This document shows positions 1 to 64,000 of a stretch of 64,000 nt of DNA, in pieces. Origin of the DNA: Clostridiales bacterium (GTDB lineage: Bacteria > Bacillota > Clostridia > Christensenellales > Aristaeellaceae); NCBI GenBank assembly GCA_012837965.1, contig DUQF01000026.1:62001-126000 (forward strand), written 5' to 3'. Made by a program: the position numbers and the translations under genes. The number at the start of each line of letters is the position of its first letter. Position 1 is the first letter of the stretch. The notes beneath the pieces are model-generated. The model was given only the letters and a program-made list of their open reading frames with translations, had not been told where the DNA came from and did not search any database.

Positions 1-51
1 GAACCCGCGATGCCCGCAGGCGGCGGTGGCATGGGCGGCGGAATGTACTAA
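1..51 (+). CDS. groL: GroEL chaperonin, C-terminal tail (partial)
   Basis: The window opens inside a reading frame that ends in a Gly/Met-rich tail (GGGGMGGGMY) and a TAA at 49-51. Flexible GGM-rich tails like this are characteristic of the GroEL/Hsp60 chaperonin, where they line the bottom of the folding chamber. Only 16 codons are visible, so the call rests on the tail composition alone. The rest of the gene lies upstream of the window. Confidence 0.7.
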   Translation, partial: EPAMPAGGGGMGGGMY

Positions 52-76
52 GCAAAGCTCACCACTTAAAACTTTT

Positions 77-99
77 TCCCTCCCTATCAAAGGGAGGGA
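77..99 (+). terminator. Hairpin after groEL, possible terminator
   Basis: A perfect 8-bp inverted repeat (TCCCTCCC/GGGAGGGA, 7-nt loop) lies 25 nt after the groEL stop. Only a weak T-rich stretch follows it, so termination is plausible but not certain. Confidence 0.4.
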
Positions 100-110
100 T
101 TCTTATACAC

Positions 111-136
111 AAAAAACCCGCATCAAAAGATGCGGG
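111..136 (-). terminator. Rho-independent terminator of the symporter gene
   Basis: Read on the minus strand, CCCGCATC pairs with GATGCGGG across a 4-nt loop and is followed at once by six T. It sits 22 nt beyond the stop of the minus-strand symporter gene. Confidence 0.85.
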
Positions 137-157
137 GTAAACGTTAAGAAAGTATTT

Positions 158-1384
158 TTATTCTTTCTTAGCCATCTTTTCTTTTTCAAGGCGGGAAATC
201 CACATGGCGCAGGTAGCGTCACCCGTGATGTTCAGGGTGGTTCTGCCCATGTCGAAGATCTTGTCGACGCCTGCAATCAGCGCGATACCCGCGACCGGCA
301 GGTTGACCGATTCAAGCACCATGGCCAGCATGATCATGCCGGCGCCGGACACGCCCGCCGTGCCGATGGAAGCGATGGTGGCTGTGAGTACGATGGTGGC
401 CATCTGGGCAAGGGTTAAATCTACCCCGTAGCAGGAGGCAATGAATATGCTGGTCACGCCCATGTAAATGGCGGTACCGTCCATGTTAATGGTAGCGCCA
501 AGGGGCAGCACGAAGGAAGACACTTCGGGCAGGGCGCCCAAGTTGTTGCTGCACTCAATGGTTAGCGGCAAGGTGGCGCTGGATGAGGTGGTGGTAAAGG
601 CGGTAATCATGGCGCTGGACATGCCTTTAACGAAAGCGACGGGGCTCATCTTTGAGAGGAACTTGACCGACAGACCATAGACCACCACCACATGAACAAT
701 GTAGGCGATGTAGGCAACCAGAAGCACCAGTGCCAGCGAGCCTACGATAGCGGCGCCGTTGACGGCGACCACATCAACCATCAGGGCGAAAACGCCGATG
801 GGGGAGAAGCCAATGATCATCATCAAAATCTTCATGGTCACATCGTTCATGTCGCTAATCAGGCTGCCTACACGCTGACCGGCTTCACCTGCCGACAGGA
901 TGCCGGCGCCAAGGAACAGGGCGATAACAATCAGGGGCAGCATGTCGGCGTTGACAAGCGGCGATAGGATGTTTGACGGGAAGATGTTCACAATTACCTT
1001 GCTTAAGTCGCTTGATTTGGCCTCATACACCAGGTCGGTGGTTTCAAGCTTGGGGAACCAGCCAAGGTTTTTAAACACATTGGCAAAGAACAGGCCGATA
1101 ATAATTGCGATGGCGGTTGTACATATGTAGTACACGAAGGTCTTGCCGCCGATGGAGCCCACACGTCTTAAGTCTTTGAGCGCGACAACGCCCGTGACGA
1201 TGGAGAACAGCACCACCGGTACCACGATAAACTTTAATAAGTTAATATAAATGGTGCCGACGGGCTTGAGGTATGTGGTAGTATAGCTTGCCCAGCCAAG
1301 CTGGTACGCTATGATGCCCACGACAATGCCCAAAATCATTGCGATAAAGATTTTGACGCCTAAAGAAAGCTTGCGTGATGACAT
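158..1384 (-). CDS. Dicarboxylate/amino acid:cation symporter (DAACS family)
   Basis: A 408-residue, highly hydrophobic inner-membrane protein of the GltP/SstT/DctA family, which couples uptake of glutamate, aspartate, serine or C4-dicarboxylates to Na+ or H+. Family hallmarks are visible: the serine-rich hairpin TTTSSSATLPLT (about residues 264-275), the NMDGT cation-site motif (300-304) and the C-terminal substrate/cation helix with DMGRTTLNITGD (378-389). Length matches the family. The ATG at 1384 has an AGGAGG-type site about 8 nt upstream. It is monocistronic, with its own terminator downstream. Exact substrate cannot be told from sequence. Confidence 0.9.
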   Translation of the reverse strand: MSSRKLSLGVKIFIAMILGIVVGIIAYQLGWASYTTTYLKPVGTIYINLLKFIVVPVVLFSIVTGVVALKDLRRVGSIGGKTFVYYICTTAIAIIIGLFFANVFKNLGWFPKLETTDLVYEAKSSDLSKVIVNIFPSNILSPLVNADMLPLIVIALFLGAGILSAGEAGQRVGSLISDMNDVTMKILMMIIGFSPIGVFALMVDVVAVNGAAIVGSLALVLLVAYIAYIVHVVVVYGLSVKFLSKMSPVAFVKGMSSAMITAFTTTSSSATLPLTIECSNNLGALPEVSSFVLPLGATINMDGTAIYMGVTSIFIASCYGVDLTLAQMATIVLTATIASIGTAGVSGAGMIMLAMVLESVNLPVAGIALIAGVDKIFDMGRTTLNITGDATCAMWISRLEKEKMAKKE

Positions 1385-1518
1385 ATTGGAACCTCCTTAT
1401 TTGAATTTGATATTGTTATAATAAAATTGTACTATAATAAGCAGGCGAACGCCAAGAAGAAATTGTTTTTTTTTTGTATTTTTGACAAAAACCAGTTCAA
1501 TGACAAAGGAGATTGTTC

Positions 1519-2700
1519 GTGAAAAAAAGAGTATTTGCCTTGGTTTTGGCGGCGCTCATGCTAATAACGCCCGTGCTGGCGCAGGAAGAAAGCCCCGATG
1601 CCTACTTTACCCGTATGCTTGCGTACTACAAAACGAGAGGCGCGACATTGCTAATCGGCTGGGGTGATCGCGTCATTTATCGCTTGGACTATGGTACGCA
1701 CGACCGGGCCCAAGAATACCCCATCAACGAAAACAGCCTGTTCCGGGTGGCATCGGTAACCAAAATGGTATCTGCCATGGGTGTGATGAAACTGATAGAG
1801 GAAGGCAAACTGAGCTTGTCGGATGATGTCGGCGAGGTGCTGGGCGTAACCTTGCGCAACCCCTACTTTCCTGATGTCCCCATTACTATCGGGCAAATTT
1901 TAAGCCATACCTCATCTTTCAAGTCCTCAGGTTCGTATCCCAATATTACCAAACCCCTTGGTGAGCAATTGCAAAAAAAAGACTATCTCAACAAGCGGCC
2001 GGGCACTTTTTATGAATATTCCAACTTAAACGGCGGCCTGATGGGCAGCTTGATTGAAAAGGTGTCCGGGCAGAGCCTCAACGATTATATGACCGAAAAT
2101 ATTTTTAGCCCTCTTGGCTTTGACGGAACCTACAATTTGTTGCTGCTTGACAACCACGGCGAAAGCCGTATTTCCCCCGAATACAATACCGATGGTTCCA
2201 TTTTTCAGTCCGTGAAAACCATCCTCAAATCGGTTGAAACAAGGGGCAACAGCGTTGACCCCCTGAATCATTACAACCTGACCATCGGGTCGCTTTGGAT
2301 AAGCGCAGAGGGACTGATGAAATTAACCATGGCGCTGTGTGGCGACGGTATGGTGGATGGTGTGCGGGTGCTTCAAAAAGAAACGGTGGAACTGATGCGC
2401 GCAGACCCTTCCGCCCATCCCGGGTCAGGCGTTATTCTTGAGGGTGGCAACTATGGCCTATCGGTGCAGAAACAGTATTTTGGCAAAAATGCCCCTTGGT
2501 ACGGGCATCAGGGGCGGGTGCGGGGCCAGGTTGTGAATGCCTACTATCAGCCCTCCACAGGGCTTAGCTTTGTTTTGTGTGTAAACGGGCAAAAAGTAAA
2601 GCTGCAAAACAATGTAAGCCGCTGCGCGCTGAACTTTATTAACAAAATAGAAGAATGGTACCAATCCGGTCAGCTCATGCTGATGGCGCCCCTTAGGTAG
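1519..2700 (+). CDS. Secreted serine hydrolase, class C beta-lactamase/esterase fold
   Basis: A 393-residue protein with an N-terminal signal peptide (KKR followed by a hydrophobic stretch ending TPVLAQ). The penicillin-binding/class C beta-lactamase catalytic motifs are present: SVTK (nucleophile Ser and Lys, about 79-82), YSN (167-169) and a GHQG box (329-332) in place of KTG. Such proteins are exported D-Ala-D-Ala peptidases, esterases or amidases; HQG variants are often not true beta-lactamases. The GTG at 1519 is preferred over the TTG at 1513 because AAAGGAG lies 7 nt before it. The gene stands alone between two terminators. Confidence 0.8.
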   Translation: MKKRVFALVLAALMLITPVLAQEESPDAYFTRMLAYYKTRGATLLIGWGDRVIYRLDYGTHDRAQEYPINENSLFRVASVTKMVSAMGVMKLIEEGKLSLSDDVGEVLGVTLRNPYFPDVPITIGQILSHTSSFKSSGSYPNITKPLGEQLQKKDYLNKRPGTFYEYSNLNGGLMGSLIEKVSGQSLNDYMTENIFSPLGFDGTYNLLLLDNHGESRISPEYNTDGSIFQSVKTILKSVETRGNSVDPLNHYNLTIGSLWISAEGLMKLTMALCGDGMVDGVRVLQKETVELMRADPSAHPGSGVILEGGNYGLSVQKQYFGKNAPWYGHQGRVRGQVVNAYYQPSTGLSFVLCVNGQKVKLQNNVSRCALNFINKIEEWYQSGQLMLMAPLR

Positions 2701-2724
2701 CGGTTGGGTTCATCGACAAACAAT

Positions 2725-2767
2725 AGGGCTTGCATCCTGTACAATTCAGAAGGCAAGCCCTGTTTTT
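2725..2767 (+). terminator. Rho-independent terminator
   Basis: AGGGCTTGC (2725-2733) pairs perfectly with GCAAGCCCT (2753-2761), followed by GTTTTT. It closes the serine hydrolase transcription unit. Confidence 0.85.
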
Positions 2768-2820
2768 CTATGATTTTTGTAAACGGTTCATCGTGATTAG
2801 AAAGTGAACAATCGAAAAGA

Positions 2821-3417
2821 TTATTCGGTTTTTTTATTTTGAAACAGCTTGGACTCCGTTCCGCTTATCAGCCGCTCAATGTTGGCGCGGTGGCGCCAGT
2901 AGCCCAGCACGCACAGGATTAGGGCTGTAAGGATATCCGGAAAAAAAGGACGGCTAACAATGGTATTAATCAGCGACAAGCTAATCAGCGAGAGGCTGGC
3001 AAGGGATACATATCTGCTGATAAGAGCGACGGCAACGGCAATGGCAAAGTTGATAAGAGTGGGTACAGGAAACAGGAACAGCAATACTGCCGTTGAGGTG
3101 GCAATGCCCTTGCCGCCCCTAAAATCGTAAAAAACAGGCCAGTTATGCCCAAGCACGGCGAAGATACCGGCAAAGGCGGCGCCGTTTCGCCCGGCAATGA
3201 GGTAGCCCAGTGTGCAGGCAACCAACCCCTTGGCAAAGTCGCCAAGGAAAGTGAGCACACCCATTTTTGCGCCAAGCAACCGGAGTACGTTGGTAGCGCC
3301 TATATTGCTGCTGCCCTGTTTGCGGATATCCACCCCCGTATTGCGGGTGAGCATGAGCCCGGCGGATAGGCTGCCAAGGAAGTATCCGATTATGGTACAA
3401 ATAACGATGCGAATCAT
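2821..3417 (-). CDS. plsY: Glycerol-3-phosphate acyltransferase PlsY
   Basis: A 198-residue integral membrane enzyme that transfers the acyl group of acyl-phosphate (made by PlsX) to glycerol-3-phosphate, the first membrane step of phospholipid synthesis. The three conserved motifs are readable: GSSNIGATNVLR (about 35-46), DFAKG (60-64) and GHNWPVFYDFRGGKG (90-104). Its ATG overlaps the der stop by 4 nt, so the two are translationally coupled. Length is normal for the family. Confidence 0.95.
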   Translation of the reverse strand: MIRIVICTIIGYFLGSLSAGLMLTRNTGVDIRKQGSSNIGATNVLRLLGAKMGVLTFLGDFAKGLVACTLGYLIAGRNGAAFAGIFAVLGHNWPVFYDFRGGKGIATSTAVLLFLFPVPTLINFAIAVAVALISRYVSLASLSLISLSLINTIVSRPFFPDILTALILCVLGYWRHRANIERLISGTESKLFQNKKTE

Positions 3418-4763
3418 TGATGATAGACCTCTTTTTCACTTTTTTCTCGTAGGGTTAAACGTAGGGGCGTTCCTTCAAAACCGAAGGCCTTGCGCAGTTG
3501 GTTTTCAAGGTAGCGTTCGTAGGCAAAATGCAAAAGCTTTTCGTTGTTGACAAACAGAAGGAACTCGGGCGGCTGTACCCCGCTTTGTATGCCGTAATAG
3601 ATGCGCAGGCGTTTGCCCGCGATCATGGGCGCTTGCAGGGCCATCTGAGCATCGCCCAGCACATCGTTTAAGGCGCCTGTTGAGATGCGCCTGGTTGCTT
3701 GGGCGTAAACCCGATTAATTTCCTCCCAAAGGGTGTGGGTGCGTTGTCCCGTGAGGGCGGAAATAAATAATACAGGCGCATAGGCCATAAAGTCAAGGCG
3801 GCTGAGTACCTGCTTTTGAAATTCTTCCAAAGTGCCTGTTTGCTTTTCAATGGCATCCCATTTATTAACTATTACAATGCAGGCCTTGCCTTCGTCCCGG
3901 GCGATGCCCGCGATCTTGGTATCCTGCTCGGTGACGCCGTCGTTAGCGTCAATCAAAAGCAGCACCACGTCACAGCGGCGGATGGCCGTAAAGGAGCGAA
4001 TGACGCTGTAACGCTCGATGGTACCGTCTTCCACCATGCGCTTGCGGCGAATGCCTGCGGTGTCGATGAGGTTATACAGCGTCCCGTCGGGGTGCAGGTA
4101 AGGGGTGTCGATGGCGTCCCTTGTTGTTCCGGGGATATCCGATACCATGGCGCGGTTTTCGCCAAGCAGGCGGTTTAACAGCGACGACTTACCCACATTG
4201 GGGCGGCCGACCAAGGCCACGGAAACGGCGGGCGGCCGTTCTTCAAGCGAGGGCGCGTCCTCGGGCAAAAGTTTGACAATCTCGTCCAACAGGTCGCCAA
4301 GACCCAACATATTTGCGGAAGAAATGCCGATAGGGTCGCCCATGCCTAATTGATAGTATTCGTAAATAATGTCTTTCATGCCTTGGTGGTCCAGCTTGTT
4401 TACCACCAGCAGCACGGGCTTGTGGGCAGCCCGCAGGTAGCCCGCGATTTCCTCATCCTGATGGGTGAGGCCGTCCCTTGCGTCGGTAAAAAAGAGGATG
4501 ACATCGGCCGTGTCGATGGCGATTTGCGCTTGCTGGCGCATTTGGGACAGGAACACATCGTCACTTTGCATGTCGATGCCGCCGGTATCCACCAAGGTAA
4601 AAGGGCGGCCCGTCCATTCCACATCGGCATATACACGGTCCCGGGTGACGCCGGGGGTATCTTCCACGATGGAAATGCGGTGGCCGGCAATAATATTAAA
4701 AAATGTAGACTTACCCACGTTGGGACGCCCAACGATGGCCACGATGGGCGGGGTTTTAAGCAT
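3414..4763 (-). CDS. der: Ribosome biogenesis GTPase Der (EngA)
   Basis: A 449-residue double GTPase needed for maturation of the 50S ribosomal subunit. Two tandem G domains are visible, each with a P-loop GRPNVGKS (about 12-19 and 186-193), a DTxG motif and an NKxD motif (NKLD near 122, NKWD in the second domain), followed by a KH-like C-terminal domain that ends in a basic tail. It is the middle gene of a minus-strand operon, 12 nt after the DUF512 gene and overlapping plsY. Confidence 0.96.
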   Translation of the reverse strand: MLKTPPIVAIVGRPNVGKSTFFNIIAGHRISIVEDTPGVTRDRVYADVEWTGRPFTLVDTGGIDMQSDDVFLSQMRQQAQIAIDTADVILFFTDARDGLTHQDEEIAGYLRAAHKPVLLVVNKLDHQGMKDIIYEYYQLGMGDPIGISSANMLGLGDLLDEIVKLLPEDAPSLEERPPAVSVALVGRPNVGKSSLLNRLLGENRAMVSDIPGTTRDAIDTPYLHPDGTLYNLIDTAGIRRKRMVEDGTIERYSVIRSFTAIRRCDVVLLLIDANDGVTEQDTKIAGIARDEGKACIVIVNKWDAIEKQTGTLEEFQKQVLSRLDFMAYAPVLFISALTGQRTHTLWEEINRVYAQATRRISTGALNDVLGDAQMALQAPMIAGKRLRIYYGIQSGVQPPEFLLFVNNEKLLHFAYERYLENQLRKAFGFEGTPLRLTLREKSEKEVYHQ

Positions 4764-4775
4764 GGTATAAACTCC

Positions 4776-6053
4776 TTATTGTATGGCTTCAAAAAAAGCG
4801 TAGCCGTTGTTTTGAACGATGCGCACCGGTCTTTCAAGCGCTTTTTCAAGGTTTTCAAGGCTTACGTTATCAATCAGGTAGCGATTGTCGTTATCCAGAA
4901 TGCTTTCGGAAATCAGGTACATATCGCAGGGAATATCTTTGGCCTGTTTGATAATGTCGTCCGCTGTCAAAAGCCCCGTTACGGTAACGCTTGGCCCGAA
5001 AAAATCGTTGCGGATGGGGATAACGGTAATTGAGTGCTTGGGGAAATAGGTTTGCATCCAGCAAGTCATGTAGGGGTAAACCGAGTAACCGCAGGGGATG
5101 CAGTACCGGACAGAGCTTGCGGGCTTTGTTTGGGTTTTTGCGGCTTGCAGGCTGTCTTCCATCAGCCTTAGCATGCCTACGCCGTTTTCAAGCTGCGGGT
5201 AATCGTCGTACCAAAGGGCGGGCGGAATGTCCCTGCCTGTCAGGGTAATCAGCTCGTCAGCCGGATACACAAAGGCGTTGCCCCAGTTTTCAAGGCTTCT
5301 TTGGCGGAAGCTGTCGATAATGGCCAAAACTTCACTTGCCTGTTCCTTGGCGTAAGGCCGCAAGGGTCTTAGCCCCTGCCTGTGGCAGGTAAGCCCCACC
5401 GGCACAATGGCGCAGGAGAGAGCGGCGGGCCTTAGAACCTCCAGGTCGCTCAAGGTTTTTTCCAGCGCCTTATCGTCGTTGACGCCAGGCACCAGCACCA
5501 CCTGAGCGTGAAAGGCCAGGCGATGGTCTTTGAGCGTTTGCAACCGCTCCAGCAGGCCCCTTGCGAGCTTCGTACCCAGCAGCTTTTCCCTCACATCGTC
5601 GTCCGTTGCGTGGACGGAAATATACAGGGGGCTTGCCTTTCTGCGCAGGATGCGACTAAACTCCTTGTCCGACACATTGGTTAGGGTGATAAATGAGCCT
5701 GTCAGCAGGCTGTAGCGCCAGTCATCGTCCTTGATGTAGAGGGAAGGTCGCATACCTTTTGGCATTTGATCCACAAAGCAAAAAACGCACTGGTTGGCGC
5801 ACTCCCTTGGAGGGGGCAGGCTTTCCTGTTCAAGGTGGATGCCGAGTGGTCTGTTACCGTGGTGGATAATGTCCACCTCACGGCGAAGGCCTTGGGCGTC
5901 CTCAACTACAAAGTTCAGGTATCTTTTGGATGTTAGGGCCTGATAATCCACCAGGTCAAGCACTTTTTCACCGTTGATGGTAACGATTGTGTCCCCACCC
6001 CTTAAGCCCCGGCGGGCGGCTATGGACCTTTGGTCCACCTTGATAATGCGCAA
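4776..6053 (-). CDS. DUF512 family protein: PDZ-like domain plus Cys-rich radical-SAM-like domain
   Basis: A 425-residue protein whose N-terminal ~60 residues look like a PDZ-type domain. It is followed by a cysteine motif CANQCVFC (Cys about 85, 89 and 92), as expected for an Fe-S cluster site, and by the DUF512 C-terminal region. The family is widespread in Clostridia and Cyanobacteria, next to der, with unknown chemistry. The TTG at 6053 is chosen because GGAGG lies 8 nt before it; GTG codons further upstream overlap that ribosome site. It is the first gene of the DUF512-der-plsY operon. Confidence 0.85.
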   Translation of the reverse strand: MRIIKVDQRSIAARRGLRGGDTIVTINGEKVLDLVDYQALTSKRYLNFVVEDAQGLRREVDIIHHGNRPLGIHLEQESLPPPRECANQCVFCFVDQMPKGMRPSLYIKDDDWRYSLLTGSFITLTNVSDKEFSRILRRKASPLYISVHATDDDVREKLLGTKLARGLLERLQTLKDHRLAFHAQVVLVPGVNDDKALEKTLSDLEVLRPAALSCAIVPVGLTCHRQGLRPLRPYAKEQASEVLAIIDSFRQRSLENWGNAFVYPADELITLTGRDIPPALWYDDYPQLENGVGMLRLMEDSLQAAKTQTKPASSVRYCIPCGYSVYPYMTCWMQTYFPKHSITVIPIRNDFFGPSVTVTGLLTADDIIKQAKDIPCDMYLISESILDNDNRYLIDNVSLENLEKALERPVRIVQNNGYAFFEAIQ

Positions 6054-6075
6054 TGTGCACACCTCCACAGCATAT

Positions 6076-6104
6076 ATTATCTGTATTTAAGGGGCTTATG
6101 TCAA
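6076..6104 (-). promoter_or_regulatory. Sigma-A-type promoter of the DUF512-der-plsY operon
   Basis: On the minus strand a perfect TTGACA (6099-6104) is 17 nt from GATAAT (6076-6081), and the TTG start follows about 23 nt downstream. Confidence 0.75.
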
Positions 6105-6155
6105 GAAATTGAAAAGGCACCACGGGAAAGCGATGCCAATTGTGTTAAACTGCGT

Positions 6156-6500
6156 TTACTTTAGGTTAAAAGCCTGTTTGATTTGTTCCGAACAGAGTAC
6201 CTTGCCCTTGACCTGAATGCCCTCTACATATTCTAAAACCAGTTCATCAAGGGCGGGATTGATGTATATGCCCAAAAACCAGTTTTTGCTTTGAACCTGC
6301 TGAATAGCGCGCTCAATCATCAGCCCGTTTCTTTCCAAGGTCTGGCGCACAGCTTGGTTGATAAAGTCTGAGTGGTTGGAATAGTGCCCTTGGTCAACCA
6401 GCAGATCAATCTGGGCCAAGGTACCGATATCCATGTTCACCGATACCTTGTTGCTCATTTCTTTTCTGTTTGTTGTGATATTGAAATTAAATTCACTCAT
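6156..6500 (-). CDS. Ribbon-helix-helix (CopG-like) protein
   Basis: A 114-residue protein. Residues ~15-55 (SNKVSVNMDIGTLAQIDLLV followed by YSNHSDFINQAVRQTL) fit a ribbon-helix-helix fold: a short beta strand, then two helices as in CopG/Arc or antitoxin DNA-binding proteins. The remaining half (helical, then a hydrophobic strand region) is not one I recognise. The ATG has a GGGAGGT site. No toxin-like partner lies beside it, so a stand-alone regulator is more likely than an antitoxin. Confidence 0.65.
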   Translation of the reverse strand: MSEFNFNITTNRKEMSNKVSVNMDIGTLAQIDLLVDQGHYSNHSDFINQAVRQTLERNGLMIERAIQQVQSKNWFLGIYINPALDELVLEYVEGIQVKGKVLCSEQIKQAFNLK

Positions 6501-6667
6501 TTTTACCTCCCTTCAAACATGCTCCAATTAGAGGATATTCAGAATGCAAAAGGCCGATATTTTTGTCAAGCTTTTTTTAAAAGTTTTTGTTTTTTACATA
6601 TAGAGGAGAGAAGTTGTTATATTTCAACCACTTATCAGGCTCATATTGTTCTTTTTTTGCATCATGA

Positions 6668-6697
6668 TTGACTTTTGCCGTTTCCTTTTGCGATACT
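6668..6697 (+). promoter_or_regulatory. Promoter of the ABC importer operon
   Basis: TTGACT (6668-6673) and GATACT (6692-6697) are 18 nt apart. The transcript would have a leader of about 170 nt before the lipoprotein gene. Confidence 0.5.
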
Positions 6698-6728
6698 GAC
6701 AGCAACATCTTTTAGAAAGGAGAGCGCT

Positions 6729-6809
6729 ATGAGCCCTTCGCCCTATTATTTTTATGGTCAAGCCCCGGCGTTTGCTTTGCGGGCTGTTTGTGTTCACTTT
6801 CTGCTGTAA
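6729..6809 (+). CDS. Possible 26-residue leader peptide with Tyr-Tyr-Phe-Tyr run
   Basis: A short ORF starts at ATG 6729, six nt after AAAGGAG, and ends with TAA at 6807-6809. It contains PYYFYG near its start, so four consecutive aromatic codons (TAT TAT TTT TAT). Its last codons form the 5' arm of the hairpin at 6801-6847. This arrangement resembles amino-acid attenuation leaders, and the downstream operon belongs to a family that includes tryptophan-type importers. It may equally be a chance ORF. Confidence 0.4.
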   Translation: MSPSPYYFYGQAPAFALRAVCVHFLL

Positions 6810-6858
6810 AGAATTTCTGTATCAATACAGGCGCTTGCTTACAGCAGGGGCCGTTTTT
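6801..6858 (+). promoter_or_regulatory. Candidate attenuator hairpin in the importer leader
   Basis: CTGCTGTAA (6801-6809) pairs perfectly with TTACAGCAG (6839-6847), enclosing a second hairpin CTGTA/TACAG (6817-6830). Five T follow after six nt (6854-6858), which is looser than a standard terminator. A competing 5-bp pairing, GCCCC (6762-6766) with GGGGC (6847-6851), is possible. Confidence 0.35.
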
Positions 6859-6877
6859 ATTGTAAAGGAGAATCGTC

Positions 6878-7864
6878 ATGAAAAATATCAAAAAAATAGT
6901 ATCCCTGCTGGTCATTTTCAGCGTGCTGTTGCTTGCCGGCTGTGAGAAAAAAGCGCCGGAAGAACCCAAGAAAGCAGAAGAAAAGAAGCAGTATACTGTG
7001 GGCATCGTTCAGTTGGCGCAGCATGAGGCGCTGGACGCCGCTACCAAAGGCTTTATGGATGTCCTGAACGAGAAATTACCTGACCAAGTGACCTTTGATG
7101 TGCAGAACGCGTCGGGCGACACCACCAACTGCCCCACCATTGTTAACGGCTTTGTGTCTAAAAAGGTGGATCTAATCATGGCAAACGCTACCCCTGCCTT
7201 GCAGGCTGCCGCTTCGGCCACCGACACCATCCCCATTTTGGGCACATCGGTCACTCACTATGCGCCGGCCTTGGACATTGAAGAGTGGACGGGCACGGTG
7301 GGCACCAACGTATCGGGCACCAGCGACCTGGCCGATTTGAAAGATCAGGCCGCCATGATTCCCGAGTGGTTCCCCGAGGCCAAGATCGTTGGGCTTTTCT
7401 ATTGTTCAAGCGAAGCCAACAGCATATTCCAGGTGGAAGAAGTTGAAAAACACTTGGCGGAACTGGGACTTGAAACCAAGCGTTTCTCTTTTACCGATAC
7501 CAATGACGTAGCCTCCGTAGTACAGGCCGCCTGCAATGAGTCGGATGTCATTTACATTCCTACCGACAATACCGCAGCTGCCAATGCCGAGGCTATCGCT
7601 AACGTGATTTTGCCTGCCGGAAAACCTGCTATCGTAGGCGAACAGGGCATCTGCAAAGGCTGCGGCGTTGCTACGCTAACCATCAGCTATGAAGATTTGG
7701 GCAGGGCTACCGGCGAAATGGCCTATAAGGTGCTGACGGGCCAAGCAAAGGTTCAGGAAATGCCCATTGAGTACGCTCCCAACATTGAAAAATACTATAA
7801 CGCCAAGGTGTGCGAACAATTGAGCGTTACACCCCTTGAAGGCTACAAGCCTCTTCCCGAATAA
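6878..7864 (+). CDS. ABC transporter substrate-binding lipoprotein (TrpX/COG2984 type)
   Basis: A 328-residue protein with a lipoprotein signal peptide ending LLLAGC (Cys about 22), then a charged linker and a periplasmic-binding-protein-like fold (YTVGIVQLAQHEALD, later VDLIMANATPALQAA). This is the family of PF04392/COG2984, whose streptococcal member TrpX is linked to tryptophan. It is the first structural gene of a three-gene importer, followed by permease and ATPase. The substrate is probably an aromatic amino acid or related compound, by family; not proven here. Confidence 0.8.
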   Translation: MKNIKKIVSLLVIFSVLLLAGCEKKAPEEPKKAEEKKQYTVGIVQLAQHEALDAATKGFMDVLNEKLPDQVTFDVQNASGDTTNCPTIVNGFVSKKVDLIMANATPALQAAASATDTIPILGTSVTHYAPALDIEEWTGTVGTNVSGTSDLADLKDQAAMIPEWFPEAKIVGLFYCSSEANSIFQVEEVEKHLAELGLETKRFSFTDTNDVASVVQAACNESDVIYIPTDNTAAANAEAIANVILPAGKPAIVGEQGICKGCGVATLTISYEDLGRATGEMAYKVLTGQAKVQEMPIEYAPNIEKYYNAKVCEQLSVTPLEGYKPLPE

Positions 7865-7879
7865 GGGATAAAGTATACT

Positions 7880-8806
7880 ATGAATTTTTTATTGACATTC
7901 ATAGGCACCCTGCCCGGCGCCGTAACGCAGGGCCTTATCTGGGGCCTGATGGCTATGGGTGTGTATGTGACCTTTCGTGTTCTTAATGTGTCCGACTTAA
8001 CGGTGGACGGCACCTTGGCTACGGGCGGCGCCGTGTGCGTCATGCTTGTCAGATCAGGCGTTCCGGTTGGCTTGGCTGTTCTGATAGCCTTTTTGGTAGG
8101 CCTATTGTGCGGGCTATCCACAGCCTTTTTGCACACCAAATGGGGTATTCCCGCTATTTTGGCGGGCATCCTTTCCCAGCTTGCCCTGTATTCGGTGAAC
8201 TTGCGTATCATGGCGAGCAAGGCCAATGTATCCATCAGTGTGGACAGGTATACCCTGCTTATAAGCCAGCGTTATGTGAGGGAGCCTTCACTGTGCAATC
8301 CCTTGTTTGTTCTGATTATCTTAACGGTGGCGATTATAGCCATGCTGTATTGGTACTTTGGCACCGAGTCGGGCAGCGCTCTTCGCGCTACGGGCGCCAA
8401 CCCCCGCATGGCAAGAGCGCAGGGCATCAATACCGATTTTCAAATTACCTTGGGGCTCATGCTTGCAAACGGCATGGTTGCCTTGGCAGGCGCTCTTTTA
8501 GCCCAGTACCAGGGTTTTGCGGATGTCAACATGGGGCGGGGAGCCATTGTCATCGGCCTTGCGGCGGTAATTATCGGCGAAGTGCTGACGCAAAAGATTT
8601 TTATCAACTTTGCCTTAAAGCTTTTAGCCGTGTCCATCGGCTCCATCGTATATTTCCTTGTCTTGCAGGTGGTCTTGCAGCTTGGCCTCAACACCAACGA
8701 CTTGAAGCTCATTTCCGCCCTGATTGTTGCCATCTTCCTTGCGCTGCCGCATTTTTCCCAGCGTATGAAAAAGGGCCAAAACAATGGAGGGAAAAAGAGT
8801 GCTTAA
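7880..8806 (+). CDS. ABC transporter permease (TrpY/COG4120 type)
   Basis: A 308-residue membrane protein with about eight hydrophobic segments and the branched-chain/LIV-type permease look (GLIWGLMAMGVYVTFRVLNV, later RATGANPRMARAQG, the loop that contacts the ATPase). It lies 15 nt after the lipoprotein gene and overlaps the ATPase start by 8 nt. The motif RATGANPRMAR is characteristic of the permease partner of COG2984 lipoproteins. Confidence 0.85.
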   Translation: MNFLLTFIGTLPGAVTQGLIWGLMAMGVYVTFRVLNVSDLTVDGTLATGGAVCVMLVRSGVPVGLAVLIAFLVGLLCGLSTAFLHTKWGIPAILAGILSQLALYSVNLRIMASKANVSISVDRYTLLISQRYVREPSLCNPLFVLIILTVAIIAMLYWYFGTESGSALRATGANPRMARAQGINTDFQITLGLMLANGMVALAGALLAQYQGFADVNMGRGAIVIGLAAVIIGEVLTQKIFINFALKLLAVSIGSIVYFLVLQVVLQLGLNTNDLKLISALIVAIFLALPHFSQRMKKGQNNGGKKSA

Positions 8807-9596
8807 AGTTCAATCGGTCACCAAAACCTTTCATCCCGGCACGGTTAACGCCAACACCGCCCTTGACAATCTGTCCCTGCACCTGAAAAACGGCGACTTT
8901 GTCACCGTCATCGGCGGCAACGGGGCGGGTAAAAGCACCTTGCTCAATGCCATTGCCGGTACCTTTTCGATAGATGAGGGCAGCATTGTTTTAGACGATG
9001 TAGATATTACCAACCTTCCGGAATTTAGGCGCTCGGCTTTCCTCGGTCGGGTGTTCCAGGACCCGATGATGGGCACCGCCCCCACCATGCAGATTGATGA
9101 AAACCTGGCCCTTGCCGCCCGCAGGGGACAAAAACGGGGTCTGAAGTGGGGCATGAAAAGGGAGGAGCAGGAAAGGTATCGGGAGCTTCTTAAAACGCTG
9201 GAATTGGGCCTTGAAGACAGGATGAGCATTAAGGTGGGCCTGCTGTCAGGCGGCCAGCGCCAGTCGCTTACCCTGCTGATGGCGACGCTAAAAAAGCCCA
9301 AGCTGCTTTTATTGGACGAGCACACCGCCGCCCTTGACCCCCGCACCGCCCCCAAGGTGCTGGAAATAACTCAAAGGCTGGTAGAGCATCATAAGCTGAC
9401 CACCTTGATGATTACCCACAACATGCGAGACGCCCTGCACCTTGGCAACCGGCTTGTTATGATGGATGGGGGGCGTATTGTCCTTGATATTTCGGGCGAA
9501 GAAAAGAAAAATTTGACTGTCAGTGACCTTTTAGCCCGTTTCAGCGCCGCTTCCGGCAAGGAAGAAGTGAGCGACAAGCTGTTGTTATCCAAATAA
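8799..9596 (+). CDS. ABC transporter ATP-binding protein (TrpZ/COG1101 type)
   Basis: A 265-residue nucleotide-binding subunit with Walker A GGNGAGKST (about 39-47), ABC signature LSGGQRQ (149-155) and Walker B LLLLDEH (169-175). The GTG at 8799 is chosen because GGAGGG lies 7 nt upstream; the in-frame ATG at 8784 overlaps that site. It completes the importer encoded from 6878. I see no clear terminator before the thrS promoter. Confidence 0.9.
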   Translation: MLKVQSVTKTFHPGTVNANTALDNLSLHLKNGDFVTVIGGNGAGKSTLLNAIAGTFSIDEGSIVLDDVDITNLPEFRRSAFLGRVFQDPMMGTAPTMQIDENLALAARRGQKRGLKWGMKREEQERYRELLKTLELGLEDRMSIKVGLLSGGQRQSLTLLMATLKKPKLLLLDEHTAALDPRTAPKVLEITQRLVEHHKLTTLMITHNMRDALHLGNRLVMMDGGRIVLDISGEEKKNLTVSDLLARFSAASGKEEVSDKLLLSK

Positions 9597-9613
9597 AAAA
9601 CAGTAAAACACCG

Positions 9614-9643
9614 TTGACTTAGCCTTCCTTTTGGTGGTATATT
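9614..9643 (+). promoter_or_regulatory. Promoter of the thrS T-box transcript
   Basis: TTGACT (9614-9619) and TATATT (9638-9643) are separated by 18 nt, placing the start of transcription just before the T-box stem I region. Confidence 0.6.
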
Positions 9644-9654
9644 ACTACTGTCTT

Positions 9655-9865
9655 TTGTTGAAGCGAACCATGCTTTTGGGAGACTTTCGTTTAAGAGAGG
9701 CGTGTCATTGGCTGTAAGCGCGCTATCGAAACCCTGAACAGTACCAGTCGCCAAGAAAGCCGCCCGGCAAGCGATAACATGCCGCAAAGTGGCAGAAATT
9801 CTCTGCAATTTGGGTGGAACCGCGGATTTACATTCGTCCCTATCACAGATAGGGGCGGATTTTTA
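9655..9865 (+). promoter_or_regulatory. T-box riboswitch, threonine-specific
   Basis: The conserved T-box sequence TGGGTGGAACCGCGG is at 9811-9825. It is followed by an intrinsic terminator (CGTCCCTA 9835-9842 with TAGGGGCG 9850-9857, then GGATTTTT). In the stem I region, ACC (9743-9745, context CAGTACCAGTC) is a fitting Thr specifier codon. Uncharged tRNA-Thr would favour the antiterminator and so raise thrS expression. Confidence 0.9.
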
Positions 9866-9886
9866 TTTACTTACAAGGAGGAAGAA

Positions 9887-11812
9887 ATGATTAAAATAAA
9901 CCTTTCAGGAAAAGAAATGCAAGCGCCAAAGGGCGCAAACGTGCTGGATTTAATGGAAGACCCCCAGCAAAAGAAAACTGCCCTTGCCGCAAAAGTCAAC
10001 GGCAAGGTGCAGGAACTCATGGCGCCCATTGAAGAAGACGCTACGGTGGAACTGCTTTTTGGCGACAGCCCCGAAGGACTGCATGTTTTGCGCCATTCCG
10101 CAAGCCACGTGCTGGCCGAAGCCGTCAAGCGCCTGTATCCCGAGGCCAAGCTTGCCATTGGTCCGGCTATTGAAAACGGCTTTTATTACGATATAGATTA
10201 TAAAGAATCCTTTACCCCCGAAGACCTTGAAAAAATCGAAAAAGAAATGAAGTCCATTATCCGCAGAAACGGGCGGGAAGTACGCATGGAAATGCCCAGG
10301 ATTGACGCCATCGCCTTTGAAAAGGAACGGGGCGAAACCTACAAGGTGGAACTGATTGAAGATTTGCCCGAAGATTCCATTATCAGCTTTTATCGCCAGG
10401 GTGATGATTTTATCGACCTATGCGCGGGGCCGCACCTGCCGTCGGTTGGCCGCATCAAGGCTTTTAAACTAACGGGCGTTGCCGGCGCTTATTGGCGGGG
10501 CTCCGAAAAAAACAAGATGCTCCAGCGCATCTACGGCACGGCCTTTGCCACCAAAGAACAGTTGGATGAATACCTGCATATGCTGGAAGAAGCCAAAAAG
10601 CGCGACCACCGCAAATTGGGCCGTGAGCTTGACCTGTTTGACGTGATGGAAGAAGGTCCCGGTTTTCCCTTCTTTTTCCCCAAAGGCATGGTGCTTCGTA
10701 ACCTGCTGATAGACTTTTGGCGGGAAATTCATAGGGATAACGGCTATGATGAAATTATGACCCCCATCATCCTCTCCCGTGACCTGTGGGAAAGATCCGG
10801 ACACTGGGACCACTACCGTGAAAATATGTACATCACCAAGATCGATGAGCAGGATTTCGCCATCAAGCCTATGAACTGCCCCGGTGGCATGCTGGCCTAC
10901 AAGCGCCGCCTGTGGTCGTACCGTGATTTGCCGCTGCGGCTTGGCGAGCTGGGCCTTGTGCACCGCCATGAAAAGAGCGGCACCCTGCATGGTCTCATGC
11001 GCCTGCGGTGCTTTACCCAGGACGATGCCCATATTTTCATGACCCCTGAGCAGATCAAGGACGAAATCATGGGCGTATACCGCCTGACCGACAAGGTCTA
11101 CAAGCTCTTTGGTTTAAGCTACACGGTGGAACTGTCCACCCGCCCTGAAAACTCCATCGGCACCGATGAAATGTGGGATTTGGCCACCAAAGGCCTGCAA
11201 GGGGCGCTGGATGAACTGGGCGTACCCTATGTCATCAACGAAGGCGACGGCGCTTTCTATGGCCCCAAAATCGACTTTCATTTGCGCGACTCCATCGGCC
11301 GTACCTGGCAGTGCGGTACCATCCAGTTGGATATGAACCTGCCCGAACGCTTTGATTTAAGCTATATCGGGCCGGACGGCGAAAAGCACCGCCCCATCAT
11401 GATTCACCGGGTGGTCTACGGCGCCATCGACCGCTTCATGGCCATTTTGGTTGAGCATTTTGCCGGAGCCTTCCCCCTGTGGCTATCGCCCGTTCAGGCC
11501 AAGATCTTAACCATTACCGACCGTGCCGACGATGCCGCCAAAGCCTTTGAAGCGAAAATGAAGGCGGCCGGCCTAAGAGCTGAGTGCGACCTGCGCAACG
11601 AAAAAATCGGCTTTAAGGTGCGTGAAGCGCAGATGCAGAAAATTCCCTACATGCTCACCTTGGGCGACAGGGAAGTGGAGGAGGGCACGGTGTCGGTGCG
11701 CTCCCGCACGGGCGAAAACCTGGGTGTGATGAGCCAAGATGCCCTGGTCGACCTGCTCTGCTTTGAAAACAAGGAAAAGGCGCTGGAGCGCAACTGGAAT
11801 GCCCCCAAATAA
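9887..11812 (+). CDS. thrS: Threonyl-tRNA synthetase
   Basis: A 641-residue class II synthetase that charges tRNA-Thr. Domain order is TGS (1-60), editing domain with HSASH (70-74) and a second Cys/His region (DLCAGPHLP), catalytic core with MNCPGGM, the motif 2 region HRHEKSGTLHGLMRLR and the motif 3 region (HRVVYGAIDRF), then the anticodon-binding domain. The start at ATG 9887 follows AAGGAGG; the longer frame upstream runs through the T-box and is not coding. Expression is controlled by the T-box leader. Confidence 0.98.
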   Translation: MIKINLSGKEMQAPKGANVLDLMEDPQQKKTALAAKVNGKVQELMAPIEEDATVELLFGDSPEGLHVLRHSASHVLAEAVKRLYPEAKLAIGPAIENGFYYDIDYKESFTPEDLEKIEKEMKSIIRRNGREVRMEMPRIDAIAFEKERGETYKVELIEDLPEDSIISFYRQGDDFIDLCAGPHLPSVGRIKAFKLTGVAGAYWRGSEKNKMLQRIYGTAFATKEQLDEYLHMLEEAKKRDHRKLGRELDLFDVMEEGPGFPFFFPKGMVLRNLLIDFWREIHRDNGYDEIMTPIILSRDLWERSGHWDHYRENMYITKIDEQDFAIKPMNCPGGMLAYKRRLWSYRDLPLRLGELGLVHRHEKSGTLHGLMRLRCFTQDDAHIFMTPEQIKDEIMGVYRLTDKVYKLFGLSYTVELSTRPENSIGTDEMWDLATKGLQGALDELGVPYVINEGDGAFYGPKIDFHLRDSIGRTWQCGTIQLDMNLPERFDLSYIGPDGEKHRPIMIHRVVYGAIDRFMAILVEHFAGAFPLWLSPVQAKILTITDRADDAAKAFEAKMKAAGLRAECDLRNEKIGFKVREAQMQKIPYMLTLGDREVEEGTVSVRSRTGENLGVMSQDALVDLLCFENKEKALERNWNAPK

Positions 11813-11836
11813 TAGGCTAACTGAAAGGGGACAGGG

Positions 11837-12454
11837 ATGGACAAGTTTCTTGATTGGATTGTTGAACTGCAAAGCTTAGCCCAGGCGGGCCTGCGGTATT
11901 CAAAAGACGTGTACGACCTGGAGCGCTTTACCCGCATCCGAAAGCTTTCCGCCTTGATGCTAAGCGCTCTATCCGATACGCCCCTTCAAAAGGTGGAGGA
12001 TATTTTCTGCAGCGAGGTGGGCTACCAAACCCCCAAAATTGATACCCGCGCCGCCGTGTTTGAAAACGATAAAATCCTGCTTGTCAAAGAGCGGGATGGG
12101 CGCTGGGCGCTTCCCGGCGGCTTTGTGGATGTAAATACATCGGTAGGGGAAAGCGCCGTCAAAGAAGTGCTGGAAGAAGCGGGCTTGGTGGTTGAAATCG
12201 AAAAGGTTATCGGCCTTTTGGATAGGGAGCGCCACAACAAGCCTGTCTACTGCTATAAGATGTGCTCAGTATATGTGCAATGCAAAAAGCTGTCGGGTTC
12301 TTTTAAGGCGAATAACGAAACCATCGACAGCGGCTGGTTCTCCCCGGATGAAATCCCCGAAAACCTGGCCACCCAAAAGACCACCGGGGAGCAGATTGCC
12401 CTGTGCTTTAAGGCGTATGAGGCAGGGGAAAATTGGAAGACGTTTATTGAGTGA
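11837..12454 (+). CDS. Nudix hydrolase with Nudix_N_2 domain (ADP-ribose pyrophosphatase-like)
   Basis: A 205-residue protein. Residues 1-60 form a helical N-terminal domain (DWIVELQSLAQAGLRYSKD, then YDLERFTRIR), typical of the PF12535 group. It is followed by a Nudix fold with the box GGFVDVNTSVGES...KEVLEEAG (about 94-116). Members hydrolyse ADP-ribose or other nucleoside diphosphate derivatives. It follows thrS by 24 nt with a GAAAGGGG site, so it may be co-transcribed. A degraded copy of this gene is found at 15299-15479. Confidence 0.88.
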   Translation: MDKFLDWIVELQSLAQAGLRYSKDVYDLERFTRIRKLSALMLSALSDTPLQKVEDIFCSEVGYQTPKIDTRAAVFENDKILLVKERDGRWALPGGFVDVNTSVGESAVKEVLEEAGLVVEIEKVIGLLDRERHNKPVYCYKMCSVYVQCKKLSGSFKANNETIDSGWFSPDEIPENLATQKTTGEQIALCFKAYEAGENWKTFIE

Positions 12455-12500
12455 AAGCAGTATCGAAACTTTACTTGATCAATAGAATATAAATGGATAA

Positions 12501-12551
12501 GGGCATTATTTTCAAATTCAACTTGAAAATAGTGCCCATTAATGCTATTAT
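12501..12551 (+). promoter_or_regulatory. Promoter with overlapping 15-bp inverted repeat
   Basis: GGGCATTATTTTCAA (12501-12515) and TTGAAAATAGTGCCC (12523-12537) are complementary at 14 of 15 positions. The second arm contains a -35 TTGAAA (12523-12528), 17 nt from a -10 TATTAT (12546-12551) that serves the AAA_14 gene. The repeat may be an operator, a terminator of the upstream Nudix gene, or both. Confidence 0.5.
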
Positions 12552-12574
12552 GAACTTGGTCAGGAGGCGATCAA

Positions 12575-13747
12575 ATGATAAAAAGGAATATTTCCAACAA
12601 CTTAATAGGGCTTGCGAGCCAAGTGCCTGTGGTGACAGTCATTGGCCCCAGACAGTCAGGGAAAACGACTTTAGTAAAAAATTCTTTTCCCGAATACAAT
12701 TATGTCAACTTGGAAGATCCTGTCAATAGAATGTTAGCAACAGAAGATTACAGAGGTTTTTTTGAAACATATAAAGAGCCGGTCATTATAGATGAAGTTC
12801 AAAGAGTACCCGAACTTCTTTCCGCAATTCAAGTGATGGTCGATGAGGATAGAGAAAAGAATGGTCGCTTTATACTTACAGGAAGCCATCAACCAAGCTT
12901 GCAAAGAGGAATTGCACAATCCCTGGCAGGTAGAACCAGTATTTTAACTTTACTTCCCTTAAGTATGAATGAACTTGCACAAGAAGGACGATTAGAGGAC
13001 TTATCTACCGATCAACTACTTTTAAAAGGTTTCATGCCGGAACTTTATAGAGCAGGAACCAGAGAACCAGCCATTTATTATCGCGATTATTTAAATACTT
13101 ATGTTGAAAAAGATTTGCGAGAAATGTTAGAAATTAAAAATTTAGATAGGTTTTTAAGGTTTTTAACTTTACTTGCAGGTAGGGTAGGACAGGTCGTCAA
13201 TTTATCTGCTATGTCAGGAGAAGTAGGGGTTTCATCTACGACTTTATCTCAATGGCTATCTGTACTCGAAGCCTCTTATATCGTATATAAATTAAAGCCA
13301 TATTTTTCCAACATTGCAAAACAGCAGATAAAATCACCAAAAATATATTTTACAGAAATTGGGCTAGCATCCTATCTTTTAGGGATAGAAACAGAAAATC
13401 AGATGAACCGAGATCCGCTACGTGGAAATCTTTTTGAAAATTTAATTGTTTCAGAGGTTTTAAAGTCAAGGTTCAATCAAAATCTAAACCCAAATATCTA
13501 TTACATGAGAACTGCTAAAGGTGTTGAGGTGGATTTAATCGTAAAGAAAGAGGAAAAACTGTATCCATTTGAAATAAAAACATCGATGACACCTAATAAA
13601 TCATTTTCCAGGCATTTACTGTCTTTTGCCAGCGCAGAGAAGAATGCTATAAAACCAAGAATTATTTACACAGGACAATCCTATCCGCAATTGAATGGTG
13701 TCGAATATGTTTATTATAAAGACTTAGGAAATTATTTAAATGATTAA
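12575..13747 (+). CDS. AAA_14 ATPase with DUF4143 C-terminal domain
   Basis: A 390-residue P-loop ATPase with Walker A GPRQSGKTT (24-32), Walker B VIIDEVQ (70-76), a TGSHQ sensor-like motif and a C-terminal DUF4143 region. In that region, GVEVDLIVKK followed by PFEIKTS looks like a PD-(D/E)xK nuclease core. Such proteins are common in accessory DNA and their function is unknown. The gene is clearly more AT-rich than its neighbours, opens the island between the two Nudix copies, and has its own promoter and an AGGAGG site. It is probably horizontally acquired. Confidence 0.85.
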   Translation: MIKRNISNNLIGLASQVPVVTVIGPRQSGKTTLVKNSFPEYNYVNLEDPVNRMLATEDYRGFFETYKEPVIIDEVQRVPELLSAIQVMVDEDREKNGRFILTGSHQPSLQRGIAQSLAGRTSILTLLPLSMNELAQEGRLEDLSTDQLLLKGFMPELYRAGTREPAIYYRDYLNTYVEKDLREMLEIKNLDRFLRFLTLLAGRVGQVVNLSAMSGEVGVSSTTLSQWLSVLEASYIVYKLKPYFSNIAKQQIKSPKIYFTEIGLASYLLGIETENQMNRDPLRGNLFENLIVSEVLKSRFNQNLNPNIYYMRTAKGVEVDLIVKKEEKLYPFEIKTSMTPNKSFSRHLLSFASAEKNAIKPRIIYTGQSYPQLNGVEYVYYKDLGNYLND

Positions 13748-13897
13748 ACTTTACTTATAATATAATGATTATGATGAGGATAGTATTGAAATTGGGTGGG
13801 TTTTGAAGTCGAAATGCCGGGGGGGGATGTATATTATTCGTTGATTTTTTATGAAGATGTATTGAAAAAATTCGATTTGTTGTGTATGAGTTTGTGA
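13740..13897 (+). pseudogene. Decayed short gene fragment with in-frame stop and G8 tract
   Basis: ATG 13740 opens a frame reading MIKLYL, then TAA (13758-13760), then YNDYDEDSIEIGWV in the same frame. Sensible coding continues in another frame (FEVEMPGGDVYYSLIFYEDV, ending TGA 13895-13897). The frame change falls around a TTTT run or the eight consecutive G at 13819-13826. I do not recognise the family. Most likely a remnant of about 50 codons; it is also possible that the homopolymer is a sequencing error. Confidence 0.3.
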
Positions 13898-13907
13898 GGA
13901 TAGGCGA

Positions 13908-14351
13908 ATGTTCGAAAAAGTTAATTTTACAAATATGTGTATGGTGTATGATGATGACAAAGTACTTGTTATTGACAGAAAAAAGAAGGATTGGCCGGGG
14001 ATTACATTTCCCGGTGGTCATGTCGAAATTGGCGAGTCGTTTACTGACGCTGTTATTCGAGAAATTAAAGAGGAAACAGGGCTCACTATATATGCTCCTC
14101 AGCTGTGCGGGATAAAAGACTGGTATGAGGAAGGTAAAAGGTACGTAGTATTTTTCTATAAGACAAATCGCTTTGAAGGGAATTTACAATCATCTAAGGA
14201 AGGAGAGGTTTGGTGGGAAGACCTCAACAACCTTTCAAATCTTCATCTATCGCTTAACATGGAGGATATGATTAAAGTTTTTATAGACGACAGCCTAAGT
14301 GAGTTTTTTTATCGAAAAGAAGGCGATAAGTGGGTCTACGATTTAAAATAG
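13908..14351 (+). CDS. Nudix hydrolase, MutT/8-oxo-dGTP diphosphatase-like
   Basis: A 147-residue single-domain Nudix protein with a complete box GGHVEIGES...REIKEETGL (about 36-59), so all catalytic Glu residues are present. The short N-terminal strand (NFTNMCMVYDDDKVLVIDRK) is typical of MutT-type house-cleaning enzymes. It is AT-rich like the rest of the island and unrelated in detail to the Nudix protein at 11837. A weak GGATAGGCG precedes the ATG, and the preceding fragment ends 11 nt upstream. Confidence 0.85.
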   Translation: MFEKVNFTNMCMVYDDDKVLVIDRKKKDWPGITFPGGHVEIGESFTDAVIREIKEETGLTIYAPQLCGIKDWYEEGKRYVVFFYKTNRFEGNLQSSKEGEVWWEDLNNLSNLHLSLNMEDMIKVFIDDSLSEFFYRKEGDKWVYDLK

Positions 14352-14537
14352 ATTATTTTCGGCTCCGCTACAGGGTTTCGCGTCATAATTATCTCAACGG
14401 CAAATAGTAATGATGGTGACTGAGTTGTAAGCCTTCTACTAGAGAAAAACAAAATCCATGATGTAGCGATAATGAGTGAGGTTAAAGTGAACAAAACAGA
14501 AGAATTAGAAGTTGTTTCAGAGAAAGGGGATGGGCGT

Positions 14538-14912
14538 ATGATTATTATTCACACCGTTAATAAGGATGAATTTGAAAAAGAGATTGAAACAGGCAGTTAC
14601 GGAGCAAAAAGTCTGGAAAGATACGGTTTTATTCATTGCTCGGATTTGGATACATATTATATGGTAGCGCCAAATTTTAAGAATGATTACGCTGAAAAGG
14701 TCATCCTTTTAATTGATACGGAGCGGTTAAACTGCGAAGTAAAATGGGAAAATGGCGGAAAATTTGATTATCCGCATATATATGGCCTGTTGGATAAAGG
14801 CGCAATTGTAGGCATTGTCAGGCATCTATGGAGCGATGAAAGAGAATGGATCCCCAACGAGGAACTGAAAGAATTTGCTGTCAATGGATTTAAACGGAAA
14901 TGGGAAGGATAG
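14538..14912 (+). CDS. DUF952 family protein
   Basis: A 124-residue protein with the DUF952 pattern: MIIIHTVNKDEFEKEIETGSY at the start, then FIHCSDLDTY, LLIDTERL, and a C-terminal FDYPHIYGLL...IVGIVRHLW. The family is small, cytosolic and uncharacterised (ADP-ribosyltransferase-like folds have been suggested for it). The ATG at 14538 has AAAGGGG 8 nt upstream; an ATG at 14472 would add 22 residues but lacks a good site. Confidence 0.7.
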   Translation: MIIIHTVNKDEFEKEIETGSYGAKSLERYGFIHCSDLDTYYMVAPNFKNDYAEKVILLIDTERLNCEVKWENGGKFDYPHIYGLLDKGAIVGIVRHLWSDEREWIPNEELKEFAVNGFKRKWEG

Positions 14913-15106
14913 ATCCATTGCAAGTACAACTGAAAGGCCATGAAAATATCAATTCCAATTTGTCGCTCCTAAAATTCTATGTAACCCTGATGTCAAACAA
15001 ATGCTAAACCCGAAAAAGCTTTGTTTCACTGGTTTTACCGAGTTTAAAAACAAGTAAAAACAGCATTTTTTTATTCGACTCCTCATCAGGGGAGTATGTC
15101 ATAATA

Positions 15107-15256
15107 ATGCTAAAGGGAAAACGCAGTAAAGAACAGGGTTTAATGGCTTCAAAAGAGCGTGAAATACAAAATATTAAGGGTGATCTGTCATTAAACCTCG
15201 AAAAAATACCGGGTATAAGCGGTACAGCAAGGGTTTTAACGGTTGAAAAAGTATAA
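15107..15256 (+). CDS. Small hypothetical ORF (49 residues)
   Basis: ATG 15107 to TAA 15254 encodes a basic N-terminus (MLKGKRSKEQG) and a more protein-like C-terminal half (GDLSLNLEKIPGISGTARVL). GGGGAG lies about 11 nt upstream. I do not recognise a family. It lies in decayed, AT-rich sequence directly before the Nudix remnant and could be a fragment. The stretch 14913-15106 before it shows nothing I can support. Confidence 0.25.
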   Translation: MLKGKRSKEQGLMASKEREIQNIKGDLSLNLEKIPGISGTARVLTVEKV

Positions 15257-15298
15257 AAACAGCGTTTAATCTTCAGCCACTTCTCAAGCATGCCTGCA

Positions 15299-15479
15299 CT
15301 ATTCCAAGGCGTATATGATATCGAGCGCTTTGCTCGCATACGCAAGATTTCCGCGCTAATGCTAAGTGCCCTGTCCGATACACTTCTTCAGAAGGTGGAA
15401 TACATCCTTTGCTGTGAAAATTGTCTTGTGCTTTAGAGCGTATGAGGCGGGAGAGGACTGGAAAACGTTTATTGAATAA
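15299..15479 (+). pseudogene. Remnant of a Nudix hydrolase gene with internal deletion
   Basis: The first part translates as VYDIERFARIRKISALMLSA, followed by LSDTLLQKVE, nearly matching residues 25-54 of the intact protein at 11837. It then jumps to sequence matching that protein's C-terminus (CFRAYEAGEDWKTFIE, then TAA) in another frame. About 390 nt covering the whole Nudix box are missing, so it cannot be functional. The DNA match to the intact copy is high but clearly imperfect, so the duplication is old or the copy came from a relative. Confidence 0.85.
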
Positions 15480-15485
15480 AAACAG

Positions 15486-15526
15486 GCACTAAAAAATCAG
15501 GGTGTTTGACCCTGATTTTTTAGTGC
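15486..15526. terminator. Bidirectional terminator with 17-bp perfect stem
   Basis: GCACTAAAAAATCAGGG (15486-15502) is perfectly complementary to CCCTGATTTTTTAGTGC (15510-15526) around a 7-nt loop. The A and T runs in the arms let it act on both strands. It separates the island from the minus-strand CotH gene. Confidence 0.85.
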
Positions 15527-15535
15527 TTGTAAATC

Positions 15536-18500
15536 TTATTTGGTATTCTCAATATCTTTTTTTGACACTGTTGCGCCGGGAGGGAACTCGGGCTTGGGGC
15601 CGCAGTAGTGAATCATGATTTCGTCGGACAGCTTGTACCATTCTTTCATCTGCACCCACGCATAGCGGGGACGCTTCATGGCAACGTTGCGCAGGCGGTC
15701 CACACGCTCATTCCAGTACCTGAGGCAGCCATCCACCGTTTGCGGTTGGTCAAAGGAGATATTTTTGAGGTTGTGCTCGGCCCAGCGCTCAAAGTGCATG
15801 GTCATTTCGGGCTGCAATATGTTGTAGCATTCGTCAATCTGGGCCAGCATACGCTCGGTGGTAAAGAACTGGAACAATTGGCCAAAGCGGGTCATGAACC
15901 GATCAAACATCTGCTCGTTTTCAAGGAGCTTAAGCCAAAGGCTATTGTCCAAATCGTCGTTAGCGCCGTGGCCTTTGGGGTTCATCATGTTGCGGATGCC
16001 GTTGTTGGAAGAGTTAAACAGGCCATAGTCCATATCGAACATGATGTAGCGCCACTTGCCGCCGGGCACCCGATAGAAGCGGATGTTACCCGAGTCGGTG
16101 TTGGCAAAGAAAATTTGATAGGTAAGGTAGTCAAACAGGTTGTCCACATCCACATTGTCTAAGATATACTGCAAATCCTCAGGGTTGTTTTTGGGGTCGG
16201 ACTTGCGGATTCGTTTAATCATCTCCAGATAATTCTTGTTGGTGCCGTAATAGGTTTTGCTGGAGCCTTCGATAATTTCCATATCGTCGGCCTTTTCAAG
16301 GGGGATACCCTCGTGCGCAGCTACAAAGTAGCGGCTAACCCGCTCCCTTAAGTTATAGTGCCCCCAGTATTGGCCGTTCAGGTACACGATAACGGGGCGC
16401 CAGGCCTGGTGAATCACGGTGGTATCAGGCACCTGGTCGACCAGGCGGCTCTGCACACCATCCACCATGCGGGTCCAGACACAGTCGTTGCCCGATACAC
16501 GCAGCACCAGCTTCTTATATTGTGTAAAGGGGCGGTCTTCAAAGATTTTGGCGTTAAAGTAACGCTCACCCATGGGCGCCTTGGCCTTGAGCTTAAAAGA
16601 TTTTTGCGGCATATCCAAGGAGTATTGCCCAATCAGGCCAAACTCAATGCCCTGAGAAAAGACGGCGGTTTCTTTGCCCTCTTCAAACATTTCACCGTAA
16701 CCCGGGCGGTGAATTTTACCGAACTGCCGGTAAATGGGCGTCGGGTTTCTAAAGGGAATGTTTTTATAGCTGGCCAAATCCACGCCCTCGCCGGCGGCGT
16801 ACATTCCGTCCACGTTGCTCCAGAGGGTTTCGGGCTCGGTGGTCAGGCACACCACGGGCATGGTGTAGTAGGTTTTCATGACATAGGTGTTGGTCACGGT
16901 GGCGGAGCCTTGAAGCCCTGCCTTAAAGGCACGGGCACGCACCACCATAGTGGAGGAAATTTCAAGCGGGCGCTCGTAGACCTGACCGTTTTCAAGGGTG
17001 GGAGTGGAGCCGTCCAAGGTATAGCGAATGAGGCTGCCGTCTTCTACCGACATTTCAAGGAGGATGTTTTCCTTATACAGGCCGCCTGCGTGGGAAAGGA
17101 CGGGCGTTTGCGCAAAGCCCGCAAAGGGGGTGGCGTTATCTTCTCCGGGGGTGGCGGCGTTAAAATAAAAAAAGCCGTTCTTTGTGTTGGTACGGCCATA
17201 GCTGATATTGGCGGGTAATTCCGGCATAGGCATCTTGTCGATGACCCGCCCATCGGGAAAGGAGAGAGTGACCGTTTCCCCCCCTGCGCGTTTCAGCGCA
17301 TAGCTTGCTTGCAGCATGGAGGCGTCGGAGCCGGGCTCCTTGCTTTTGTTCAGGCGAATGACCTTGAACTCTCCCGGCCTAATGACTGTGCCTTGCGGAA
17401 ACTGCCACTTGCGTGGCCATTTGACATTATCCGACAGGCCCCAGTTTGAAAGGTCAACCGGTTCTGAACCTTGGTTATATAGCTCTACCCAGTCGCAAAA
17501 AGGTTCACCCGGAGAAAGCTCAACGGCGGTGTTTGAGCTCATAGCCTCCCAAATATATACTTGTGTTGGATTAAGAGAGCGCAGGAAGCGCTCGGCCATG
17601 GCGCCGCCTTGGGCGTTGTTGTCGGCGCCCGGCGTTGCCAAGGTATAGATTTGCCAGTTGCCTGTGTCGGGGTTTCGGCCATAGCTTGCGTCGGCAGGCA
17701 GGTTTTCAAAAACGACACGGTCAACCAACTGGCCCGTGCGGGTTGACAGGGTAATGGTTTCACCCTCGGCGCTGATGGCAAAGTTGGTGTGCGGGTAGCC
17801 GCCCACATTGGGGCGATCCTTGCCTGAGCAGAAAACAAGGAAAGTTGATCCCGGGGATATAATGGCTCCGTCGGGGAAGCGCCACTTAACCGGCCGGTGT
17901 TCTTTGTCTGATAGGCAGTAATTGCTAAGGTCGATGACCTTGTCGGAATTGTTTTTAATCTCCACCCAGTCGGAGAGGTCCCCGTCCTCATCTCTGAGGC
18001 CGGTTTTTGGCGCCGCCATGATTTCGTTGATTTGTAGGGCGCCCGGTTCGATTTGGTAGTTTTCAATGTATGCCAAGTGACCTTCCATGGTGTTGGGATA
18101 GCCGGGGGAGTAAAAGTTTTCGCCTTTTTGGTACTCGCCATCCTCGTTTAAGTACCAAGTTTCGTTAACATTCAGGGTGGGAACATGTACTTCGGACAAT
18201 ATCATGCCCTGGGTATCAAACATGAACACCGTGCACTGGAGGCTGGATATCTTAAACTTGGCGTGCAGCTCCCTGCCCGCTTCGTTTTGGTTGGTTTTGT
18301 CGCAGAAAACAACGATACGCTCATCAGGCGCCAAAATCATTTCGGGAAAAAGAAACCTTGCCCTATCACTGCGGTTGGACAGGGAAATACCTTTTAAGTT
18401 CATGGCGGTGTCGGTGCTGTTCCAAATTTCTACCCAGTCCGAGAAGTTGCCGTTTTCATCGGGCAGGGCGGAGCCGTTGGCGCTCATCACCTCGGAAATA

Positions 18501-18667
18501 AGCAAGCCTTGGTGATTGGAAACGATGGTGCCGTCGGGCAAAATATTGTGGGCCCGCTGCAAAGGCTCGTCCGGACCGAATATAATAAAAAGGGCTAAAA
18601 CCAGCGCGCAAAAAATCAACAGGAAAATAGGCCTGCTTTTGTGTTGTCGATTTGAACGAAATGACAT
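15536..18667 (-). CDS. Lamin-tail/CotH kinase surface protein
   Basis: A 1043-residue protein with an N-terminal membrane anchor (RPIFLLIFCALVLALFIIFG). Three lamin-tail domains follow (starting near 55, 208 and 367; repeated ...DWVEIxN...LSxxxLSD), then a chitobiase-like/Fn3-associated segment (GSLIRYTLDGSTPT, near 550) and a CotH domain to the C-terminus. CotH proteins are atypical protein kinases that phosphorylate spore coat proteins in Bacillus. Here YWGHYNLRERVSRYF and FDMDYGLF look like its conserved core. Extracellular location and lamin-tail domains suggest a surface or matrix role. It is the last gene of the minus-strand run, ending at the bidirectional terminator. Confidence 0.85.
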   Translation of the reverse strand: MSFRSNRQHKSRPIFLLIFCALVLALFIIFGPDEPLQRAHNILPDGTIVSNHQGLLISEVMSANGSALPDENGNFSDWVEIWNSTDTAMNLKGISLSNRSDRARFLFPEMILAPDERIVVFCDKTNQNEAGRELHAKFKISSLQCTVFMFDTQGMILSEVHVPTLNVNETWYLNEDGEYQKGENFYSPGYPNTMEGHLAYIENYQIEPGALQINEIMAAPKTGLRDEDGDLSDWVEIKNNSDKVIDLSNYCLSDKEHRPVKWRFPDGAIISPGSTFLVFCSGKDRPNVGGYPHTNFAISAEGETITLSTRTGQLVDRVVFENLPADASYGRNPDTGNWQIYTLATPGADNNAQGGAMAERFLRSLNPTQVYIWEAMSSNTAVELSPGEPFCDWVELYNQGSEPVDLSNWGLSDNVKWPRKWQFPQGTVIRPGEFKVIRLNKSKEPGSDASMLQASYALKRAGGETVTLSFPDGRVIDKMPMPELPANISYGRTNTKNGFFYFNAATPGEDNATPFAGFAQTPVLSHAGGLYKENILLEMSVEDGSLIRYTLDGSTPTLENGQVYERPLEISSTMVVRARAFKAGLQGSATVTNTYVMKTYYTMPVVCLTTEPETLWSNVDGMYAAGEGVDLASYKNIPFRNPTPIYRQFGKIHRPGYGEMFEEGKETAVFSQGIEFGLIGQYSLDMPQKSFKLKAKAPMGERYFNAKIFEDRPFTQYKKLVLRVSGNDCVWTRMVDGVQSRLVDQVPDTTVIHQAWRPVIVYLNGQYWGHYNLRERVSRYFVAAHEGIPLEKADDMEIIEGSSKTYYGTNKNYLEMIKRIRKSDPKNNPEDLQYILDNVDVDNLFDYLTYQIFFANTDSGNIRFYRVPGGKWRYIMFDMDYGLFNSSNNGIRNMMNPKGHGANDDLDNSLWLKLLENEQMFDRFMTRFGQLFQFFTTERMLAQIDECYNILQPEMTMHFERWAEHNLKNISFDQPQTVDGCLRYWNERVDRLRNVAMKRPRYAWVQMKEWYKLSDEIMIHYCGPKPEFPPGATVSKKDIENTK

Positions 18668-18691
18668 GGATAATCCTCCATAGTAGGGGGG

Positions 18692-18925
18692 TTAATAATA
18701 CTCCCGCAAAACCAAGATGGTTTCCCCGGGGTTGGTGGTTGTTTCCAAGCGCAATACTTTGGGATGGTCGGCAAACTCTCTGTACACCATTTTTTTAATA
18801 GCGCTGCCCAAATTGTAGCCATGAATCACTCGCAGGCGGTAGTCGGCGCTTGTTGCCTTCTTCAGGGCAGCGTTAAGCCTGATGCGCGCTTGGCACACAT
18901 TCATATTGTGCAAATCAAGGGTCAT
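18692..18925 (-). CDS. Small Smr (MutS2 C-terminal-like) domain protein
   Basis: A 77-residue stand-alone Smr domain: LDLHNMNVCQARIRLNAAL (the LDLHGxxxxEA motif with N in place of G), then RVIHGYNLGSAIKKMV (HGxGxG-like, here HGYNLG). Smr domains nick or bind DNA or RNA. The altered HGxGxG motif may mean weak or absent nuclease activity. It lies between the nucleoside kinase and the CotH gene on the same strand. Confidence 0.75.
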   Translation of the reverse strand: MTLDLHNMNVCQARIRLNAALKKATSADYRLRVIHGYNLGSAIKKMVYREFADHPKVLRLETTTNPGETILVLREYY

Positions 18926-18980
18926 GGCCCGCCTCCTCTATTATAACCGAAATAGGCAAATGAGTAAAATAACCGCATTT

Positions 18981-20627
18981 TTATTGGTACAGGGTGTTGC
19001 CGCCGATAAATTCCCGGAGAATGCTTAACGGGGGAATATCCCGTAGAGCCACGTCATCGGCGGGGATAAAGTAGTTAAGAATTTTTTTGAGTCTGCTGAT
19101 TTTTAAATAATTGGGGTCGCTTTTGGAAAGGCTCTTGAGAATAGGTATACACATTTTTTTGAGCACCGGCAGCTCATAGTGCAGGGCGGAATTAAACATG
19201 ACATCGGCATTTTCCTGGAAGGGAAAAATCCACTTCTCTTCGCCTTTTCTCACCTTATCCCACATGGCTAAGGTGCCTTCAACGGGCGTTCCTCGGAACT
19301 GATAGTCCCGGACAATGCGGCGCAAAAGGCGCACGTCGGTGGTGCGGATGCGGTTGTGTGGGTCAAGATTTAAGCAAGTCAATTCACTGATGTAAATCTT
19401 GAACAACTGCTTTAGGTCAAAGCCTTGGTGCATTCGGGGGTTTAGACCATGAATGCCTTCGATAACCAGCGGCTGGTCGGGGTCGATTTGGAGCTGATAG
19501 GCGGCAGGGTTTTGTTTTTGATTGGTAAAGTCAAAGACGGGCATATCAGTCTTCTTGCCTTCCAGCAGGCTCTGGACGGTATCATGGAATTTTTCAAGGT
19601 CCAAGGCGTCAATAGCTTCAAGATCAGGCGTACCGTCTTTTTCCAAGGTCATTTCACTTCGGTTGCGGTAAAAATTGTCAAGGCTGATAAGCACGGGCCT
19701 AAGACCATTGACACGCAGCTGAATACACAGGCGGTTGGCAAAGGTGGTTTTACCTGATGAGGATGGGCCGGCGATAAACACCGTGCGGGAGCCTCTAAGG
19801 CAAATTTCATCGGCAATGTCGCTGAGGGACTTATCGTGAAGAGCTTCATTGACCCGAATAAACTCACCCAGCTTTTGTTCGTTGACCAAGTCATTTAAAT
19901 CGGCCGCGTCGGTACATTCGAGAACTTTGCACCAGTAGTTGGACTGGGCAAAGGTGGCCATTTGCTTGGGGGAGTAGACGTAGGGCGCGGCCTTACAGGG
20001 ATTATTCTTTTGGGGCAAAAGCAAAAGCAGGCCGGGCGTCATGGCTTCAAGGTCAAAAACCCTCAAATAGCCGGTGGAAGGCAGCATGGCGCCGTAGAAA
20101 TATTCGTACATGCAGCCGCATTCATACACGTAAAAAAAGTCGTAGGGGCGGAAGGACAGCAGCCTTGCTTTTTCCTCATCGCCAATGGACAGGAAATAAA
20201 CAATGGCTTCTTCTTTGGACCACTTATGGCGGGTAAAGGGCAGGTCTTCCGCGACAATGTCTTCCATCATGCCCTTTAGGGTGAGGACGTCGTTTGGATA
20301 TAGCCGCTGACCTTCCAAGACAATATAGATACCGCCGCCCAAGGAATGCTCAATGCGCACCTTGGAGTCAGGGAAACAGCGCTTGACAGCCAGCAAGAAA
20401 ACAAACCGGAGCGAGCGCTCGTAAATGCGCCGCCCTTCCTCATCCTGATAAGTGATGATTTCAAGGTTCGTGCTTCTATGCAGCGGCTGGTGCAACTCAA
20501 CAACCTTGTTGCCTTCTTGGGCGGCCAAGGCGGCATCAAGGTAATCAGGCGCTAAAATGGCAACAGCGTCTTTTAGGACGAGGGGTGACGAAAAGGTTTG
20601 GCTATGACCGTTGATGGTAATTTTCAT
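18981..20627 (-). CDS. TGS-domain nucleoside kinase (uridine kinase-like)
   Basis: A 548-residue fusion. Residues 1-60 are a TGS domain, ~65-230 resemble the threonyl-tRNA synthetase second additional domain, and the C-terminal half is a uridine kinase/phosphoribulokinase fold with P-loop GPSSSGKTT (287-295) followed by VLISLDNFYRNR. This architecture is common in Clostridia and is annotated as nucleoside kinase. The natural substrate is not certain. The ATG overlaps the upstream exonuclease stop by 4 nt. Confidence 0.85.
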   Translation of the reverse strand: MKITINGHSQTFSSPLVLKDAVAILAPDYLDAALAAQEGNKVVELHQPLHRSTNLEIITYQDEEGRRIYERSLRFVFLLAVKRCFPDSKVRIEHSLGGGIYIVLEGQRLYPNDVLTLKGMMEDIVAEDLPFTRHKWSKEEAIVYFLSIGDEEKARLLSFRPYDFFYVYECGCMYEYFYGAMLPSTGYLRVFDLEAMTPGLLLLLPQKNNPCKAAPYVYSPKQMATFAQSNYWCKVLECTDAADLNDLVNEQKLGEFIRVNEALHDKSLSDIADEICLRGSRTVFIAGPSSSGKTTFANRLCIQLRVNGLRPVLISLDNFYRNRSEMTLEKDGTPDLEAIDALDLEKFHDTVQSLLEGKKTDMPVFDFTNQKQNPAAYQLQIDPDQPLVIEGIHGLNPRMHQGFDLKQLFKIYISELTCLNLDPHNRIRTTDVRLLRRIVRDYQFRGTPVEGTLAMWDKVRKGEEKWIFPFQENADVMFNSALHYELPVLKKMCIPILKSLSKSDPNYLKISRLKKILNYFIPADDVALRDIPPLSILREFIGGNTLYQ

Positions 20628-21565
20628 GCGATTGCTCCTTGGAATTTTTTAACTTTCTTGGCCCATTGCAGGTGCTTGGTGCGCACATAGGCGGGGTGCT
20701 GTTCTTCCGATAGGCTGACCGACTGGGTCATGGTGTAGCCCTCATCGTTTTTAACAAAGTACAGCTCACACTTGATGAGGCCGTGTTTTTTGCAGTCGGC
20801 AAGGGCCATGAAGGTATTTTTATCCCGTAAGGGGGCGTAGCCTTCAGGGATTTTGACTCGTTTCCCGCAAACGGGGCAGAGGGGAGAAAGGGCAGCCCGG
20901 CTTTTGAGGGCGCTTAAGATATCGCTGACCCGTTTTTCAAAGGTGGTTTGTGCGCCTGCGCTTGTCTGGGAGATGAGCAGCCTTGCGGTTTGCGGGAAGG
21001 CAAAAAACTCGGTTCCCTCCGGCATTTGCTGGAAAATTAGCGCCGTATAGTAGGCATCGTCTACCGCCGAATGCAGGGGATGGTCGATGAGCGGCGCGAT
21101 GTGATAGTAATCCATGGCCTTTTGCAGGCCATGGCGGTTCTTGCCCCCGCCTGTTAGGCGGGTAAACACGGGCTGCAGGTCATATACCTTGTAGGGCAGC
21201 TCGGGACACTCAAAAAAGCTGATATTTTGCGTGAGAATGGACAAATCATCCTGACCCCAGGTAAACAGAACGCAATCCTCCCCGCACCAAGCAAGGAAGC
21301 GCTCGTAGGCCTTAGGGAAGTGGTCTTCACCCTGCAAATCACCCTGTTTAATGCCGGTGATGCGGCAAATGCGAGGGTGCAACCTTACATAGTGGGTGGG
21401 TAAAACAAAGCTGTTAAAGGAGCCGATCATGCGGCGCTTATCATCCAGTTTTACGGCGCCAATTTGGATGATTTCAAAAGTCAGTCGGTCGCCCACCCGC
21501 TTGTAGGCGGCGGAGTTAAAGCTGATGGGCTGGTTCCATTCAAGGTCGAGAATAATATAGTTCAT
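20624..21565 (-). CDS. DEDDh 3'-5' exonuclease (RNase T/KapD-like)
   Basis: A 313-residue protein beginning with the exonuclease motif MNYIILDLEWNQP (metal-binding Asp7 and Glu9), with further motifs in the middle (FTWGQDDLSIL) and HSAVDDAYYTAL (the His and Asp of Exo III). A C-terminal Cys pair CPVCGKRV near 240 may bind zinc. Family members trim RNA or DNA 3' ends or act as KinA-pathway inhibitors. It overlaps both neighbours by 4 nt, so it is part of a tightly coupled operon. Confidence 0.85.
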   Translation of the reverse strand: MNYIILDLEWNQPISFNSAAYKRVGDRLTFEIIQIGAVKLDDKRRMIGSFNSFVLPTHYVRLHPRICRITGIKQGDLQGEDHFPKAYERFLAWCGEDCVLFTWGQDDLSILTQNISFFECPELPYKVYDLQPVFTRLTGGGKNRHGLQKAMDYYHIAPLIDHPLHSAVDDAYYTALIFQQMPEGTEFFAFPQTARLLISQTSAGAQTTFEKRVSDILSALKSRAALSPLCPVCGKRVKIPEGYAPLRDKNTFMALADCKKHGLIKCELYFVKNDEGYTMTQSVSLSEEQHPAYVRTKHLQWAKKVKKFQGAIA

Positions 21566-22806
21566 TTGTTTTCCTTAAAATTTATTGTTGCGGCGGATTT
21601 ACCCGCTTTGTAGCCGGTAGAAAAGGCGATTTGCAGGTTAAAGCCGCCTGTCAGGGCGTCCACGTCAATTACTTCCCCTGCGAAATATAGATTTTGAATC
21701 AATTTAGATTCCATGGTGGAGGGGTTAATTTCCTTGGTACACACCCCACCGGAGGTAATGACCGCTTCGGAGAAAGAGCGAACGCCGTCAAAGGTAAGCG
21801 ATAATTTTTTTAAGGTTTGGGCGATGGCTCGCCTCTGGGCAAGCGATAGGGTACCGATGGCTTTTTTGGCATCTATGTCGCATAGGTCAGGAAAAAGGGC
21901 AGCCATTGTCCTTGGGAGATAGCCTTGCATCAAGGTATGCAATTCTTGCCTTGGGTTTGCGTCCACCTCTCTTTGCAGGCGGTCCAGTAACTTTTCAACG
22001 GTCAAAGCGGGCTTTAGGTCAAGGAATAGATCAATTTTTCCTTGGATGCCCACCAAATAGCTGGACAGGGACAGGACAAGGGGGCCGGAAATGCCAAAGT
22101 GGGTGAAAAGCAGCTCTCCCTGCTCGGAAAACAGGCGCTTTTTACCCGTCATGGCGGTAAGGCGCACGTTTTTTAGGGTAAGCCCCTGAAGACTTTTTGC
22201 CCAAGCGTCTCTAAGATTAATGGGTACAAGGGCGGGACTGGTATCAGTCACTGTGTGCCCGCAGCTTTGCGCGAAAAAATACCCGTCACCCGTTGAGCCG
22301 GTGGAGGGGTAGCTAAGCCCGCCGGTAGCAATTATAACAGCGTCACAGGAAAGGGTTTTTCCGTTTGAAAGCGCAACGCCCTTTACTTGGCTTCCATCAA
22401 GGATAAGGTCTGCTACCTGGGTGTGCAAGAGAATCTTTGCGCCAAGCATGGCTTTTTCAAGGGCTTTGGTTACGTCCGACGCTTTGTTTGAGGCGGGGAA
22501 AACGCGCTGTCCCCTTTCGACCACGGTGTCGCAGCCATTGGCATGAAGAAGGGCACATAAGTCCTGCGGGGAAAAACTTTCAAAGGCCGAAAACAGGAAG
22601 CGTCCATTGTGAGGGATGTTACGAATTAAGCCTTGAGTGTCGGCATCGTTGCTCACATTACAGCGGCCTTTTCCGGTAATGTAGAGTTTCTTTCCGAGTT
22701 TCTCGTTTTTTTCAACCAAGGTTACTTGGCCGCCTTCTTTTTGGGCAGCGATGGCGGCCATCATGCCGGACGGTCCTCCTCCGATAACTACGATATGCCT
22801 GCTCAT
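21562..22806 (-). CDS. FAD-dependent oxidoreductase, HI0933/BaiN family
   Basis: A 414-residue flavoprotein with an N-terminal Rossmann motif VVIGGGPSGMMAAIAA (about 5-20) and the family signature KLYITGKGRCNVSN. The C-terminal FAD motif (YFAGEVIDVDALTGGFNLQI) is also typical. The group includes BaiN, linked to bile-acid dehydroxylation, but most members are of unknown substrate, so a specific gene name is not given. Its start overlaps the surE stop by 4 nt. Confidence 0.88.
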   Translation of the reverse strand: MSRHIVVIGGGPSGMMAAIAAQKEGGQVTLVEKNEKLGKKLYITGKGRCNVSNDADTQGLIRNIPHNGRFLFSAFESFSPQDLCALLHANGCDTVVERGQRVFPASNKASDVTKALEKAMLGAKILLHTQVADLILDGSQVKGVALSNGKTLSCDAVIIATGGLSYPSTGSTGDGYFFAQSCGHTVTDTSPALVPINLRDAWAKSLQGLTLKNVRLTAMTGKKRLFSEQGELLFTHFGISGPLVLSLSSYLVGIQGKIDLFLDLKPALTVEKLLDRLQREVDANPRQELHTLMQGYLPRTMAALFPDLCDIDAKKAIGTLSLAQRRAIAQTLKKLSLTFDGVRSFSEAVITSGGVCTKEINPSTMESKLIQNLYFAGEVIDVDALTGGFNLQIAFSTGYKAGKSAATINFKENK

Positions 22807-23555
22807 TGATTGGGGAACAAATGCTTGTAGCTGTCGGCGTGGTCAATCATATCGCCAAGGAAACAAAGGGTGGGATATCCTCTTTCGAGGAAATAAATGT
22901 CTGTTCCTTTTTGGGCTGGCTTCCAGAGGACATCACCTTTGAGCCAGTAATAGTCCGTCCCTTGGGGACTCAGGCGGTGCTCATAGCGATCTTCAAAGTA
23001 AAGGAAGGCGGTTTTGCATAGGGTAAGCTCTTTTAAATCCTCAGGTAGAAGCGCAGGCAGGTTAATGGAAGCGTATACGCCCCTTTTAAAATTTTTACCC
23101 TGCAACTTTTCCATCAAATCAAGGGCTAATTTAGCGGCGTTTTCAAGCATGGCTTGGTCTGCACCCACATCAATGGATACCGCGACAGCGGGGATGCCGT
23201 TCATGGCGGCTTCTCTTGCGGCGGCAACGGTGCCGCTGTAGTAAACGGCGGGGCCGGCATTGAGGCCGTCGTTGATGCCCGAAACACAAAAATCATAGAG
23301 TCTGTCGCTTACTTCAAGCCCGATGCGCACGGCATCTACAGGAGTACCTTGAACGGAGTAAACGGTGGCGCCGCTTTCGGAGGGACGCTTTTTGGAAATG
23401 AGTGGGTGCCCGAGGGTGATGGAATGACTTTTGGCGCTTTGCTCAAAGGCGGGGGCGCTGACAATCACAGAATGTCCTCGGTTGGTTGCTTCTTTTGCCA
23501 AGGCTTTGATGCCTTCGGAACGGAAACCGTCGTCATTGGTAATCAGTATGTACAT
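22803..23555 (-). CDS. surE: 5'/3'-nucleotidase SurE
   Basis: A 250-residue metal-dependent phosphatase acting on nucleoside monophosphates. The N-terminal ILITNDDGF (Asp8/Asp9 bind the metal), the VSAPAFEQSAKSHSIT motif, and VSGINDGLNAG (the third metal-binding Asn) are all present. Length matches the family. It is in the middle of the minus-strand run. Confidence 0.95.
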   Translation of the reverse strand: MYILITNDDGFRSEGIKALAKEATNRGHSVIVSAPAFEQSAKSHSITLGHPLISKKRPSESGATVYSVQGTPVDAVRIGLEVSDRLYDFCVSGINDGLNAGPAVYYSGTVAAAREAAMNGIPAVAVSIDVGADQAMLENAAKLALDLMEKLQGKNFKRGVYASINLPALLPEDLKELTLCKTAFLYFEDRYEHRLSPQGTDYYWLKGDVLWKPAQKGTDIYFLERGYPTLCFLGDMIDHADSYKHLFPNQ

Positions 23556-23570
23556 TCTCTTCTCCTATAT

Positions 23571-24011
23571 TTAATATAATGTATCTTTTTTGCTTTTCAG
23601 GCGCAGCATCATGGGGTGGAAGTTATTAAACACGGCTGTGGCAATGGTAATAGCAAGGGCAATGGCGCCAAAGCCCAACAGCGCTTTGATGGCAGCTTGA
23701 CCGGCCTTAGCGGTATTGTCTTCGGCGAGCAGAACCACCGCGCGATACAGCAGCATTCCCGGCACGATGGGGATAACGCCGCTGACGACAAATAGCGCCG
23801 AAGTCATCTTTTTGATGCGGGCAAAAATTTCGCTGAGGATGGCGATAACCAGCGAAGAAACAAAGTAAGCGCTTAAAGTGCCGCCCATAATCAGGCAAAT
23901 GGCATAACCGACCACGGCGACAAAGGCGACCGCGGGTAAAACGCGTATAGGTGTCCTGAGCAAAAGCGCGAAACAAATGGTGGCGACAAGACAGCCGAAA
24001 AGCGATAACAT
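23571..24011 (-). CDS. Threonine/serine exporter, small subunit (ThrE_2 type)
   Basis: A 146-residue membrane protein with about four hydrophobic segments, matching the C-terminal half of ThrE (DUF3815). The pattern VSGVIPIVPGMLLYRAV is characteristic. It is encoded 14 nt after the larger half at 24026, so the exporter is split into two subunits as in many Bacillota. Confidence 0.85.
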   Translation of the reverse strand: MLSLFGCLVATICFALLLRTPIRVLPAVAFVAVVGYAICLIMGGTLSAYFVSSLVIAILSEIFARIKKMTSALFVVSGVIPIVPGMLLYRAVVLLAEDNTAKAGQAAIKALLGFGAIALAITIATAVFNNFHPMMLRLKSKKDTLY

Positions 24012-24025
24012 AATCTATCTCCCTT

Positions 24026-24769
24026 CTACAGGCTTAAAATAATAGCGACGCCGTACCCAAGCAAGAGAATGTTGAGGGTGGCTTCGGCTATACGAGCCAT
24101 TCCCGAAACAAGATCGCCCTGCATGGCGTCACGAACGGCGTTGGTAAAGGCAAGTCCCGGAAGCAAAGGCATCATGGCGCCTGCGATAATGGCGTCTTGG
24201 TTACCGCCGATCAGGCGAATACTTAAAACTGTTATGGCAGCATTAATCATACCCGAAAACAGGGAGTCAAGGGGCGATGGAATACGAAATAAGCGGTAAA
24301 CAGGCATTAAGCTTCTGACGGCAAAGCCGGCAAGGAAGCTGATGAGCATATCTGTGAGGTTTCCATTAAACATGAGCGTAAAAAAGGCGCAGCAAAGGGC
24401 AAAGACGAGCGCGACTTGCAGGGGTTTCATCTGCGGTTTTTGGCGAATGTTATGTAACCTTTCAAGCGCTTCGCCGGCATTGATTTTTCTTTTACTTACC
24501 AGGCGGGAAACGGAGTTGACGTCGTTCACGTCGCCAAGGTATAGACTACGTTTGTGGATGCGGCGGGTAAAGGATTGGCTGGTATCGTCAGGCAATCGGA
24601 AGGTAATAAAAAAGCCTGTCGGAAAAGCCAATATTTCAACCTTATCAAAGCCGAAGCCGTTACCCATATGTATGGCGGTTTCCTCTGCCCGATAGGTTTC
24701 GCCGCCGCACTCCAAGATGGTCTGGGCAGCCAGCATAACGGCTTCTACTGCATTGTCGTACTGTTCCAT
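24026..24769 (-). CDS. Threonine/serine exporter, large subunit (DUF1212/ThrE type)
   Basis: A 247-residue protein with a cytosolic N-terminal part (AAQTILECGGETYRAEETA, the DUF1212 signature) and about five membrane segments, including PLLPGLAFTNAVRDAMQGDLVSG. It pairs with the small subunit downstream. The pair resembles the corynebacterial ThrE exporter split in two; transport of threonine or serine is inferred from the family. It is the first gene of the minus-strand run that ends at 15536. Confidence 0.85.
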   Translation of the reverse strand: MEQYDNAVEAVMLAAQTILECGGETYRAEETAIHMGNGFGFDKVEILAFPTGFFITFRLPDDTSQSFTRRIHKRSLYLGDVNDVNSVSRLVSKRKINAGEALERLHNIRQKPQMKPLQVALVFALCCAFFTLMFNGNLTDMLISFLAGFAVRSLMPVYRLFRIPSPLDSLFSGMINAAITVLSIRLIGGNQDAIIAGAMMPLLPGLAFTNAVRDAMQGDLVSGMARIAEATLNILLLGYGVAIILSL

Positions 24770-24946
24770 ACAAGTCCTCCCAAGTGCCCCCTATTATACC
24801 TGAATCATTCAGAAAAGCAAAGCGAGGAATGCTTGCGACGGCAAGGGAAACATGGTATGATGCATATGTTAAAGCAGAGGAAGTGATAAACACATGGCTG
24901 TCAATGAAGCCGTCTCTGCGCTTTTGTATTATTTGGAGGCAGTTAG

Positions 24947-25705
24947 GTGTCAGTCACATTCAGCCGCAAGTCCGCTCTGAACCCGGACGCAGGGCTTCTT
25001 TCTTTGGTGGCGGCTATTACCATGGTTATTGACCATGTAGGTTCCGCCCTTTTACCTTCAGTGCCTGTTTTACGGGTGATAGGCCGTATCGCTTTTCCGC
25101 TTTACTGCATGGGCATAGTTCAGGGGTGCATTCATACCAAGAATCATCTGAAGTACGCTTTAAGGTTGCTACTGTTTGCTCTCATCTCCCAGCCTGCCTA
25201 TATGCTGGGGCTTAACCACAGCCTAAAAGAACTGAATGTTATTTTTACGCTTTTGTTGGGAATGCTTTCTGTTTGGGGCATCCAAGAAAAACGTTTTTTG
25301 AGTCACCTGTGGATGCCTGCCATTGCCCTAACACTGTCGGCTGTTTTTAAAATGGACTATGGTTGGCGGGGCGTACTGCTGATCATTCTCATGTATTTAT
25401 CAAGCGGCACCAAAAGTGGGTTTTCGGCTATGTTCATTGCCTTTTGTCTAATGTGGGGAAACCATTCTTTTGATTTATTCCCGTTTTTGCGCATACCTTC
25501 TCCTTTTAATATGGGCAATGTTTTTCTTGAGCGATTGGGCTCGCTTGTAACAAGCTTTTTTAGACTTCAAACCATGGCGCTTTTGGCCCTTCCGCTTATG
25601 GTAACGGATACGCATTCAGGTATTCGTCGCTCCCGCCTTGTCTATGCGATATACCCCGGGCACTTGATTGTCCTTTGGTTTCTTACTAATTATGTTTTAA
25701 AATAA
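24947..25705 (+). CDS. TraX family membrane protein
   Basis: A 252-residue protein with about seven membrane segments. The signature AAITMVIDHVGSALLPSVPV and IGRIAFPLYCMGIVQG fit the TraX family. TraX acetylates F pilin, but chromosomal homologues in Clostridia are of unknown role and are probably membrane acyltransferases. GTG start at 24947 with GGAGG upstream. It is followed 9 nt later by the kinase gene, so these are co-transcribed. Confidence 0.8.
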   Translation: MSVTFSRKSALNPDAGLLSLVAAITMVIDHVGSALLPSVPVLRVIGRIAFPLYCMGIVQGCIHTKNHLKYALRLLLFALISQPAYMLGLNHSLKELNVIFTLLLGMLSVWGIQEKRFLSHLWMPAIALTLSAVFKMDYGWRGVLLIILMYLSSGTKSGFSAMFIAFCLMWGNHSFDLFPFLRIPSPFNMGNVFLERLGSLVTSFFRLQTMALLALPLMVTDTHSGIRRSRLVYAIYPGHLIVLWFLTNYVLK

Positions 25706-25714
25706 GGAGACACT

Positions 25715-26821
25715 ATGTTATATAATGACCTTAAATTAATCTTGCCGCAGTTTCAGTTTGAGGGCAGGTTTCGCAACGGCGTTGAATTAACCTCGGGCAA
25801 CGTCAATGGTACCTATCGCCTTGAATACGTGATGCCCGATGGCGAACATAAGCTGTACACTTTGCAGCGCATCAACCCCTATGTATTTAAAGATGCCCCC
25901 AAGATGATGGAGAATATCCTCAGGGTTACCAGCCACATCAAAGATAAAATGCGTGAAGAAAACCTAGACCCCGATCGCAAGGTGCTGGAACTGGTCCGGT
26001 GCAAGAGGGGCAACTATCTCTTTCAGGATGAGGAAGGTGTTTATTGGCGTGCTTACGGTTTCATCGAAAATGCCGATGCCCTTGACAAGGTGCACAGTGT
26101 CGGCCAAATGGAAGAGGTCGGACGGGGCTTTGGTGACTTCCAGCGCTATCTAAGCGATTTTGACGCGGCCAGCTTGCATGAAACCATTCCCTTTTTCCAT
26201 CATACGACCAAGCGTTTTTACGCCTTTGTCAGAGCGCTTGAAGAGGACATCGCCGGAAGGGCCGATCTTGTCGAAGAAGAAAGCGACGAAATCTTTGCCC
26301 GCCGCAAAATGATGGGCAAAATCGTCAAGCTTTTGGAAAGCGGGGCTTTACCTACTCGGGTAACACATAACGACACCAAGGCCAACAACGTTTTGCTTGA
26401 TTCTAAAACCGGCAGGGCCCTGTGTGTGATTGACCTTGATACTGTCATGCCCGGATCTTCTTTGTATGACTACGGCGATGCCATCCGCTACGGCGCGTCA
26501 ACAGCCGCTGAAGATGAGGAGGATGTTAGCCTGATTCGTTTGAACCTTGCCATGGCGGAAGCTTTTACCAAGGGCTTTGTTGAAGCTTCCAGCGGTTTTT
26601 TAGGCAAAGACGAACTGCTCATGCTGCCTTTGGGCGCCAAAGTCATGACGGCGGAGCTATCCATGCGCTTTTTAACCGACTACCTAAATGGTGATAAATA
26701 CTTCAGGGTGCGCTCGCCTGAACATAACCTTGTGCGTACAAGAGCGCAGCTGACATTACTAAAAGATATTGAAAAGAACGAACAGGCGCTCCACGATATT
26801 GTTCGAAAAATGGTCAAATAA
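25715..26821 (+). CDS. Phosphotransferase similar to N-acetylhexosamine 1-kinase (NahK)
   Basis: A 368-residue APH/choline-kinase-fold enzyme. From memory it aligns along its length with bifidobacterial NahK: GFGDFQRYLSDFDAASLHET, THNDTKANNVLLD (catalytic HND, about 218-220), VIDLDTVMPGSSLYDYGDAI (metal-binding Asp, 240-242) and SPEHNLVRTR near the end. NahK phosphorylates GlcNAc/GalNAc at C1 in the lacto-N-biose pathway. No other genes of that pathway are nearby, so the substrate is unproven. It sits 3 nt before radA. Confidence 0.8.
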   Translation: MLYNDLKLILPQFQFEGRFRNGVELTSGNVNGTYRLEYVMPDGEHKLYTLQRINPYVFKDAPKMMENILRVTSHIKDKMREENLDPDRKVLELVRCKRGNYLFQDEEGVYWRAYGFIENADALDKVHSVGQMEEVGRGFGDFQRYLSDFDAASLHETIPFFHHTTKRFYAFVRALEEDIAGRADLVEEESDEIFARRKMMGKIVKLLESGALPTRVTHNDTKANNVLLDSKTGRALCVIDLDTVMPGSSLYDYGDAIRYGASTAAEDEEDVSLIRLNLAMAEAFTKGFVEASSGFLGKDELLMLPLGAKVMTAELSMRFLTDYLNGDKYFRVRSPEHNLVRTRAQLTLLKDIEKNEQALHDIVRKMVK

Positions 26822-26824
26822 GCG

Positions 26825-28219
26825 ATGGCTAAAGTTAAAAGTATTTATATTTGCGCCAATTGCGGGTATGAAGCGCCAAGGTGGCTTGGACAATGCCCTG
26901 ATTGCGGGCACTGGAACACCTTGGAAGAAAGCGTCAAGGAGCAGGCTTCCGTATCTTCCTCCAAACCCAACAAGCAGCGTGGAGGGACGGGCGCAAACGC
27001 CCTGCCGCTTTCACAAGTGGAAACAGGCGAAGAACTGCACGAATCCAGCGGCATTGAAGAGTTTGACCGGGTACTGGGCGGCGGCATTGTGGAAGGTTCG
27101 CTTTTGCTTATCGGCGGCGAACCGGGTGTTGGCAAGAGTACCTTGTTGTTGCAAGTCTGTTCTCACCTGTGCCGGAGGGGCAAAAAGGTGCTGTATGTCA
27201 GCGGGGAAGAGTCTGCCCGGCAGCTTAAAATGCGGGCAAAACGGCTAAAAGCGCATCAGGACAACCTATATATCTTGGCGGAAAACGCTATGGATGCTGT
27301 GGAAGACAAACTAAGTGACTTGGAGCCTGATTACTGCGTCATAGACTCCATCCAAACCATGTACCGCCCCGAAATGGCGTCGGCTCCGGGCTCTGTAAGC
27401 CAGGTAAGGGAGTGCGCGTCCTTGCTCATGCGCTATGCCAAAACAAGCGGCTGCGCGGTGATGCTGGTGGGACATGTAACCAAGGAAGGCGCCATTGCCG
27501 GTCCCCGTGTGCTTGAACACATGGTGGATGTGGTGCTGTATTTTGAAGGCGACTATCGGCGGGAATACCGCCTGCTACGGGCGGTGAAAAACCGCTTTGG
27601 TTCGGTCAATGAGCTGGGCATTTTTGAAATGACTGGCGAAGGTATGCAAGCCGTCAAACAGGCGTCGGAAGCTCTTCTTTCCGAGCGTGCCCGGGACGCC
27701 TCCGGCTCAGTGGTTTTTTGCGCTTTGGAAGGCACCCGCCCCATGCTGGTGGATATTCAGGCTCTAGCGTCCCAATCCTTCTATGCCAGCCCACGCCGTA
27801 TGGTCAACGGGGTCGACTATGGGCGTATCAACCTTCTTTTAGCGGTGCTTGAAAAGCGGGCGGGTCTTCGGCTATACAACCAGGATGTTTATGTTAATGT
27901 GGCAGGCGGTATCAGCTTAAATGAGCCGGCTGCCGACCTGCCGCTGTGCCTGGCTGTCGCTTCTTCTCTTTCAGACACCACCCTTCCGCCTAACATGGCA
28001 GCGGTTGGTGAAGTGGGCCTGGCGGGCGAAGTGCGCGCAGTGCCGCAGCTTGACAGGCGCATTGCTGAGTGCCGCCGCCTTGGTTTTACTAAAATCATCT
28101 GTCCCAAGGAGCGGGGAAAAAAGCAGCCCGCTGTAGACGGTGTCGAGCTTTTACGGGTCGAAACGGTGTCTCAGGCTATCGCTTTAATGCATATGCAAGG
28201 GAAAAAGGCGGCAAAATAA
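26825..28219 (+). CDS. radA: DNA repair protein RadA (Sms)
   Basis: A 464-residue RecA-like helicase that promotes branch migration in recombination and repair. Domain order: zinc finger (CANC ... CPDC, Cys about 10, 13, 24, 27), ATPase with Walker A GEPGVGKST (98-106), the RadA-specific KNRFG motif (about 256), and a Lon-protease-like C-terminal domain. Length is typical. Confidence 0.97.
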   Translation: MAKVKSIYICANCGYEAPRWLGQCPDCGHWNTLEESVKEQASVSSSKPNKQRGGTGANALPLSQVETGEELHESSGIEEFDRVLGGGIVEGSLLLIGGEPGVGKSTLLLQVCSHLCRRGKKVLYVSGEESARQLKMRAKRLKAHQDNLYILAENAMDAVEDKLSDLEPDYCVIDSIQTMYRPEMASAPGSVSQVRECASLLMRYAKTSGCAVMLVGHVTKEGAIAGPRVLEHMVDVVLYFEGDYRREYRLLRAVKNRFGSVNELGIFEMTGEGMQAVKQASEALLSERARDASGSVVFCALEGTRPMLVDIQALASQSFYASPRRMVNGVDYGRINLLLAVLEKRAGLRLYNQDVYVNVAGGISLNEPAADLPLCLAVASSLSDTTLPPNMAAVGEVGLAGEVRAVPQLDRRIAECRRLGFTKIICPKERGKKQPAVDGVELLRVETVSQAIALMHMQGKKAAK

Positions 28220-28322
28220 CCTGCCTTGCTTACATACAGTAGGCAAAAAGCCCAATACTTATCATCGCCAGATGGGTTTTGGAAGAAAAGGAACGCCTTA
28301 ATAACAAGAACGAAATTTGGGC

Positions 28323-28351
28323 TTGACAATTCTTCTTGAATCGTCTAAGAT
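28323..28351 (+). promoter_or_regulatory. Promoter of tRNA-Pro
   Basis: Perfect TTGACA (28323-28328), a 17-nt spacer, and TAAGAT (28346-28351), about 28 nt before the tRNA. Confidence 0.75.
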
Positions 28352-28378
28352 ATTTCTTGCGCCCTGTGGGGTGCGCTC

Positions 28379-28455
28379 CTGGGTGTAGCGCAGTTTGGTA
28401 GCGTGCTTGAATGGGGTTCAAGAGGCCGGGGGTTCAAATCCTCTCACCCAGACCA
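28379..28455 (+). tRNA. tRNA-Pro (anticodon GGG)
   Basis: The acceptor stem CTGGGTG pairs with CACCCAG, followed by A and an encoded CCA. The anticodon stem CTTGA/TCAAG holds the loop ATGGGGT, giving anticodon GGG, which reads CCC and CCT. The T arm is GGGGGTTCAAATCCTCT. Length 77 nt with CCA. Confidence 0.93.
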
Positions 28456-28481
28456 CAGTCCCTCTTTTCTGGGGAATAAAA

Positions 28482-28515
28482 GTCCGTGCTATTTCTTTCA
28501 TCACGGGCTTTTTTT
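28482..28515 (+). terminator. Terminator after tRNA-Pro
   Basis: GTCCGTG (28482-28488) pairs with CACGGGC (28502-28508, one G-U pair) and is followed by seven T. Confidence 0.8.
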
Positions 28516-28597
28516 GTTTTTCTTGCCACGAGTTAGTATTTTCAAGTATAATAAATCATCTGCCAACGAAAGCCAAGTTTATGAAGGGGGTGTGGAG

Positions 28598-29923
28598 ATG
28601 AACAACACTACTATTGCGGCGATAGCGACAGCTCCAGGCATTGGCGGTATTGCTGTGATTCGCGTCTCCGGCCCCCAGGCGCTACCTGTGCTCAAGCAAG
28701 TGTTTGTGCCCAAAGGCAAAAGGCACCTGTTTGAAGATCGCTTTTTAATGGTCGGCACCTTAATGGACGGCGGGCAGCAAGTAGATGAATGCATGGCGGT
28801 TTACATGAAACCGCCCGCCACCTATACCCGGGAAGACGTGGTGGAACTGCATGTTCACGGCGGCGAATGGGTGGTGGACAAGGCCCTGAAAATGCTGTTT
28901 GCCCGTGGCGTTATGCCTGCTGAGCCGGGCGAATTTACCAGGCGGGCATTTTTGAATGGGCGCATTGATTTAAGCCGAGCGGAAGCGGTCATGAAAATTA
29001 TATCCGCGCGGGGCGAGCAGGCAGCAACCGCAGCCATGAGGCAATTAAAAGGCGGCGCCTTTACCTTTATTCATGACAAGCAGCAGCGCCTGCTTGATAT
29101 ACTGGCGTCGGTTGAAGCTACCATCGATTTTCCCGATGAGGTGGATGAATCCCGGCGCCTGCCCGAACTGAAACAAAAAACCGAGGAACTTGCCAAAGAA
29201 TTACTTGATGCAAGCGACGAGCGTTCCGCAAGACTTCTTGATTCTGGCTTTGAAGTGACTATTTTCGGCCCGCCCAATGTGGGCAAGTCTTCCCTGTTTA
29301 ATTCTTTGTTGATGGAAGAAGCTGCCATCGTGACCGACATTCCCGGCACGACCAGGGACGTTTTGCGGGGCAGCGTGCTGTTTGATGGCCTGCGCATCAA
29401 CCTCAATGATACGGCCGGTATCCATGAAAACACCGACTATATCGAAAAAATCGGCGTGGAAAAGGCCTTGGGCGCCATGTACGGCGCTGACCTTCTGTTG
29501 GTGGTGGTGGATGGTTCCGGCCCCTTAAGGCGTGAGGACTACGCGCTCATCAACCAGACCGAGGGCAAAAGTAGGCTGCTGCTTCAATCCAAATCCGACC
29601 TTAACCCCCGTCCTATGCTGGAAGGCGCTCTCCTTTTTTCGGCAAAGACCGGGGAGGGACTGGACGAAGTACGGGACGCCATTGTCAAGGTGGCGGGTGA
29701 ACCCACCGACAGCGCTCTGACCTTACAGCGACATATTCTTTTAGCCAAACGGGCGGCAAACTGTTTGATGGACGCTGTCCGCGCGATGGACGAAGAGGTG
29801 CCGCTTGACCTTGTGGCTATCGATTTGCAGGCAGCGCTTTCCCATCTTGGCGCCATCACCGGTGATCAGGTGGACGAAAAATTGCTGGACGAAATCTTTT
29901 CGACTTTTTGTGTCGGCAAATAA
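28598..29923 (+). CDS. mnmE: tRNA modification GTPase MnmE
   Basis: A 441-residue GTPase that, with MnmG, builds the 5-(carboxymethyl)aminomethyl group on wobble uridine 34 of several tRNAs. It has the N-terminal tetrahydrofolate-binding domain (TIAAIATAPGIGGIAVIRVS), an inserted G domain with GPPNVGKSS (224-232) and DTAG (271-274), and the C-terminal CxGK motif (FCVGK at the very end). The ATG at 28598 follows GTGGAG; the longer frame upstream runs through tRNA-Pro and is not coding. mnmG is not in the window. Confidence 0.96.
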   Translation: MNNTTIAAIATAPGIGGIAVIRVSGPQALPVLKQVFVPKGKRHLFEDRFLMVGTLMDGGQQVDECMAVYMKPPATYTREDVVELHVHGGEWVVDKALKMLFARGVMPAEPGEFTRRAFLNGRIDLSRAEAVMKIISARGEQAATAAMRQLKGGAFTFIHDKQQRLLDILASVEATIDFPDEVDESRRLPELKQKTEELAKELLDASDERSARLLDSGFEVTIFGPPNVGKSSLFNSLLMEEAAIVTDIPGTTRDVLRGSVLFDGLRINLNDTAGIHENTDYIEKIGVEKALGAMYGADLLLVVVDGSGPLRREDYALINQTEGKSRLLLQSKSDLNPRPMLEGALLFSAKTGEGLDEVRDAIVKVAGEPTDSALTLQRHILLAKRAANCLMDAVRAMDEEVPLDLVAIDLQAALSHLGAITGDQVDEKLLDEIFSTFCVGK

Positions 29924-29932
29924 AGGAGAATC

Positions 29933-31075
29933 ATGGAAAAGTTATATGAGAAGCTGATAGCGCTGGATATCCGCTACAAACACATTCCTCGCAAGCTGTT
30001 CTTAATTACGGTGGTATGTTTATCTACGTTGCTGGCTTTTAAAGTACTCCCTTTGATTTGGCCCTTTGTTTTAGGCTTTCTCTTTTCTCTCCTCATGCGA
30101 AAGCCCGCCATGTTCCTCTCTAAAATTATTAAAGCTCGCACCAAGGCGGCAAAGCCTGTTACCATCTTGCTGATGGTTATACTCTACGGAGGCATTTTTA
30201 TGGCGCTTATTCTTTTAATCAGCCGATTGTTTGCCGAAGCGCAGCGCCTGATTCAAAACGCGCCCGCCATTGTCGAGTGGATACAGCAGGCTTTCGATAA
30301 TTGGATCGACCGCCTCTGGCCTAAAAACATTGAGGCCAGACCCGATAGCGTCCAGAAGCTTTTTGATACCGTGCTTGATTCCCTCCGAAAATTTGTACAA
30401 AGTATTGCGGGCAAGGCAACCCCCGTGGTGGCGCAGAGCGCGTGGTCAACCGTTACGGGCATTCCCGGCATCCTTTTGTTTATGGTCATGACAATTATGT
30501 CCAGTTTCTATTTTACCAGCGACAATGAGCGCATTCAGGCCTACTTTCATAATATCTTACCGGTCAATTTTATTAAAAGGGCGGACAACCTGATTAAGGA
30601 TATTACCTTTGCCGCCTTTCAGCAGGTCAGGGCACAGTTGCTTATTTCCTTTGTGTTGACGATTATGTTGATTATTTGCTTTACTGTGTTCGGATTTGAT
30701 TATTCTTTGCTTTTAGGTATTGGTATTGGCATTGTGGATGTGCTTCCCGTTCTTGGCGCTGGTACAATTTTAATACCTTGGGCGCTGTTTAACCTGTTGG
30801 GGGGACAAATTTCACTTGCCTTGCGTTTGGGATTCATGTACTTGCTGGTGGTTGTCGTTAGGCAAATGATTGAACCCCGTATTGTCAGCAATCGGCTGGG
30901 CTTATATCCTTTGGTCAGTATGCTGACAATGTATGTGGGTTTTGTTACTATTGGATTTTTGGGCTTGATTATCGGGCCTCTGCTTGCCAATATTTGCAAG
31001 GTAGTATTGCTTGCCGATGAAGAGCTGCGCCTCGCCCGAGAAAAAGGCGAAGAAACCACGGCAACGGAAGCGTAA
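29933..31075 (+). CDS. AI-2E/UPF0118 family membrane protein, YtvI-like sporulation protein
   Basis: A 380-residue protein with about eight membrane segments and the family pattern LLGIGIGIVDVLPVLGAGTILIPWALFNLL plus MIEPRIVSNRLGLYPLVSM. The length and N-terminus resemble YtvI, an integral membrane protein expressed in sporulation. Other family members export small molecules or act as Na+/H+ antiporters. It follows mnmE by 9 nt and may share its transcript. Confidence 0.8.
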   Translation: MEKLYEKLIALDIRYKHIPRKLFLITVVCLSTLLAFKVLPLIWPFVLGFLFSLLMRKPAMFLSKIIKARTKAAKPVTILLMVILYGGIFMALILLISRLFAEAQRLIQNAPAIVEWIQQAFDNWIDRLWPKNIEARPDSVQKLFDTVLDSLRKFVQSIAGKATPVVAQSAWSTVTGIPGILLFMVMTIMSSFYFTSDNERIQAYFHNILPVNFIKRADNLIKDITFAAFQQVRAQLLISFVLTIMLIICFTVFGFDYSLLLGIGIGIVDVLPVLGAGTILIPWALFNLLGGQISLALRLGFMYLLVVVVRQMIEPRIVSNRLGLYPLVSMLTMYVGFVTIGFLGLIIGPLLANICKVVLLADEELRLAREKGEETTATEA

Positions 31076-31111
31076 ATAAGGCAAGATTTTGTTTCAAGGT
31101 GTATTTTTCCC

Positions 31112-31140
31112 TTGACACTTTTCGCTTCTTCCGCTATACT
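31112..31140 (+). promoter_or_regulatory. Promoter of the tRNA-Gln/tRNA-Glu pair
   Basis: TTGACA (31112-31117), 17-nt spacer, TATACT (31135-31140): a near-consensus sigma-A promoter 18 nt before tRNA-Gln. Confidence 0.85.
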
Positions 31141-31158
31141 AACCACCGTTCCTGTTGT

Positions 31159-31232
31159 TGGGGAATTGTGTAATGGCAGCACATACGACTCTGACTCGTA
31201 TTGTCTAGGTTCGAATCCTAGTTCCCCAGCCA
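31159..31232 (+). tRNA. tRNA-Gln (anticodon CTG)
   Basis: Acceptor TGGGGAA/TTCCCCA, discriminator G and encoded CCA. Anticodon stem TACGA/TCGTA with loop CTCTGAC gives anticodon CTG. T arm CTAGGTTCGAATCCTAG. 74 nt. Confidence 0.93.
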
Positions 31233-31235
31233 AAT

Positions 31236-31311
31236 GCCTCCATAGTCTAGCGGTCCAGGACGCCGCCCTCTCAAGGCGGAAACACGGGTTCGAGTCCCGT
31301 TGGAGGTACCA
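31236..31311 (+). tRNA. tRNA-Glu (anticodon CTC)
   Basis: Acceptor GCCTCCA/TGGAGGT (first pair is G-U), then A and CCA. Anticodon stem CCGCC/GGCGG with loop CTCTCAA gives anticodon CTC. T arm CGGGTTCGAGTCCCG. It begins 3 nt after tRNA-Gln. Confidence 0.92.
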
Positions 31312-31320
31312 TGGAAGATG

Positions 31321-31360
31321 CGCAACCGATGAAGACAGTCGGTTGCGATTTGCTATTTTG
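31321..31360 (+). terminator. Terminator after the tRNA pair
   Basis: CGCAACCGA (31321-31329) pairs perfectly with TCGGTTGCG (31339-31347), followed by a moderately T-rich stretch (ATTTGCTATTTT). Confidence 0.65.
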
Positions 31361-31467
31361 CCATACAACAGGTTAAATTTTAGGCGAACAATTACTATTA
31401 ACAGCCTTTTAATCTGACACTAACGGAGAAAGGCGTTTGACCGGATTTTATATATAAATCATATAAC

Positions 31468-31506
31468 CATGGGGCTTTACACCAAAGAAAAGTGCAAAGC
31501 CCCATG
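31468..31506. terminator. Inverted repeat downstream of the DtxR-type regulator gene
   Basis: CATGGGGCTTT (31468-31478) is perfectly complementary to AAAGCCCCATG (31496-31506). It lies 31 nt past the regulator stop on the minus strand. T runs are short, so it may be a weak bidirectional terminator. Confidence 0.5.
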
Positions 31507-31537
31507 TGTATTTTAGACCGAGCGAAAGAAACCTAAG

Positions 31538-31918
31538 TCAGCTATTCATTTTCTTTTTTCTTTCCCGGTACCGCTCAGTCAGCTTATCAAAGGTGGCGTC
31601 GCTAATATAATGCTCAATCCTGCAGGCGTCTTCCTCGGCAGTTTCAGGATCAACGCCAAGATCAATAAACAGGTCGGTTAGAACCAGGTGGCGTTCATAA
31701 ATTTTTTCGGCAATTTCACGCCCCTTGTCTGTCAGGGTGATGAAATTGCGCTCATCCATATGAATGAAGCCGTTTTCTCTGAACTTTTTCATCTGCTCGG
31801 AAATGGTGGGCTTAGAGTAGCCGGTAGCATTGACAATGTCAATGGAGCGAACCTGCCCCTTCTTTTCCAAGCGCAAAATCGTTTCTAAATACATTTCACC
31901 GGATTCTCGTATAATCAT
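31538..31918 (-). CDS. DtxR/MntR family metal-dependent transcriptional regulator
   Basis: A 126-residue protein with the DtxR-type winged helix (MYLETILRLEKKGQVRSIDI, then ATGYSKPTISEQMKKF recognition helix, residues ~9-60) and the dimerisation/metal domain with ERHLVLTDLF and EEDACRIEHYIS. The metal-site residues E, C and H in that motif are kept. The C-terminal SH3-like domain of DtxR is absent, as in MntR/short IdeR forms. It is divergent from the feo operon, so control by Fe2+ or Mn2+ of that operon is likely. Confidence 0.9.
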   Translation of the reverse strand: MIIRESGEMYLETILRLEKKGQVRSIDIVNATGYSKPTISEQMKKFRENGFIHMDERNFITLTDKGREIAEKIYERHLVLTDLFIDLGVDPETAEEDACRIEHYISDATFDKLTERYRERKKKMNS

Positions 31919-31972
31919 CGGAAATTCTCCTTTTATCTGTAAATTGGCGGAAATGATGTAAAGACTAAGTAA

Positions 31973-32001
31973 ATTATACCCAATTTTACAAGGTTTGACA
32001 A
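31973..32001 (-). promoter_or_regulatory. Promoter of the DtxR-type regulator gene
   Basis: On the minus strand TTGTCA (31996-32001) and TATAAT (31973-31978) are 17 nt apart. Confidence 0.7.
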
Positions 32002-32031
32002 ATGGTGACTTTCTAAATTAAAAATTTTACA

Positions 32032-32079
32032 AAAAAGTTAGCCAAATCTATTGACAAACGGGTTAGCGGCAGCTAACAT
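32032..32079 (+). promoter_or_regulatory. feo promoter with operator-like repeats
   Basis: TTGACA (32051-32056) and TAACAT (32074-32079) are 17 nt apart. The inverted repeat GTTAGC-GGCA-GCTAAC (32062-32077) covers the spacer and -10. Just upstream, AAAAAGTTAGCCAA (32032-32045) shares the GTTAGC half-site. The position fits repression by the adjacent DtxR-type protein. Confidence 0.7.
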
Positions 32080-32119
32080 AGGAGTGGGGTTAGGAGTAAC
32101 TAATGCCAAGGAGGGATGA

Positions 32120-32332
32120 ATGATGCCGTTATCCATGTCCAAACAGGGGACCTCATCTGCCATCATGCGTGTGACAGGTAAAAGTGAAACAAAGAATTTT
32201 TTGGGCAACCTTGGCTTTACGCCCGGGGAAAAGGTGACGGTCATCTGTGAAGTGGGCGGTAACCTGATTGTCGAAATAAAGAATTGTCGTGTGGCTCTGA
32301 GCAAAGAGTTGGCGCGTAATATTATGATATAA
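32120..32332 (+). CDS. feoA: FeoA-like ferrous iron transport accessory protein (first copy)
   Basis: A 70-residue SH3-like FeoA domain (ETKNFLGNLGFTPGEKVTVI, then VEIKNCRVALSKELARNIMI). FeoA assists the FeoB permease, probably at its cytosolic face. AAGGAGGG lies upstream; two adjacent ATGs (32120 and 32123) are possible starts. It opens the feo operon and differs in sequence from the second copy downstream. Confidence 0.88.
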   Translation: MMPLSMSKQGTSSAIMRVTGKSETKNFLGNLGFTPGEKVTVICEVGGNLIVEIKNCRVALSKELARNIMI

Positions 32333-32342
32333 GGAGTAAAGT

Positions 32343-32564
32343 ATGCGAACGTTGAAGGATGCAAAAATAGGGGAAACCGTGACGGTGACCGGACTACAAG
32401 GCACGGGCGCTCTTAAGCGCAGGGTCATGGATATGGGCATAACCCGAGGCACGCAGGTATATGTGCGAAAGCTCGCGCCTCTTGGTGATCCCGTTGAAGT
32501 GACTGTGCGGGGTTATGAATTGAGTCTGCGTAAGCAAGAAGCGGAAATGATCGAAATCCAGTAA
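32343..32564 (+). CDS. feoA: FeoA-like ferrous iron transport accessory protein (second copy)
   Basis: A 73-residue FeoA domain with the classic pattern RRVMDMGITRGTQVYVRKLAPLGDP and VTVRGYELSLRKQEAEMIEI. It starts 10 nt after the first FeoA. Having two FeoA paralogues before FeoB is common in Clostridia. Confidence 0.92.
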   Translation: MRTLKDAKIGETVTVTGLQGTGALKRRVMDMGITRGTQVYVRKLAPLGDPVEVTVRGYELSLRKQEAEMIEIQ

Positions 32565-32589
32565 AGAGCGACACAAAGCAAGTAACCAC

Positions 32590-32629
32590 GGCGCTTAGGC
32601 GCCGAAAAAAATGTCAAAAAGTTAGCCAA
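32590..32629 (+). promoter_or_regulatory. Hairpin and second GTTAGCC box before feoB
   Basis: CGGCGC and GCGCCG (about 32589-32604, TTAG loop) form a short hairpin, followed by A7 and then AAAAAGTTAGCCAA at 32616-32629, an exact 14-nt copy of the box at 32032-32045. This suggests a second regulator contact or internal promoter control ahead of feoB. Confidence 0.5.
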
Positions 32630-32650
32630 GACGAACTTAAGGAGGCAATT

Positions 32651-35056
32651 ATGGCACTGACAATCGCCCTGGTGGGCAATCCCAACAGCGGAAAAACTAC
32701 CTTGTTTAACCTGTTAACAGGAGCCAATCAATATGTAGGTAACTGGCCGGGGGTAACGGTAGAAAAAAAAGAAGGCTATCTGCGAAGCAACAAAGAAATC
32801 AAGCTGGCGGACTTGCCAGGTATTTATAGCCTGTCGCCCTATTCGCCGGAAGAAATGATTTCCCGTAGTTATTTGGCGGAAAACAGGCCAGACGCGATCA
32901 TTAATATTGTGGACGGTACCAACATTGAACGCAACCTGTATTTAACCACTCAATTGATGGATTTTGGCTTGCCGATGGTGGTTGCCGTTAACCAAATGGA
33001 CATGGTGCAAAAGTCCGGCGATAAGTTGGATGTGGTCGCTTTGTCCAAAAAGCTTGGTTTGCCGGTGGTTGCCATCTCGGCGCTGAAAAACACGGGCGTT
33101 GATACCCTTATTCAAAAGGCGCAGGAAGTAGCCCAAAAAGGCCTTGCGCCGGAGCCGGCAAAACTAAATGAACATACCGAAAATGCTATTATTGAAATCG
33201 AAAACATGCTTGAGCACCTGCCCAAGGAGAGCCGCCGCTGGTATGCCATCAAGGCGCTGGAAAGCGATGAAGCGGCTTTTAAGGAAGGTGAATTTGCCAA
33301 GCTCAAGGCGATGGGGTTATCCGCCATCATCGAAAGTTTCGAGCAGCTGCGTAACGATGAGGCGGAAAGCGCCATTATCACCGATCGCTATGATTTGGTA
33401 GAAGTTTTTGTACGGGACAGTTATCGGAAAAAAAGTGTAGGGCTTAATACCTCGGACAAAATCGACCGTGTCGTAACCAACCGTGTTTTGGCGCTACCTA
33501 TTTTTGCGGTGGTTATGTTTCTTGTCTACTACATTGCGGTAACTACAGTGGGTGCCTGGGTCACAGATTGGACCAATGAAGAGCTTTTCGGCGATGGGTT
33601 TTTCTTGGGCAAGGGTAAAGCGGCCTACGAGGAGGCGACCGCAAACTATGAAGAAGCCGAAATTTTAAAAGAAGCCTTTGAATCGGAGGCGGAGAAGTCC
33701 GGCTATGATTTACAAAAGGACAGCTTTTTGCAGGACGCTGAAAACCTAAAGGTAACGGCTGCCTGGGAAGATGAAGAGGGAGAACCGGTTACAAAAGAGG
33801 TAGACATTGCTACCTACAAAGAAGCGCTAACCACCCTTGAAACCGAACCTGAACCTGAAGATTTTGGCCGCTTTGTTCCCGGTATACCGGTGGTTGTTGA
33901 GAACTGGATGGGTGAAGATGCCACCCCCTGGGTCAAGTCCTTGGTGCTTGACGGCGTGGTAGCAGGCGTCGGGGCGGTGCTTGGCTTTGTGCCGCAAATG
34001 TTTGTGCTGTTTTTCATGCTTGCCATCTTAGAAGGCTGCGGCTACATGGCGCGTGTTGCCTTTATTATGGATAGGATATTCCGCCGCTTTGGCCTGTCGG
34101 GCAAGAGCTTTATTCCCATGCTCATTGGCACAGGCTGTTCGGTACCCGGGATTATGGCCTCCCGTACTATTGAAAACGAGCGGGACAGGCGTATGACCAT
34201 TGTTACTACTTCCTTTATTCCTTGCGGCGCAAAGCTTCCGGTTATCGCCATGATTGCAGGCGCGCTGTTTGGCGGCGCGCCCTGGGTTAGCCCGCTGACC
34301 TACTTTATCGGTATGGCAGCGGTGATTATTTCGGGCCTTATCCTCAAAAAGACCCGCATGTTTGGCGGCGAAGCCTCTCCTTTCGTGATGGAGCTGCCCG
34401 CCTATCGCTTGCCGGCGGCAAGCAATGTGCTAAGGTCCACTTGGGAGAGGGGATGGAGTTTTATTAAGAAGGCCGGCAGCATTATCCTTTTGTCTTCCAT
34501 CGTTATTTGGATTATTTCCTACGTTGGCTTTATCGATGGGCGCTTTGTGTTGGTGGAGGACTTAAACGATGGCTTAGCGGCCAACATTGGCAATGCGATT
34601 GCTTGGATCTTTAAACCCCTTGGTTTTGGTGATTGGCGTTCCACTGTTGCCACCACCTTCGGCCTTGTTGCCAAGGAAAATGTGGTTAATACCTTTGGCA
34701 TCCTCTATCGCGCGCCTGAAATAGCTGAAGATGGCAGGCAAATTTGGGGGATGCTGGCGCAGACCTATACGCCTGCGGCGGGTTTCTCCCTGCTTCTATT
34801 TAACCTCCTGTGCTTACCCTGCTTTGCCGCCATGGGCGCCATCCGTCGGGAGATGAACAATGCCCGCTATACCCTGTTTGCCTTTGGCTATCAAACGCTG
34901 TTTGCCTATGTGGTGTCGCTGATTGTTTATCAGCTCTGGTTATTATTTACAGGCGCATCCTTCACTGTTGCTTCGTTTATAGCGGTAGCCTTGTTGTTTG
35001 CGGGTATTTATCTTGTGGTGCGTCCCAAACAAAAACTAAAGGGAGAAACCTTATGA
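32651..35056 (+). CDS. feoB: Ferrous iron transporter FeoB
   Basis: An 801-residue inner-membrane Fe2+ transporter. The N-terminal G domain has GNPNSGKTT (9-17), DLPG (54-57) and NQMD (about 116-119), followed by the helical GDI-like region and Gate-containing membrane domain (GTGCSVPGIMASRTI, PCGAKLPV). An unusual hydrophilic, acidic, helical insertion of about 110 residues (~307-418) sits after the first membrane segment and would face outside. It is in an operon with two feoA genes upstream and the Cys-rich protein overlapping downstream. Confidence 0.97.
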   Translation: MALTIALVGNPNSGKTTLFNLLTGANQYVGNWPGVTVEKKEGYLRSNKEIKLADLPGIYSLSPYSPEEMISRSYLAENRPDAIINIVDGTNIERNLYLTTQLMDFGLPMVVAVNQMDMVQKSGDKLDVVALSKKLGLPVVAISALKNTGVDTLIQKAQEVAQKGLAPEPAKLNEHTENAIIEIENMLEHLPKESRRWYAIKALESDEAAFKEGEFAKLKAMGLSAIIESFEQLRNDEAESAIITDRYDLVEVFVRDSYRKKSVGLNTSDKIDRVVTNRVLALPIFAVVMFLVYYIAVTTVGAWVTDWTNEELFGDGFFLGKGKAAYEEATANYEEAEILKEAFESEAEKSGYDLQKDSFLQDAENLKVTAAWEDEEGEPVTKEVDIATYKEALTTLETEPEPEDFGRFVPGIPVVVENWMGEDATPWVKSLVLDGVVAGVGAVLGFVPQMFVLFFMLAILEGCGYMARVAFIMDRIFRRFGLSGKSFIPMLIGTGCSVPGIMASRTIENERDRRMTIVTTSFIPCGAKLPVIAMIAGALFGGAPWVSPLTYFIGMAAVIISGLILKKTRMFGGEASPFVMELPAYRLPAASNVLRSTWERGWSFIKKAGSIILLSSIVIWIISYVGFIDGRFVLVEDLNDGLAANIGNAIAWIFKPLGFGDWRSTVATTFGLVAKENVVNTFGILYRAPEIAEDGRQIWGMLAQTYTPAAGFSLLLFNLLCLPCFAAMGAIRREMNNARYTLFAFGYQTLFAYVVSLIVYQLWLLFTGASFTVASFIAVALLFAGIYLVVRPKQKLKGETL

Positions 35057-35244
35057 ATCATCAAAGTGTTATTGCTCTATTAATCATTACAGTCCTTGTC
35101 GTTTGGTCCGTTGTTCGGCTGCGCAGACAAAAAAACATGGGTGAATGTACGTCTTGCTCCGCTTGCGGCAGCTGCCAAGGCTGCCCGAGCATGGTTAACT
35201 TAAATCAAAACATATTCAACAATAAGGAGGAAACAACGAAATAA
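35053..35244 (+). CDS. FeoB-associated Cys-rich membrane protein
   Basis: A 63-residue protein with one N-terminal membrane helix (SVIALLIITVLVVWSVV) and a cysteine cluster GECTSCSACGSCQGCPS (five Cys). This is the short FeoB-associated Cys-rich family, in the position of FeoC; a metal-handling or redox role is presumed. Its ATG overlaps the feoB stop by 4 nt. Confidence 0.88.
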   Translation: MNHQSVIALLIITVLVVWSVVRLRRQKNMGECTSCSACGSCQGCPSMVNLNQNIFNNKEETTK

Positions 35245-35310
35245 GTTTTTGTTCTTGCTATTTACCCTACTAATCAAGTATAATATTGTCTGAAGGAAGG
35301 AGGAATCGCA

Positions 35311-35568
35311 ATGACTACACAAGGAACCATTACCATGCAGCCGTTGCCGGAGGGCGGGGATACCGCTCGGGCGATCCTCTACCATGTATACCGTGCCTTG
35401 CAGGACAAGGGATACGATCCCGAAAGCCAGCTGGTCGGTTACATCCTGACAGGCGACCCCACCTACATTACCAGCCACAACAATGCTCGCAGCATGATTT
35501 GCCGCTTGGAGCGTGACGAAATCCTGGATGAGCTGGTGCGCTACTACGTTAGCGGAATGGAAGGCTGA
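35311..35568 (+). CDS. ireB: IreB family regulatory phosphoprotein (UPF0297)
   Basis: An 85-residue cytosolic protein of the DUF965/YrzL/IreB family, phosphorylated by the PASTA kinase IreK in enterococci. The pattern [27 protein letters not shown] and [22 protein letters not shown] is diagnostic. Threonines near the N-terminus (TTQGT) are candidate phosphosites. It is followed directly by ruvX and a DUF1292 gene, the conserved Bacillota trio. Confidence 0.95.
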
Positions 35569-35984
35569 TGCCTCGCATCTTGGGGCTTGATGTAGGCGAT
35601 GTCCGCATCGGCATTGCTCAAAGCGATCTTGGCCGGAGAATAGCCAGCCCGCACAGTGTTTATAGGCGGGTGGGCTATGGCCCGGACACTGAGCACTTTC
35701 TGCGGTTGGCAAAAGAGCTGGATGCCAATCTCCTTGTTTTGGGACTGCCTAAAAACATGGACGGAACCGAAGGTTTTCAGGCTCATAAGGTGCGGGACTT
35801 TGCCCAAAAGCTTCAGGAAGCGGGTTTTGAAGTAGCTTATGTTGATGAGCGTCTGACTACCGTATCTGCGGAACGTACCTTGCTTGAAGGCAATGTCCGC
35901 CGTGACAGGCGCAGGGAAAAAATTGACGCTGTCGCCGCTGCCTTGATACTTCAACAGTATCTTGACGGCAGGGGAAAACAATAA
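35568..35984 (+). CDS. ruvX: Holliday junction resolvase-like protein RuvX (YqgF)
   Basis: A 138-residue RNase H-fold protein with the N-terminal ILGLDVGDVRIGIA (first catalytic Asp) and VDERLTTVSAE (second acidic site). YqgF acts in 16S rRNA 5' processing in E. coli and was predicted as a resolvase. Its start overlaps the ireB stop by one base (TGATG). Confidence 0.95.
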   Translation: MPRILGLDVGDVRIGIAQSDLGRRIASPHSVYRRVGYGPDTEHFLRLAKELDANLLVLGLPKNMDGTEGFQAHKVRDFAQKLQEAGFEVAYVDERLTTVSAERTLLEGNVRRDRRREKIDAVAAALILQQYLDGRGKQ

Positions 35985-36016
35985 ATCGCCACTTGATTGG
36001 CAGGGAGGAATCACTT

Positions 36017-36340
36017 ATGACAAGCAACCACGAACATGAACACGCATACCAGGAAGAACAGGATGAAAGCATTGTTGTCCTAACAGATGAAGAGGGCAAT
36101 GATGTTGAATTCCAGTATATCACCACCTTGGAGCGTGATGGCGACGAATACATCGTATTGATGTTGCTGGACGACGAGGCAGAAGATGATGAGGGCGAGG
36201 TTGTCATTCTTAAAATTCAGACCGATGACGACGGTGAAGACTTTTACGTTTCTATTGAAGACGATGAGCTCTACGATAGCTTATTTGAAGAGTTTGTCGA
36301 GCTGGTCGAAAACGAAGACGACGAGGACGAAGACTACTAA
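36017..36340 (+). CDS. DUF1292 (YrzB-like) acidic protein
   Basis: A 107-residue, extremely acidic protein (VLTDEEGNDVEFQYI, then runs of D and E, ending EDDEDEDY). It has the DUF1292 core of two short beta units. Function unknown. The ATG at 36017 has GGGAGGAA upstream; in-frame codons further upstream lack a site. Confidence 0.9.
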   Translation: MTSNHEHEHAYQEEQDESIVVLTDEEGNDVEFQYITTLERDGDEYIVLMLLDDEAEDDEGEVVILKIQTDDDGEDFYVSIEDDELYDSLFEEFVELVENEDDEDEDY

Positions 36341-36349
36341 GGTTAAAGG

Positions 36350-36375
36350 GTCGGAAAGATTTCCGACTCTTTTTT
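36350..36375 (+). terminator. Terminator of the ireB-ruvX-DUF1292 operon
   Basis: GTCGGAAA (36350-36357) and TTTCCGAC (36360-36367) form a perfect stem followed by TCTTTTTT. Confidence 0.85.
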
Positions 36376-36381
36376 ATAAAA

Positions 36382-37569
36382 ATGCGCAAAGGTTTCTTTC
36401 AAAGCAAGTGGATAAGGGCTGCCTTGGTGGCTCTTATTTGCTTATGCTTTTTAATGTGTATCCAGCTAATGGCGGGCGGGAAATTGTTTGCTTCCTCTAC
36501 CTACAATAGTTACATGTTACAGGCGCTCAGGTGGCGGGAAGGGCATATTGCGTTAAAGAGCGATGTACCACATTTGGAACTTGCCATCTATCAGGGGAAA
36601 TACTATGTAAGCTTTCCGCCTGTTCCTACCATTCCTCTTTATTTTCTTACTTTTATCTTTGGCGAACATGTCCCTGATATTTTTTTAACGCAGGTGTACG
36701 CGAGCCTTGCCTGCGCCGCGCTTTTTCTTGCGCTGGCAAAGGTGATGGAAGATAAAAAGGCGGCGCCTTTTTCTTTTCTTTTAATCTTTGCTTCCTCATT
36801 TTTACCCATCCTGCAAAATGGCGGGGTATGGTATCAGGCGCAGTCACTGGCCATGCTGACGATTATGGTGTCTTTTGCTTTTTTTGCATATGAGCGCATG
36901 ACGCCTGCTCTGTTTTTTTATGCGCTGTCGGTGGGCTGCCGTCCCTTTCATGCGTTGTATGGGCCTTTGTTGATGATTTTATATTTAGCCCGTTACAATT
37001 TTTCAAAGCGCAGTTTTCAAAAGCTATTGCCCGGCGTTGTTTTTGGTCTCATGGTGGCGGGGGCTTACGCTGCGTATAATTTTATTCGCTTTGGAAGTGT
37101 TTTTGAGTTTGGGCATAATTATCTGCCGGAGTTTTCCTTCCAAGGAGGTAAGCAATTTAGTTTGACGCATGTGAAAAACAATTTTGCTACATTCGTATTA
37201 AAGCCTCCTTTTTATGTGGAAGGGAACGCCATTCTTGGGCAAAGGTTTGGGTCATCTTTCATTCTTTCAAACGGCCCCTTGCTTTTACTGCTCTTTTGGG
37301 CATTGAGGACGGGGTTGCGACGCCGCTTCTCTTGGCGGCAAGGCCTCCTGCTTATCACTTTTTTCCTTCATTGCCTGCTATTTTTGATGCACCGAACGGG
37401 TGGCGGCTACCAATGGGGGGCGCGCTACTTTGCCGATTGCCTGCCCTATGCCGCCCTATGGTTGTTAACGGGTGAAGATAAAACGGAAAAAATTGGCAGC
37501 GGCGCCTTTTCTCTTCTTTCGGTCATGTTTGCGGCGGCCATTTTCGGAACGCTTATTACGCAGATTTAA
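36382..37569 (+). CDS. Multi-pass membrane protein, GT-C glycosyltransferase-like
   Basis: A 395-residue protein with about ten membrane segments. Early acidic residues lie in an external loop (SDVPHLELAIYQGKYYVSFPP), which fits the GT-C pattern of polyprenyl-linked sugar transferases, and VPTIPLYFLTFIFG is similar to PMT-like proteins. I cannot assign a substrate. The ATG at 36382 lies only a few nt after a terminator and has no clear ribosome site, so the true start may be further in (for example near 36450). Confidence 0.55.
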   Translation: MRKGFFQSKWIRAALVALICLCFLMCIQLMAGGKLFASSTYNSYMLQALRWREGHIALKSDVPHLELAIYQGKYYVSFPPVPTIPLYFLTFIFGEHVPDIFLTQVYASLACAALFLALAKVMEDKKAAPFSFLLIFASSFLPILQNGGVWYQAQSLAMLTIMVSFAFFAYERMTPALFFYALSVGCRPFHALYGPLLMILYLARYNFSKRSFQKLLPGVVFGLMVAGAYAAYNFIRFGSVFEFGHNYLPEFSFQGGKQFSLTHVKNNFATFVLKPPFYVEGNAILGQRFGSSFILSNGPLLLLLFWALRTGLRRRFSWRQGLLLITFFLHCLLFLMHRTGGGYQWGARYFADCLPYAALWLLTGEDKTEKIGSGAFSLLSVMFAAAIFGTLITQI

Positions 37570-37571
37570 AA

Positions 37572-37608
37572 AGAAAAACGCCCAAGAATTTTTCTTGAGC
37601 GTTAGGAT
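37572..37608 (-). terminator. Terminator of the ECF S-component gene
   Basis: On the minus strand AACGCTCAAGAA pairs with TTCTTGGGCGTT (one G-U), followed by TTTTCTTTTT. Confidence 0.75.
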
Positions 37609-37621
37609 TTTACAGGCAGGT

Positions 37622-38155
37622 CTACTTCAGCCCGCTTTTTTCAAGCGCTGGAGCGATAGCTAAATATAACATGGGCGCTGTCAACACTGCAAAGGAAGCG
37701 TTAAACAGCGAGGCGACAAACTTTTCCAAAAGCACCGGAAAAATGGTGTCGACAGGAACAGGCGTAACGTAGCGCATGAAAACATAGTTTTTAAATAGAT
37801 ACAGCACAAGGTATGTTGCCTGCCCCAGGATGGAGGCAATGTACAAACGGGACTTGGAAGATCGGTTTTTATTCGCGACTAAACCGCAAACCAAGGCCAT
37901 TGCGCCTTTGTTGATAAAGGTGATCCACGCTTCGCTTACATAGGCGGGGATGGTAATATCAAACAAGGCGCTGCCAAGACCGGCCGCGACAGCTCCCTTC
38001 CACCCGCCAAGCAGCAGGCCTGACAACAAACACAGGGCGTTTGCCAAGTGAATGCGGCTGGAGGCCACGGGTATGCTTAGGTAGTTGGATACAAAGACCA
38101 TTGCTGTCATAAGTCCCAAAACAGCCAATGAAAGTGCGGAATTTCTTCGATTCAT
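37622..38155 (-). CDS. ECF transporter S component (vitamin/micronutrient binding)
   Basis: A 177-residue membrane protein with about six hydrophobic segments and the N-terminal substrate-binding-protein pattern of ECF transporters: FVSNYLSIPV followed by RIHLANALCLLSGLLLGG and AAGLGSALFDI. It would bind a vitamin and use a shared EcfA/A'/T module encoded elsewhere. The exact substrate is not readable; I do not see a riboswitch upstream that would name it. Confidence 0.8.
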   Translation of the reverse strand: MNRRNSALSLAVLGLMTAMVFVSNYLSIPVASSRIHLANALCLLSGLLLGGWKGAVAAGLGSALFDITIPAYVSEAWITFINKGAMALVCGLVANKNRSSKSRLYIASILGQATYLVLYLFKNYVFMRYVTPVPVDTIFPVLLEKFVASLFNASFAVLTAPMLYLAIAPALEKSGLK

Positions 38156-38252
38156 TCAAATCACCCTCCCTTGCATTTATTATAGTGTTAGAGGCCATGA
38201 AAGTAAAGGCGGGAAACGTATTACCAAAATATGAATATTTTTGGATGAAAAG

Positions 38253-38281
38253 TTGACACAAATGACACTTGTTGATATAAT
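38253..38281 (+). promoter_or_regulatory. Perfect consensus promoter of the DUF2804 gene
   Basis: TTGACA (38253-38258), exactly 17 nt, TATAAT (38276-38281). Transcription would start near 38288, giving a leader of only about 45 nt. Confidence 0.85.
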
Positions 38282-38308
38282 TATTCACAAACTTAGGAGG
38301 GTTTTGGG

Positions 38309-38326
38309 ATGAGTCCCCACCATTGA
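38309..38326 (+). CDS. Five-codon upstream ORF with strong ribosome site
   Basis: ATG at 38309 lies 7 nt after AGGAGGG and encodes MSPHH, then TGA (38324-38326), ending 4 nt before the DUF2804 ATG at 38331. The DUF2804 start itself has only a poor site, so reinitiation from this tiny ORF is likely. Confidence 0.4.
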   Translation: MSPHH

Positions 38327-38330
38327 GAGG

Positions 38331-39338
38331 ATGGAAATGCAACAGCGTCTGTATCGCCCCCTTCCTTTACTGGATACGGAAGGCCGGCTAATCGAAAGCG
38401 GCTATGCCCTTGCGCCTTTGTGGGAATACGACCCGCAAAAGGTTAAGATGCCTAAAAAGACTATCAAAGAGGAAGATACCGCGGTGTTTTTCTCCGACAG
38501 CGCCATCTTTTTTGTACGGGTTGGCCATCAGGGACGTTTGCATAGCGTATCTATTACCCTGGCAGATCTTCATCGCAATCAAATTGATACGGCGACCCGC
38601 AGTCATGTGGCCTTTAGGAAACAAAACAGTAACTATTCAATTTCACCTGAAAAGGGTGTAACCGGCGGTTTTGGCAAGATGTATGATATTACCATACGTA
38701 CAGAAGGACAGGAGCTGCATGCCTACGGACACATGTACGATTTTCTTGGTATTAATAGACCCCTGCTGTTTGACTTTGTTGTAGGATTGGCAACAGAGCC
38801 TTGCCTTCAGGTTGCAATGCCTGCCAGAGGTAGCCGGGGCTTTTTTTGCCGCACTTTTATGCCGGGCGTTCATGCCGACGGCAGGGTAGTGCTGGGGGAA
38901 AGGGATATTCTGTTTCCAAGCGCCTTTAGCCATGCAGCCTACCTGTGGACAAGGGCTGCCTATCGGGGGCGTATTCCTTCGGCCAGCTTGTCGAGCGTGG
39001 GTATGGTGGAAGGAGAACTTTTGAGCTTGCGCCTTGTGATGGGAGGCTTCCGGGACAGGCTGGGCAGTGAAAATGTTGTGTTCCATGGCGGGGTTGCGCA
39101 TAAATTAGGGACTTTAAGCTTTGAGGAAAAGGAAGAGGGAATCATCCTTATTCACGATGAGCAAAAGCGCCTGCAAGCTCAGTTTCATTGCAGTCTTCAG
39201 GCGGAATCAGGTGAGCACAGTCTGTTTGGAAAGACCGTTCTTCAAGAAAGGTACGGGTACTTATCAGGCGAAGTGATTCTGGATTCGGGAAAGAAAGTTG
39301 TTTTTCAATCCTTGCCTTCCGTCTTGTTTTTTAGTTGA
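38331..39338 (+). CDS. DUF2804 family protein
   Basis: A 335-residue cytosolic protein of the uncharacterised DUF2804 family: LYRPLPLLDTEGRLIESGYA at the start, then ITLADLHRNQIDT, and YGHMYDFLGINRPLLFDFVVG near the middle, all typical. The family is beta-rich and has no known activity. Two ATGs (38331 and 38337) are possible; the latter has GAGAGG at better spacing. The 3' end overlaps the convergent queH by 34 nt. Confidence 0.8.
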   Translation: MEMQQRLYRPLPLLDTEGRLIESGYALAPLWEYDPQKVKMPKKTIKEEDTAVFFSDSAIFFVRVGHQGRLHSVSITLADLHRNQIDTATRSHVAFRKQNSNYSISPEKGVTGGFGKMYDITIRTEGQELHAYGHMYDFLGINRPLLFDFVVGLATEPCLQVAMPARGSRGFFCRTFMPGVHADGRVVLGERDILFPSAFSHAAYLWTRAAYRGRIPSASLSSVGMVEGELLSLRLVMGGFRDRLGSENVVFHGGVAHKLGTLSFEEKEEGIILIHDEQKRLQAQFHCSLQAESGEHSLFGKTVLQERYGYLSGEVILDSGKKVVFQSLPSVLFFS

Positions 39339-39943
39339 CTCAGGCGCTCGGCTTTGGAAAAGATACAGCCGCAATAATCCTGTCGATAGAGGTCATGTTC
39401 TTTAGATAACTGAACGCTGCGCAGGTAACCGCTACGTTTTTTAAAATCAGAGGGAAGGAAAGCGACGCCTTCCCTTTTTGCTATTTCGTTTCCCAATTGG
39501 TTAAGAATCCGCGCATCCTTGCGAGGGCTAACAGTCAGTGTGGTGGTAAAAAAATCAAAGCCGTGCGTTTTTGCGTAGCGGGCGGAAGCGGTGAGCCTAA
39601 GGGCAAAGCATTTTTGGCATCTGAGGCCGCCTTCTTTCTCTTTTTCTAACCCTTGAATCGCCTCAAAGAAATCTTGGCTATCATAGCCCGTTTCAATCAC
39701 TTCTTTGGCTAAGCCCGTTCTTTGAATAAGGCGCCGCGCTTCGGTCAATCGACGGTCAAACTCCGTTTGGCTATCCATGTTCGGGTTATAAAAATAGATG
39801 CCGATATCAAAATAAGGCTGCAGCCTTTCAAGCACACTCGTTGAACACGGGGCGCAGCACACATGAAGCAACAACCTTTTTCTTTCGCCTAAGGTGGCGA
39901 TTGTTTCTTGCGTTTTCAGATCAAAATTTTCTTTCATACTCAA
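39305..39943 (-). CDS. queH: Epoxyqueuosine reductase QueH
   Basis: A 212-residue Fe-S enzyme that carries out the last step of queuosine synthesis in tRNA, replacing QueG. Diagnostic are HVCCAPCST (Cys 29, 30, 33), RCQKCF (near 110) and DYCGC (near 191), plus FFTTTLTVSPRKD. The TTG start has AAGGA 9 nt upstream. Adjacent genes are not part of the queuosine pathway. Confidence 0.93.
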   Translation of the reverse strand: MSMKENFDLKTQETIATLGERKRLLLHVCCAPCSTSVLERLQPYFDIGIYFYNPNMDSQTEFDRRLTEARRLIQRTGLAKEVIETGYDSQDFFEAIQGLEKEKEGGLRCQKCFALRLTASARYAKTHGFDFFTTTLTVSPRKDARILNQLGNEIAKREGVAFLPSDFKKRSGYLRSVQLSKEHDLYRQDYCGCIFSKAERLSQLKNKTEGKD

Positions 39944-40094
39944 TTATCGCATTCCTTGTACACTCGGGTTGGATAAGTATTAACAATCATCAGTGGTTTT
40001 TTAGAGGCTTGGAGTATACGTAAATATCAGCGTTGCATGACTGGATAAAGAAGGATAAAAATCGTATAATAGGGCCATGGCGAGTTTTTCATAT

Positions 40095-40146
40095 ACCCCG
40101 CTTATTTTGATAATACCATGAGAAACAAAAAAAATAAATGCGGGGT
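40095..40146 (+). repeat. Inverted repeat in the leader of the repeat-rich SH3 protein gene
   Basis: ACCCCGC (40095-40101) and GCGGGGT (40140-40146) are perfectly complementary across 38 nt. It lies between a TATAAT (about 40063) and the gene start at 40213, so it would be in the 5' leader. The rest of 39944-40212 shows nothing else clear. Confidence 0.35.
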
Positions 40147-40212
40147 GAAAAATAAACGCTTTTTGATGCGTTATATAAGTAGAAGCAGCTAAGTTAGAAG
40201 GAGTGAATTGCT

Positions 40213-42162
40213 ATGAAAAAACAAAAATTTTTGACGATCATTCTGGTCATCCTGATGCTAATGTCGGGTCTTGTCTATGCCGACCCGGCCTATATTGGCA
40301 GCGCAACGGTCACCTATAAATCGGCTGTTAATGTCCGCCAGGGGCCATCGACGGACTATCCTCGCATTGCCGTTGTGCAGCCGGATGAAAGCTATCCTGT
40401 TCTTTCCGTTGCCCAAACCGGCTGGTACGAGATTGAATTGCCGGATGAGCGGGTGGGATACATTTCCAACCGCATGGTTGAATTCAGTCCTTTTGTACAG
40501 CCCAGAGGAACTTCCGCCATTACCATCTACTACAGAACGGCAGATGGCGTTGTTTTGGCGACCGAGCGACGTATCCTTAACGAAGGCAAAAACACCGTTT
40601 ACCCCGACCAGAGCAGGATCCCCTCGGGCTATGGCTTGCTTAGCGCTGTCCCCACTACTGTACAGGTAACAAACGGCGTGGCGGTGCCGGCCAGCCTTTT
40701 GTTTATTTACCATAAGGGGGCCGACCTGAACCAGTCGGGCGGTAATGTAGTTGCGGGCAAGGCAAGGGTGGTCGTTACCTATAAAGATATTTACGGCGTC
40801 GCCCTTGGAGGGGAACTCTATGATCTTAGTCCCGGCAGAACTACCATCAAAGCCAATCCCAATGCCGTTCCTGTGGGCTACGAATTGGTGGGTGTGAAGG
40901 AGCAGATAGTCAGCGTAACAAATAATCTCATTGCTCAGCCGTCGGAGCTTGTTTTCTTATGCGTACGCCCTCAAACGACACCGGTTCCCAAAACCGCCAC
41001 TGTCAAGGTCAACTACCAAACAAAAAATGGTGTTTGGCTCAATTCCGAGTATGTCACCGTTACGCAAGGGAACAATACAGTAATGGCCAACTCCGCGCGG
41101 GTGCCTGCAGGATATACTCTGTACTCGCAGGCCTCAACCAATGTTTATGTAGATGCCCAAGGTTACGCCTCCCCCTCAGAAATCACTTTCCTGTACAACG
41201 AGCCTTATGCGGCGAATGTGGCCATCAGCGTGCCGGTTTACTACCGTTCAAGCGATGGGCAGACATTAAGGAGTACAACTGTATTGTGCTATCAGGGCAA
41301 TAACACCGTCAGGGCAAATGATGCCTTGGTGCCAAGCGGCTATATCCTGCAAAGCAGTCGTAATGTATCGGTATATATTGCTTCAAACGGGATAGCCAAC
41401 CCCGCGGCGGTTGTTTTTACCTACGCCAAAGCAGTCAGTAGTAATGTGAAAGTCGTGTATCGGGATAATGGGGGTGGCGTCCTATATAGTCACTATGTAA
41501 CGGTGGGTACCGGTAACCATACCATTTATGCGAACAACGCCTTGGTACCCAAGGGGTATGTCCTTGTGGGCGCGAGTTCAGCCAACGTATCGGTTTCTTC
41601 ATCGGGCTATGTGTCGCCTTCGGAAGTTTCCTTTATTTATGCGCCCGGCGTACCTACACCGGAGACCCCAAAGCCTGTACCGACCAATCCTCCGAAACCA
41701 AACAACATACCGGAAGGGACTTACTTTATCCCCCAGTATCAGATTGCCAGAATCTCCGGCAACCATGATGTGTACTTAGGGCCTGGTCCGCAGTATTACC
41801 GTGCGGGTTCTGCGGGCAATGGAAAGTGCAGGTGGTTCGGAACGGTAAACGGCTATGCGCTTATGGGTTATGAAACCAGCAGGGGAAGCTATCGCATCGG
41901 CTACGTTGATGCTGCAGCTATTCCCTCAGGGTTAAATCTTGGAGAGCTTACCCTGATGAATCAGGAAATGACCTTGCTGAGCCGTGCGGACTTCTATGAT
42001 GATCCCGTTATTACAATGGCTCCTATATTTAAAATTGATGGGGGACAAAAAGTTACCGTCCTTGGTGTCTTAAGTAATGATCCACGCTTTGTTCATGTTG
42101 AAACCCTATATAATGAGCACAACTACCGTGGTTTTATCAGAATAAAGCATTTAGGCTGGTAA
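40213..42162 (+). CDS. Secreted SH3b protein with five MucBP-like repeats
   Basis: A 649-residue exported protein. It has a signal peptide (1-23), a bacterial SH3 domain (AVNVRQGPSTDYPRIAVVQ, about 38-90), five tandem repeats of about 70 residues at ~102-167, 184-252, 261-329, 337-405 and 411-478 (each Y(R/Q/K)xxxG...NTVxANxxxVPxGY...VxFxY), a Pro-rich linker (480-500) and a C-terminal SH3-like module (~519-649). MucBP/Ig-like repeats of this kind bind surface glycans or form stalks. The C-terminal module is shared with the YARHG protein at 46501. Good AGAAGGAG site. Confidence 0.8.
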   Translation: MKKQKFLTIILVILMLMSGLVYADPAYIGSATVTYKSAVNVRQGPSTDYPRIAVVQPDESYPVLSVAQTGWYEIELPDERVGYISNRMVEFSPFVQPRGTSAITIYYRTADGVVLATERRILNEGKNTVYPDQSRIPSGYGLLSAVPTTVQVTNGVAVPASLLFIYHKGADLNQSGGNVVAGKARVVVTYKDIYGVALGGELYDLSPGRTTIKANPNAVPVGYELVGVKEQIVSVTNNLIAQPSELVFLCVRPQTTPVPKTATVKVNYQTKNGVWLNSEYVTVTQGNNTVMANSARVPAGYTLYSQASTNVYVDAQGYASPSEITFLYNEPYAANVAISVPVYYRSSDGQTLRSTTVLCYQGNNTVRANDALVPSGYILQSSRNVSVYIASNGIANPAAVVFTYAKAVSSNVKVVYRDNGGGVLYSHYVTVGTGNHTIYANNALVPKGYVLVGASSANVSVSSSGYVSPSEVSFIYAPGVPTPETPKPVPTNPPKPNNIPEGTYFIPQYQIARISGNHDVYLGPGPQYYRAGSAGNGKCRWFGTVNGYALMGYETSRGSYRIGYVDAAAIPSGLNLGELTLMNQEMTLLSRADFYDDPVITMAPIFKIDGGQKVTVLGVLSNDPRFVHVETLYNEHNYRGFIRIKHLGW

Positions 42163-42170
42163 GATATCAA

Positions 42171-42216
42171 CACACAATACGCCGCTTGTTAAAAGACAAG
42201 CGGCGGTGTGTTTTTG
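42171..42216 (+). terminator. Terminator of the SH3/MucBP gene
   Basis: GCCGCTTGT (42181-42189) pairs with ACAAGCGGC (42196-42204), with an outer CACAC/GTGTG stem, then five T. Confidence 0.85.
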
Positions 42217-42220
42217 GTTT

Positions 42221-42901
42221 TTAGCCGTTAGGCACCCTTTTCATTTTGCTTAGAAGCATAGCGATGGCATCATCATATTCTTCGCCCGGGATGGCAAGGG
42301 ACATAAACAAGAAAGCATAGGGTCGATACAGCTTGATTTTTCGCTGGCGGGGGGAGAGGCGGTAACGTGATACATCTGAAAAAGCTAAATATTCAGAGTG
42401 CGCCAGCAACCACACATCATCCCCGGAGCGTTTGACAGCATGGCTGTCGCCGCCGGATTTTGAGGGATAACTTAAAAACCTTGCCCAACACTGGAGGCGT
42501 GAAGGGTTATAAAGCCACGTGCGTTTTAAAATACCCTTGGGTTCAATGAGTACTTGTTGGGTTTCGTTGCCCTGTAAAAGTAGCAGCAGTAAACCGATTG
42601 CCAGCATTGCGACAAACAGGACAAACATGGTTGCGACCATACTGCTTTTGGTTAAAAAGTCCGCGACGCCGGATAGACTGTGTCCTAAAATAAATTCCAG
42701 CGTGAGCAGAACGAGAAATACACTGACGACCGAAATCAGGGCGACTTTTAACAAAAAAAAGAAACGAACGCCATCCGACACTGCCCGGCGGGTACTCTCC
42801 CAAATATTGGATACCGAGGTGGCCTGTATAACCTTACCGCAGGTTTCGCAGGGCGTGGTACGGCTTGGCAAACCGCAGGAGCGACACCAGTACCGAAGCA
42901 T
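42221..42901 (-). CDS. Zinc-ribbon membrane protein of unknown function
   Basis: A 226-residue protein starting with a zinc ribbon WCRSCGLPSRTTPCETCG (two Cys pairs, residues 6-21), followed by two membrane helices (about 47-70 and 87-111) and a cytosolic PH-like beta region (VLIEPKGILKRTWLYNPSRL). Such proteins are common in Bacillota without known role. It abuts the HTH gene: its ATG ends at the base where the HTH stop begins. Confidence 0.65.
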   Translation of the reverse strand: MLRYWCRSCGLPSRTTPCETCGKVIQATSVSNIWESTRRAVSDGVRFFFLLKVALISVVSVFLVLLTLEFILGHSLSGVADFLTKSSMVATMFVLFVAMLAIGLLLLLLQGNETQQVLIEPKGILKRTWLYNPSRLQCWARFLSYPSKSGGDSHAVKRSGDDVWLLAHSEYLAFSDVSRYRLSPRQRKIKLYRPYAFLFMSLAIPGEEYDDAIAMLLSKMKRVPNG

Positions 42902-43131
42902 TAGCCCTCCTGTTTCTTTTTGCCGGGATATTTTTTACGCCAGCCACGGTATTTACCGGATTTAACACGCAGATCCGGAGGTTTAGGAGCGTCGGCAGGA
43001 ATAACCCACTGGTTACCCACTTTAAAGGCCCCTTCAATACGGCCGTCTCGCAGCAGTACACGAACACGTCCGCCATCAATCCCATGTTTGACAGCAAATT
43101 CAGTAGCGCTGATTAATTTCTTCTCTTCCAT
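42901..43131 (-). CDS. Small excisionase-like HTH protein
   Basis: A 76-residue protein: SATEFAVKHGIDGGRVRVLLRDGRIEGAFKVGN matches a MerR/excisionase-type winged helix (helix-turn-helix, then GAFKVGNQWVIP), and the C-terminus is highly basic (KSGKYRGWRKKYPGKKK). It overlaps the zinc-ribbon gene by one base and is its operon leader. Probably DNA-binding. A TATAAT sits just upstream on the minus strand. There is no integrase nearby, so a phage origin is not supported. Confidence 0.7.
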   Translation of the reverse strand: MEEKKLISATEFAVKHGIDGGRVRVLLRDGRIEGAFKVGNQWVIPADAPKPPDLRVKSGKYRGWRKKYPGKKKQEG

Positions 43132-43472
43132 ATTTTCCTCCTCTTAAGAATATATTATAACTATACCATTGAAAGACGGTAAAATCAATCTGTTTTATAA
43201 CTAATTGATGAATAAAATACAAAAAAACAACAAATTCGATAGAAATCAGAAAATCCGTATATCATGAGTTAGACTATACTGACCGAATAGGAAAATATAC
43301 CGACTCACTGTAATTGGTATTTTACCAAGTTTTTTCGCCAAATCTATGAAGCGTACGGGCGGCGGTGACTATTTTTCCCAATCAATAATGGGCGGAGGTC
43401 TCAAGCCGATTAGAGGATAATTATATTAACAAAAATGTAAAAACTTAACCAATCTGCTGAAATAAAGAATGT

Positions 43473-43665
43473 TATAATTATGCATAAAAACGGGTATGTT
43501 ATTGTCAGCGATTTTCGCGACCATTTAATCTTAGGCAATTCAAAGTGGTGTAGCCTGTTGGCGGAGTAAAGCTGAAGGCTTTATGGTTTCCGGCAAAATA
43601 TCACGAAGTTAGTTTTCAACATAACAATAAGACCGTACCGAAATCCGATACGGTCTTTTATGATG
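43473..43665 (+). ncRNA. Possible non-coding transcript in a 550-nt intergenic region
   Basis: TATAAT at 43473-43478 could start a ~170-nt RNA that ends in a perfect hairpin (AAGACCGTA 43629-43637 / TACGGTCTT 43649-43657, then TTA). TTATTGT (43499-43505) is complementary to ACAATAA (43624-43630), which could close the RNA. No -35 is clear and only a 29-codon ORF without ribosome site occurs. The hairpin may instead be the terminator of the minus-strand operon ending at 43683. The part 43140-43470 shows nothing I can name. Confidence 0.25.
43629..43660. terminator. Terminator downstream of the NifX/ParA operon
   Basis: A perfect 9-bp stem (AAGACCGTA/TACGGTCTT) with an 11-nt loop, 23 nt after the stop of the 43683 gene; A/T runs on both sides make it bidirectional. 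Confidence 0.6.
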
Positions 43666-43682
43666 CTTTCAAGTGTTTTTTA

Positions 43683-44033
43683 TTACCCTTCGCAGCCGCC
43701 TTCATGTTGATGGCATACTGCGCCGGTAGACTCTAACTCACCCCGCAGATACGCCTCAACCGCAGCTTGGGCATCACCCTCTGCGCCGACAATGACTTCG
43801 ACGTTGCGCTGATTAAAGATATCGATGGCGCCGCCGCCCATCCCGCCTGCGATAATGACCTTGACGCCCATATCGGCAAGGAAGTTGGGCAGAAAACCCG
43901 GGCGGTGGCCGGGATTGGGGACATTTTCTACAGACTGAATTTCCCCGTCTTTTATATCAAAGATGTTAAAGTTTTCGCAGTGGCCAAAATGACCCCAGAT
44001 GGTGTTTCCTTTAGATGCAACAGCTATTTTCAT
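43683..44033 (-). CDS. NifX/NifB-type (dinitrogenase Fe-Mo cofactor) family protein
   Basis: A 116-residue protein with the NifX/NafY fold: MKIAVASKGNTIWGHFGHCE at the start (His/Cys near the metal site), FNIFDIKDGEI and IIAGGMGGGAIDIFNQRNVEVI, and a Cys/His-rich tail CHQHEGGCEG. Related small proteins carry Fe-S or FeMo precursor clusters, but many anaerobes have them without nitrogenase. It is the last gene of a four-gene operon with two ParA-ferredoxin ATPases. Confidence 0.88.
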   Translation of the reverse strand: MKIAVASKGNTIWGHFGHCENFNIFDIKDGEIQSVENVPNPGHRPGFLPNFLADMGVKVIIAGGMGGGAIDIFNQRNVEVIVGAEGDAQAAVEAYLRGELESTGAVCHQHEGGCEG

Positions 44034-44899
44034 GATTGTTTTTCCTCCATGAGTTTTAGTGTATTTGTACAGATGGTTTTGAGCGCTTCCCTTGCCGGGC
44101 AGTCTACCGATGCCAGGCTGTGTCCGGCGTTGATTGCCTTGGATGCCTGTATATCGTAAGGGACTTTACCCACAAAGGGAATGTTATTGTCAAGGCAATA
44201 TTGGTTAATTTTTTCCGTGGTTTGGGGACTTACGTCATATTTATTGACGCAAACCGCTGTTTTGACGCCGAGAATGTCGGCGGTTTTTAGAATACGCTCC
44301 ATATCGTGCATGCCGGAGACGGACGGTTCTGCGACGATCAGCACCAAATCAACCCCTGTAACGGAGGCGATAACCGGACAGCCGATACCGGGCGAGCCGT
44401 CAAGGATGGCGAATTCCGCATCGGACGACTTGAACAAGGTATTCTTTACCTCTGTTACCAGTTTGCCGGAATTGCCCCGGCCCATTTTAAGCTTGGCCGT
44501 TGAAAACACACGCTCGTCACGGTAGAGTATTTGCTTTCCGGCCACATCATCCACCATCATGACCGAGTCATGCGGGCAGACAAATTGGCATACGCTGCAA
44601 CCTTCGCAGGCGTATTCGTCAACTTGGGCCTTGCCGTTTATTAGCTTAATGGCATTAAACCGGCAGGCATCCTCACAGATGCCGCAGCCAACGCATTTTT
44701 CTTGATTGATTTGCGCCTTTTGCGAGCCGTAATAATCTTTTTGTTCGGGTTTGTCAGTGAATTCTGTTACGATATGCAGGTTGGGAGCGTCCACATCGCA
44801 GTCGGCAAAGGCGCCGACGGACAGAAAGTCGATGAATGCTGCGGCCACAGTGGTTTTACCCGTTCCGCCCTTTCCGCTTAGAATCAGCAGCTTTCTCAT
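44030..44899 (-). CDS. MinD/Mrp-type ATPase with inserted 2[4Fe-4S] ferredoxin domain
   Basis: A 289-residue P-loop ATPase: SGKGGTGKTT (8-17, deviant Walker A), then two [4Fe-4S] motifs CVGCGICEDACRFNA and CEGCSVCQFVCP, and the rest of the ParA/Mrp fold (ILDGSPGIGCPV). Such proteins are proposed Fe-S carriers or redox-dependent ATPases. It overlaps both neighbours by 4 nt and is a paralogue of the next gene. Confidence 0.92.
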   Translation of the reverse strand: MRKLLILSGKGGTGKTTVAAAFIDFLSVGAFADCDVDAPNLHIVTEFTDKPEQKDYYGSQKAQINQEKCVGCGICEDACRFNAIKLINGKAQVDEYACEGCSVCQFVCPHDSVMMVDDVAGKQILYRDERVFSTAKLKMGRGNSGKLVTEVKNTLFKSSDAEFAILDGSPGIGCPVIASVTGVDLVLIVAEPSVSGMHDMERILKTADILGVKTAVCVNKYDVSPQTTEKINQYCLDNNIPFVGKVPYDIQASKAINAGHSLASVDCPAREALKTICTNTLKLMEEKQS

Positions 44900-45735
44900 G
44901 AATGTACCTCCTTTTTGATATCGGTGAGGAGGTCATGAAATAGTTTTGCCGTTTTTTCGTCATATAAGGATGCGACTTGGGCGCCTGCTCCCAGGGACGC
45001 AAGCTTGGAGCTGTAGGGAATGCGGCATAGGATGGGGATATTGTGCTCATCACAGAACTTTTCAACTTCGTGATACTCGCCATCCGCCTTGTTGATAATA
45101 ACGCCGCAAGGCTTATTTAGTACCGTAACCAGCTCATAGACCATCTTAAAATTATGCAGGCCAAAGGCGGTTGGCTCTACAACGATAACGCAATAATCGG
45201 CATAGTCTGCGCTTTCCATGGCGCTGCAGGCAGTACCGGGCGGGCAGTCGATGACGGTTAGCTCCGAATCTTTTAGATCTTGGCTTAGGGCGGCGTTGAT
45301 AACCGGGATGCCTGAGGCTTCACCCAAGTTCATACAACCGGTGACAACGTGCACATTGGCGCTTTGCCCTGTTTCCACCACGCCAACCGGTTTTTCGATT
45401 TCGGTAATTGCGCCCTCCGGGCAGACCAAGGGACAGCCGCCGCAGGAGTGGCAAATTTCCGTAAACACCATGGGTTTGTCTTTCACGAGAACAAGGGCGT
45501 TAAAGCGGCAGAAATCCACACATTTGCGGCAGGCAGTGCATTTTGTTCCGTCAAACTGGGGAATAAGGGTAGTAACAACGGTTTCTTTTGTATCCGTAGG
45601 TTTCAGAAACAACCTGCCGTTGGGTTCTTCCACATCGCAGTCGATGTATACGGCTTTGTCAGCGACTGCGGCCAAATTCACGGCGACAAAGGTTTTGCCC
45701 GTGCCACCCTTGCCGCTAAGTATCGCTAACTTCAC
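44896..45735 (-). CDS. MinD/Mrp-type ATPase with ferredoxin domain (paralogue)
   Basis: A 279-residue ATPase with SGKGGTGKTF (8-17) and ferredoxin motifs CTACRKCVDFCRFNA and CHSCGGCPLVCPEGA, followed by VIDCPPGTACSAMES. It is the paralogue of the 44030 protein, and the pair may form a heterodimer. Overlaps of 4 nt with both neighbours imply coupled translation. Confidence 0.92.
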   Translation of the reverse strand: MKLAILSGKGGTGKTFVAVNLAAVADKAVYIDCDVEEPNGRLFLKPTDTKETVVTTLIPQFDGTKCTACRKCVDFCRFNALVLVKDKPMVFTEICHSCGGCPLVCPEGAITEIEKPVGVVETGQSANVHVVTGCMNLGEASGIPVINAALSQDLKDSELTVIDCPPGTACSAMESADYADYCVIVVEPTAFGLHNFKMVYELVTVLNKPCGVIINKADGEYHEVEKFCDEHNIPILCRIPYSSKLASLGAGAQVASLYDEKTAKLFHDLLTDIKKEVHS

Positions 45736-46094
45736 TGGCGGCCGTGAAAGCCGGCGTGAAACTGCGTTATCGCTTCCAGCTTTCCTTCCGCAAAATCTTT
45801 GAGGTTTTCATCGACTTTATCGGAAGATGTCTTATAGATTTTGACACCGGCGGCATTCAGTACGTCTGCCGCATTCTGGCCGCAGCGCACCGTAAGCAAG
45901 GCATCGGCGCCGCTATCCACAATGAACTGCGCAGCTTTGATGCCTGCGCCGCCCTGAGCGTCTGCTGCTAAGTTTTTTACATATTCTTCGGTTTGGTTTT
46001 TCGTATCATAAATCAAAAAATACGGCGCGCGGCCAAAGGAAGCGCAAACGGTCGTTTCGTTGCTGTTTTCGTTAACAGGAATTACAATTTTCAT
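45732..46094 (-). CDS. NifX/NifB-type family protein, first gene of the operon
   Basis: A 120-residue protein of the same fold: MKIVIPVNENSNETTVCASFGRAPYFLIYD, then GAGIKAAQFIVDSGADALLTVRCGQNAADVL and GVKIYK. It starts the operon behind the strong promoter at 46240-46268. With the 43683 protein and the two ATPases it forms a recurrent anaerobe cassette of unknown exact function. Confidence 0.88.
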   Translation of the reverse strand: MKIVIPVNENSNETTVCASFGRAPYFLIYDTKNQTEEYVKNLAADAQGGAGIKAAQFIVDSGADALLTVRCGQNAADVLNAAGVKIYKTSSDKVDENLKDFAEGKLEAITQFHAGFHGRQ

Positions 46095-46214
46095 ACTATT
46101 AAATCTCCTTTATAATTTATTCATGCCCATCATATTTATAACCCAATCAGGCTTTGTCCGAGGCGCTCAGGGCATGTTTTATCCATTTTGGAACAGAGGT
46201 CACCTCTTAGGTTT

Positions 46215-46268
46215 GTGACATATGTCACTTTCCAAATGTAGTATAGCGAAGTTTTCGGCATATGTCAA
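46215..46268 (-). promoter_or_regulatory. Promoter and palindromic operator of the NifX/ParA operon
   Basis: On the minus strand TTGACA (46263-46268) and TATACT (46240-46245) are 17 nt apart. About 11 nt after the -10 lies the perfect palindrome GTGACATATGTCAC (46215-46228), near the transcription start, and its core GACATATG is repeated at the -35 (about 46260-46267). The TGTGA-N6-TCAC layout resembles a Crp/Fnr-family site in a repressing position. Confidence 0.75.
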
Positions 46269-46323
46269 TAACTTTATCGATGTTAATTTGTGGATGTTTT
46301 TGTGTTTTCAGACTTTTTTAATC

Positions 46324-46351
46324 AAAAAAATCCCAACCGCTTATACCGGTT
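46324..46351 (-). terminator. Minus-strand terminator
   Basis: On the minus strand AACCG and CGGTT (loop GTATAAG) are followed by GGGATTTTTTT. It lies about 150 nt past the YARHG gene stop, between that gene and the NifX/ParA promoter. Confidence 0.6.
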
Positions 46352-46456
46352 AGTACAAAACGGTTCGGATTTGAACTCTTTTGGCGGAGCAAGAGGTTTC
46401 ATAAATACAAAGCAAATTCAACTCGCTTTGTGAAGCAAAAACTTCCAAAATATTCG

Positions 46457-46480
46457 GGGCGGCTATTGTTGTAGCCGCCC
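46457..46480 (-). terminator. Hairpin after the YARHG gene
   Basis: GGGCGGCTA (46457-46465) pairs perfectly with TAGCCGCCC (46472-46480), 20 nt past the YARHG gene stop; the T run after it is weak. The DNA between this and the 46324 terminator shows no gene. Confidence 0.55.
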
Positions 46481-46500
46481 GAACTTTTACTGAATACAAT

Positions 46501-47400
46501 TTATTTGTTGTTCATATTGCCCGATTCCATATTGCTCAGGTCCACGCTGCCCTGTGGTAAAAAGCCCCGGGCTGGCTGGCCATTGATGTTGACCTCTACA
46601 TACTCCCAGCCGGCATTCTGGGTGAAAAAGCGGCTTAGCCAAATGACAGGGGTACCCTCATTCAGCCAGGAGATGGGGGTATGGGTAACTATGGGGTCTT
46701 CCAGCAGTTGGACCTGCCCCGTGGTGGTTGTGTGCAGGTAATCAAAACCCAGGCTGGGGGCATAAATCTGGTCACTGAAGCTTTGGCTGGAAGCAAAACC
46801 TACCCGCACATTGCTTTTGTCGGTGGGGTGGTACATCAGCATCAGCCAACCGTTTTCCCAGCCTGCAATATATACCCGGCCGTTGGTACTGACCGCTGCC
46901 TTGCCGTTGGCTGCCCGCCGGTAGTGGGTACCGGGGCCGTCATATACGGGCATCATTTGGTTGGCCTGGAAATACTGCTCATAAAAACCGGTAAGCGGTG
47001 TGAACACCCTGTCGTCCATTACCCGAGGGAGGGGTTTGCCGCAGGGGTTGGTGGTGTTCATGTCCCGCATTTGCTTCTCCACACGGCGAATGGTGTGGTA
47101 GTTGTCCCATTCAATGTCGCTTAGGCCTGCATGGCCGTCTCCGGGGTAGTTGGGGTCCACCTTGTACCAGGTTTGGCAGTTGAAATAGACATCATATTTG
47201 CCACCTTTGATAAAAGGGCGGCCATAGCGGGCAAACAACTCATTAAAGGCATAGCCCAGCACATCCAGCTGCCATTCCCAGCATTCTTCTTCGGTCAGCA
47301 GTTTGCTGTTAGAGTGAGGGAAAATATAGAAGTTAGAAGCGCCCGCCGCCAGAGGCAGCGTCATTGCCAGAATAAGAAGCGGCAGTAATATTTTTTTCAT
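46501..47400 (-). CDS. Secreted YARHG-domain protein with SH3-like C-terminal module
   Basis: A 299-residue exported protein: signal peptide (1-21), a YARHG domain at about 26-66 (LLTEEECWEWQLDVLGYAFNE, then LFARYGRPF), and a C-terminal module (~151-290) with VYDGPGTHYRR, DPIVTHTPISWLNEGTPVIWL and ARGFLPQGSVDL. This module resembles the C-terminus of the MucBP protein at 40213. The YARHG domain is thought to bind cell-surface components. It has its own terminators and a short ORF 90 nt upstream. Confidence 0.75.
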   Translation of the reverse strand: MKKILLPLLILAMTLPLAAGASNFYIFPHSNSKLLTEEECWEWQLDVLGYAFNELFARYGRPFIKGGKYDVYFNCQTWYKVDPNYPGDGHAGLSDIEWDNYHTIRRVEKQMRDMNTTNPCGKPLPRVMDDRVFTPLTGFYEQYFQANQMMPVYDGPGTHYRRAANGKAAVSTNGRVYIAGWENGWLMLMYHPTDKSNVRVGFASSQSFSDQIYAPSLGFDYLHTTTTGQVQLLEDPIVTHTPISWLNEGTPVIWLSRFFTQNAGWEYVEVNINGQPARGFLPQGSVDLSNMESGNMNNK

Positions 47401-47489
47401 GTTTCTTCTCCTTTTTTAAATTGAAACAGGTTTTGGTTCGTTAAAACCACATCACAATGCTGGCGAATCTCAATCGATTTTTTAATTGC

Positions 47490-47570
47490 TTAAGCCGCAG
47501 CTGTAACGGCCAAGCCCACACCAGTTGTCAGTACTGCACTTAAGGAACCGGTTCCATCAAATCTTGGCAT
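47490..47570 (-). CDS. 26-residue small protein with MPRxDGTG start (DUF5320-like)
   Basis: ATG 47570 to TAA 47490. The sequence begins MPRFDGTGSLSAVLTTG, which follows the pattern MPxxDGTGxxGxGPxTG of DUF5320 proteins, then GVGLAVTAAA. GAGGA lies about 5 nt upstream. DUF5320-like proteins are often found near NifX/NifB-type genes, as here, but this one lacks the Gly/Met-rich repeat and Cys tail. It is far too short for the usual family length, so the name is tentative. Confidence 0.45.
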   Translation of the reverse strand: MPRFDGTGSLSAVLTTGVGLAVTAAA

Positions 47571-47807
47571 ATTGTCCTCTTTTTGTTGATGGTTTTGAGA
47601 ATTGCAGCAAGGTTTTATAACATACATCAAATTCCGCTCCCATTATACAAGTTTAATTGCAAATGTCAATAATGATTGTTCCCTGCCAAGCGAAACAAAC
47701 TGTTTTTACCAGTTACGACAACATTTTCGATATATTATGCCTATGATGATTGACGACCTTATAACTAAGTTTACTTTGAATGTTATGTTGAATCAACTGC
47801 AATAACC

Positions 47808-47843
47808 AAAAAACAACCCTGTATAAAAACAGAGTTGTTTTTT
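47808..47843. terminator. Bidirectional terminator
   Basis: AAAAAACAAC (47808-47817) pairs perfectly with GTTGTTTTTT (47834-47843), with an inner CTGT/ACAG. On the minus strand it follows tRNA-Ala. The DNA 47583-47807 holds nothing else I can support. Confidence 0.75.
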
Positions 47844-47906
47844 CGCATTTACACCATCATTGCCAGGCTGCTCATGAAAGGCCGGGCGCTCGTGTGATAT
47901 CTTTTT

Positions 47907-47982
47907 TGGTGGAGCATAGCGGATTCGAACCGCTGACCTCTACAATGCGAATGTAGCGCGCTACCAACTGTGCTAATGCCCC
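47907..47982 (-). tRNA. tRNA-Ala (anticodon CGC)
   Basis: Acceptor GGGGCAT/ATGCTCC (one G-U pair), discriminator A and encoded CCA. Anticodon stem CTACA/TGTAG with loop TTCGCAT gives anticodon CGC (reads GCG). T arm GCGGTTCGAATCCGC. 76 nt. Confidence 0.93.
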
Positions 47983-48031
47983 ATATTGCCGCCAAAGGGT
48001 GATAACAGGCTCGCCCCATGCAACGGTGAAA

Positions 48032-48060
48032 ATTATAGCACGCTTTGCGGCGAATTGCAA
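48032..48060 (-). promoter_or_regulatory. Promoter of tRNA-Ala
   Basis: On the minus strand TTGCAA (48055-48060) and TATAAT (48032-48037) are 17 nt apart. Confidence 0.65.
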
Positions 48061-48091
48061 GAAAAGAAGACGGGTTTGTGGCCGGTTTTTC

Positions 48092-48120
48092 TTGCCTTTC
48101 TTCAACAAAAATGATATGAT
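48092..48120 (+). promoter_or_regulatory. Promoter of the ileS T-box transcript
   Basis: TTGCCT (48092-48097), 17-nt spacer, TATGAT (48115-48120). Confidence 0.6.
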
Positions 48121-48129
48121 AACTTTGCG

Positions 48130-48328
48130 TTGAAGAGGACGGGTCCATGTTTTTTGTCCAAAGCGAACCGGGGAGGGTGTAAGCCCGGCGACAAACCATG
48201 GATCGGATCACCTTGGAGCATCGGGGAAACCTGCGCAGGCCTGCGTTATGGGCTTAAAGTAGGGCGCTTTATGCGCCAACTTGGGTGGTACCGCGGAATT
48301 TCCGTCCCATGAGGGGGGCGGTTTTTTA
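48130..48328 (+). promoter_or_regulatory. T-box riboswitch, isoleucine-specific
   Basis: The T-box sequence TGGGTGGTACCGCGG is at 48282-48296. The terminator stem CCGTCCC (48302-48308) with GGGGCGG (48315-48321) is followed by six T. A fitting Ile specifier ATC is at 48207-48209 (context CGGATCACC). Uncharged tRNA-Ile would allow read-through into ileS. Confidence 0.9.
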
Positions 48329-48341
48329 TTGGAGGAATGTA

Positions 48342-51300
48342 ATGTATCAAAAAGTCACAACAGACATGAACTTTGTGGATCGTGAAAAGGAAGTCGCCAA
48401 GTTTTGGAAAGACAACGACATCATCAAAAAGTCGTTCTCTTTGCGGGATGGAAACGAGCCCTATACCTTTTATGACGGGCCGCCGACAGCCAACGGGCGC
48501 CCGCATATCGGGCATGTATTAACCCGTGCCATGAAGGACCTTTTACCCAGATATCACACCATGAAGGGAAAAAGCGTTCTGCGCATCGCCGGATGGGATA
48601 CGCACGGCTTGCCCGTTGAATTGGAAGTGGAAAGGCGCCTCGGCATCAACGGCAAGCCGGAGATTGAAGAGTTCGGCATCGAGCCGTTTATTCACGAGTG
48701 TAAAAAGAGCGTCTGGAATTACTTGAATGAATGGGAAGAGATGAGCGAGCGGGTAGGTTTCTGGCTGGATATGGAAAATCCATACGTAACCTACCACGAC
48801 GACTATATCGAAAGCGTCTGGTGGAGCCTGAAAGAGATTGCCAACAAGGGCATGCTATATCAGGGCCACAAGGTGGTGCCCTTCTGCCCCCGCTGCGGCA
48901 CGGCGCTGTCCAGCCATGAGGTGGCGCAGGGCTACAAGGAAGTAAGCGACTATTCCGCCTTTGTGCGCTTTAAGGTCAAGGACAAAGAAAACACCTACCT
49001 GCTTGCCTGGACCACCACGCCATGGACGCTGCCAAGCAACGTCGCCCTATGCGTTAACCCTGATGAAGACTATCTTTGGTTCAAGTGGAATGACCAAACC
49101 TGCCTGATGGCCAAGGGGCTTGTTCCGGCCATCACGGGCGAAGACCATGACATTATCACGCCCCTTGAAACCGTTAAGGGAAAAGACCTTGAAGGGATTG
49201 AATATGAGCCGCTGTATTCCTTTGCTCAGCCCAGGGAAAAGGCCTGGTATGTGGTCAGCGACCACTATGTCACCCTGTCGGACGGTACGGGCATCGTGCA
49301 CATCGCCCCCGCTTTCGGTGAGGACGACGCCCGCCTTGGCCGGGAGTATCAGCTTCCCTTCGTGCAGCTGGTGAATACCGAGGGTAATTTTATCGAGGGC
49401 ACCGACTATGCGGGCATGTACATCAAGGATGTTGACCCTCTGATTTTAGAAGACCTTGAGCGCCGTGGGCTGCTGCTAAAAAAGGAATTGTATGTCCATA
49501 ACTACCCCCATTGCTGGCGCTGCGCAACGCCGCTTATTTACTATGCCCGTGGGGGCTGGTTCATCCGCATGACGCAGGTCAAGGATGAGCTTGTTCATAA
49601 CAACCGCACCATTGACTGGCGTCCCCCCAACGTGAAAGAAGGGCGCATGGGCAACTTTGTGGGCAACGTGACCGACTGGGCCCTGTCCCGTGAGCGCTAC
49701 TGGGGCACGCCCCTGCCTGTGTGGATTTGCGACAATTGCGACCACCAGCACGTCATCGGCTCCAAGCAGGAGCTTGCCGATATGGCCGATGGTAGCTATG
49801 ATTTGCCCGAGCTTCACCGCCCGTGGATTGACAAGGTGACCATCAAGTGTCCGGAGTGCAGCGGCCAAATGCGCAGGGTCAGCGAAGTCATCGACTGCTG
49901 GTACGATTCGGGCGCTATGCCCTTTGCGCAGTGGCATTATCCCTTTGAAAATAAGGAGAAGTTTGAAAGCCGTTTCCCGGCTGATTTTATCAGCGAGGCC
50001 GTTGACCAGACTCGTGGCTGGTTCTACTCGCTTCTTGCCATCGGCACGGTGGTGTTTGACCGATCGCCCTACAATCAGTGCCTGGTTTTGGGGCACGTTC
50101 AGGACAAAAACGGGCGCAAGATGTCCAAAAACCTTGGCAACGTGGTAGACCCCTGGGATGTGTTGAACAACCAGGGCGCCGATGCCTTCCGCTGGTATTT
50201 CTATACAGCGGGCGCTCCCTGGCTGCCCAGCCGTTTCTACCCGGAAGCCGTGGTGGAGGGTCAGCGCAAGTACATGTCCACCCTGTGGAACACCTATGCT
50301 TTCTATATTCTGTATGCGGATATCGACAAGTTTGATCCGACCGAATATCCGCTTGACAAGGCTGCGCTAACGCTGATGGACCGGTGGATTTTAAGCAGAC
50401 TAAATACCACCATCAGCCAGGTAGATGCCAGCATTGCCGATATTCGCTTCCCCGAAGCGGCGGCCGCTCTTCAAAGCCTGGTGGATGATTTATCCAACTG
50501 GTATGTACGCCGCTGCCGTGAGCGCTTCTGGGGGAAGGGCATGAACGAGGACAAGGCGGCAGCCTTTGCCACCTTGGCGCATGTTTTAAAGACCCTGACG
50601 CTTTTGACGGCGCCCATGACGCCTTTTATTGCAGAGGCTATTTATCAAAACGTGGTGCGCACTGTTAACAAGAATGCGCCCGAGTCTGTGCATCTGTGCG
50701 ACTTCCCCGTGGTTGAGGAACAATACCTGAACGCAGATGTTGAAAAGCAAATGGCAGCTCTGGTGGATGTGGTGCAGCTTGGCCGTGCCTGCCGAAACCT
50801 TGCCAACCTCAAGGTGCGCCAGCCGCTGAGCCGACTGCTGGTGAGCGGGGCGCAGTTTGATGAAGAATACGCAGCCCTTGCCAAGGACGAGCTGAATGTA
50901 AAAGAAGTGGAGTTTATCAGTGACGCCAGCGCCCTCAACAGCTACCGCCTGAAGCCGCAGCTTCGCACCTTAGGACCAAGGTACGGAAAGCTGCTTGGTA
51001 AAGTTTCCAAGGCCTTAAATGAAGCTGATGGCGACAGCGCCGTTGCCGCCTTTGACAGGGGTGAAGATCTGGTGCTTATGGTGGACGAGCAGGAAGTGCG
51101 CCTCTCCAAAGGCGATGTGCTCATTGAAACCACCCAGAGGGAAGGCCTGGTTGCCCAAAGCGATCGAGGCGTAACGGTGGCTCTAGACACCCGACTGACT
51201 GATGACCTTGTCAACGAAGGCCATGCGCGGGAGCTCATCAGCAAGCTGCAAAATATGCGTAAGGATGCCGGTTTTGATGTAACCGACCGTATTTGCGTCA

Positions 51301-51473
51301 CCTGCCAGGCGGAAGAAGCCTTGCAAAATGCCCTGACGCCCTGGGTTGAAAGCGTCAAGAGCGTGGCCTTGGCCGAGCACTTTGCCTTTGACTCATGCAA
51401 GGAAGGCGAGGGATTCACCCAAGAGCTTGATATTAACGGCCTTGCCGCCACCGTGAGCATCAACAAAGTCTAA
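48342..51473 (+). CDS. ileS: Isoleucyl-tRNA synthetase, eukaryote-like type 2
   Basis: A 1043-residue class I synthetase that charges tRNA-Ile. Class motifs are the HIGH sequence in PTANGRPHIGHVLTRAMKD and the KMSKS loop as KMSKN. The editing domain (TTPWTLPSN) and a long C-terminal part follow. Sequence style (FYDGPPTANGRPHIGHVLTR and WDTHGLPVELEVE) and the absence of a C-terminal zinc finger put it in the type 2 group, which includes mupirocin-resistant enzymes. ATG 48342 follows TTGGAGG; controlled by the T-box leader. Confidence 0.97.
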   Translation: MYQKVTTDMNFVDREKEVAKFWKDNDIIKKSFSLRDGNEPYTFYDGPPTANGRPHIGHVLTRAMKDLLPRYHTMKGKSVLRIAGWDTHGLPVELEVERRLGINGKPEIEEFGIEPFIHECKKSVWNYLNEWEEMSERVGFWLDMENPYVTYHDDYIESVWWSLKEIANKGMLYQGHKVVPFCPRCGTALSSHEVAQGYKEVSDYSAFVRFKVKDKENTYLLAWTTTPWTLPSNVALCVNPDEDYLWFKWNDQTCLMAKGLVPAITGEDHDIITPLETVKGKDLEGIEYEPLYSFAQPREKAWYVVSDHYVTLSDGTGIVHIAPAFGEDDARLGREYQLPFVQLVNTEGNFIEGTDYAGMYIKDVDPLILEDLERRGLLLKKELYVHNYPHCWRCATPLIYYARGGWFIRMTQVKDELVHNNRTIDWRPPNVKEGRMGNFVGNVTDWALSRERYWGTPLPVWICDNCDHQHVIGSKQELADMADGSYDLPELHRPWIDKVTIKCPECSGQMRRVSEVIDCWYDSGAMPFAQWHYPFENKEKFESRFPADFISEAVDQTRGWFYSLLAIGTVVFDRSPYNQCLVLGHVQDKNGRKMSKNLGNVVDPWDVLNNQGADAFRWYFYTAGAPWLPSRFYPEAVVEGQRKYMSTLWNTYAFYILYADIDKFDPTEYPLDKAALTLMDRWILSRLNTTISQVDASIADIRFPEAAAALQSLVDDLSNWYVRRCRERFWGKGMNEDKAAAFATLAHVLKTLTLLTAPMTPFIAEAIYQNVVRTVNKNAPESVHLCDFPVVEEQYLNADVEKQMAALVDVVQLGRACRNLANLKVRQPLSRLLVSGAQFDEEYAALAKDELNVKEVEFISDASALNSYRLKPQLRTLGPRYGKLLGKVSKALNEADGDSAVAAFDRGEDLVLMVDEQEVRLSKGDVLIETTQREGLVAQSDRGVTVALDTRLTDDLVNEGHARELISKLQNMRKDAGFDVTDRICVTCQAEEALQNALTPWVESVKSVALAEHFAFDSCKEGEGFTQELDINGLAATVSINKV

Positions 51474-51495
51474 AGAATTGAAATTAGGTGGTTAT

Positions 51496-52296
51496 ATGAA
51501 GCCGAGTGGATTGTACAAAAGAGACTACAACATATTAACTTTGGATGAAAAGAAGTTAAAAAAAGAATATCTACAAAGAAAATCAGAAACAAGTCTTTCA
51601 GTTCGTAAAGCTATGAAAATCCCTTCCGTTGCTGTCCGACACAATATTTCTCTGTTTCCTAACAACCATATCGAACTAAACGGGATAAAAGAGGAAACGG
51701 ATATAGCAAAACTAAATGCCGCTTTTTTACAATTGATTTCAAAGGAGGGCTGTCCAGAGCAAGAGGTGTTAAACTTCATCAATAATACTCCTGCTTACCA
51801 TATAGTTGCAAGTATTCTTATAGACCGTTTTCCATTTGGTCATCATGATTTATACTTGTTTAAAGAAATGGGGCTCGGTATCGAATATCGAACAGATTAT
51901 GTTTTGATAGGTAAAGGTTCTGGAGGTTACGAGTTTGTTTTGGTTGAGTTTGAAAAGCCTGATGGAAGAATAACTTTACAAGATGGTCATTTGGGAGAAG
52001 CATTCCGGAAAGGTTTGTTTCAGGCGGAAGATTGGAAAGCGTGGATGGACGCAAATTTCGATATATTTGCTAAAGATCTCGCTTCAGTAAAAGGTAATTC
52101 AGAGCTTCCATTAGAACTGACAAAATATGATTCAACAAGATTTCACTATGTGGTAGTGGCAGGACGACGAGATAATTTCTCAGAAACAACTTATAGAACC
52201 GTAAGAGAAAAGCGGCAAAGATTGGATATTCATTTACTACATCATGATAACCTTTACGATAGCTCAGTTAAACTAGAAACTGCTGCAACATTTTAG
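51496..52296 (+). CDS. Shedu-like (DUF4263) nuclease, possible solitary defence gene
   Basis: A 266-residue protein. The C-terminal half fits DUF4263, the nuclease domain of the Shedu SduA anti-phage protein: YRTDYVLIG (Asp134), FVLVEFEKPDGRI (Glu151 and Lys154 of a PD-(D/E)xK core) and then helices with LFQAEDWKAWM. The N-terminal half is variable, as in Shedu proteins. The gene is markedly more AT-rich than ileS before it and lies only 22 nt behind it. It is the only defence-type gene at this place. The ATG at 51496 has AGGTGG upstream. Confidence 0.65.
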   Translation: MKPSGLYKRDYNILTLDEKKLKKEYLQRKSETSLSVRKAMKIPSVAVRHNISLFPNNHIELNGIKEETDIAKLNAAFLQLISKEGCPEQEVLNFINNTPAYHIVASILIDRFPFGHHDLYLFKEMGLGIEYRTDYVLIGKGSGGYEFVLVEFEKPDGRITLQDGHLGEAFRKGLFQAEDWKAWMDANFDIFAKDLASVKGNSELPLELTKYDSTRFHYVVVAGRRDNFSETTYRTVREKRQRLDIHLLHHDNLYDSSVKLETAATF

Positions 52297-52320
52297 TCAT
52301 AAATTTCATGTGCACTTAAG

Positions 52321-52346
52321 GTTCTCGTCTATAAAAAATAGAGAAC
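52321..52346. terminator. Short inverted repeat after the Shedu-like gene
   Basis: GTTCTC (52321-52326) and GAGAAC (52341-52346) frame an AT-rich loop between the convergent Shedu-like and DUF6320 genes. It could end either transcript; the T run is weak. Confidence 0.35.
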
Positions 52347-52351
52347 AATTA

Positions 52352-53044
52352 CTACATAAAATACTTTCGTTCCATATAGCTTTTAAGCGGCGGAATCATG
52401 GCGGCGATGATGAAAAATAGCCCCATCAGCGATAGCGCGCTCACCGCGTACAGCGACCAGACGAACATGGATGTTTGAAAGGTAAGGTGCTGGAAAAATT
52501 CAATCAGCATCAGCAGGTTGCCAAGGGCAATCAATAGTCCGCCGGTAATGTATAACCTTCCACCTTTGATATTACGGTACAGGCAGACTGCCACCAGCAG
52601 CAAACCTCCAACAAGCAAGGTAACCGGAAATGCGAAGGATAAAAACCAATGATGCCCAAGGCTAGCGTTGATGTATAACAGGTAACCGCCAACTGCCAGG
52701 GTATCAAGGGCAATAAAAACCAAGGGATTAGACTTTTTAAAAAAACCGGGCAAAACAAATATAATCCAAGCCAAGGCCAACCCCAGCATGACATAGCCTG
52801 ACCAGGCGGCATGGCCCTGCGTTTTCAGGCAAACAATGAAGCTGACAAATCCGGCAACAGCCATTAGGGTGGTTAGGAAACCTAAAAAAGTCAGGCGGGC
52901 ATGGCGGCACTCTTGCGGAAATCTATCCGAATAGCTTTGAGGCTTGTTGGATATTGGTGTTTCCGATAGAATTACCTGTCTGTTACAAAGGGGGCAACGG
53001 GCAACTCCTTCTTCCAAGCGCACGCCGCATTGAACACAGTACAT
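52352..53044 (-). CDS. DUF6320 family zinc-ribbon membrane protein
   Basis: A 230-residue protein with an N-terminal zinc ribbon MYCVQCGVRLEEGVARCPLC (two CxxC pairs) and about six membrane helices. The DUF6320 family is frequently encoded beside condensation-type acyltransferases, as here (3 nt after the acyltransferase stop). Function unknown; it may serve acylation of a lipid or surface molecule. Confidence 0.75.
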   Translation of the reverse strand: MYCVQCGVRLEEGVARCPLCNRQVILSETPISNKPQSYSDRFPQECRHARLTFLGFLTTLMAVAGFVSFIVCLKTQGHAAWSGYVMLGLALAWIIFVLPGFFKKSNPLVFIALDTLAVGGYLLYINASLGHHWFLSFAFPVTLLVGGLLLVAVCLYRNIKGGRLYITGGLLIALGNLLMLIEFFQHLTFQTSMFVWSLYAVSALSLMGLFFIIAAMIPPLKSYMERKYFM

Positions 53045-53047
53045 ACA

Positions 53048-54331
53048 TTAATTCCTTTCGTTGCTTTGAATAAAAACGGGCAAATTCAAGGACACCAAGG
53101 AAGCGAAAAAACGCCTTTCAAGGTCTGATTCTTTGACGTTGCGGATGAAGTGGATGCCGGTTTGCCCGTTAAAGCTGATAACAGAACAGTTGTTGGGGTA
53201 GGAATACTGAGGGCTGATAACGAACTCAATTTTTTCAATATACGGAAGCATTTCATCGGGCACCTCCACCTGCCCTAAGTTGGATAGGTTAATGGTACCC
53301 TTCCTTTCCCCGATACGGCCATATACATAACGCATGGCGGCGGTTTTAATAATGCGGGGAACGGAACGAAGCAAAGGATTTTTTTGAGCACCTACATTGG
53401 TGGCTATACGTGCCGCCATTTTTTGCGGCACCACTTCCAAAAGCAATTGGTGCTGCATTTGGAAACATAATTCCTTGAGCGAATGGTCGCCAAACCTTGG
53501 GTCAACGCCAAGGTTTAGGGTCAACGAAAAATTGCGCAGGGTGGTTTTATGAAACAGCCTTCGTAAATTAACGGGTATGGTAATTTTTACCGGTTTATGC
53601 TTATGAAAGGGTTGCTCTTCCGCCTGTTTTTGGATAAGGGCTTGGAGCATGACCGCCGCTAAAAAGGCGGTAATGCTAACGCCGTGGTCTTTGGCCAGTT
53701 TCTTTAGCTTTTCGGTTGATACCGTGCCCGATATCAGGTGATGAAAACGGGGAAATTCATGGGTGCCGCTTAGGCGATAGCTGGTTGCTTCCTAGCGGGA
53801 ATAGGGGTAGTTTCCGCTACAAAGCGGGAAGCAATCTTCCAGTTCTTTTTTTGATGGCTTTTCGTCAAGGGACAGAATGCCGTGGGTGTGGGGTATGGTA
53901 AGGCTCTCTTTTAAATGCAGGTATCTTGCCACCAAGTTTTTCAGGTAGACAAGCCCGCCTGACCCATCGGTTACGGAATGAAAAAATTCCACCGCAAGCC
54001 GGTTTTGGTAATAAAGCACCCGGAAACAGCCCTGCCGGATGGCCTTGATACCCATGGGTGTCAGCGGGTAGGCGTAATCTTCCTGAATAACGGGAGAAGA
54101 ACGCATCTGCTCTAAATAGTGCCAAAAGAAGCCGCCTTTTAAACGCACATAAAAAGTGGGAAAGCGATCGTACAGATCGTTCACCGCTTGCCGGAGTATC
54201 TCGGGATCAAGGGGCGCGTCAAGCTCGCAGGACAGGCGAAAGACATTGCTCCATCCCTGCTTCATCACGGCGGGGAAAATAAGCGCGGCGTTGTCCAATC
54301 GGAACCATTTAGCCTGGGAAGCCTTTGTCAC
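53048..54331 (-). pseudogene. Condensation/alcohol acyltransferase-type gene split by one in-frame TAG
   Basis: The GTG at 54331 (AGGAGG 5 nt upstream) starts a frame that reads AKWFRLDNAALIFPAVMKQG and contains the acyltransferase motif HSVTDG (HxxxDG). It stops at TAG (53792-53794) and continues in the same frame (SYRLSGTHEFPRF, then GTVSTEKLKKLAKDHGVSIT) to the stop at 53048. Together this makes one normal-length protein of about 427 residues. Either a recent nonsense mutation, a sequencing error or read-through explains the TAG. The family acylates alcohols or sugar lipids using acyl-CoA or similar. Confidence 0.8.
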
Positions 54332-54435
54332 ACGTACCTCCTTAAAACAAGATACCTTACTTTACTATGAAATCCACTTTCTTTCAATCGCTTTCCTCTG
54401 CTATAATGCATAAAAAGATTGAGAGGGGATTGAAG

Positions 54436-54882
54436 ATGGAGTGTGTAGTGAAGACCTTTTATCAGTTGACGCTGGATGAATTATACGAAATTTATCAGTT
54501 GCGCATCGACGTGTTCGTGGTGGAGCAACAATGTCCCTGCCGGGAGATTGACGAACTGGACAGGGGAGCCGTTCATGTGTTTCTGCGGGATGAAGCGGGC
54601 ATCCAGGCTTATATCCGGGTACTAAAGCCCGGCGCCAAGTTTGAAACAGCCGGCCTTGGTCGTATCATTGCCAAAAAACGGGCTGTTGGTCTTGGCGCAC
54701 GCATCGTAAGGGAAGGCATCCGGGCGGCTAAAGAATATTTTAATGCCGATGTTTTAACCCTTGAAGCGCAGGTTTACGCCAAGGGATTTTATGAAAAACT
54801 GGGTTTTGTTCAAACCTCCGAAGAGTTCTTGGATGTAGGCATCCCGCATGTGAGGATGGAAAGACATGGACAAAAGCCGTGA
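54436..54882 (+). CDS. GNAT N-acetyltransferase, ElaA-like
   Basis: A 148-residue acetyl-CoA-dependent acyltransferase: LYEIYQLRIDVFVVEQQCPC at the start is the ElaA signature, with the acetyl-CoA loop region GLGRIIAKKRAVGLGARIVR (about 75-95) and FYEKLGFVQTSEEF. Substrate unknown. The ATG at 54436 follows a GAGAGGGG-type site. Confidence 0.85.
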   Translation: MECVVKTFYQLTLDELYEIYQLRIDVFVVEQQCPCREIDELDRGAVHVFLRDEAGIQAYIRVLKPGAKFETAGLGRIIAKKRAVGLGARIVREGIRAAKEYFNADVLTLEAQVYAKGFYEKLGFVQTSEEFLDVGIPHVRMERHGQKP

Positions 54883-54898
54883 TAAGGTAGGTTTTTCC

Positions 54899-54999
54899 TT
54901 GTCACTAAGGGTCAAAATGTGATAAAATGTACCCGTTAAAACTAGCGGTCTGCCGATGTCCTTTGGACGGGTTTTTCCTTATAATTTAGCTAGGCAGAC
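54899..54999 (+). promoter_or_regulatory. Promoter and terminator-containing leader of the PII-like/DUF1538 operon
   Basis: TTGTCA (54899-54904) and TAAAAT (54923-54928) are 18 nt apart. Downstream CCG-AT-GTCC-TTT-GGAC-GGG followed by TTTTT (54953-54976) is an intrinsic-terminator-like hairpin well before the gene start at 55021. ACCCGT (54931-54936) could pair with ACGGGT (54967-54972), and GTCTGCC (54948-54954) with GGCAGAC (54993-54999), both incompatible with the terminator stem. This looks like an attenuated leader or riboswitch of unknown ligand. Confidence 0.45.
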
Positions 55000-55020
55000 G
55001 CACGGAAGGATACTTATTCA

Positions 55021-55683
55021 ATGGCAGTAGGATCATGCGTGTTCGTTATTGTGAACCGAGGAAACGCCAACCAGCTTCTGCAAGTGGTGCAGCATCTGGG
55101 CGCTCTTCGGGGCACTATTTTTTTAGGGGAGGGAACAGTCCCTTCGCGCTGGGCAAACTGGTTGGGCATCAGCAAAACCGAAAAAGAAGTATTGCTCATC
55201 GCTGTGCCCGATGAGCTTCGGAACAATCTATATAGCCTGCTCAGGCAGCGTTTTCAGATGCACAAGCGATATAAAGGCATCGTGTTTTCGGTACCCTATC
55301 GGGCGTTCCATCCGGAAACGGGCACACACCGCCCCTTCAACCGCTATGAGGATGCCCCCTATGTATGCTTAATGACGGTGGTCGAAAAAGGGCTTGGGCA
55401 AGAGTGTATGGCGCATGCCCGTGCAGCAGGCGCCCAAGGCGGCACTATTATTCATGCGCACGGAGCCGGGGTGCCGCAAGATTTTTATTTTCCTCTGGTA
55501 ATAGAGCCTCAAAAGGAAATTGTTTTGATTGTCACAAAGCGGGAAAATGCCACCGCTATCAGGGACAATATTTATACGCAAATGCAGCTGGAGCGTAAAG
55601 GTTCAGGTATTCTTTTTGCGTTGCCCGTTACTCAGACACTGGGATTGTATGAGGAGTGGCAGCAGGAAAGGAGAGCCACATGA
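55021..55683 (+). CDS. Protein with two PII (GlnB)-like domains
   Basis: A 220-residue protein with two halves of the same kind. Each has a beta strand with VxVxxRG or VEKGLGQECMAHA, then AxGAxGGTIxxAxG, a hydrophobic IxLIVxxxE strand, a helix and GIxFxxP. This is the ferredoxin-like PII/CutA pattern. Such proteins sense ATP, ADP and 2-oxoglutarate, and variants bind other ligands. Its stop overlaps the DUF1538 membrane protein, which has a third such domain. The classical T-loop tyrosine is not evident. A GGAAGGA site lies 10 nt upstream. Confidence 0.75.
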   Translation: MAVGSCVFVIVNRGNANQLLQVVQHLGALRGTIFLGEGTVPSRWANWLGISKTEKEVLLIAVPDELRNNLYSLLRQRFQMHKRYKGIVFSVPYRAFHPETGTHRPFNRYEDAPYVCLMTVVEKGLGQECMAHARAAGAQGGTIIHAHGAGVPQDFYFPLVIEPQKEIVLIVTKRENATAIRDNIYTQMQLERKGSGILFALPVTQTLGLYEEWQQERRAT

Positions 55684-57539
55684 ACTTGTTGCGCAGAAAA
55701 TTTGATGAAGTACTCCGTTCCCTCCTGCCGGTCGTGGTTTTGGTTATGCTTTTGTCACTCACTTTGGTCAAGGCCGATGAGCAGACCATCGCCAACTTCC
55801 TTCTGGGCGCCCTGCTGTTATTGGTGGGCCTTGGTATCTTTTTATTGGGCGTGGATTTGGCCATGATACCTATCGGTACACACATGGCGACGGAAGTGGC
55901 AACCTCTAAATCCATTTGGCGCATTGCCCTGCTTGCTTTTTTGATGGGGCTTTTGGTCACCGTTGCAGAACCCGACCTGCAAATTTTAGGCGCTCAGGTG
56001 GAAGCTGCCTCCGGCGGCGCCATTTCCGGCCGGATGATGGTTTTTTTGGTGTCGGTGGGTGTGGGTTTCCTGATCACCTTGGGTACCATTCGTTTGCTGA
56101 GCGGAAAGATGAGCTATGCCATGTTCATGGCCTTAGCTTACGCTGGGATTCTTATTTTATCCATTTTCGTGTCCGAAGAATTTTTGGCCATTTCCTTTGA
56201 TTCTTCGGGCGCTACCACAGGCGCCCTCACAACGCCCTTTATTCTTGCTTTGTCAGCAGGCTTATCTAAAGTCAAGGGAGGCAAGTCGACTGAGGAAGAT
56301 TCTTTCGGCATGGTAGGCGTTATGTCCGCGGGACCCATGTATGCCTTAATGCTCATGAGCATTATTACCGGACAAAAAAAGATTGTCGGTTTTCCGGCCG
56401 CCACAAAAACTCTTAGCGCAATTGAGCTTTTTCCCCATGAGCTGCTCAATGCCGTGATTGCCTTGGCTCCCTTGTGCGCCATGTTTTTCTTTTTGAATTT
56501 TATTCACTTCAAGGCGCCCAAGCGTGAAATTATGGGTATTATTAAAGGTATTATCTATACCATTTTTGGTCTGGCTTTGTTTTTAACAGGAGTCAACTCC
56601 GGTTTCATGGATATGGGCAAGCTTATTGGCGCAAGGATTGCGGGCAACTATCTCTGGCTTTTGCCGGGCGTAGGGCTGATGCTTGGCGCTATTGTGGTGC
56701 TGATGGAGCCGGCCGTCATTGTCCTTGGACACCAAATTGAAGAGGTGACCGGCGGGCGTATTCCCTTGAATATGATTAGGCTCACCCTGTCAATTGGCGT
56801 TGCCCTTGCCATTGGCTGTAGTATGCTGCGCATCATGATACCTTCGGTTAAACTGTGGTATTTCTTGTTGCCCGGCTTTTTGCTCGGTGTTATTTTGTCT
56901 TTCCAGGCTGATCCGGTCTTTGTAGGCATTGCCTATGATGCCGGCGGCGTTGCTTCAGGCCCCATGACGGCCACCTTTGTTCTTGCCTTTGCGCAGGGCG
57001 CCGCCATGCAAATTCCTACTGCTAATGTCATGGTAGACGGCTTTGGCGTTATCGCTATGGTTGCCATGGCGCCGGTACTGTCCATTATGATTTTAGGCGC
57101 TATTTTCCGCCACAAGGAGGCTACTGTGCCAGAAAAAACCAGACAACCCTTACCTGCTTCCGCTCACCTTGCAGGGAAAATTCAAGATTATGATTGCGTT
57201 ATTGCCATCTTAGAGAAAGGTCTGGCCGATGAGGCCGTGGCGCTGGCAAGAGAAACGGGCGCTCGGGGCGCAACCATTCTTAACGGACGCGGCAGCGGGG
57301 GACAGCACATGCATCTGTTCAGTTTCGAGGTTCAAAAGGAAAAAGAGGTTGTTTTCTGGCTGGTGGATGCCCGCATCACCGATAAGATGGCGCAGCATAT
57401 TCATGATAGTCTGGATCTTGGTTCTCAGGGCAGCGGAACGGTGTTTATTCTGCCTTCGGGCGCTATTGGCTTGGATGCGCCCGTTACCATCGGGCAGAGT
57501 CCGCGCCACATGAGCGCAGAGCGAGAAACGGAAAGCTGA
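55680..57539 (+). CDS. DUF1538 family membrane transporter with C-terminal PII-like domain
   Basis: A 619-residue protein with two DUF1538 repeats of about six membrane helices each (first: LLGVDLAMIPIGTHMATEV, second: VVLMEPAVIVLGHQIEEVTG, both with AEPDL/MEPAV helices) and a cytosolic C-terminal PII-like domain (~505-605, VIAILEKGLADEAVALARET, RGATILNGRGSGG). DUF1538 proteins (UmpA/UmpB in Halomonas) have been reported as Na+(Li+,K+)/H+ antiporters. Overlaps the PII gene by 4 nt (ATGA). Regulation by ligand-bound PII domains is likely. Confidence 0.8.
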   Translation: MNLLRRKFDEVLRSLLPVVVLVMLLSLTLVKADEQTIANFLLGALLLLVGLGIFLLGVDLAMIPIGTHMATEVATSKSIWRIALLAFLMGLLVTVAEPDLQILGAQVEAASGGAISGRMMVFLVSVGVGFLITLGTIRLLSGKMSYAMFMALAYAGILILSIFVSEEFLAISFDSSGATTGALTTPFILALSAGLSKVKGGKSTEEDSFGMVGVMSAGPMYALMLMSIITGQKKIVGFPAATKTLSAIELFPHELLNAVIALAPLCAMFFFLNFIHFKAPKREIMGIIKGIIYTIFGLALFLTGVNSGFMDMGKLIGARIAGNYLWLLPGVGLMLGAIVVLMEPAVIVLGHQIEEVTGGRIPLNMIRLTLSIGVALAIGCSMLRIMIPSVKLWYFLLPGFLLGVILSFQADPVFVGIAYDAGGVASGPMTATFVLAFAQGAAMQIPTANVMVDGFGVIAMVAMAPVLSIMILGAIFRHKEATVPEKTRQPLPASAHLAGKIQDYDCVIAILEKGLADEAVALARETGARGATILNGRGSGGQHMHLFSFEVQKEKEVVFWLVDARITDKMAQHIHDSLDLGSQGSGTVFILPSGAIGLDAPVTIGQSPRHMSAERETES

Positions 57540-57558
57540 GTAAATCAATCAAATAACA

Positions 57559-57603
57559 ATCCCCCCTGTATCGATTAAGTGGTACAGAGGGATAATTTTT
57601 AAG
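57559..57603 (+). terminator. Terminator of the PII-like/DUF1538 operon
   Basis: CTGTA (57566-57570) pairs with TACAG (57583-57587) and ATCCC with GGGAT, with small bulges, then AATTTTT. Confidence 0.65.
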
Positions 57604-57626
57604 AAAACACGGGCTTTGGTTTGCGT

Positions 57627-58829
57627 TTATTCTTCCGGGACGTTTTCAAAAAAGTCATTTTTTTGGATGTCGTTACCTACACGGGTGCCTGCTAGGCCAA
57701 ACTTGGAGCTGTCGTACTTGTTGTTCTTACCCATCTGGTGGTTTTTATTCTGCGAACGGTGCAGCTTGAAGGCGGCTTCCGCCAGCTTCAGCGGCGTTTG
57801 GCCATCAAGCTTTTCATGCGGGGTTTTCCAATCCATCACGATAGGGTTTTCCTCATGCAGATGCAGGTACAGTTTGCTAATTTCCCATGTGCCGAATTCC
57901 TGGGTGCTCTTTGGGTCCACGCTTTTTTTGCCGGCTTCATGAAAGGCGTAGACGGCAAGTTCCGAGCAGACGCGATGAGCGGAATGGCCATACTCTCCGT
58001 TTACATCATGGCTGATGAGCACCTTGGGCTTGTACTTGCGTACCAGCTCTACCACAAAGTCCTCCACCTCGTTTTTGCCCCAAAAGTCATACATTTTTTT
58101 CATGGTCGGTTGGTTTTTGTCTCGAAACTGTCCGATGACCGGATAGTTACGAATGCCCATAGACCATAGGCCGTTGAGCAGTTCGCTTTGGCGCATATTG
58201 TTGGCACAAGTTAGGTAACAGACAACCACGCGCTTGTTTCGTACCCGTTCATAGTAGGGGATGGTGCCACCCATGAACAGCAGCTCATCATCGGGATGCG
58301 CTACCAGTACCATCAGGTCGGCTGTTTCATAGGTGGGCTGCCAGCGCTGCACCCAGTCGGGCGGGGTATGGCCCTGGAGGACGAACAGCTCGCCCAAGAT
58401 GATGTTTGCGCTTTCATTGGCCTGCATCACCAAACGCAGGCCACCGCCGCCTTTGACTTCCACATATTCGTGCGCAAAGCCGCTATCATCGCTTTGGGCA
58501 ACTTCCTGATCGTTCTGATAGAGGGTCCAAGTATCGGGGCGGGTTCCCCAGCATAGGTAAAGCCCGCCGCAGTCAAAGTGTTTGGGGAGTTCAATGCGGA
58601 TGGTCGATTCTCTGCCCATATTGCCGACCCATACGGTCATGTACTTTTTGTCGGTGATGTTTTTGCGGGCGGTTGATCCGCCGTTCAGATAGATACGGCA
58701 ATCGCGGGTGACATCAATGGCTTCTTGGGCCAAAGAACCAACAGGGCAAAGCGGGAGGGTAAAGAGCAGAAAAAGCAGGCAGCATAGCCGTTTCAAAATG
58801 GTGTGAGTGTTTGTTGTCTGTTTTGTCAC
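57627..58829 (-). CDS. Secreted PIG-L family deacetylase (LmbE-like)
   Basis: A 400-residue exported enzyme. A signal peptide with LCCLLFLLFTLPLCPVGSLA is followed by a beta-rich, discoidin-like domain (residues ~35-160) and the PIG-L domain with AHPDDE (177-182) and GHSAH (281-285), the zinc-binding residues. Family members remove N-acetyl groups from GlcNAc-type sugars such as GlcNAc-inositol. The GTG at 58829 has AAAGGA 8 nt upstream; the in-frame codon at 58862 lacks a site. It is convergent with the DUF1538 gene. Confidence 0.85.
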   Translation of the reverse strand: MTKQTTNTHTILKRLCCLLFLLFTLPLCPVGSLAQEAIDVTRDCRIYLNGGSTARKNITDKKYMTVWVGNMGRESTIRIELPKHFDCGGLYLCWGTRPDTWTLYQNDQEVAQSDDSGFAHEYVEVKGGGGLRLVMQANESANIILGELFVLQGHTPPDWVQRWQPTYETADLMVLVAHPDDELLFMGGTIPYYERVRNKRVVVCYLTCANNMRQSELLNGLWSMGIRNYPVIGQFRDKNQPTMKKMYDFWGKNEVEDFVVELVRKYKPKVLISHDVNGEYGHSAHRVCSELAVYAFHEAGKKSVDPKSTQEFGTWEISKLYLHLHEENPIVMDWKTPHEKLDGQTPLKLAEAAFKLHRSQNKNHQMGKNNKYDSSKFGLAGTRVGNDIQKNDFFENVPEE

Positions 58830-58920
58830 GGTTTCAATCCTTTCAGTTAAGGAACACCGCAAAAGGGTGCTCCATTGTTTGCCTACTTATTTTATCGTAT
58901 CGTAGGTGAAATGGCAATGA

Positions 58921-58960
58921 AAAAGAGCTGCGGCAAGTTTTACGTTGCCACAGCTCTTTT
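58921..58960. terminator. Bidirectional terminator between glnN and PIG-L gene
   Basis: AAAAGAGCTG (58921-58930) pairs perfectly with CAGCTCTTTT (58951-58960), with a further GGCAA/TTGCC inside. It serves the glnN-asnA operon on the minus strand. Confidence 0.85.
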
Positions 58961-58984
58961 AGTTCATTTTACGGCTAAAGGAGA

Positions 58985-61063
58985 TTACACACTTTCCAAA
59001 ATTTCGCCATAAGAAGGCAGCGGCCATAGGCTACGCTCACTAAGAACTTCTGCTTTATCGGCGATGGAGCGCATTTTATTCATTTCGGGCAATACCTGAT
59101 GGCGATATACCTGTGTTTTTTCGATGGAACCTTGAGTGTTTTCTGCTGTTTTTAAGGCGCTTTCCAGCTGCTCAATGGATTTATACATGGCTTCGCACAG
59201 GTCGTTCAAGGCAAAAATGGTGTTCATTTCCGAGCCTTCCTTACCGATAATCGCCTTTTTGTGGTAGCTTGTCGTGCAAAGAATATCCAATTGCTTTAAG
59301 ATAGCGGGCAAGAGATCCCTTCGGGCAATGTCCAGCATGCTTCGCCCCTCGATAGCAATGGTGCTTGAATAGTTTTCGGCCAGCACTTCCTGTCTGCTGA
59401 ACAACTCGCCTTCAGAAAGGATGTTATACTTTTGAAACAGGGTCAGGTTTTTTTCTGTCGTCAGATAAGGTAGGCAGTCGGGCACGGAGGCCAGGTTTAA
59501 TAAGCCACGTTTCTGCGCTTCTTTTACCCATTCCGCGGAGTAGGCGTTGCCGTTGAAAATGATGCGTTTGTGTTTTTTGATGGTTTGGACAATCAAGTTT
59601 TGGCAGGCGGTTTGGAAAGATTCGGCCTTTTCTAAAATATCGGCAAATTCGCACAAGGCATTGGCAACAATGGTATTTAAGACAATGTTGGGCGTTGCGG
59701 TGGAAGATGATGAGCCCAAGGAGCGAAACTCAAACTTGTTGCCCGAAAAGGCGAGGGGCGTGGTGCGGTTTCTATCGGAGGAATCCTTGGGAATGCGGGG
59801 CAGCATATGAACGCCCACACTCATTCCGCCCGTACTTTCTTTGACATAGGTGTTATGGTTTTCAAGCGCTTCCAAAACGCCCGTTAATTCTTCGCCCAAG
59901 AATATGGAAATGATGGCCGGCGGCGCTTCATAGCCGCCCAGGCGCCAGTCATTTGAGGCGGTCGCAACCGACAGCCGCAGCAAATCCTGGTGTTCGTCAA
60001 CTGCTTTAATCACAGCGCAGAGGAAGATGAGAAACTGCGCGTCCTCCTGCGGGGTTTCGCCGGGTTCAAGCAGGTTGTAGCCGGTATCGGTACACAGGCT
60101 CCAGTTATTGTGCTTGCCCGAACCGTTGATACCCTGGAAAGGTTTTTCATGCAACAAACATACCATGCCATGATCCTGAGCGGTGTTTTTAAGCAAGTCC
60201 ATCATCAGTTGGTTATGATCGGTGGCGGTGTTGGCATCCTCATATACGGGGGCAATCTCATGTTGGGCGGGCGCAGTTTCGTTATGCTCGGTACGGCAAG
60301 GGACGCCCAGCTTCCATAGCTCCTGATTGAGGGCATGGCTAAAAGCTTTGACCCTTTTTTGGATGGAGCCAAAGTAGTGGTCGCTTAATTCCTGCCCCTT
60401 AACGGGCGGTGCGCCAAAGAGGGTACGGCCCGATACCTTAAGGTCGGGGCGTTTATTATACATTTCCTCGTCGATCAGGAAAAATTCCTGCTCTGCCCCC
60501 ACGGTGGGAATCACACGCTTCACATCCCTGTTTTGAAACAGGCGCAGGATGCGCAGACTTTGGCGACTGATTTCATCCATGGAGCGCAGGAGGGGCGTTT
60601 TTTTATCCAGCGCTTCACCCGAATAGGAGATAAACACGGAGGGAATATATAAGGTTTTTCCTTTGATAAAGGCATAACTTGTCGGGTCCCAGCCGGTATA
60701 GCCACGAGCTTCAAAGGTTGCCCGAAGACCGCCTGTGGGCAAGCTGGAGGCGTCAGGCTCTCCCCGCACCAGCTCCTTGCCGCAAAAATCCATCATGACC
60801 CGTCCGTTTCCATCGGGGTTGAGAAAAGCTTCATGTTTTTCGGCGGTCACGCCCGTGAGCGGCTGGAACCAATGGGTAAAGTGCGTGCAGCCCTTTTCAA
60901 CCGCCCAGTCTTTCATAGCGTTTGCCACCACATCGGCCACCTCTTCGGACAGGGGTTTGCCGGTTTTTCGGGTTTGGGCAAGGGCTTTGAAGGTTTCCTT
61001 GGGAAGCCTTGAGCGCATGGCCTGCTCATTAAACACCAAGCTGCCAAAAATTTCCTGAATCAT
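58985..61063 (-). CDS. glnN: Glutamine synthetase type III (GlnN)
   Basis: A 692-residue enzyme that makes glutamine from glutamate, ammonia and ATP. Type III signature segments are MRSRLPKETF (near 17), HFTHWFQPLTG (60-71), ATFEARGYTGWDPTSYAF, EQEFFLIDEEMYNKRPDL and GSGKHNNWSLCTDTGYNLL. Length (~700) and absence of the type I adenylylation site separate it from GlnA. It forms an operon with asnA 9 nt upstream. Confidence 0.95.
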   Translation of the reverse strand: MIQEIFGSLVFNEQAMRSRLPKETFKALAQTRKTGKPLSEEVADVVANAMKDWAVEKGCTHFTHWFQPLTGVTAEKHEAFLNPDGNGRVMMDFCGKELVRGEPDASSLPTGGLRATFEARGYTGWDPTSYAFIKGKTLYIPSVFISYSGEALDKKTPLLRSMDEISRQSLRILRLFQNRDVKRVIPTVGAEQEFFLIDEEMYNKRPDLKVSGRTLFGAPPVKGQELSDHYFGSIQKRVKAFSHALNQELWKLGVPCRTEHNETAPAQHEIAPVYEDANTATDHNQLMMDLLKNTAQDHGMVCLLHEKPFQGINGSGKHNNWSLCTDTGYNLLEPGETPQEDAQFLIFLCAVIKAVDEHQDLLRLSVATASNDWRLGGYEAPPAIISIFLGEELTGVLEALENHNTYVKESTGGMSVGVHMLPRIPKDSSDRNRTTPLAFSGNKFEFRSLGSSSSTATPNIVLNTIVANALCEFADILEKAESFQTACQNLIVQTIKKHKRIIFNGNAYSAEWVKEAQKRGLLNLASVPDCLPYLTTEKNLTLFQKYNILSEGELFSRQEVLAENYSSTIAIEGRSMLDIARRDLLPAILKQLDILCTTSYHKKAIIGKEGSEMNTIFALNDLCEAMYKSIEQLESALKTAENTQGSIEKTQVYRHQVLPEMNKMRSIADKAEVLSERSLWPLPSYGEILESV

Positions 61064-61072
61064 TTCTTCTCC

Positions 61073-62080
61073 TTACAGTAAGAAAATACCGCTTTCATCG
61101 CAGGCGGTACGTATCGCCTCGCTCCAATAGGAAGATTGCACTTCGCCTATATGACGCTTTTCTAAGAGCACCATACACATTCTGCTTTGGCCGATACCGC
61201 CGCCAATGGTGTAGGGCAGCTCGCCTTGAAGCAGGGTACGGTGGAAGGGGAACTTTTCACGGTACTGGCAGCCTGATTTTTCAAGCTGGCTTTTGAGGCT
61301 TTCGGGGCTGACACGAATGCCCATGGAACTGATTTCAACAGCCGTTTGAATTGTTTCGTCCCATAAGAGAATGTCGCCGTTGAGCGCCCAATCGTCATAG
61401 TCGGGGGCACGGCTGTCATGGGGCTGGCCAGACTTGAGCTTATCGCCAATTTGCAAAATACAGGCTGAACGGTGTTCCTTGGTAAACAAGTATTCCCGTT
61501 CCTTGGGGGTTTTGTTCGGATACAAATCTTCCAATTCTTGGGAGGTAATAAAGCTTGCTTCCCGCTCAATATCGGTTGTAAGTTGCGGAAAGCGCCACTT
61601 GAGCATGTCGTTGGTAATGCCGATGGCGGTGATGATGCGCTGCATGGCGTCTTTTAAGGTGGCCATGGTGCGCTGCTTTTCAGTAATCACCTTTTCCCAG
61701 TCCCACTGGTCCACATAGATGGAGTGTAGCGGCCCCATGGTTTCGTCCCGGCGAATGGCGTCCATGTCGGTATAGAGACCTTCACCGACAGGAAAGCCGT
61801 ATTGTTTCAGAGCGAGGCGCTTCCATTTAGCCAAAGAGTGAACTACATCCAGCTGGGTATTGTCGTCCTTCACCTCAAAACGGACAGGGCGCTCAACGCC
61901 TGACAGGTCATCGTTCAGGCCGGATGCGGTCTCTACAAACAGGGGGGCGGACACCCGTTTTAGGTGTAGCGCCCTTGACAGCGCCTGCTCAAAGGTGCTC
62001 TTAATCATCCCAATCGCTTCTTGTGTTTCATACAGGGAGAGTAGGGGCTTATATTCTTGTTGACCAAGTGCTAAAGGCAT
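61073..62080 (-). CDS. asnA: Aspartate-ammonia ligase AsnA
   Basis: A 335-residue class II-synthetase-like enzyme that makes asparagine from aspartate, ammonia and ATP. The pattern RVSAPLFVETASGLNDDLSG, VHSLAKWKRLALKQYGF and YTIGGGIGQSRMCMVLL is diagnostic. The ATG at 62080 follows AAGGAGG; an in-frame codon at 62137 would add 19 residues of non-family sequence. With glnN downstream it makes an ammonia-assimilation operon. Confidence 0.95.
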   Translation of the reverse strand: MPLALGQQEYKPLLSLYETQEAIGMIKSTFEQALSRALHLKRVSAPLFVETASGLNDDLSGVERPVRFEVKDDNTQLDVVHSLAKWKRLALKQYGFPVGEGLYTDMDAIRRDETMGPLHSIYVDQWDWEKVITEKQRTMATLKDAMQRIITAIGITNDMLKWRFPQLTTDIEREASFITSQELEDLYPNKTPKEREYLFTKEHRSACILQIGDKLKSGQPHDSRAPDYDDWALNGDILLWDETIQTAVEISSMGIRVSPESLKSQLEKSGCQYREKFPFHRTLLQGELPYTIGGGIGQSRMCMVLLEKRHIGEVQSSYWSEAIRTACDESGIFLL

Positions 62081-62176
62081 GGGATATCCTCCTTCAAAGA
62101 ATGCTTCATTATAGGGGGCAAAAACGAGCTTTGTCAATTTAGTGGCAGGAAAGGGCTGTTTTTTTGCTGTTTATAA

Positions 62177-62208
62177 GAAAAAACCGCAGCACCCTTGAAT
62201 GCTGCGGT
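62177..62208 (-). terminator. Terminator of the FusA2-like gene
   Basis: On the minus strand ACCGCAGCA pairs with TGCTGCGGT (62183-62191 and 62200-62208), followed by six T. Confidence 0.85.
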
Positions 62209-62225
62209 CAAAAAGTTTGTGAAGA

Positions 62226-64000
62226 TTAATCCTCGTCGTCCTCGTCCTTTTCGGCGCTTTCGATAACCTTTTGCGCCACATCGGCGGGCACTTCCTCATA
62301 GCGCTCAAAGGCGGTGGTGAATGAGCCTCTTGCCTGGGTCATGGAACGAAGGTCGGTGGCATACTTGGCCATTTCACTCATGGGAACCTCGGCAATGACT
62401 TGCTGTTGCCCGTCAACCTGGTTCATGCCCATGATGCGGCCACGGCGCTTGGACACATCGCCCATCACATCGCCCATGTACTCATCGGGAACCAGCACCT
62501 CGACCCGCAGGATAGGTTCAAGCAGAACAGGGGATGCCTCCTTACAGCCTTTTCTGTAGGCGATGCGGGCGGCAGTCTTAAAGGCCATTTCAGAAGAGTC
62601 TACCGAGTGGGAGCTGCCGTCATAGAGCTTGGCGCGAAGGCCAACCATCGGGTAACCGGCCAAAACGCCCTTGACGATGTTTTCCCTCAGGCCCTTTTCC
62701 ACGGCGGGGATAAAGTTGCGAGGCACGGCGCCGCCGACAACCGCATCGACAAACTCAAACTCGATGTTGGTATCGCCAATAGGGCTGAATTCAATCCAGA
62801 CGTCGCCAAACTGACCGTGGCCACCGGTTTGCTTTTTATGGCGGCCCTGGCAGGAAACGGTCTTGCGGATGGTCTCCCGGTAGGGGATACGAGGATCACG
62901 CAATTCGGCCGTCGCGCCAAACTTGGATAGGAGCTTGGCGGTGGTAATATCGATATGCAGCTCGCCCTGACCCGACAGAATGGTTTCGGAAGTTTCGGCG
63001 TTCTTTTCAAGGCGCATGGAGGGGTCTTCTTCCATCAGGCGGTTAAGTCCGGTAAAGACCTTGTCTTCTTCGCCCTGCTTGGCGGCGAATACAGCCTTGG
63101 AAAGGCCGGGTTCGGGATACTCAATACCCGGGTAGCTGATAGAACTGGCCGCATCGCATAGGGTATCACCGGTGGCTGTAGTGGATAATTTAGACAGCGC
63201 ACCGATATCGCCCGCGTTAAGCAATTGGGTGGAGAGTTGCCTTTTGCCCCTTAAAATGAATAGACCACCGGATTTTTCCTGCTTGTCCTTGGTTGAGTTA
63301 TACAGGGCAGTCTGCGGGGTAATGGAGCCGCTCTTGACCTTAAACAAGCTGAGCTTGCCGACAAAGGGGTCGGATATGGTCTTAAACACAAAGGCGCTGA
63401 AAGGCTCATCGTTACTGCAGGCGCGTTCTACCGGTTCGTCAGTCTTGGGATTAACGCCTACAGCCTTGCTGTTTTCAGGGCTGTTCAGGTATTTTTTGAT
63501 AACTCGCATAAGGCTTTCGATACCGATGCCTTGGGTAGCGGAAACAGCGACCACAGGCACGATTGTGCCGGCGGCCATGCCTTGCAGGAAACCTTGGGCG
63601 ATTTCATCCGGGGTCAGGAAGCCCTGATCAAAGTATTTTTCGATCAGCTCATCGTCGTTTTCGGCGGCGGCTTCGGTAATTTCTTCGTTATATTGGGCGA
63701 TGATGTCGTTTAAGCTTTCGGGAACGGGCACTTCTTTAAGGTTTTTTCCAGAGCCTTCAAAGGCCACATTTTCAAGGATGTTCACAACGCCCTTAAAGTC
63801 GGGGCCGTAACCGATGGGGATAATCAGCGGCACAACGCTATTGCCATAGCGCTCTCGAAGATCGTCCAGTACTTTTTTAAAGTCGGCATGATCCCTGTCC
63901 ATCTGGTTGACGATGAACATGCGGGCGACGTTGTTGTCAACGGCCATTTTCCAGGCTTTTTCAGCGCCGACGGACATGCCGCTAACGCCGTTGACCACGA
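62226..64000 (-). CDS. Elongation factor G-like protein (FusA2 type), N-terminus outside the window
   Basis: At least 590 residues of a translational GTPase. Visible parts include the G4 motif NQMDRDHADF, domain II (PFSAFVFKTISDPFVGKLSLF), domain IV (GRHKKQTGGHGQFGDVWIEF) and domain V (EPILRVEVLVPDEYMGDVMGD). The NQMD variant of NKMD and the divergent domain II suggest an EF-G paralogue (FusA2/EF-G2) rather than the main FusA, which usually sits by rpsG/tufA. The start lies beyond 64000. Confidence 0.85.
   Translation of the reverse strand, partial: VVNGVSGMSVGAEKAWKMAVDNNVARMFIVNQMDRDHADFKKVLDDLRERYGNSVVPLIIPIGYGPDFKGVVNILENVAFEGSGKNLKEVPVPESLNDIIAQYNEEITEAAAENDDELIEKYFDQGFLTPDEIAQGFLQGMAAGTIVPVVAVSATQGIGIESLMRVIKKYLNSPENSKAVGVNPKTDEPVERACSNDEPFSAFVFKTISDPFVGKLSLFKVKSGSITPQTALYNSTKDKQEKSGGLFILRGKRQLSTQLLNAGDIGALSKLSTTATGDTLCDAASSISYPGIEYPEPGLSKAVFAAKQGEEDKVFTGLNRLMEEDPSMRLEKNAETSETILSGQGELHIDITTAKLLSKFGATAELRDPRIPYRETIRKTVSCQGRHKKQTGGHGQFGDVWIEFSPIGDTNIEFEFVDAVVGGAVPRNFIPAVEKGLRENIVKGVLAGYPMVGLRAKLYDGSSHSVDSSEMAFKTAARIAYRKGCKEASPVLLEPILRVEVLVPDEYMGDVMGDVSKRRGRIMGMNQVDGQQQVIAEVPMSEMAKYATDLRSMTQARGSFTTAFERYEEVPADVAQKVIESAEKDEDDED

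What the first reader, a model, noticed from the sequence alone, without database searches (positions are those of the whole stretch)
54899..57539. PII-like protein and DUF1538 transporter with three PII-type domains and an attenuator-like leader
The gene at 55021 has two PII-like halves, and the overlapping transporter gene carries a third PII-like domain after two DUF1538 repeats. A terminator-like hairpin (54953-54976) stands between promoter and gene, with two sequences that could compete for it. Family knowledge: DUF1538 proteins UmpA/UmpB were reported as cation/proton antiporters and PII proteins bind nucleotides or 2-oxoglutarate. Inference: ligand-gated ion transport controlled by an RNA switch as well.
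Basis: partly seen in the sequence, partly recalled or inferred. Interest (0 to 1): 0.6.

Follow-up and report, generated by a model that had tools for sequence, protein, structure and literature searches.

The report
PII-controlled cation antiporter operon
Two overlapping genes encode a predicted sodium/potassium-proton antiporter and its own set of three PII-type sensor domains, one fused to the transporter and two joined in a partner protein; the protein finding is real and part of a widespread, apparently unpublished pairing, but the proposed RNA switch in front of it is not supported.

Summary
The protein half of the finding is right. Gene 55021-55683 encodes two PII domains (diPII). Gene 55680-57539 overlaps it by ATGA and encodes two DUF1538 repeats plus a third, flexibly tethered PII domain. 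The same layout occurs in 19 clostridial loci, and its three PII domains form three separate, fully supported clades. More generally, DUF1538 transporters in Bacillota are followed by one or two PII domains in 48 of 49 loci with enough sequence. The genome's only other PII sits beside an Na+/H+ exchanger, a pairing seen in 15 of 15 loci checked; the genome has no Amt. Best reading: a dedicated PII-gated monovalent cation/proton antiporter. Canonical ATP/2-oxoglutarate residues are replaced at several positions, so the ligand is unknown. The RNA-switch half is not supported: hairpin and competitor are each borderline against shuffles (P about 0.05), the fold is ordinary, no Rfam family matches, and relatives' leaders share neither sequence nor covarying pairs. 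New variant of a known kind (AmtB-GlnK, SbtA-SbtB).

The parts
54899..54928 (+). promoter-like site TTGTCA-18-TAAAAT with TG before the second hexamer
   Evidence: consensus scan, 10 of 12 matches; not evidence of function by itself
54948..54999 (+). leader segment with a possible 7-bp helix GTCTGCC (54948-54954) / GGCAGAC (54993-54999) that would compete with the hairpin
   Evidence: sequence; P 0.051 in 1000 shuffles; pair counts on 12 leaders no better than shuffles
54953..54976 (+). weak hairpin followed by TTTTT (terminator-like)
   Evidence: (-6.2 kcal/mol, P 0.05 in 60 shuffles); not conserved
55021..55683 (+). diPII protein: two PII domains (about residues 1-98 and 112-212)
   Evidence: Pfam P-II; AF2 pLDDT 79, pTM 0.79; VIA Z 9.5 and 9.2 to CPII and PII
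55680..57539 (+). DUF1538-DUF1538-PII fusion protein, predicted monovalent cation/proton antiporter with its own PII tail
   Evidence: Pfam DUF1538 404.9 bits and P-II 28.8 bits; AF2 pLDDT 80
57189..57494 (+). third PII domain (about residues 504-605), after a disordered linker (residues 483-501)
   Evidence: Pfam P-II 32.6 bits on the tail (protein 4); low pLDDT linker; VIA Z 10.1 to 1hwu

Best explanation
This is a dedicated PII-gated transporter operon. One promoter drives two coupled genes: a cytosolic protein of two linked PII domains, then a UmpA-UmpB-like DUF1538 transporter (both halves in one chain) carrying a third PII domain on a flexible tether. The three PII domains are paralogues with conserved, different loops (d1 'GEGT', d2 '[H/R]GAG[V/I]P', d3 mostly 'RG[S/T]' followed by variable residues). 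They most likely assemble at the cytosolic mouth of the transporter and open or block monovalent cation/proton exchange in response to an intracellular small ligand, as SbtB does for SbtA and GlnK for AmtB. Shown: domain content, predicted folds, operon layout, conservation and linkage. Inferred: transport substrate (from UmpAB of Halomonas), physical complex, direction of control, ligand. The leader hairpin is most likely incidental, or at most a lineage-specific basal attenuator.
For: Domain and fold evidence. Same three-PII layout in all 19 loci found, with A_d1, A_d2 and A_d3 each one clade at 100/100, 100/100 and 100/99. PII downstream of DUF1538 in 48 of 49 Bacillota loci with enough flank, and DUF1538, DUF1538, PII in Methylocystis and Chelativorans plasmids. 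UmpAB gave Na+(Li+,K+)/H+ antiport from a clone whose intact ORFs were an MFS permease and umpAB, with no PII gene reported (PMC5484666), so a PII is more likely a regulator than a catalytic part. A second antiporter family in the same genome is also paired with a PII. No Amt and no other PII in the genome, so the PII here is not for classical ammonium control.
Against: No physical interaction, ligand or transport assay. Single-chain models only; no complex could be predicted. UmpAB is a distant relative, below the NCBIfam cut-offs. The transporter core found no solved structural match at E 0.001. One of 49 loci (L130) has no recognisable PII downstream. The linkage count drew on the better-scoring loci, so it is not a random sample.
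Confidence: 0.68

Rival explanations
1. Each PII type makes its own homotrimer: three diPII chains bridge a d1 ring and a d2 ring, and the tails of a trimeric transporter form a third ring. Control is the same in kind, but there is no mixed ring.
For: The SbtB ring is a homotrimer sitting on a trimeric transporter (PMC8352866), and classical PII are homotrimers. The common clostridial type has diPII but no third PII domain, so diPII can evidently assemble without d3.
Against: The third domain arose once and was kept in every member of the three-PII type, which gives two linked plus one tethered domain per transporter chain, exactly one ring's worth.
Confidence: 0.4
2. The PII domains are structural or assembly subunits of the transporter and sense no ligand.
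For: Canonical phosphate and 2-oxoglutarate positions are lost (position 90 mostly I, 39 mostly H, S or P).
Against: T29, G35 and K58 remain highly conserved in most groups, and the loops are conserved per domain type, which suggests a kept ligand or contact site. UmpAB works from a clone without a reported PII gene (PMC5484666).
Confidence: 0.2
3. The leader is a genuine attenuator or riboswitch that controls the operon in this lineage.
For: Hairpin plus T-run between promoter and gene, with a 7-bp competitor. Hairpin-plus-T-run sites also lie between promoter and gene in L046, L047 and L050.
Against: Borderline statistics; no Rfam match; no shared structure or covariation in 12 leaders; the nearest relative by diPII identity (L041, 70%) has no hairpin with T-run.
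Confidence: 0.12
4. The PII domains report nitrogen state for a glutamine synthetase III encoded nearby.
For: A GlnN-like ORF lies at 58985-61063 on the opposite strand (named from sequence recognition, not tested).
Against: PII follows the transporter across Bacillota and Alphaproteobacteria; no Amt or other PII in the genome.
Confidence: 0.04

Closest known systems
UmpAB, two-component Na+(Li+,K+)/H+ antiporter of Halomonas zhaodongensis (DUF1538; PMC5484666)
   Same: Two DUF1538 modules acting as a pair; both modules here match PF07556.
   Different: Here both modules are in one chain with a PII tail and a diPII partner; scores are far below the UmpA/UmpB equivalog cut-offs; the UmpAB paper's main text does not mention PII.
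SbtA-SbtB, bicarbonate transporter with PII-like regulator (PMC8352866)
   Same: Transporter and a dedicated PII-like protein in one operon; a trimeric PII-like ring sits on the transporter from the cytosol.
   Different: Different transporter family; SbtB is a separate single-domain homotrimer, whereas here three paralogous PII domains are linked and partly fused to the transporter.
AmtB-GlnK, ammonium channel with PII
   Same: Genetically paired PII and membrane transporter.
   Different: No Amt here; PII domains lack GlnK ligand positions and have a shorter T-loop.
CPII of Thiomonas intermedia and other PII-like small-ligand proteins
   Same: Closest solved fold to domain 1 (Z 9.5).
   Different: Single-domain proteins; CPII entries are solved with ADP/AMP and bicarbonate, while the ligand is unknown here.

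Membership tests
Pfam P-II (PF00543) | Whole-protein score over the curated cut-off (25 bits) | tested here: met
   35.6 bits (diPII), 28.8 bits (fusion), 32.6 bits (tail alone); 19 of 20 related domains match at E 0.01
Pfam P-II (PF00543) | Ferredoxin-like PII fold in each of the three domains | tested here: met
   AF2 models; VIA Z 9.5 (d1), 9.2 (d2), 10.1 (d3); predictions, not structures
Canonical GlnB/GlnK signalling PII | Ligand positions 38, 39 and K/R90 and a full T-loop | tested here: not met
   Position 90 mostly I/V/L in d1, d2 and single PIIs and mostly A/T in d3; position 39 mostly H, S, K or P; column 41 gapped in all but 7 d3 rows
Canonical GlnB/GlnK signalling PII | Homotrimer binding ATP/ADP and 2-oxoglutarate | not testable with these tools
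   No complex prediction or binding assay
DUF1538 (PF07556) | Score over curated cut-off (22.6 bits), two copies | tested here: met
   404.9 bits, two stretches; two matches over cut-off in the genome
UmpA / UmpB equivalogs (NF041627, NF041628) | Score over NCBIfam cut-offs 490 and 500 | tested here: not met
   151 and 155.6 bits
UmpAB-type Na+(Li+,K+)/H+ antiporter | Monovalent cation/proton exchange | not testable with these tools
   Known for UmpAB only (PMC5484666)
Known riboswitch or attenuator RNA (Rfam) | Match to a curated RNA family | tested here: not met
   None at gathering threshold in the window other than tRNA; only a chance snoRNA match in the relaxed search
Conserved structured leader | Shared structure with covariation in homologous leaders | tested here: not met
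PII-gated transporter pair (SbtA-SbtB, AmtB-GlnK kind) | Genetic linkage of the PII with one transporter family | tested here: met
   48 of 49 Bacillota loci; plasmid records
PII-gated transporter pair (SbtA-SbtB, AmtB-GlnK kind) | Physical binding and ligand-dependent change of transport | not testable with these tools
   Needs complex prediction, pull-down and transport assay

The most novel reading that the evidence does not exclude
The diPII and the transporter tail together form one PII ring made of three different paralogous domains (d1-d2-d3), a heterotrimer covalently anchored to its antiporter. It would have evolved stepwise from single-PII through two-PII DUF1538 systems, and would sense a ligand other than ATP/2-oxoglutarate.
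Probability: 0.3. Interest if true: 0.68.

Novelty: new variant of a known kind. Interest (0 to 1): 0.47.

Why it matters
PII proteins are usually discussed as nitrogen or carbon sensors. Here an antiporter family of barely known function is almost always encoded with dedicated, non-canonical PII domains, and in one clade the PII set has grown to three distinct paralogues with one fused to the transporter. A second, unrelated antiporter family in the same genomes has its own PII partner. Together these suggest that control of cation/proton antiport is a widespread job of PII-like proteins, and they give a defined, testable system for finding the ligand and seeing how a symmetric ring might become asymmetric.

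Tried and rejected
RNA switch: Rfam at gathering and relaxed thresholds, single-sequence folding, terminator scan against shuffles in 20 leaders, leader alignment and RNAalifold, pair counts for the competitor and terminator helices, competitor-helix shuffle test; nothing beyond borderline. Leader peptide: the only start codons in the leader give a 24-codon frame from 54956, overlapping the gene start and without a visible ribosome-binding site, and an 8-codon frame from 54963; not pursued. Foldseek top hits to chlorite dismutase/HemQ-like proteins for diPII (TM 0.28, rmsd about 16) rejected as two-ferredoxin look-alikes; VIA gave a PII-like protein first. Transporter core: no solved match at E 0.001 and the VIA rows were filled by the PII tail, so its fold stays unassigned. 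Domain orientation in the diPII model could not be read because coordinates are not given, and no multimer prediction is offered. Literature: only 5 held papers mention DUF1538, and none of the searches turned up a DUF1538-PII link; subscription papers are not held. A search for PII with proton antiporters found c-di-AMP/PstA work and unrelated items.

Full report
What was checked. 55021-55683 encodes 220 residues and 55680-57539 encodes 619 residues from the ATG at 55680; stop and start overlap as ATGA. Pfam finds P-II in the first (35.6 bits, two stretches), and two DUF1538 stretches (404.9 bits) plus a C-terminal P-II (28.8 bits; 32.6 on the isolated tail) in the second. AF2 models made from window and clostridial homologues give two PII folds in the diPII (pLDDT 79, pTM 0.79) and a helical membrane core, a disordered linker at 483-501 and a PII domain in the fusion (pLDDT 80, pTM 0.72). 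VIA comparison with solved structures puts CPII first for domain 1 (Z 9.5), PII for domain 2 (Z 9.2) and PII for the tail (Z 10.1).

The leader. The promoter-like site, the hairpin at 54953-54976 with five T, and the competitor helix GTCTGCC/GGCAGAC are in the sequence. Measured against shuffles each is borderline: hairpin 0.05, competitor 0.051. The leader folds no better than shuffled sequence (z -0.65 and -0.72) and the region holds no more terminator-like sites than chance (4 against 5.0). Rfam has nothing at gathering threshold there, and the relaxed search returned one chance match. The closest homologue by diPII identity, L041 (70%), has no hairpin followed by a T-run. Hairpins with T-runs do lie between promoter and gene in L046, L047 and L050, with different sequences. 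I conclude there is no evidence of a conserved RNA switch; a lineage-specific attenuator is possible but unproven.

What the operon is. A scan of 84,980 species genomes with a diPII alignment found 19 loci, all clostridial-type metagenome assemblies. All 19 have diPII followed by a DUF1538-DUF1538-PII fusion. Within the window's family, 15 of 308 genomes have a strong diPII match, and one of these (G028) has the other layout. In that commoner layout, found in most relatives including other members of the window's genus, the DUF1538 protein comes first, is followed by diPII, and has no third PII. Further out, the DUF1538 halves are separate genes followed by one PII, by two PII genes, or by a diPII. 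In the phylum sample, DUF1538 occurs in 139 of 398 genomes. Of the 30 loci returned, one (L083) was cut by the contig end and 29 have a downstream PII; of 20 more that I chose from lower in the list, 19 have one. The exception is L130. These loci came from the listed, better-scoring part of the ranking, so the proportion is not a random-sample estimate.

The three PII domains. A domain tree (160 rows, few columns, so many forks unresolved) places A_d1, A_d2 and A_d3 each on one side of a fully supported branch (100/100, 100/100, 100/99). A_d1 falls with the d1 domains of the common layout; A_d2 and A_d3 fall within the d2 radiation. The set of three therefore appears to have arisen once and been kept. 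Residues at canonical PII ligand positions differ: position 90 (K/R) is mostly I, V or L in d1, d2 and single PIIs and mostly A or T in d3; position 39 (Q) is mostly H in single PIIs, d2 of the common layout and d3, S in A_d1, and P in all A_d2; T29, G35 and K58 are highly conserved in most groups. Positions 101 and 103 were not scored because the mapping sequence ends at 100. I infer that these are non-canonical PII sensors whose ligand cannot be read from known PII.

Mechanism. UmpAB, the only characterised DUF1538 pair that I found, gives Na+(Li+,K+)/H+ antiport; the active clone carried an MFS permease and umpAB as its intact ORFs, no PII gene was reported, and the paper's main text does not mention PII (PMC5484666). 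That makes a PII a likely regulator rather than a catalytic part. SbtB on SbtA shows how a PII-like trimer sits on a transporter and partly blocks its exit with the T-loop (PMC8352866). By analogy, and given linkage and fusion, I propose that the PII domains gate the antiporter from the cytosol. Whether d1, d2 and d3 form one mixed ring or separate rings is open; the arithmetic (two linked plus one tethered per transporter chain) favours a mixed ring only weakly, because the common layout manages without d3.

A second pairing. The only other PII in the genome lies directly downstream of a PF00999 Na+/H+ exchanger. All 15 loci examined for that PII, in the window's own genome and 14 relatives, have an exchanger of this family next to it, in either gene order. 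The genome has no ammonium transporter, so every PII domain detected in it sits with a cation/proton antiporter.

Novelty. PII-transporter pairs are a known kind. A dedicated PII for DUF1538 antiporters, a diPII, and a three-paralogue set with one domain fused to the transporter were not found in the held literature, which lacks most subscription papers. I file it as a new variant of a known kind.

Noticed in passing
own genome G000:C22:28622-28963 (L105, L039) and loci L106-L119: A second type of PII-like gene sits directly beside a PF00999 Na+/H+ exchanger in 15 of 15 loci, as NHE-PII in the window's genus and PII-NHE elsewhere.
   Followed up: partly
whole genome G000: No Amt ammonium transporter and no classical GlnB/GlnK found; all detected PII domains are at antiporter loci. 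The assembly is 97.6% complete.
   Followed up: partly
L046:2472-2577, L047:3875-3982: In two related genomes the leader of the same operon has TGCAATC...GATTGCA around the GGGAGG ribosome-binding site, and CAGTTTT/AAAACTG at and after a T-run; this could hide the start site.
   Followed up: no
L124: Two complete DUF1538-DUF1538-PII units in tandem in one Bacillota genome.
   Followed up: no
window 58985-61063 (-) and 57627-58862 (-): The large ORF looks like a type III glutamine synthetase (GlnN), convergent with the operon; the ORF between looks like a PIG-L/LmbE-type deacetylase. Named by eye, not tested.
   Followed up: no
L031:2937-3530 and L044:6864-7460: A small membrane protein with a UBA-like N-terminus (named by eye) follows the operon in two relatives.
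   Followed up: no
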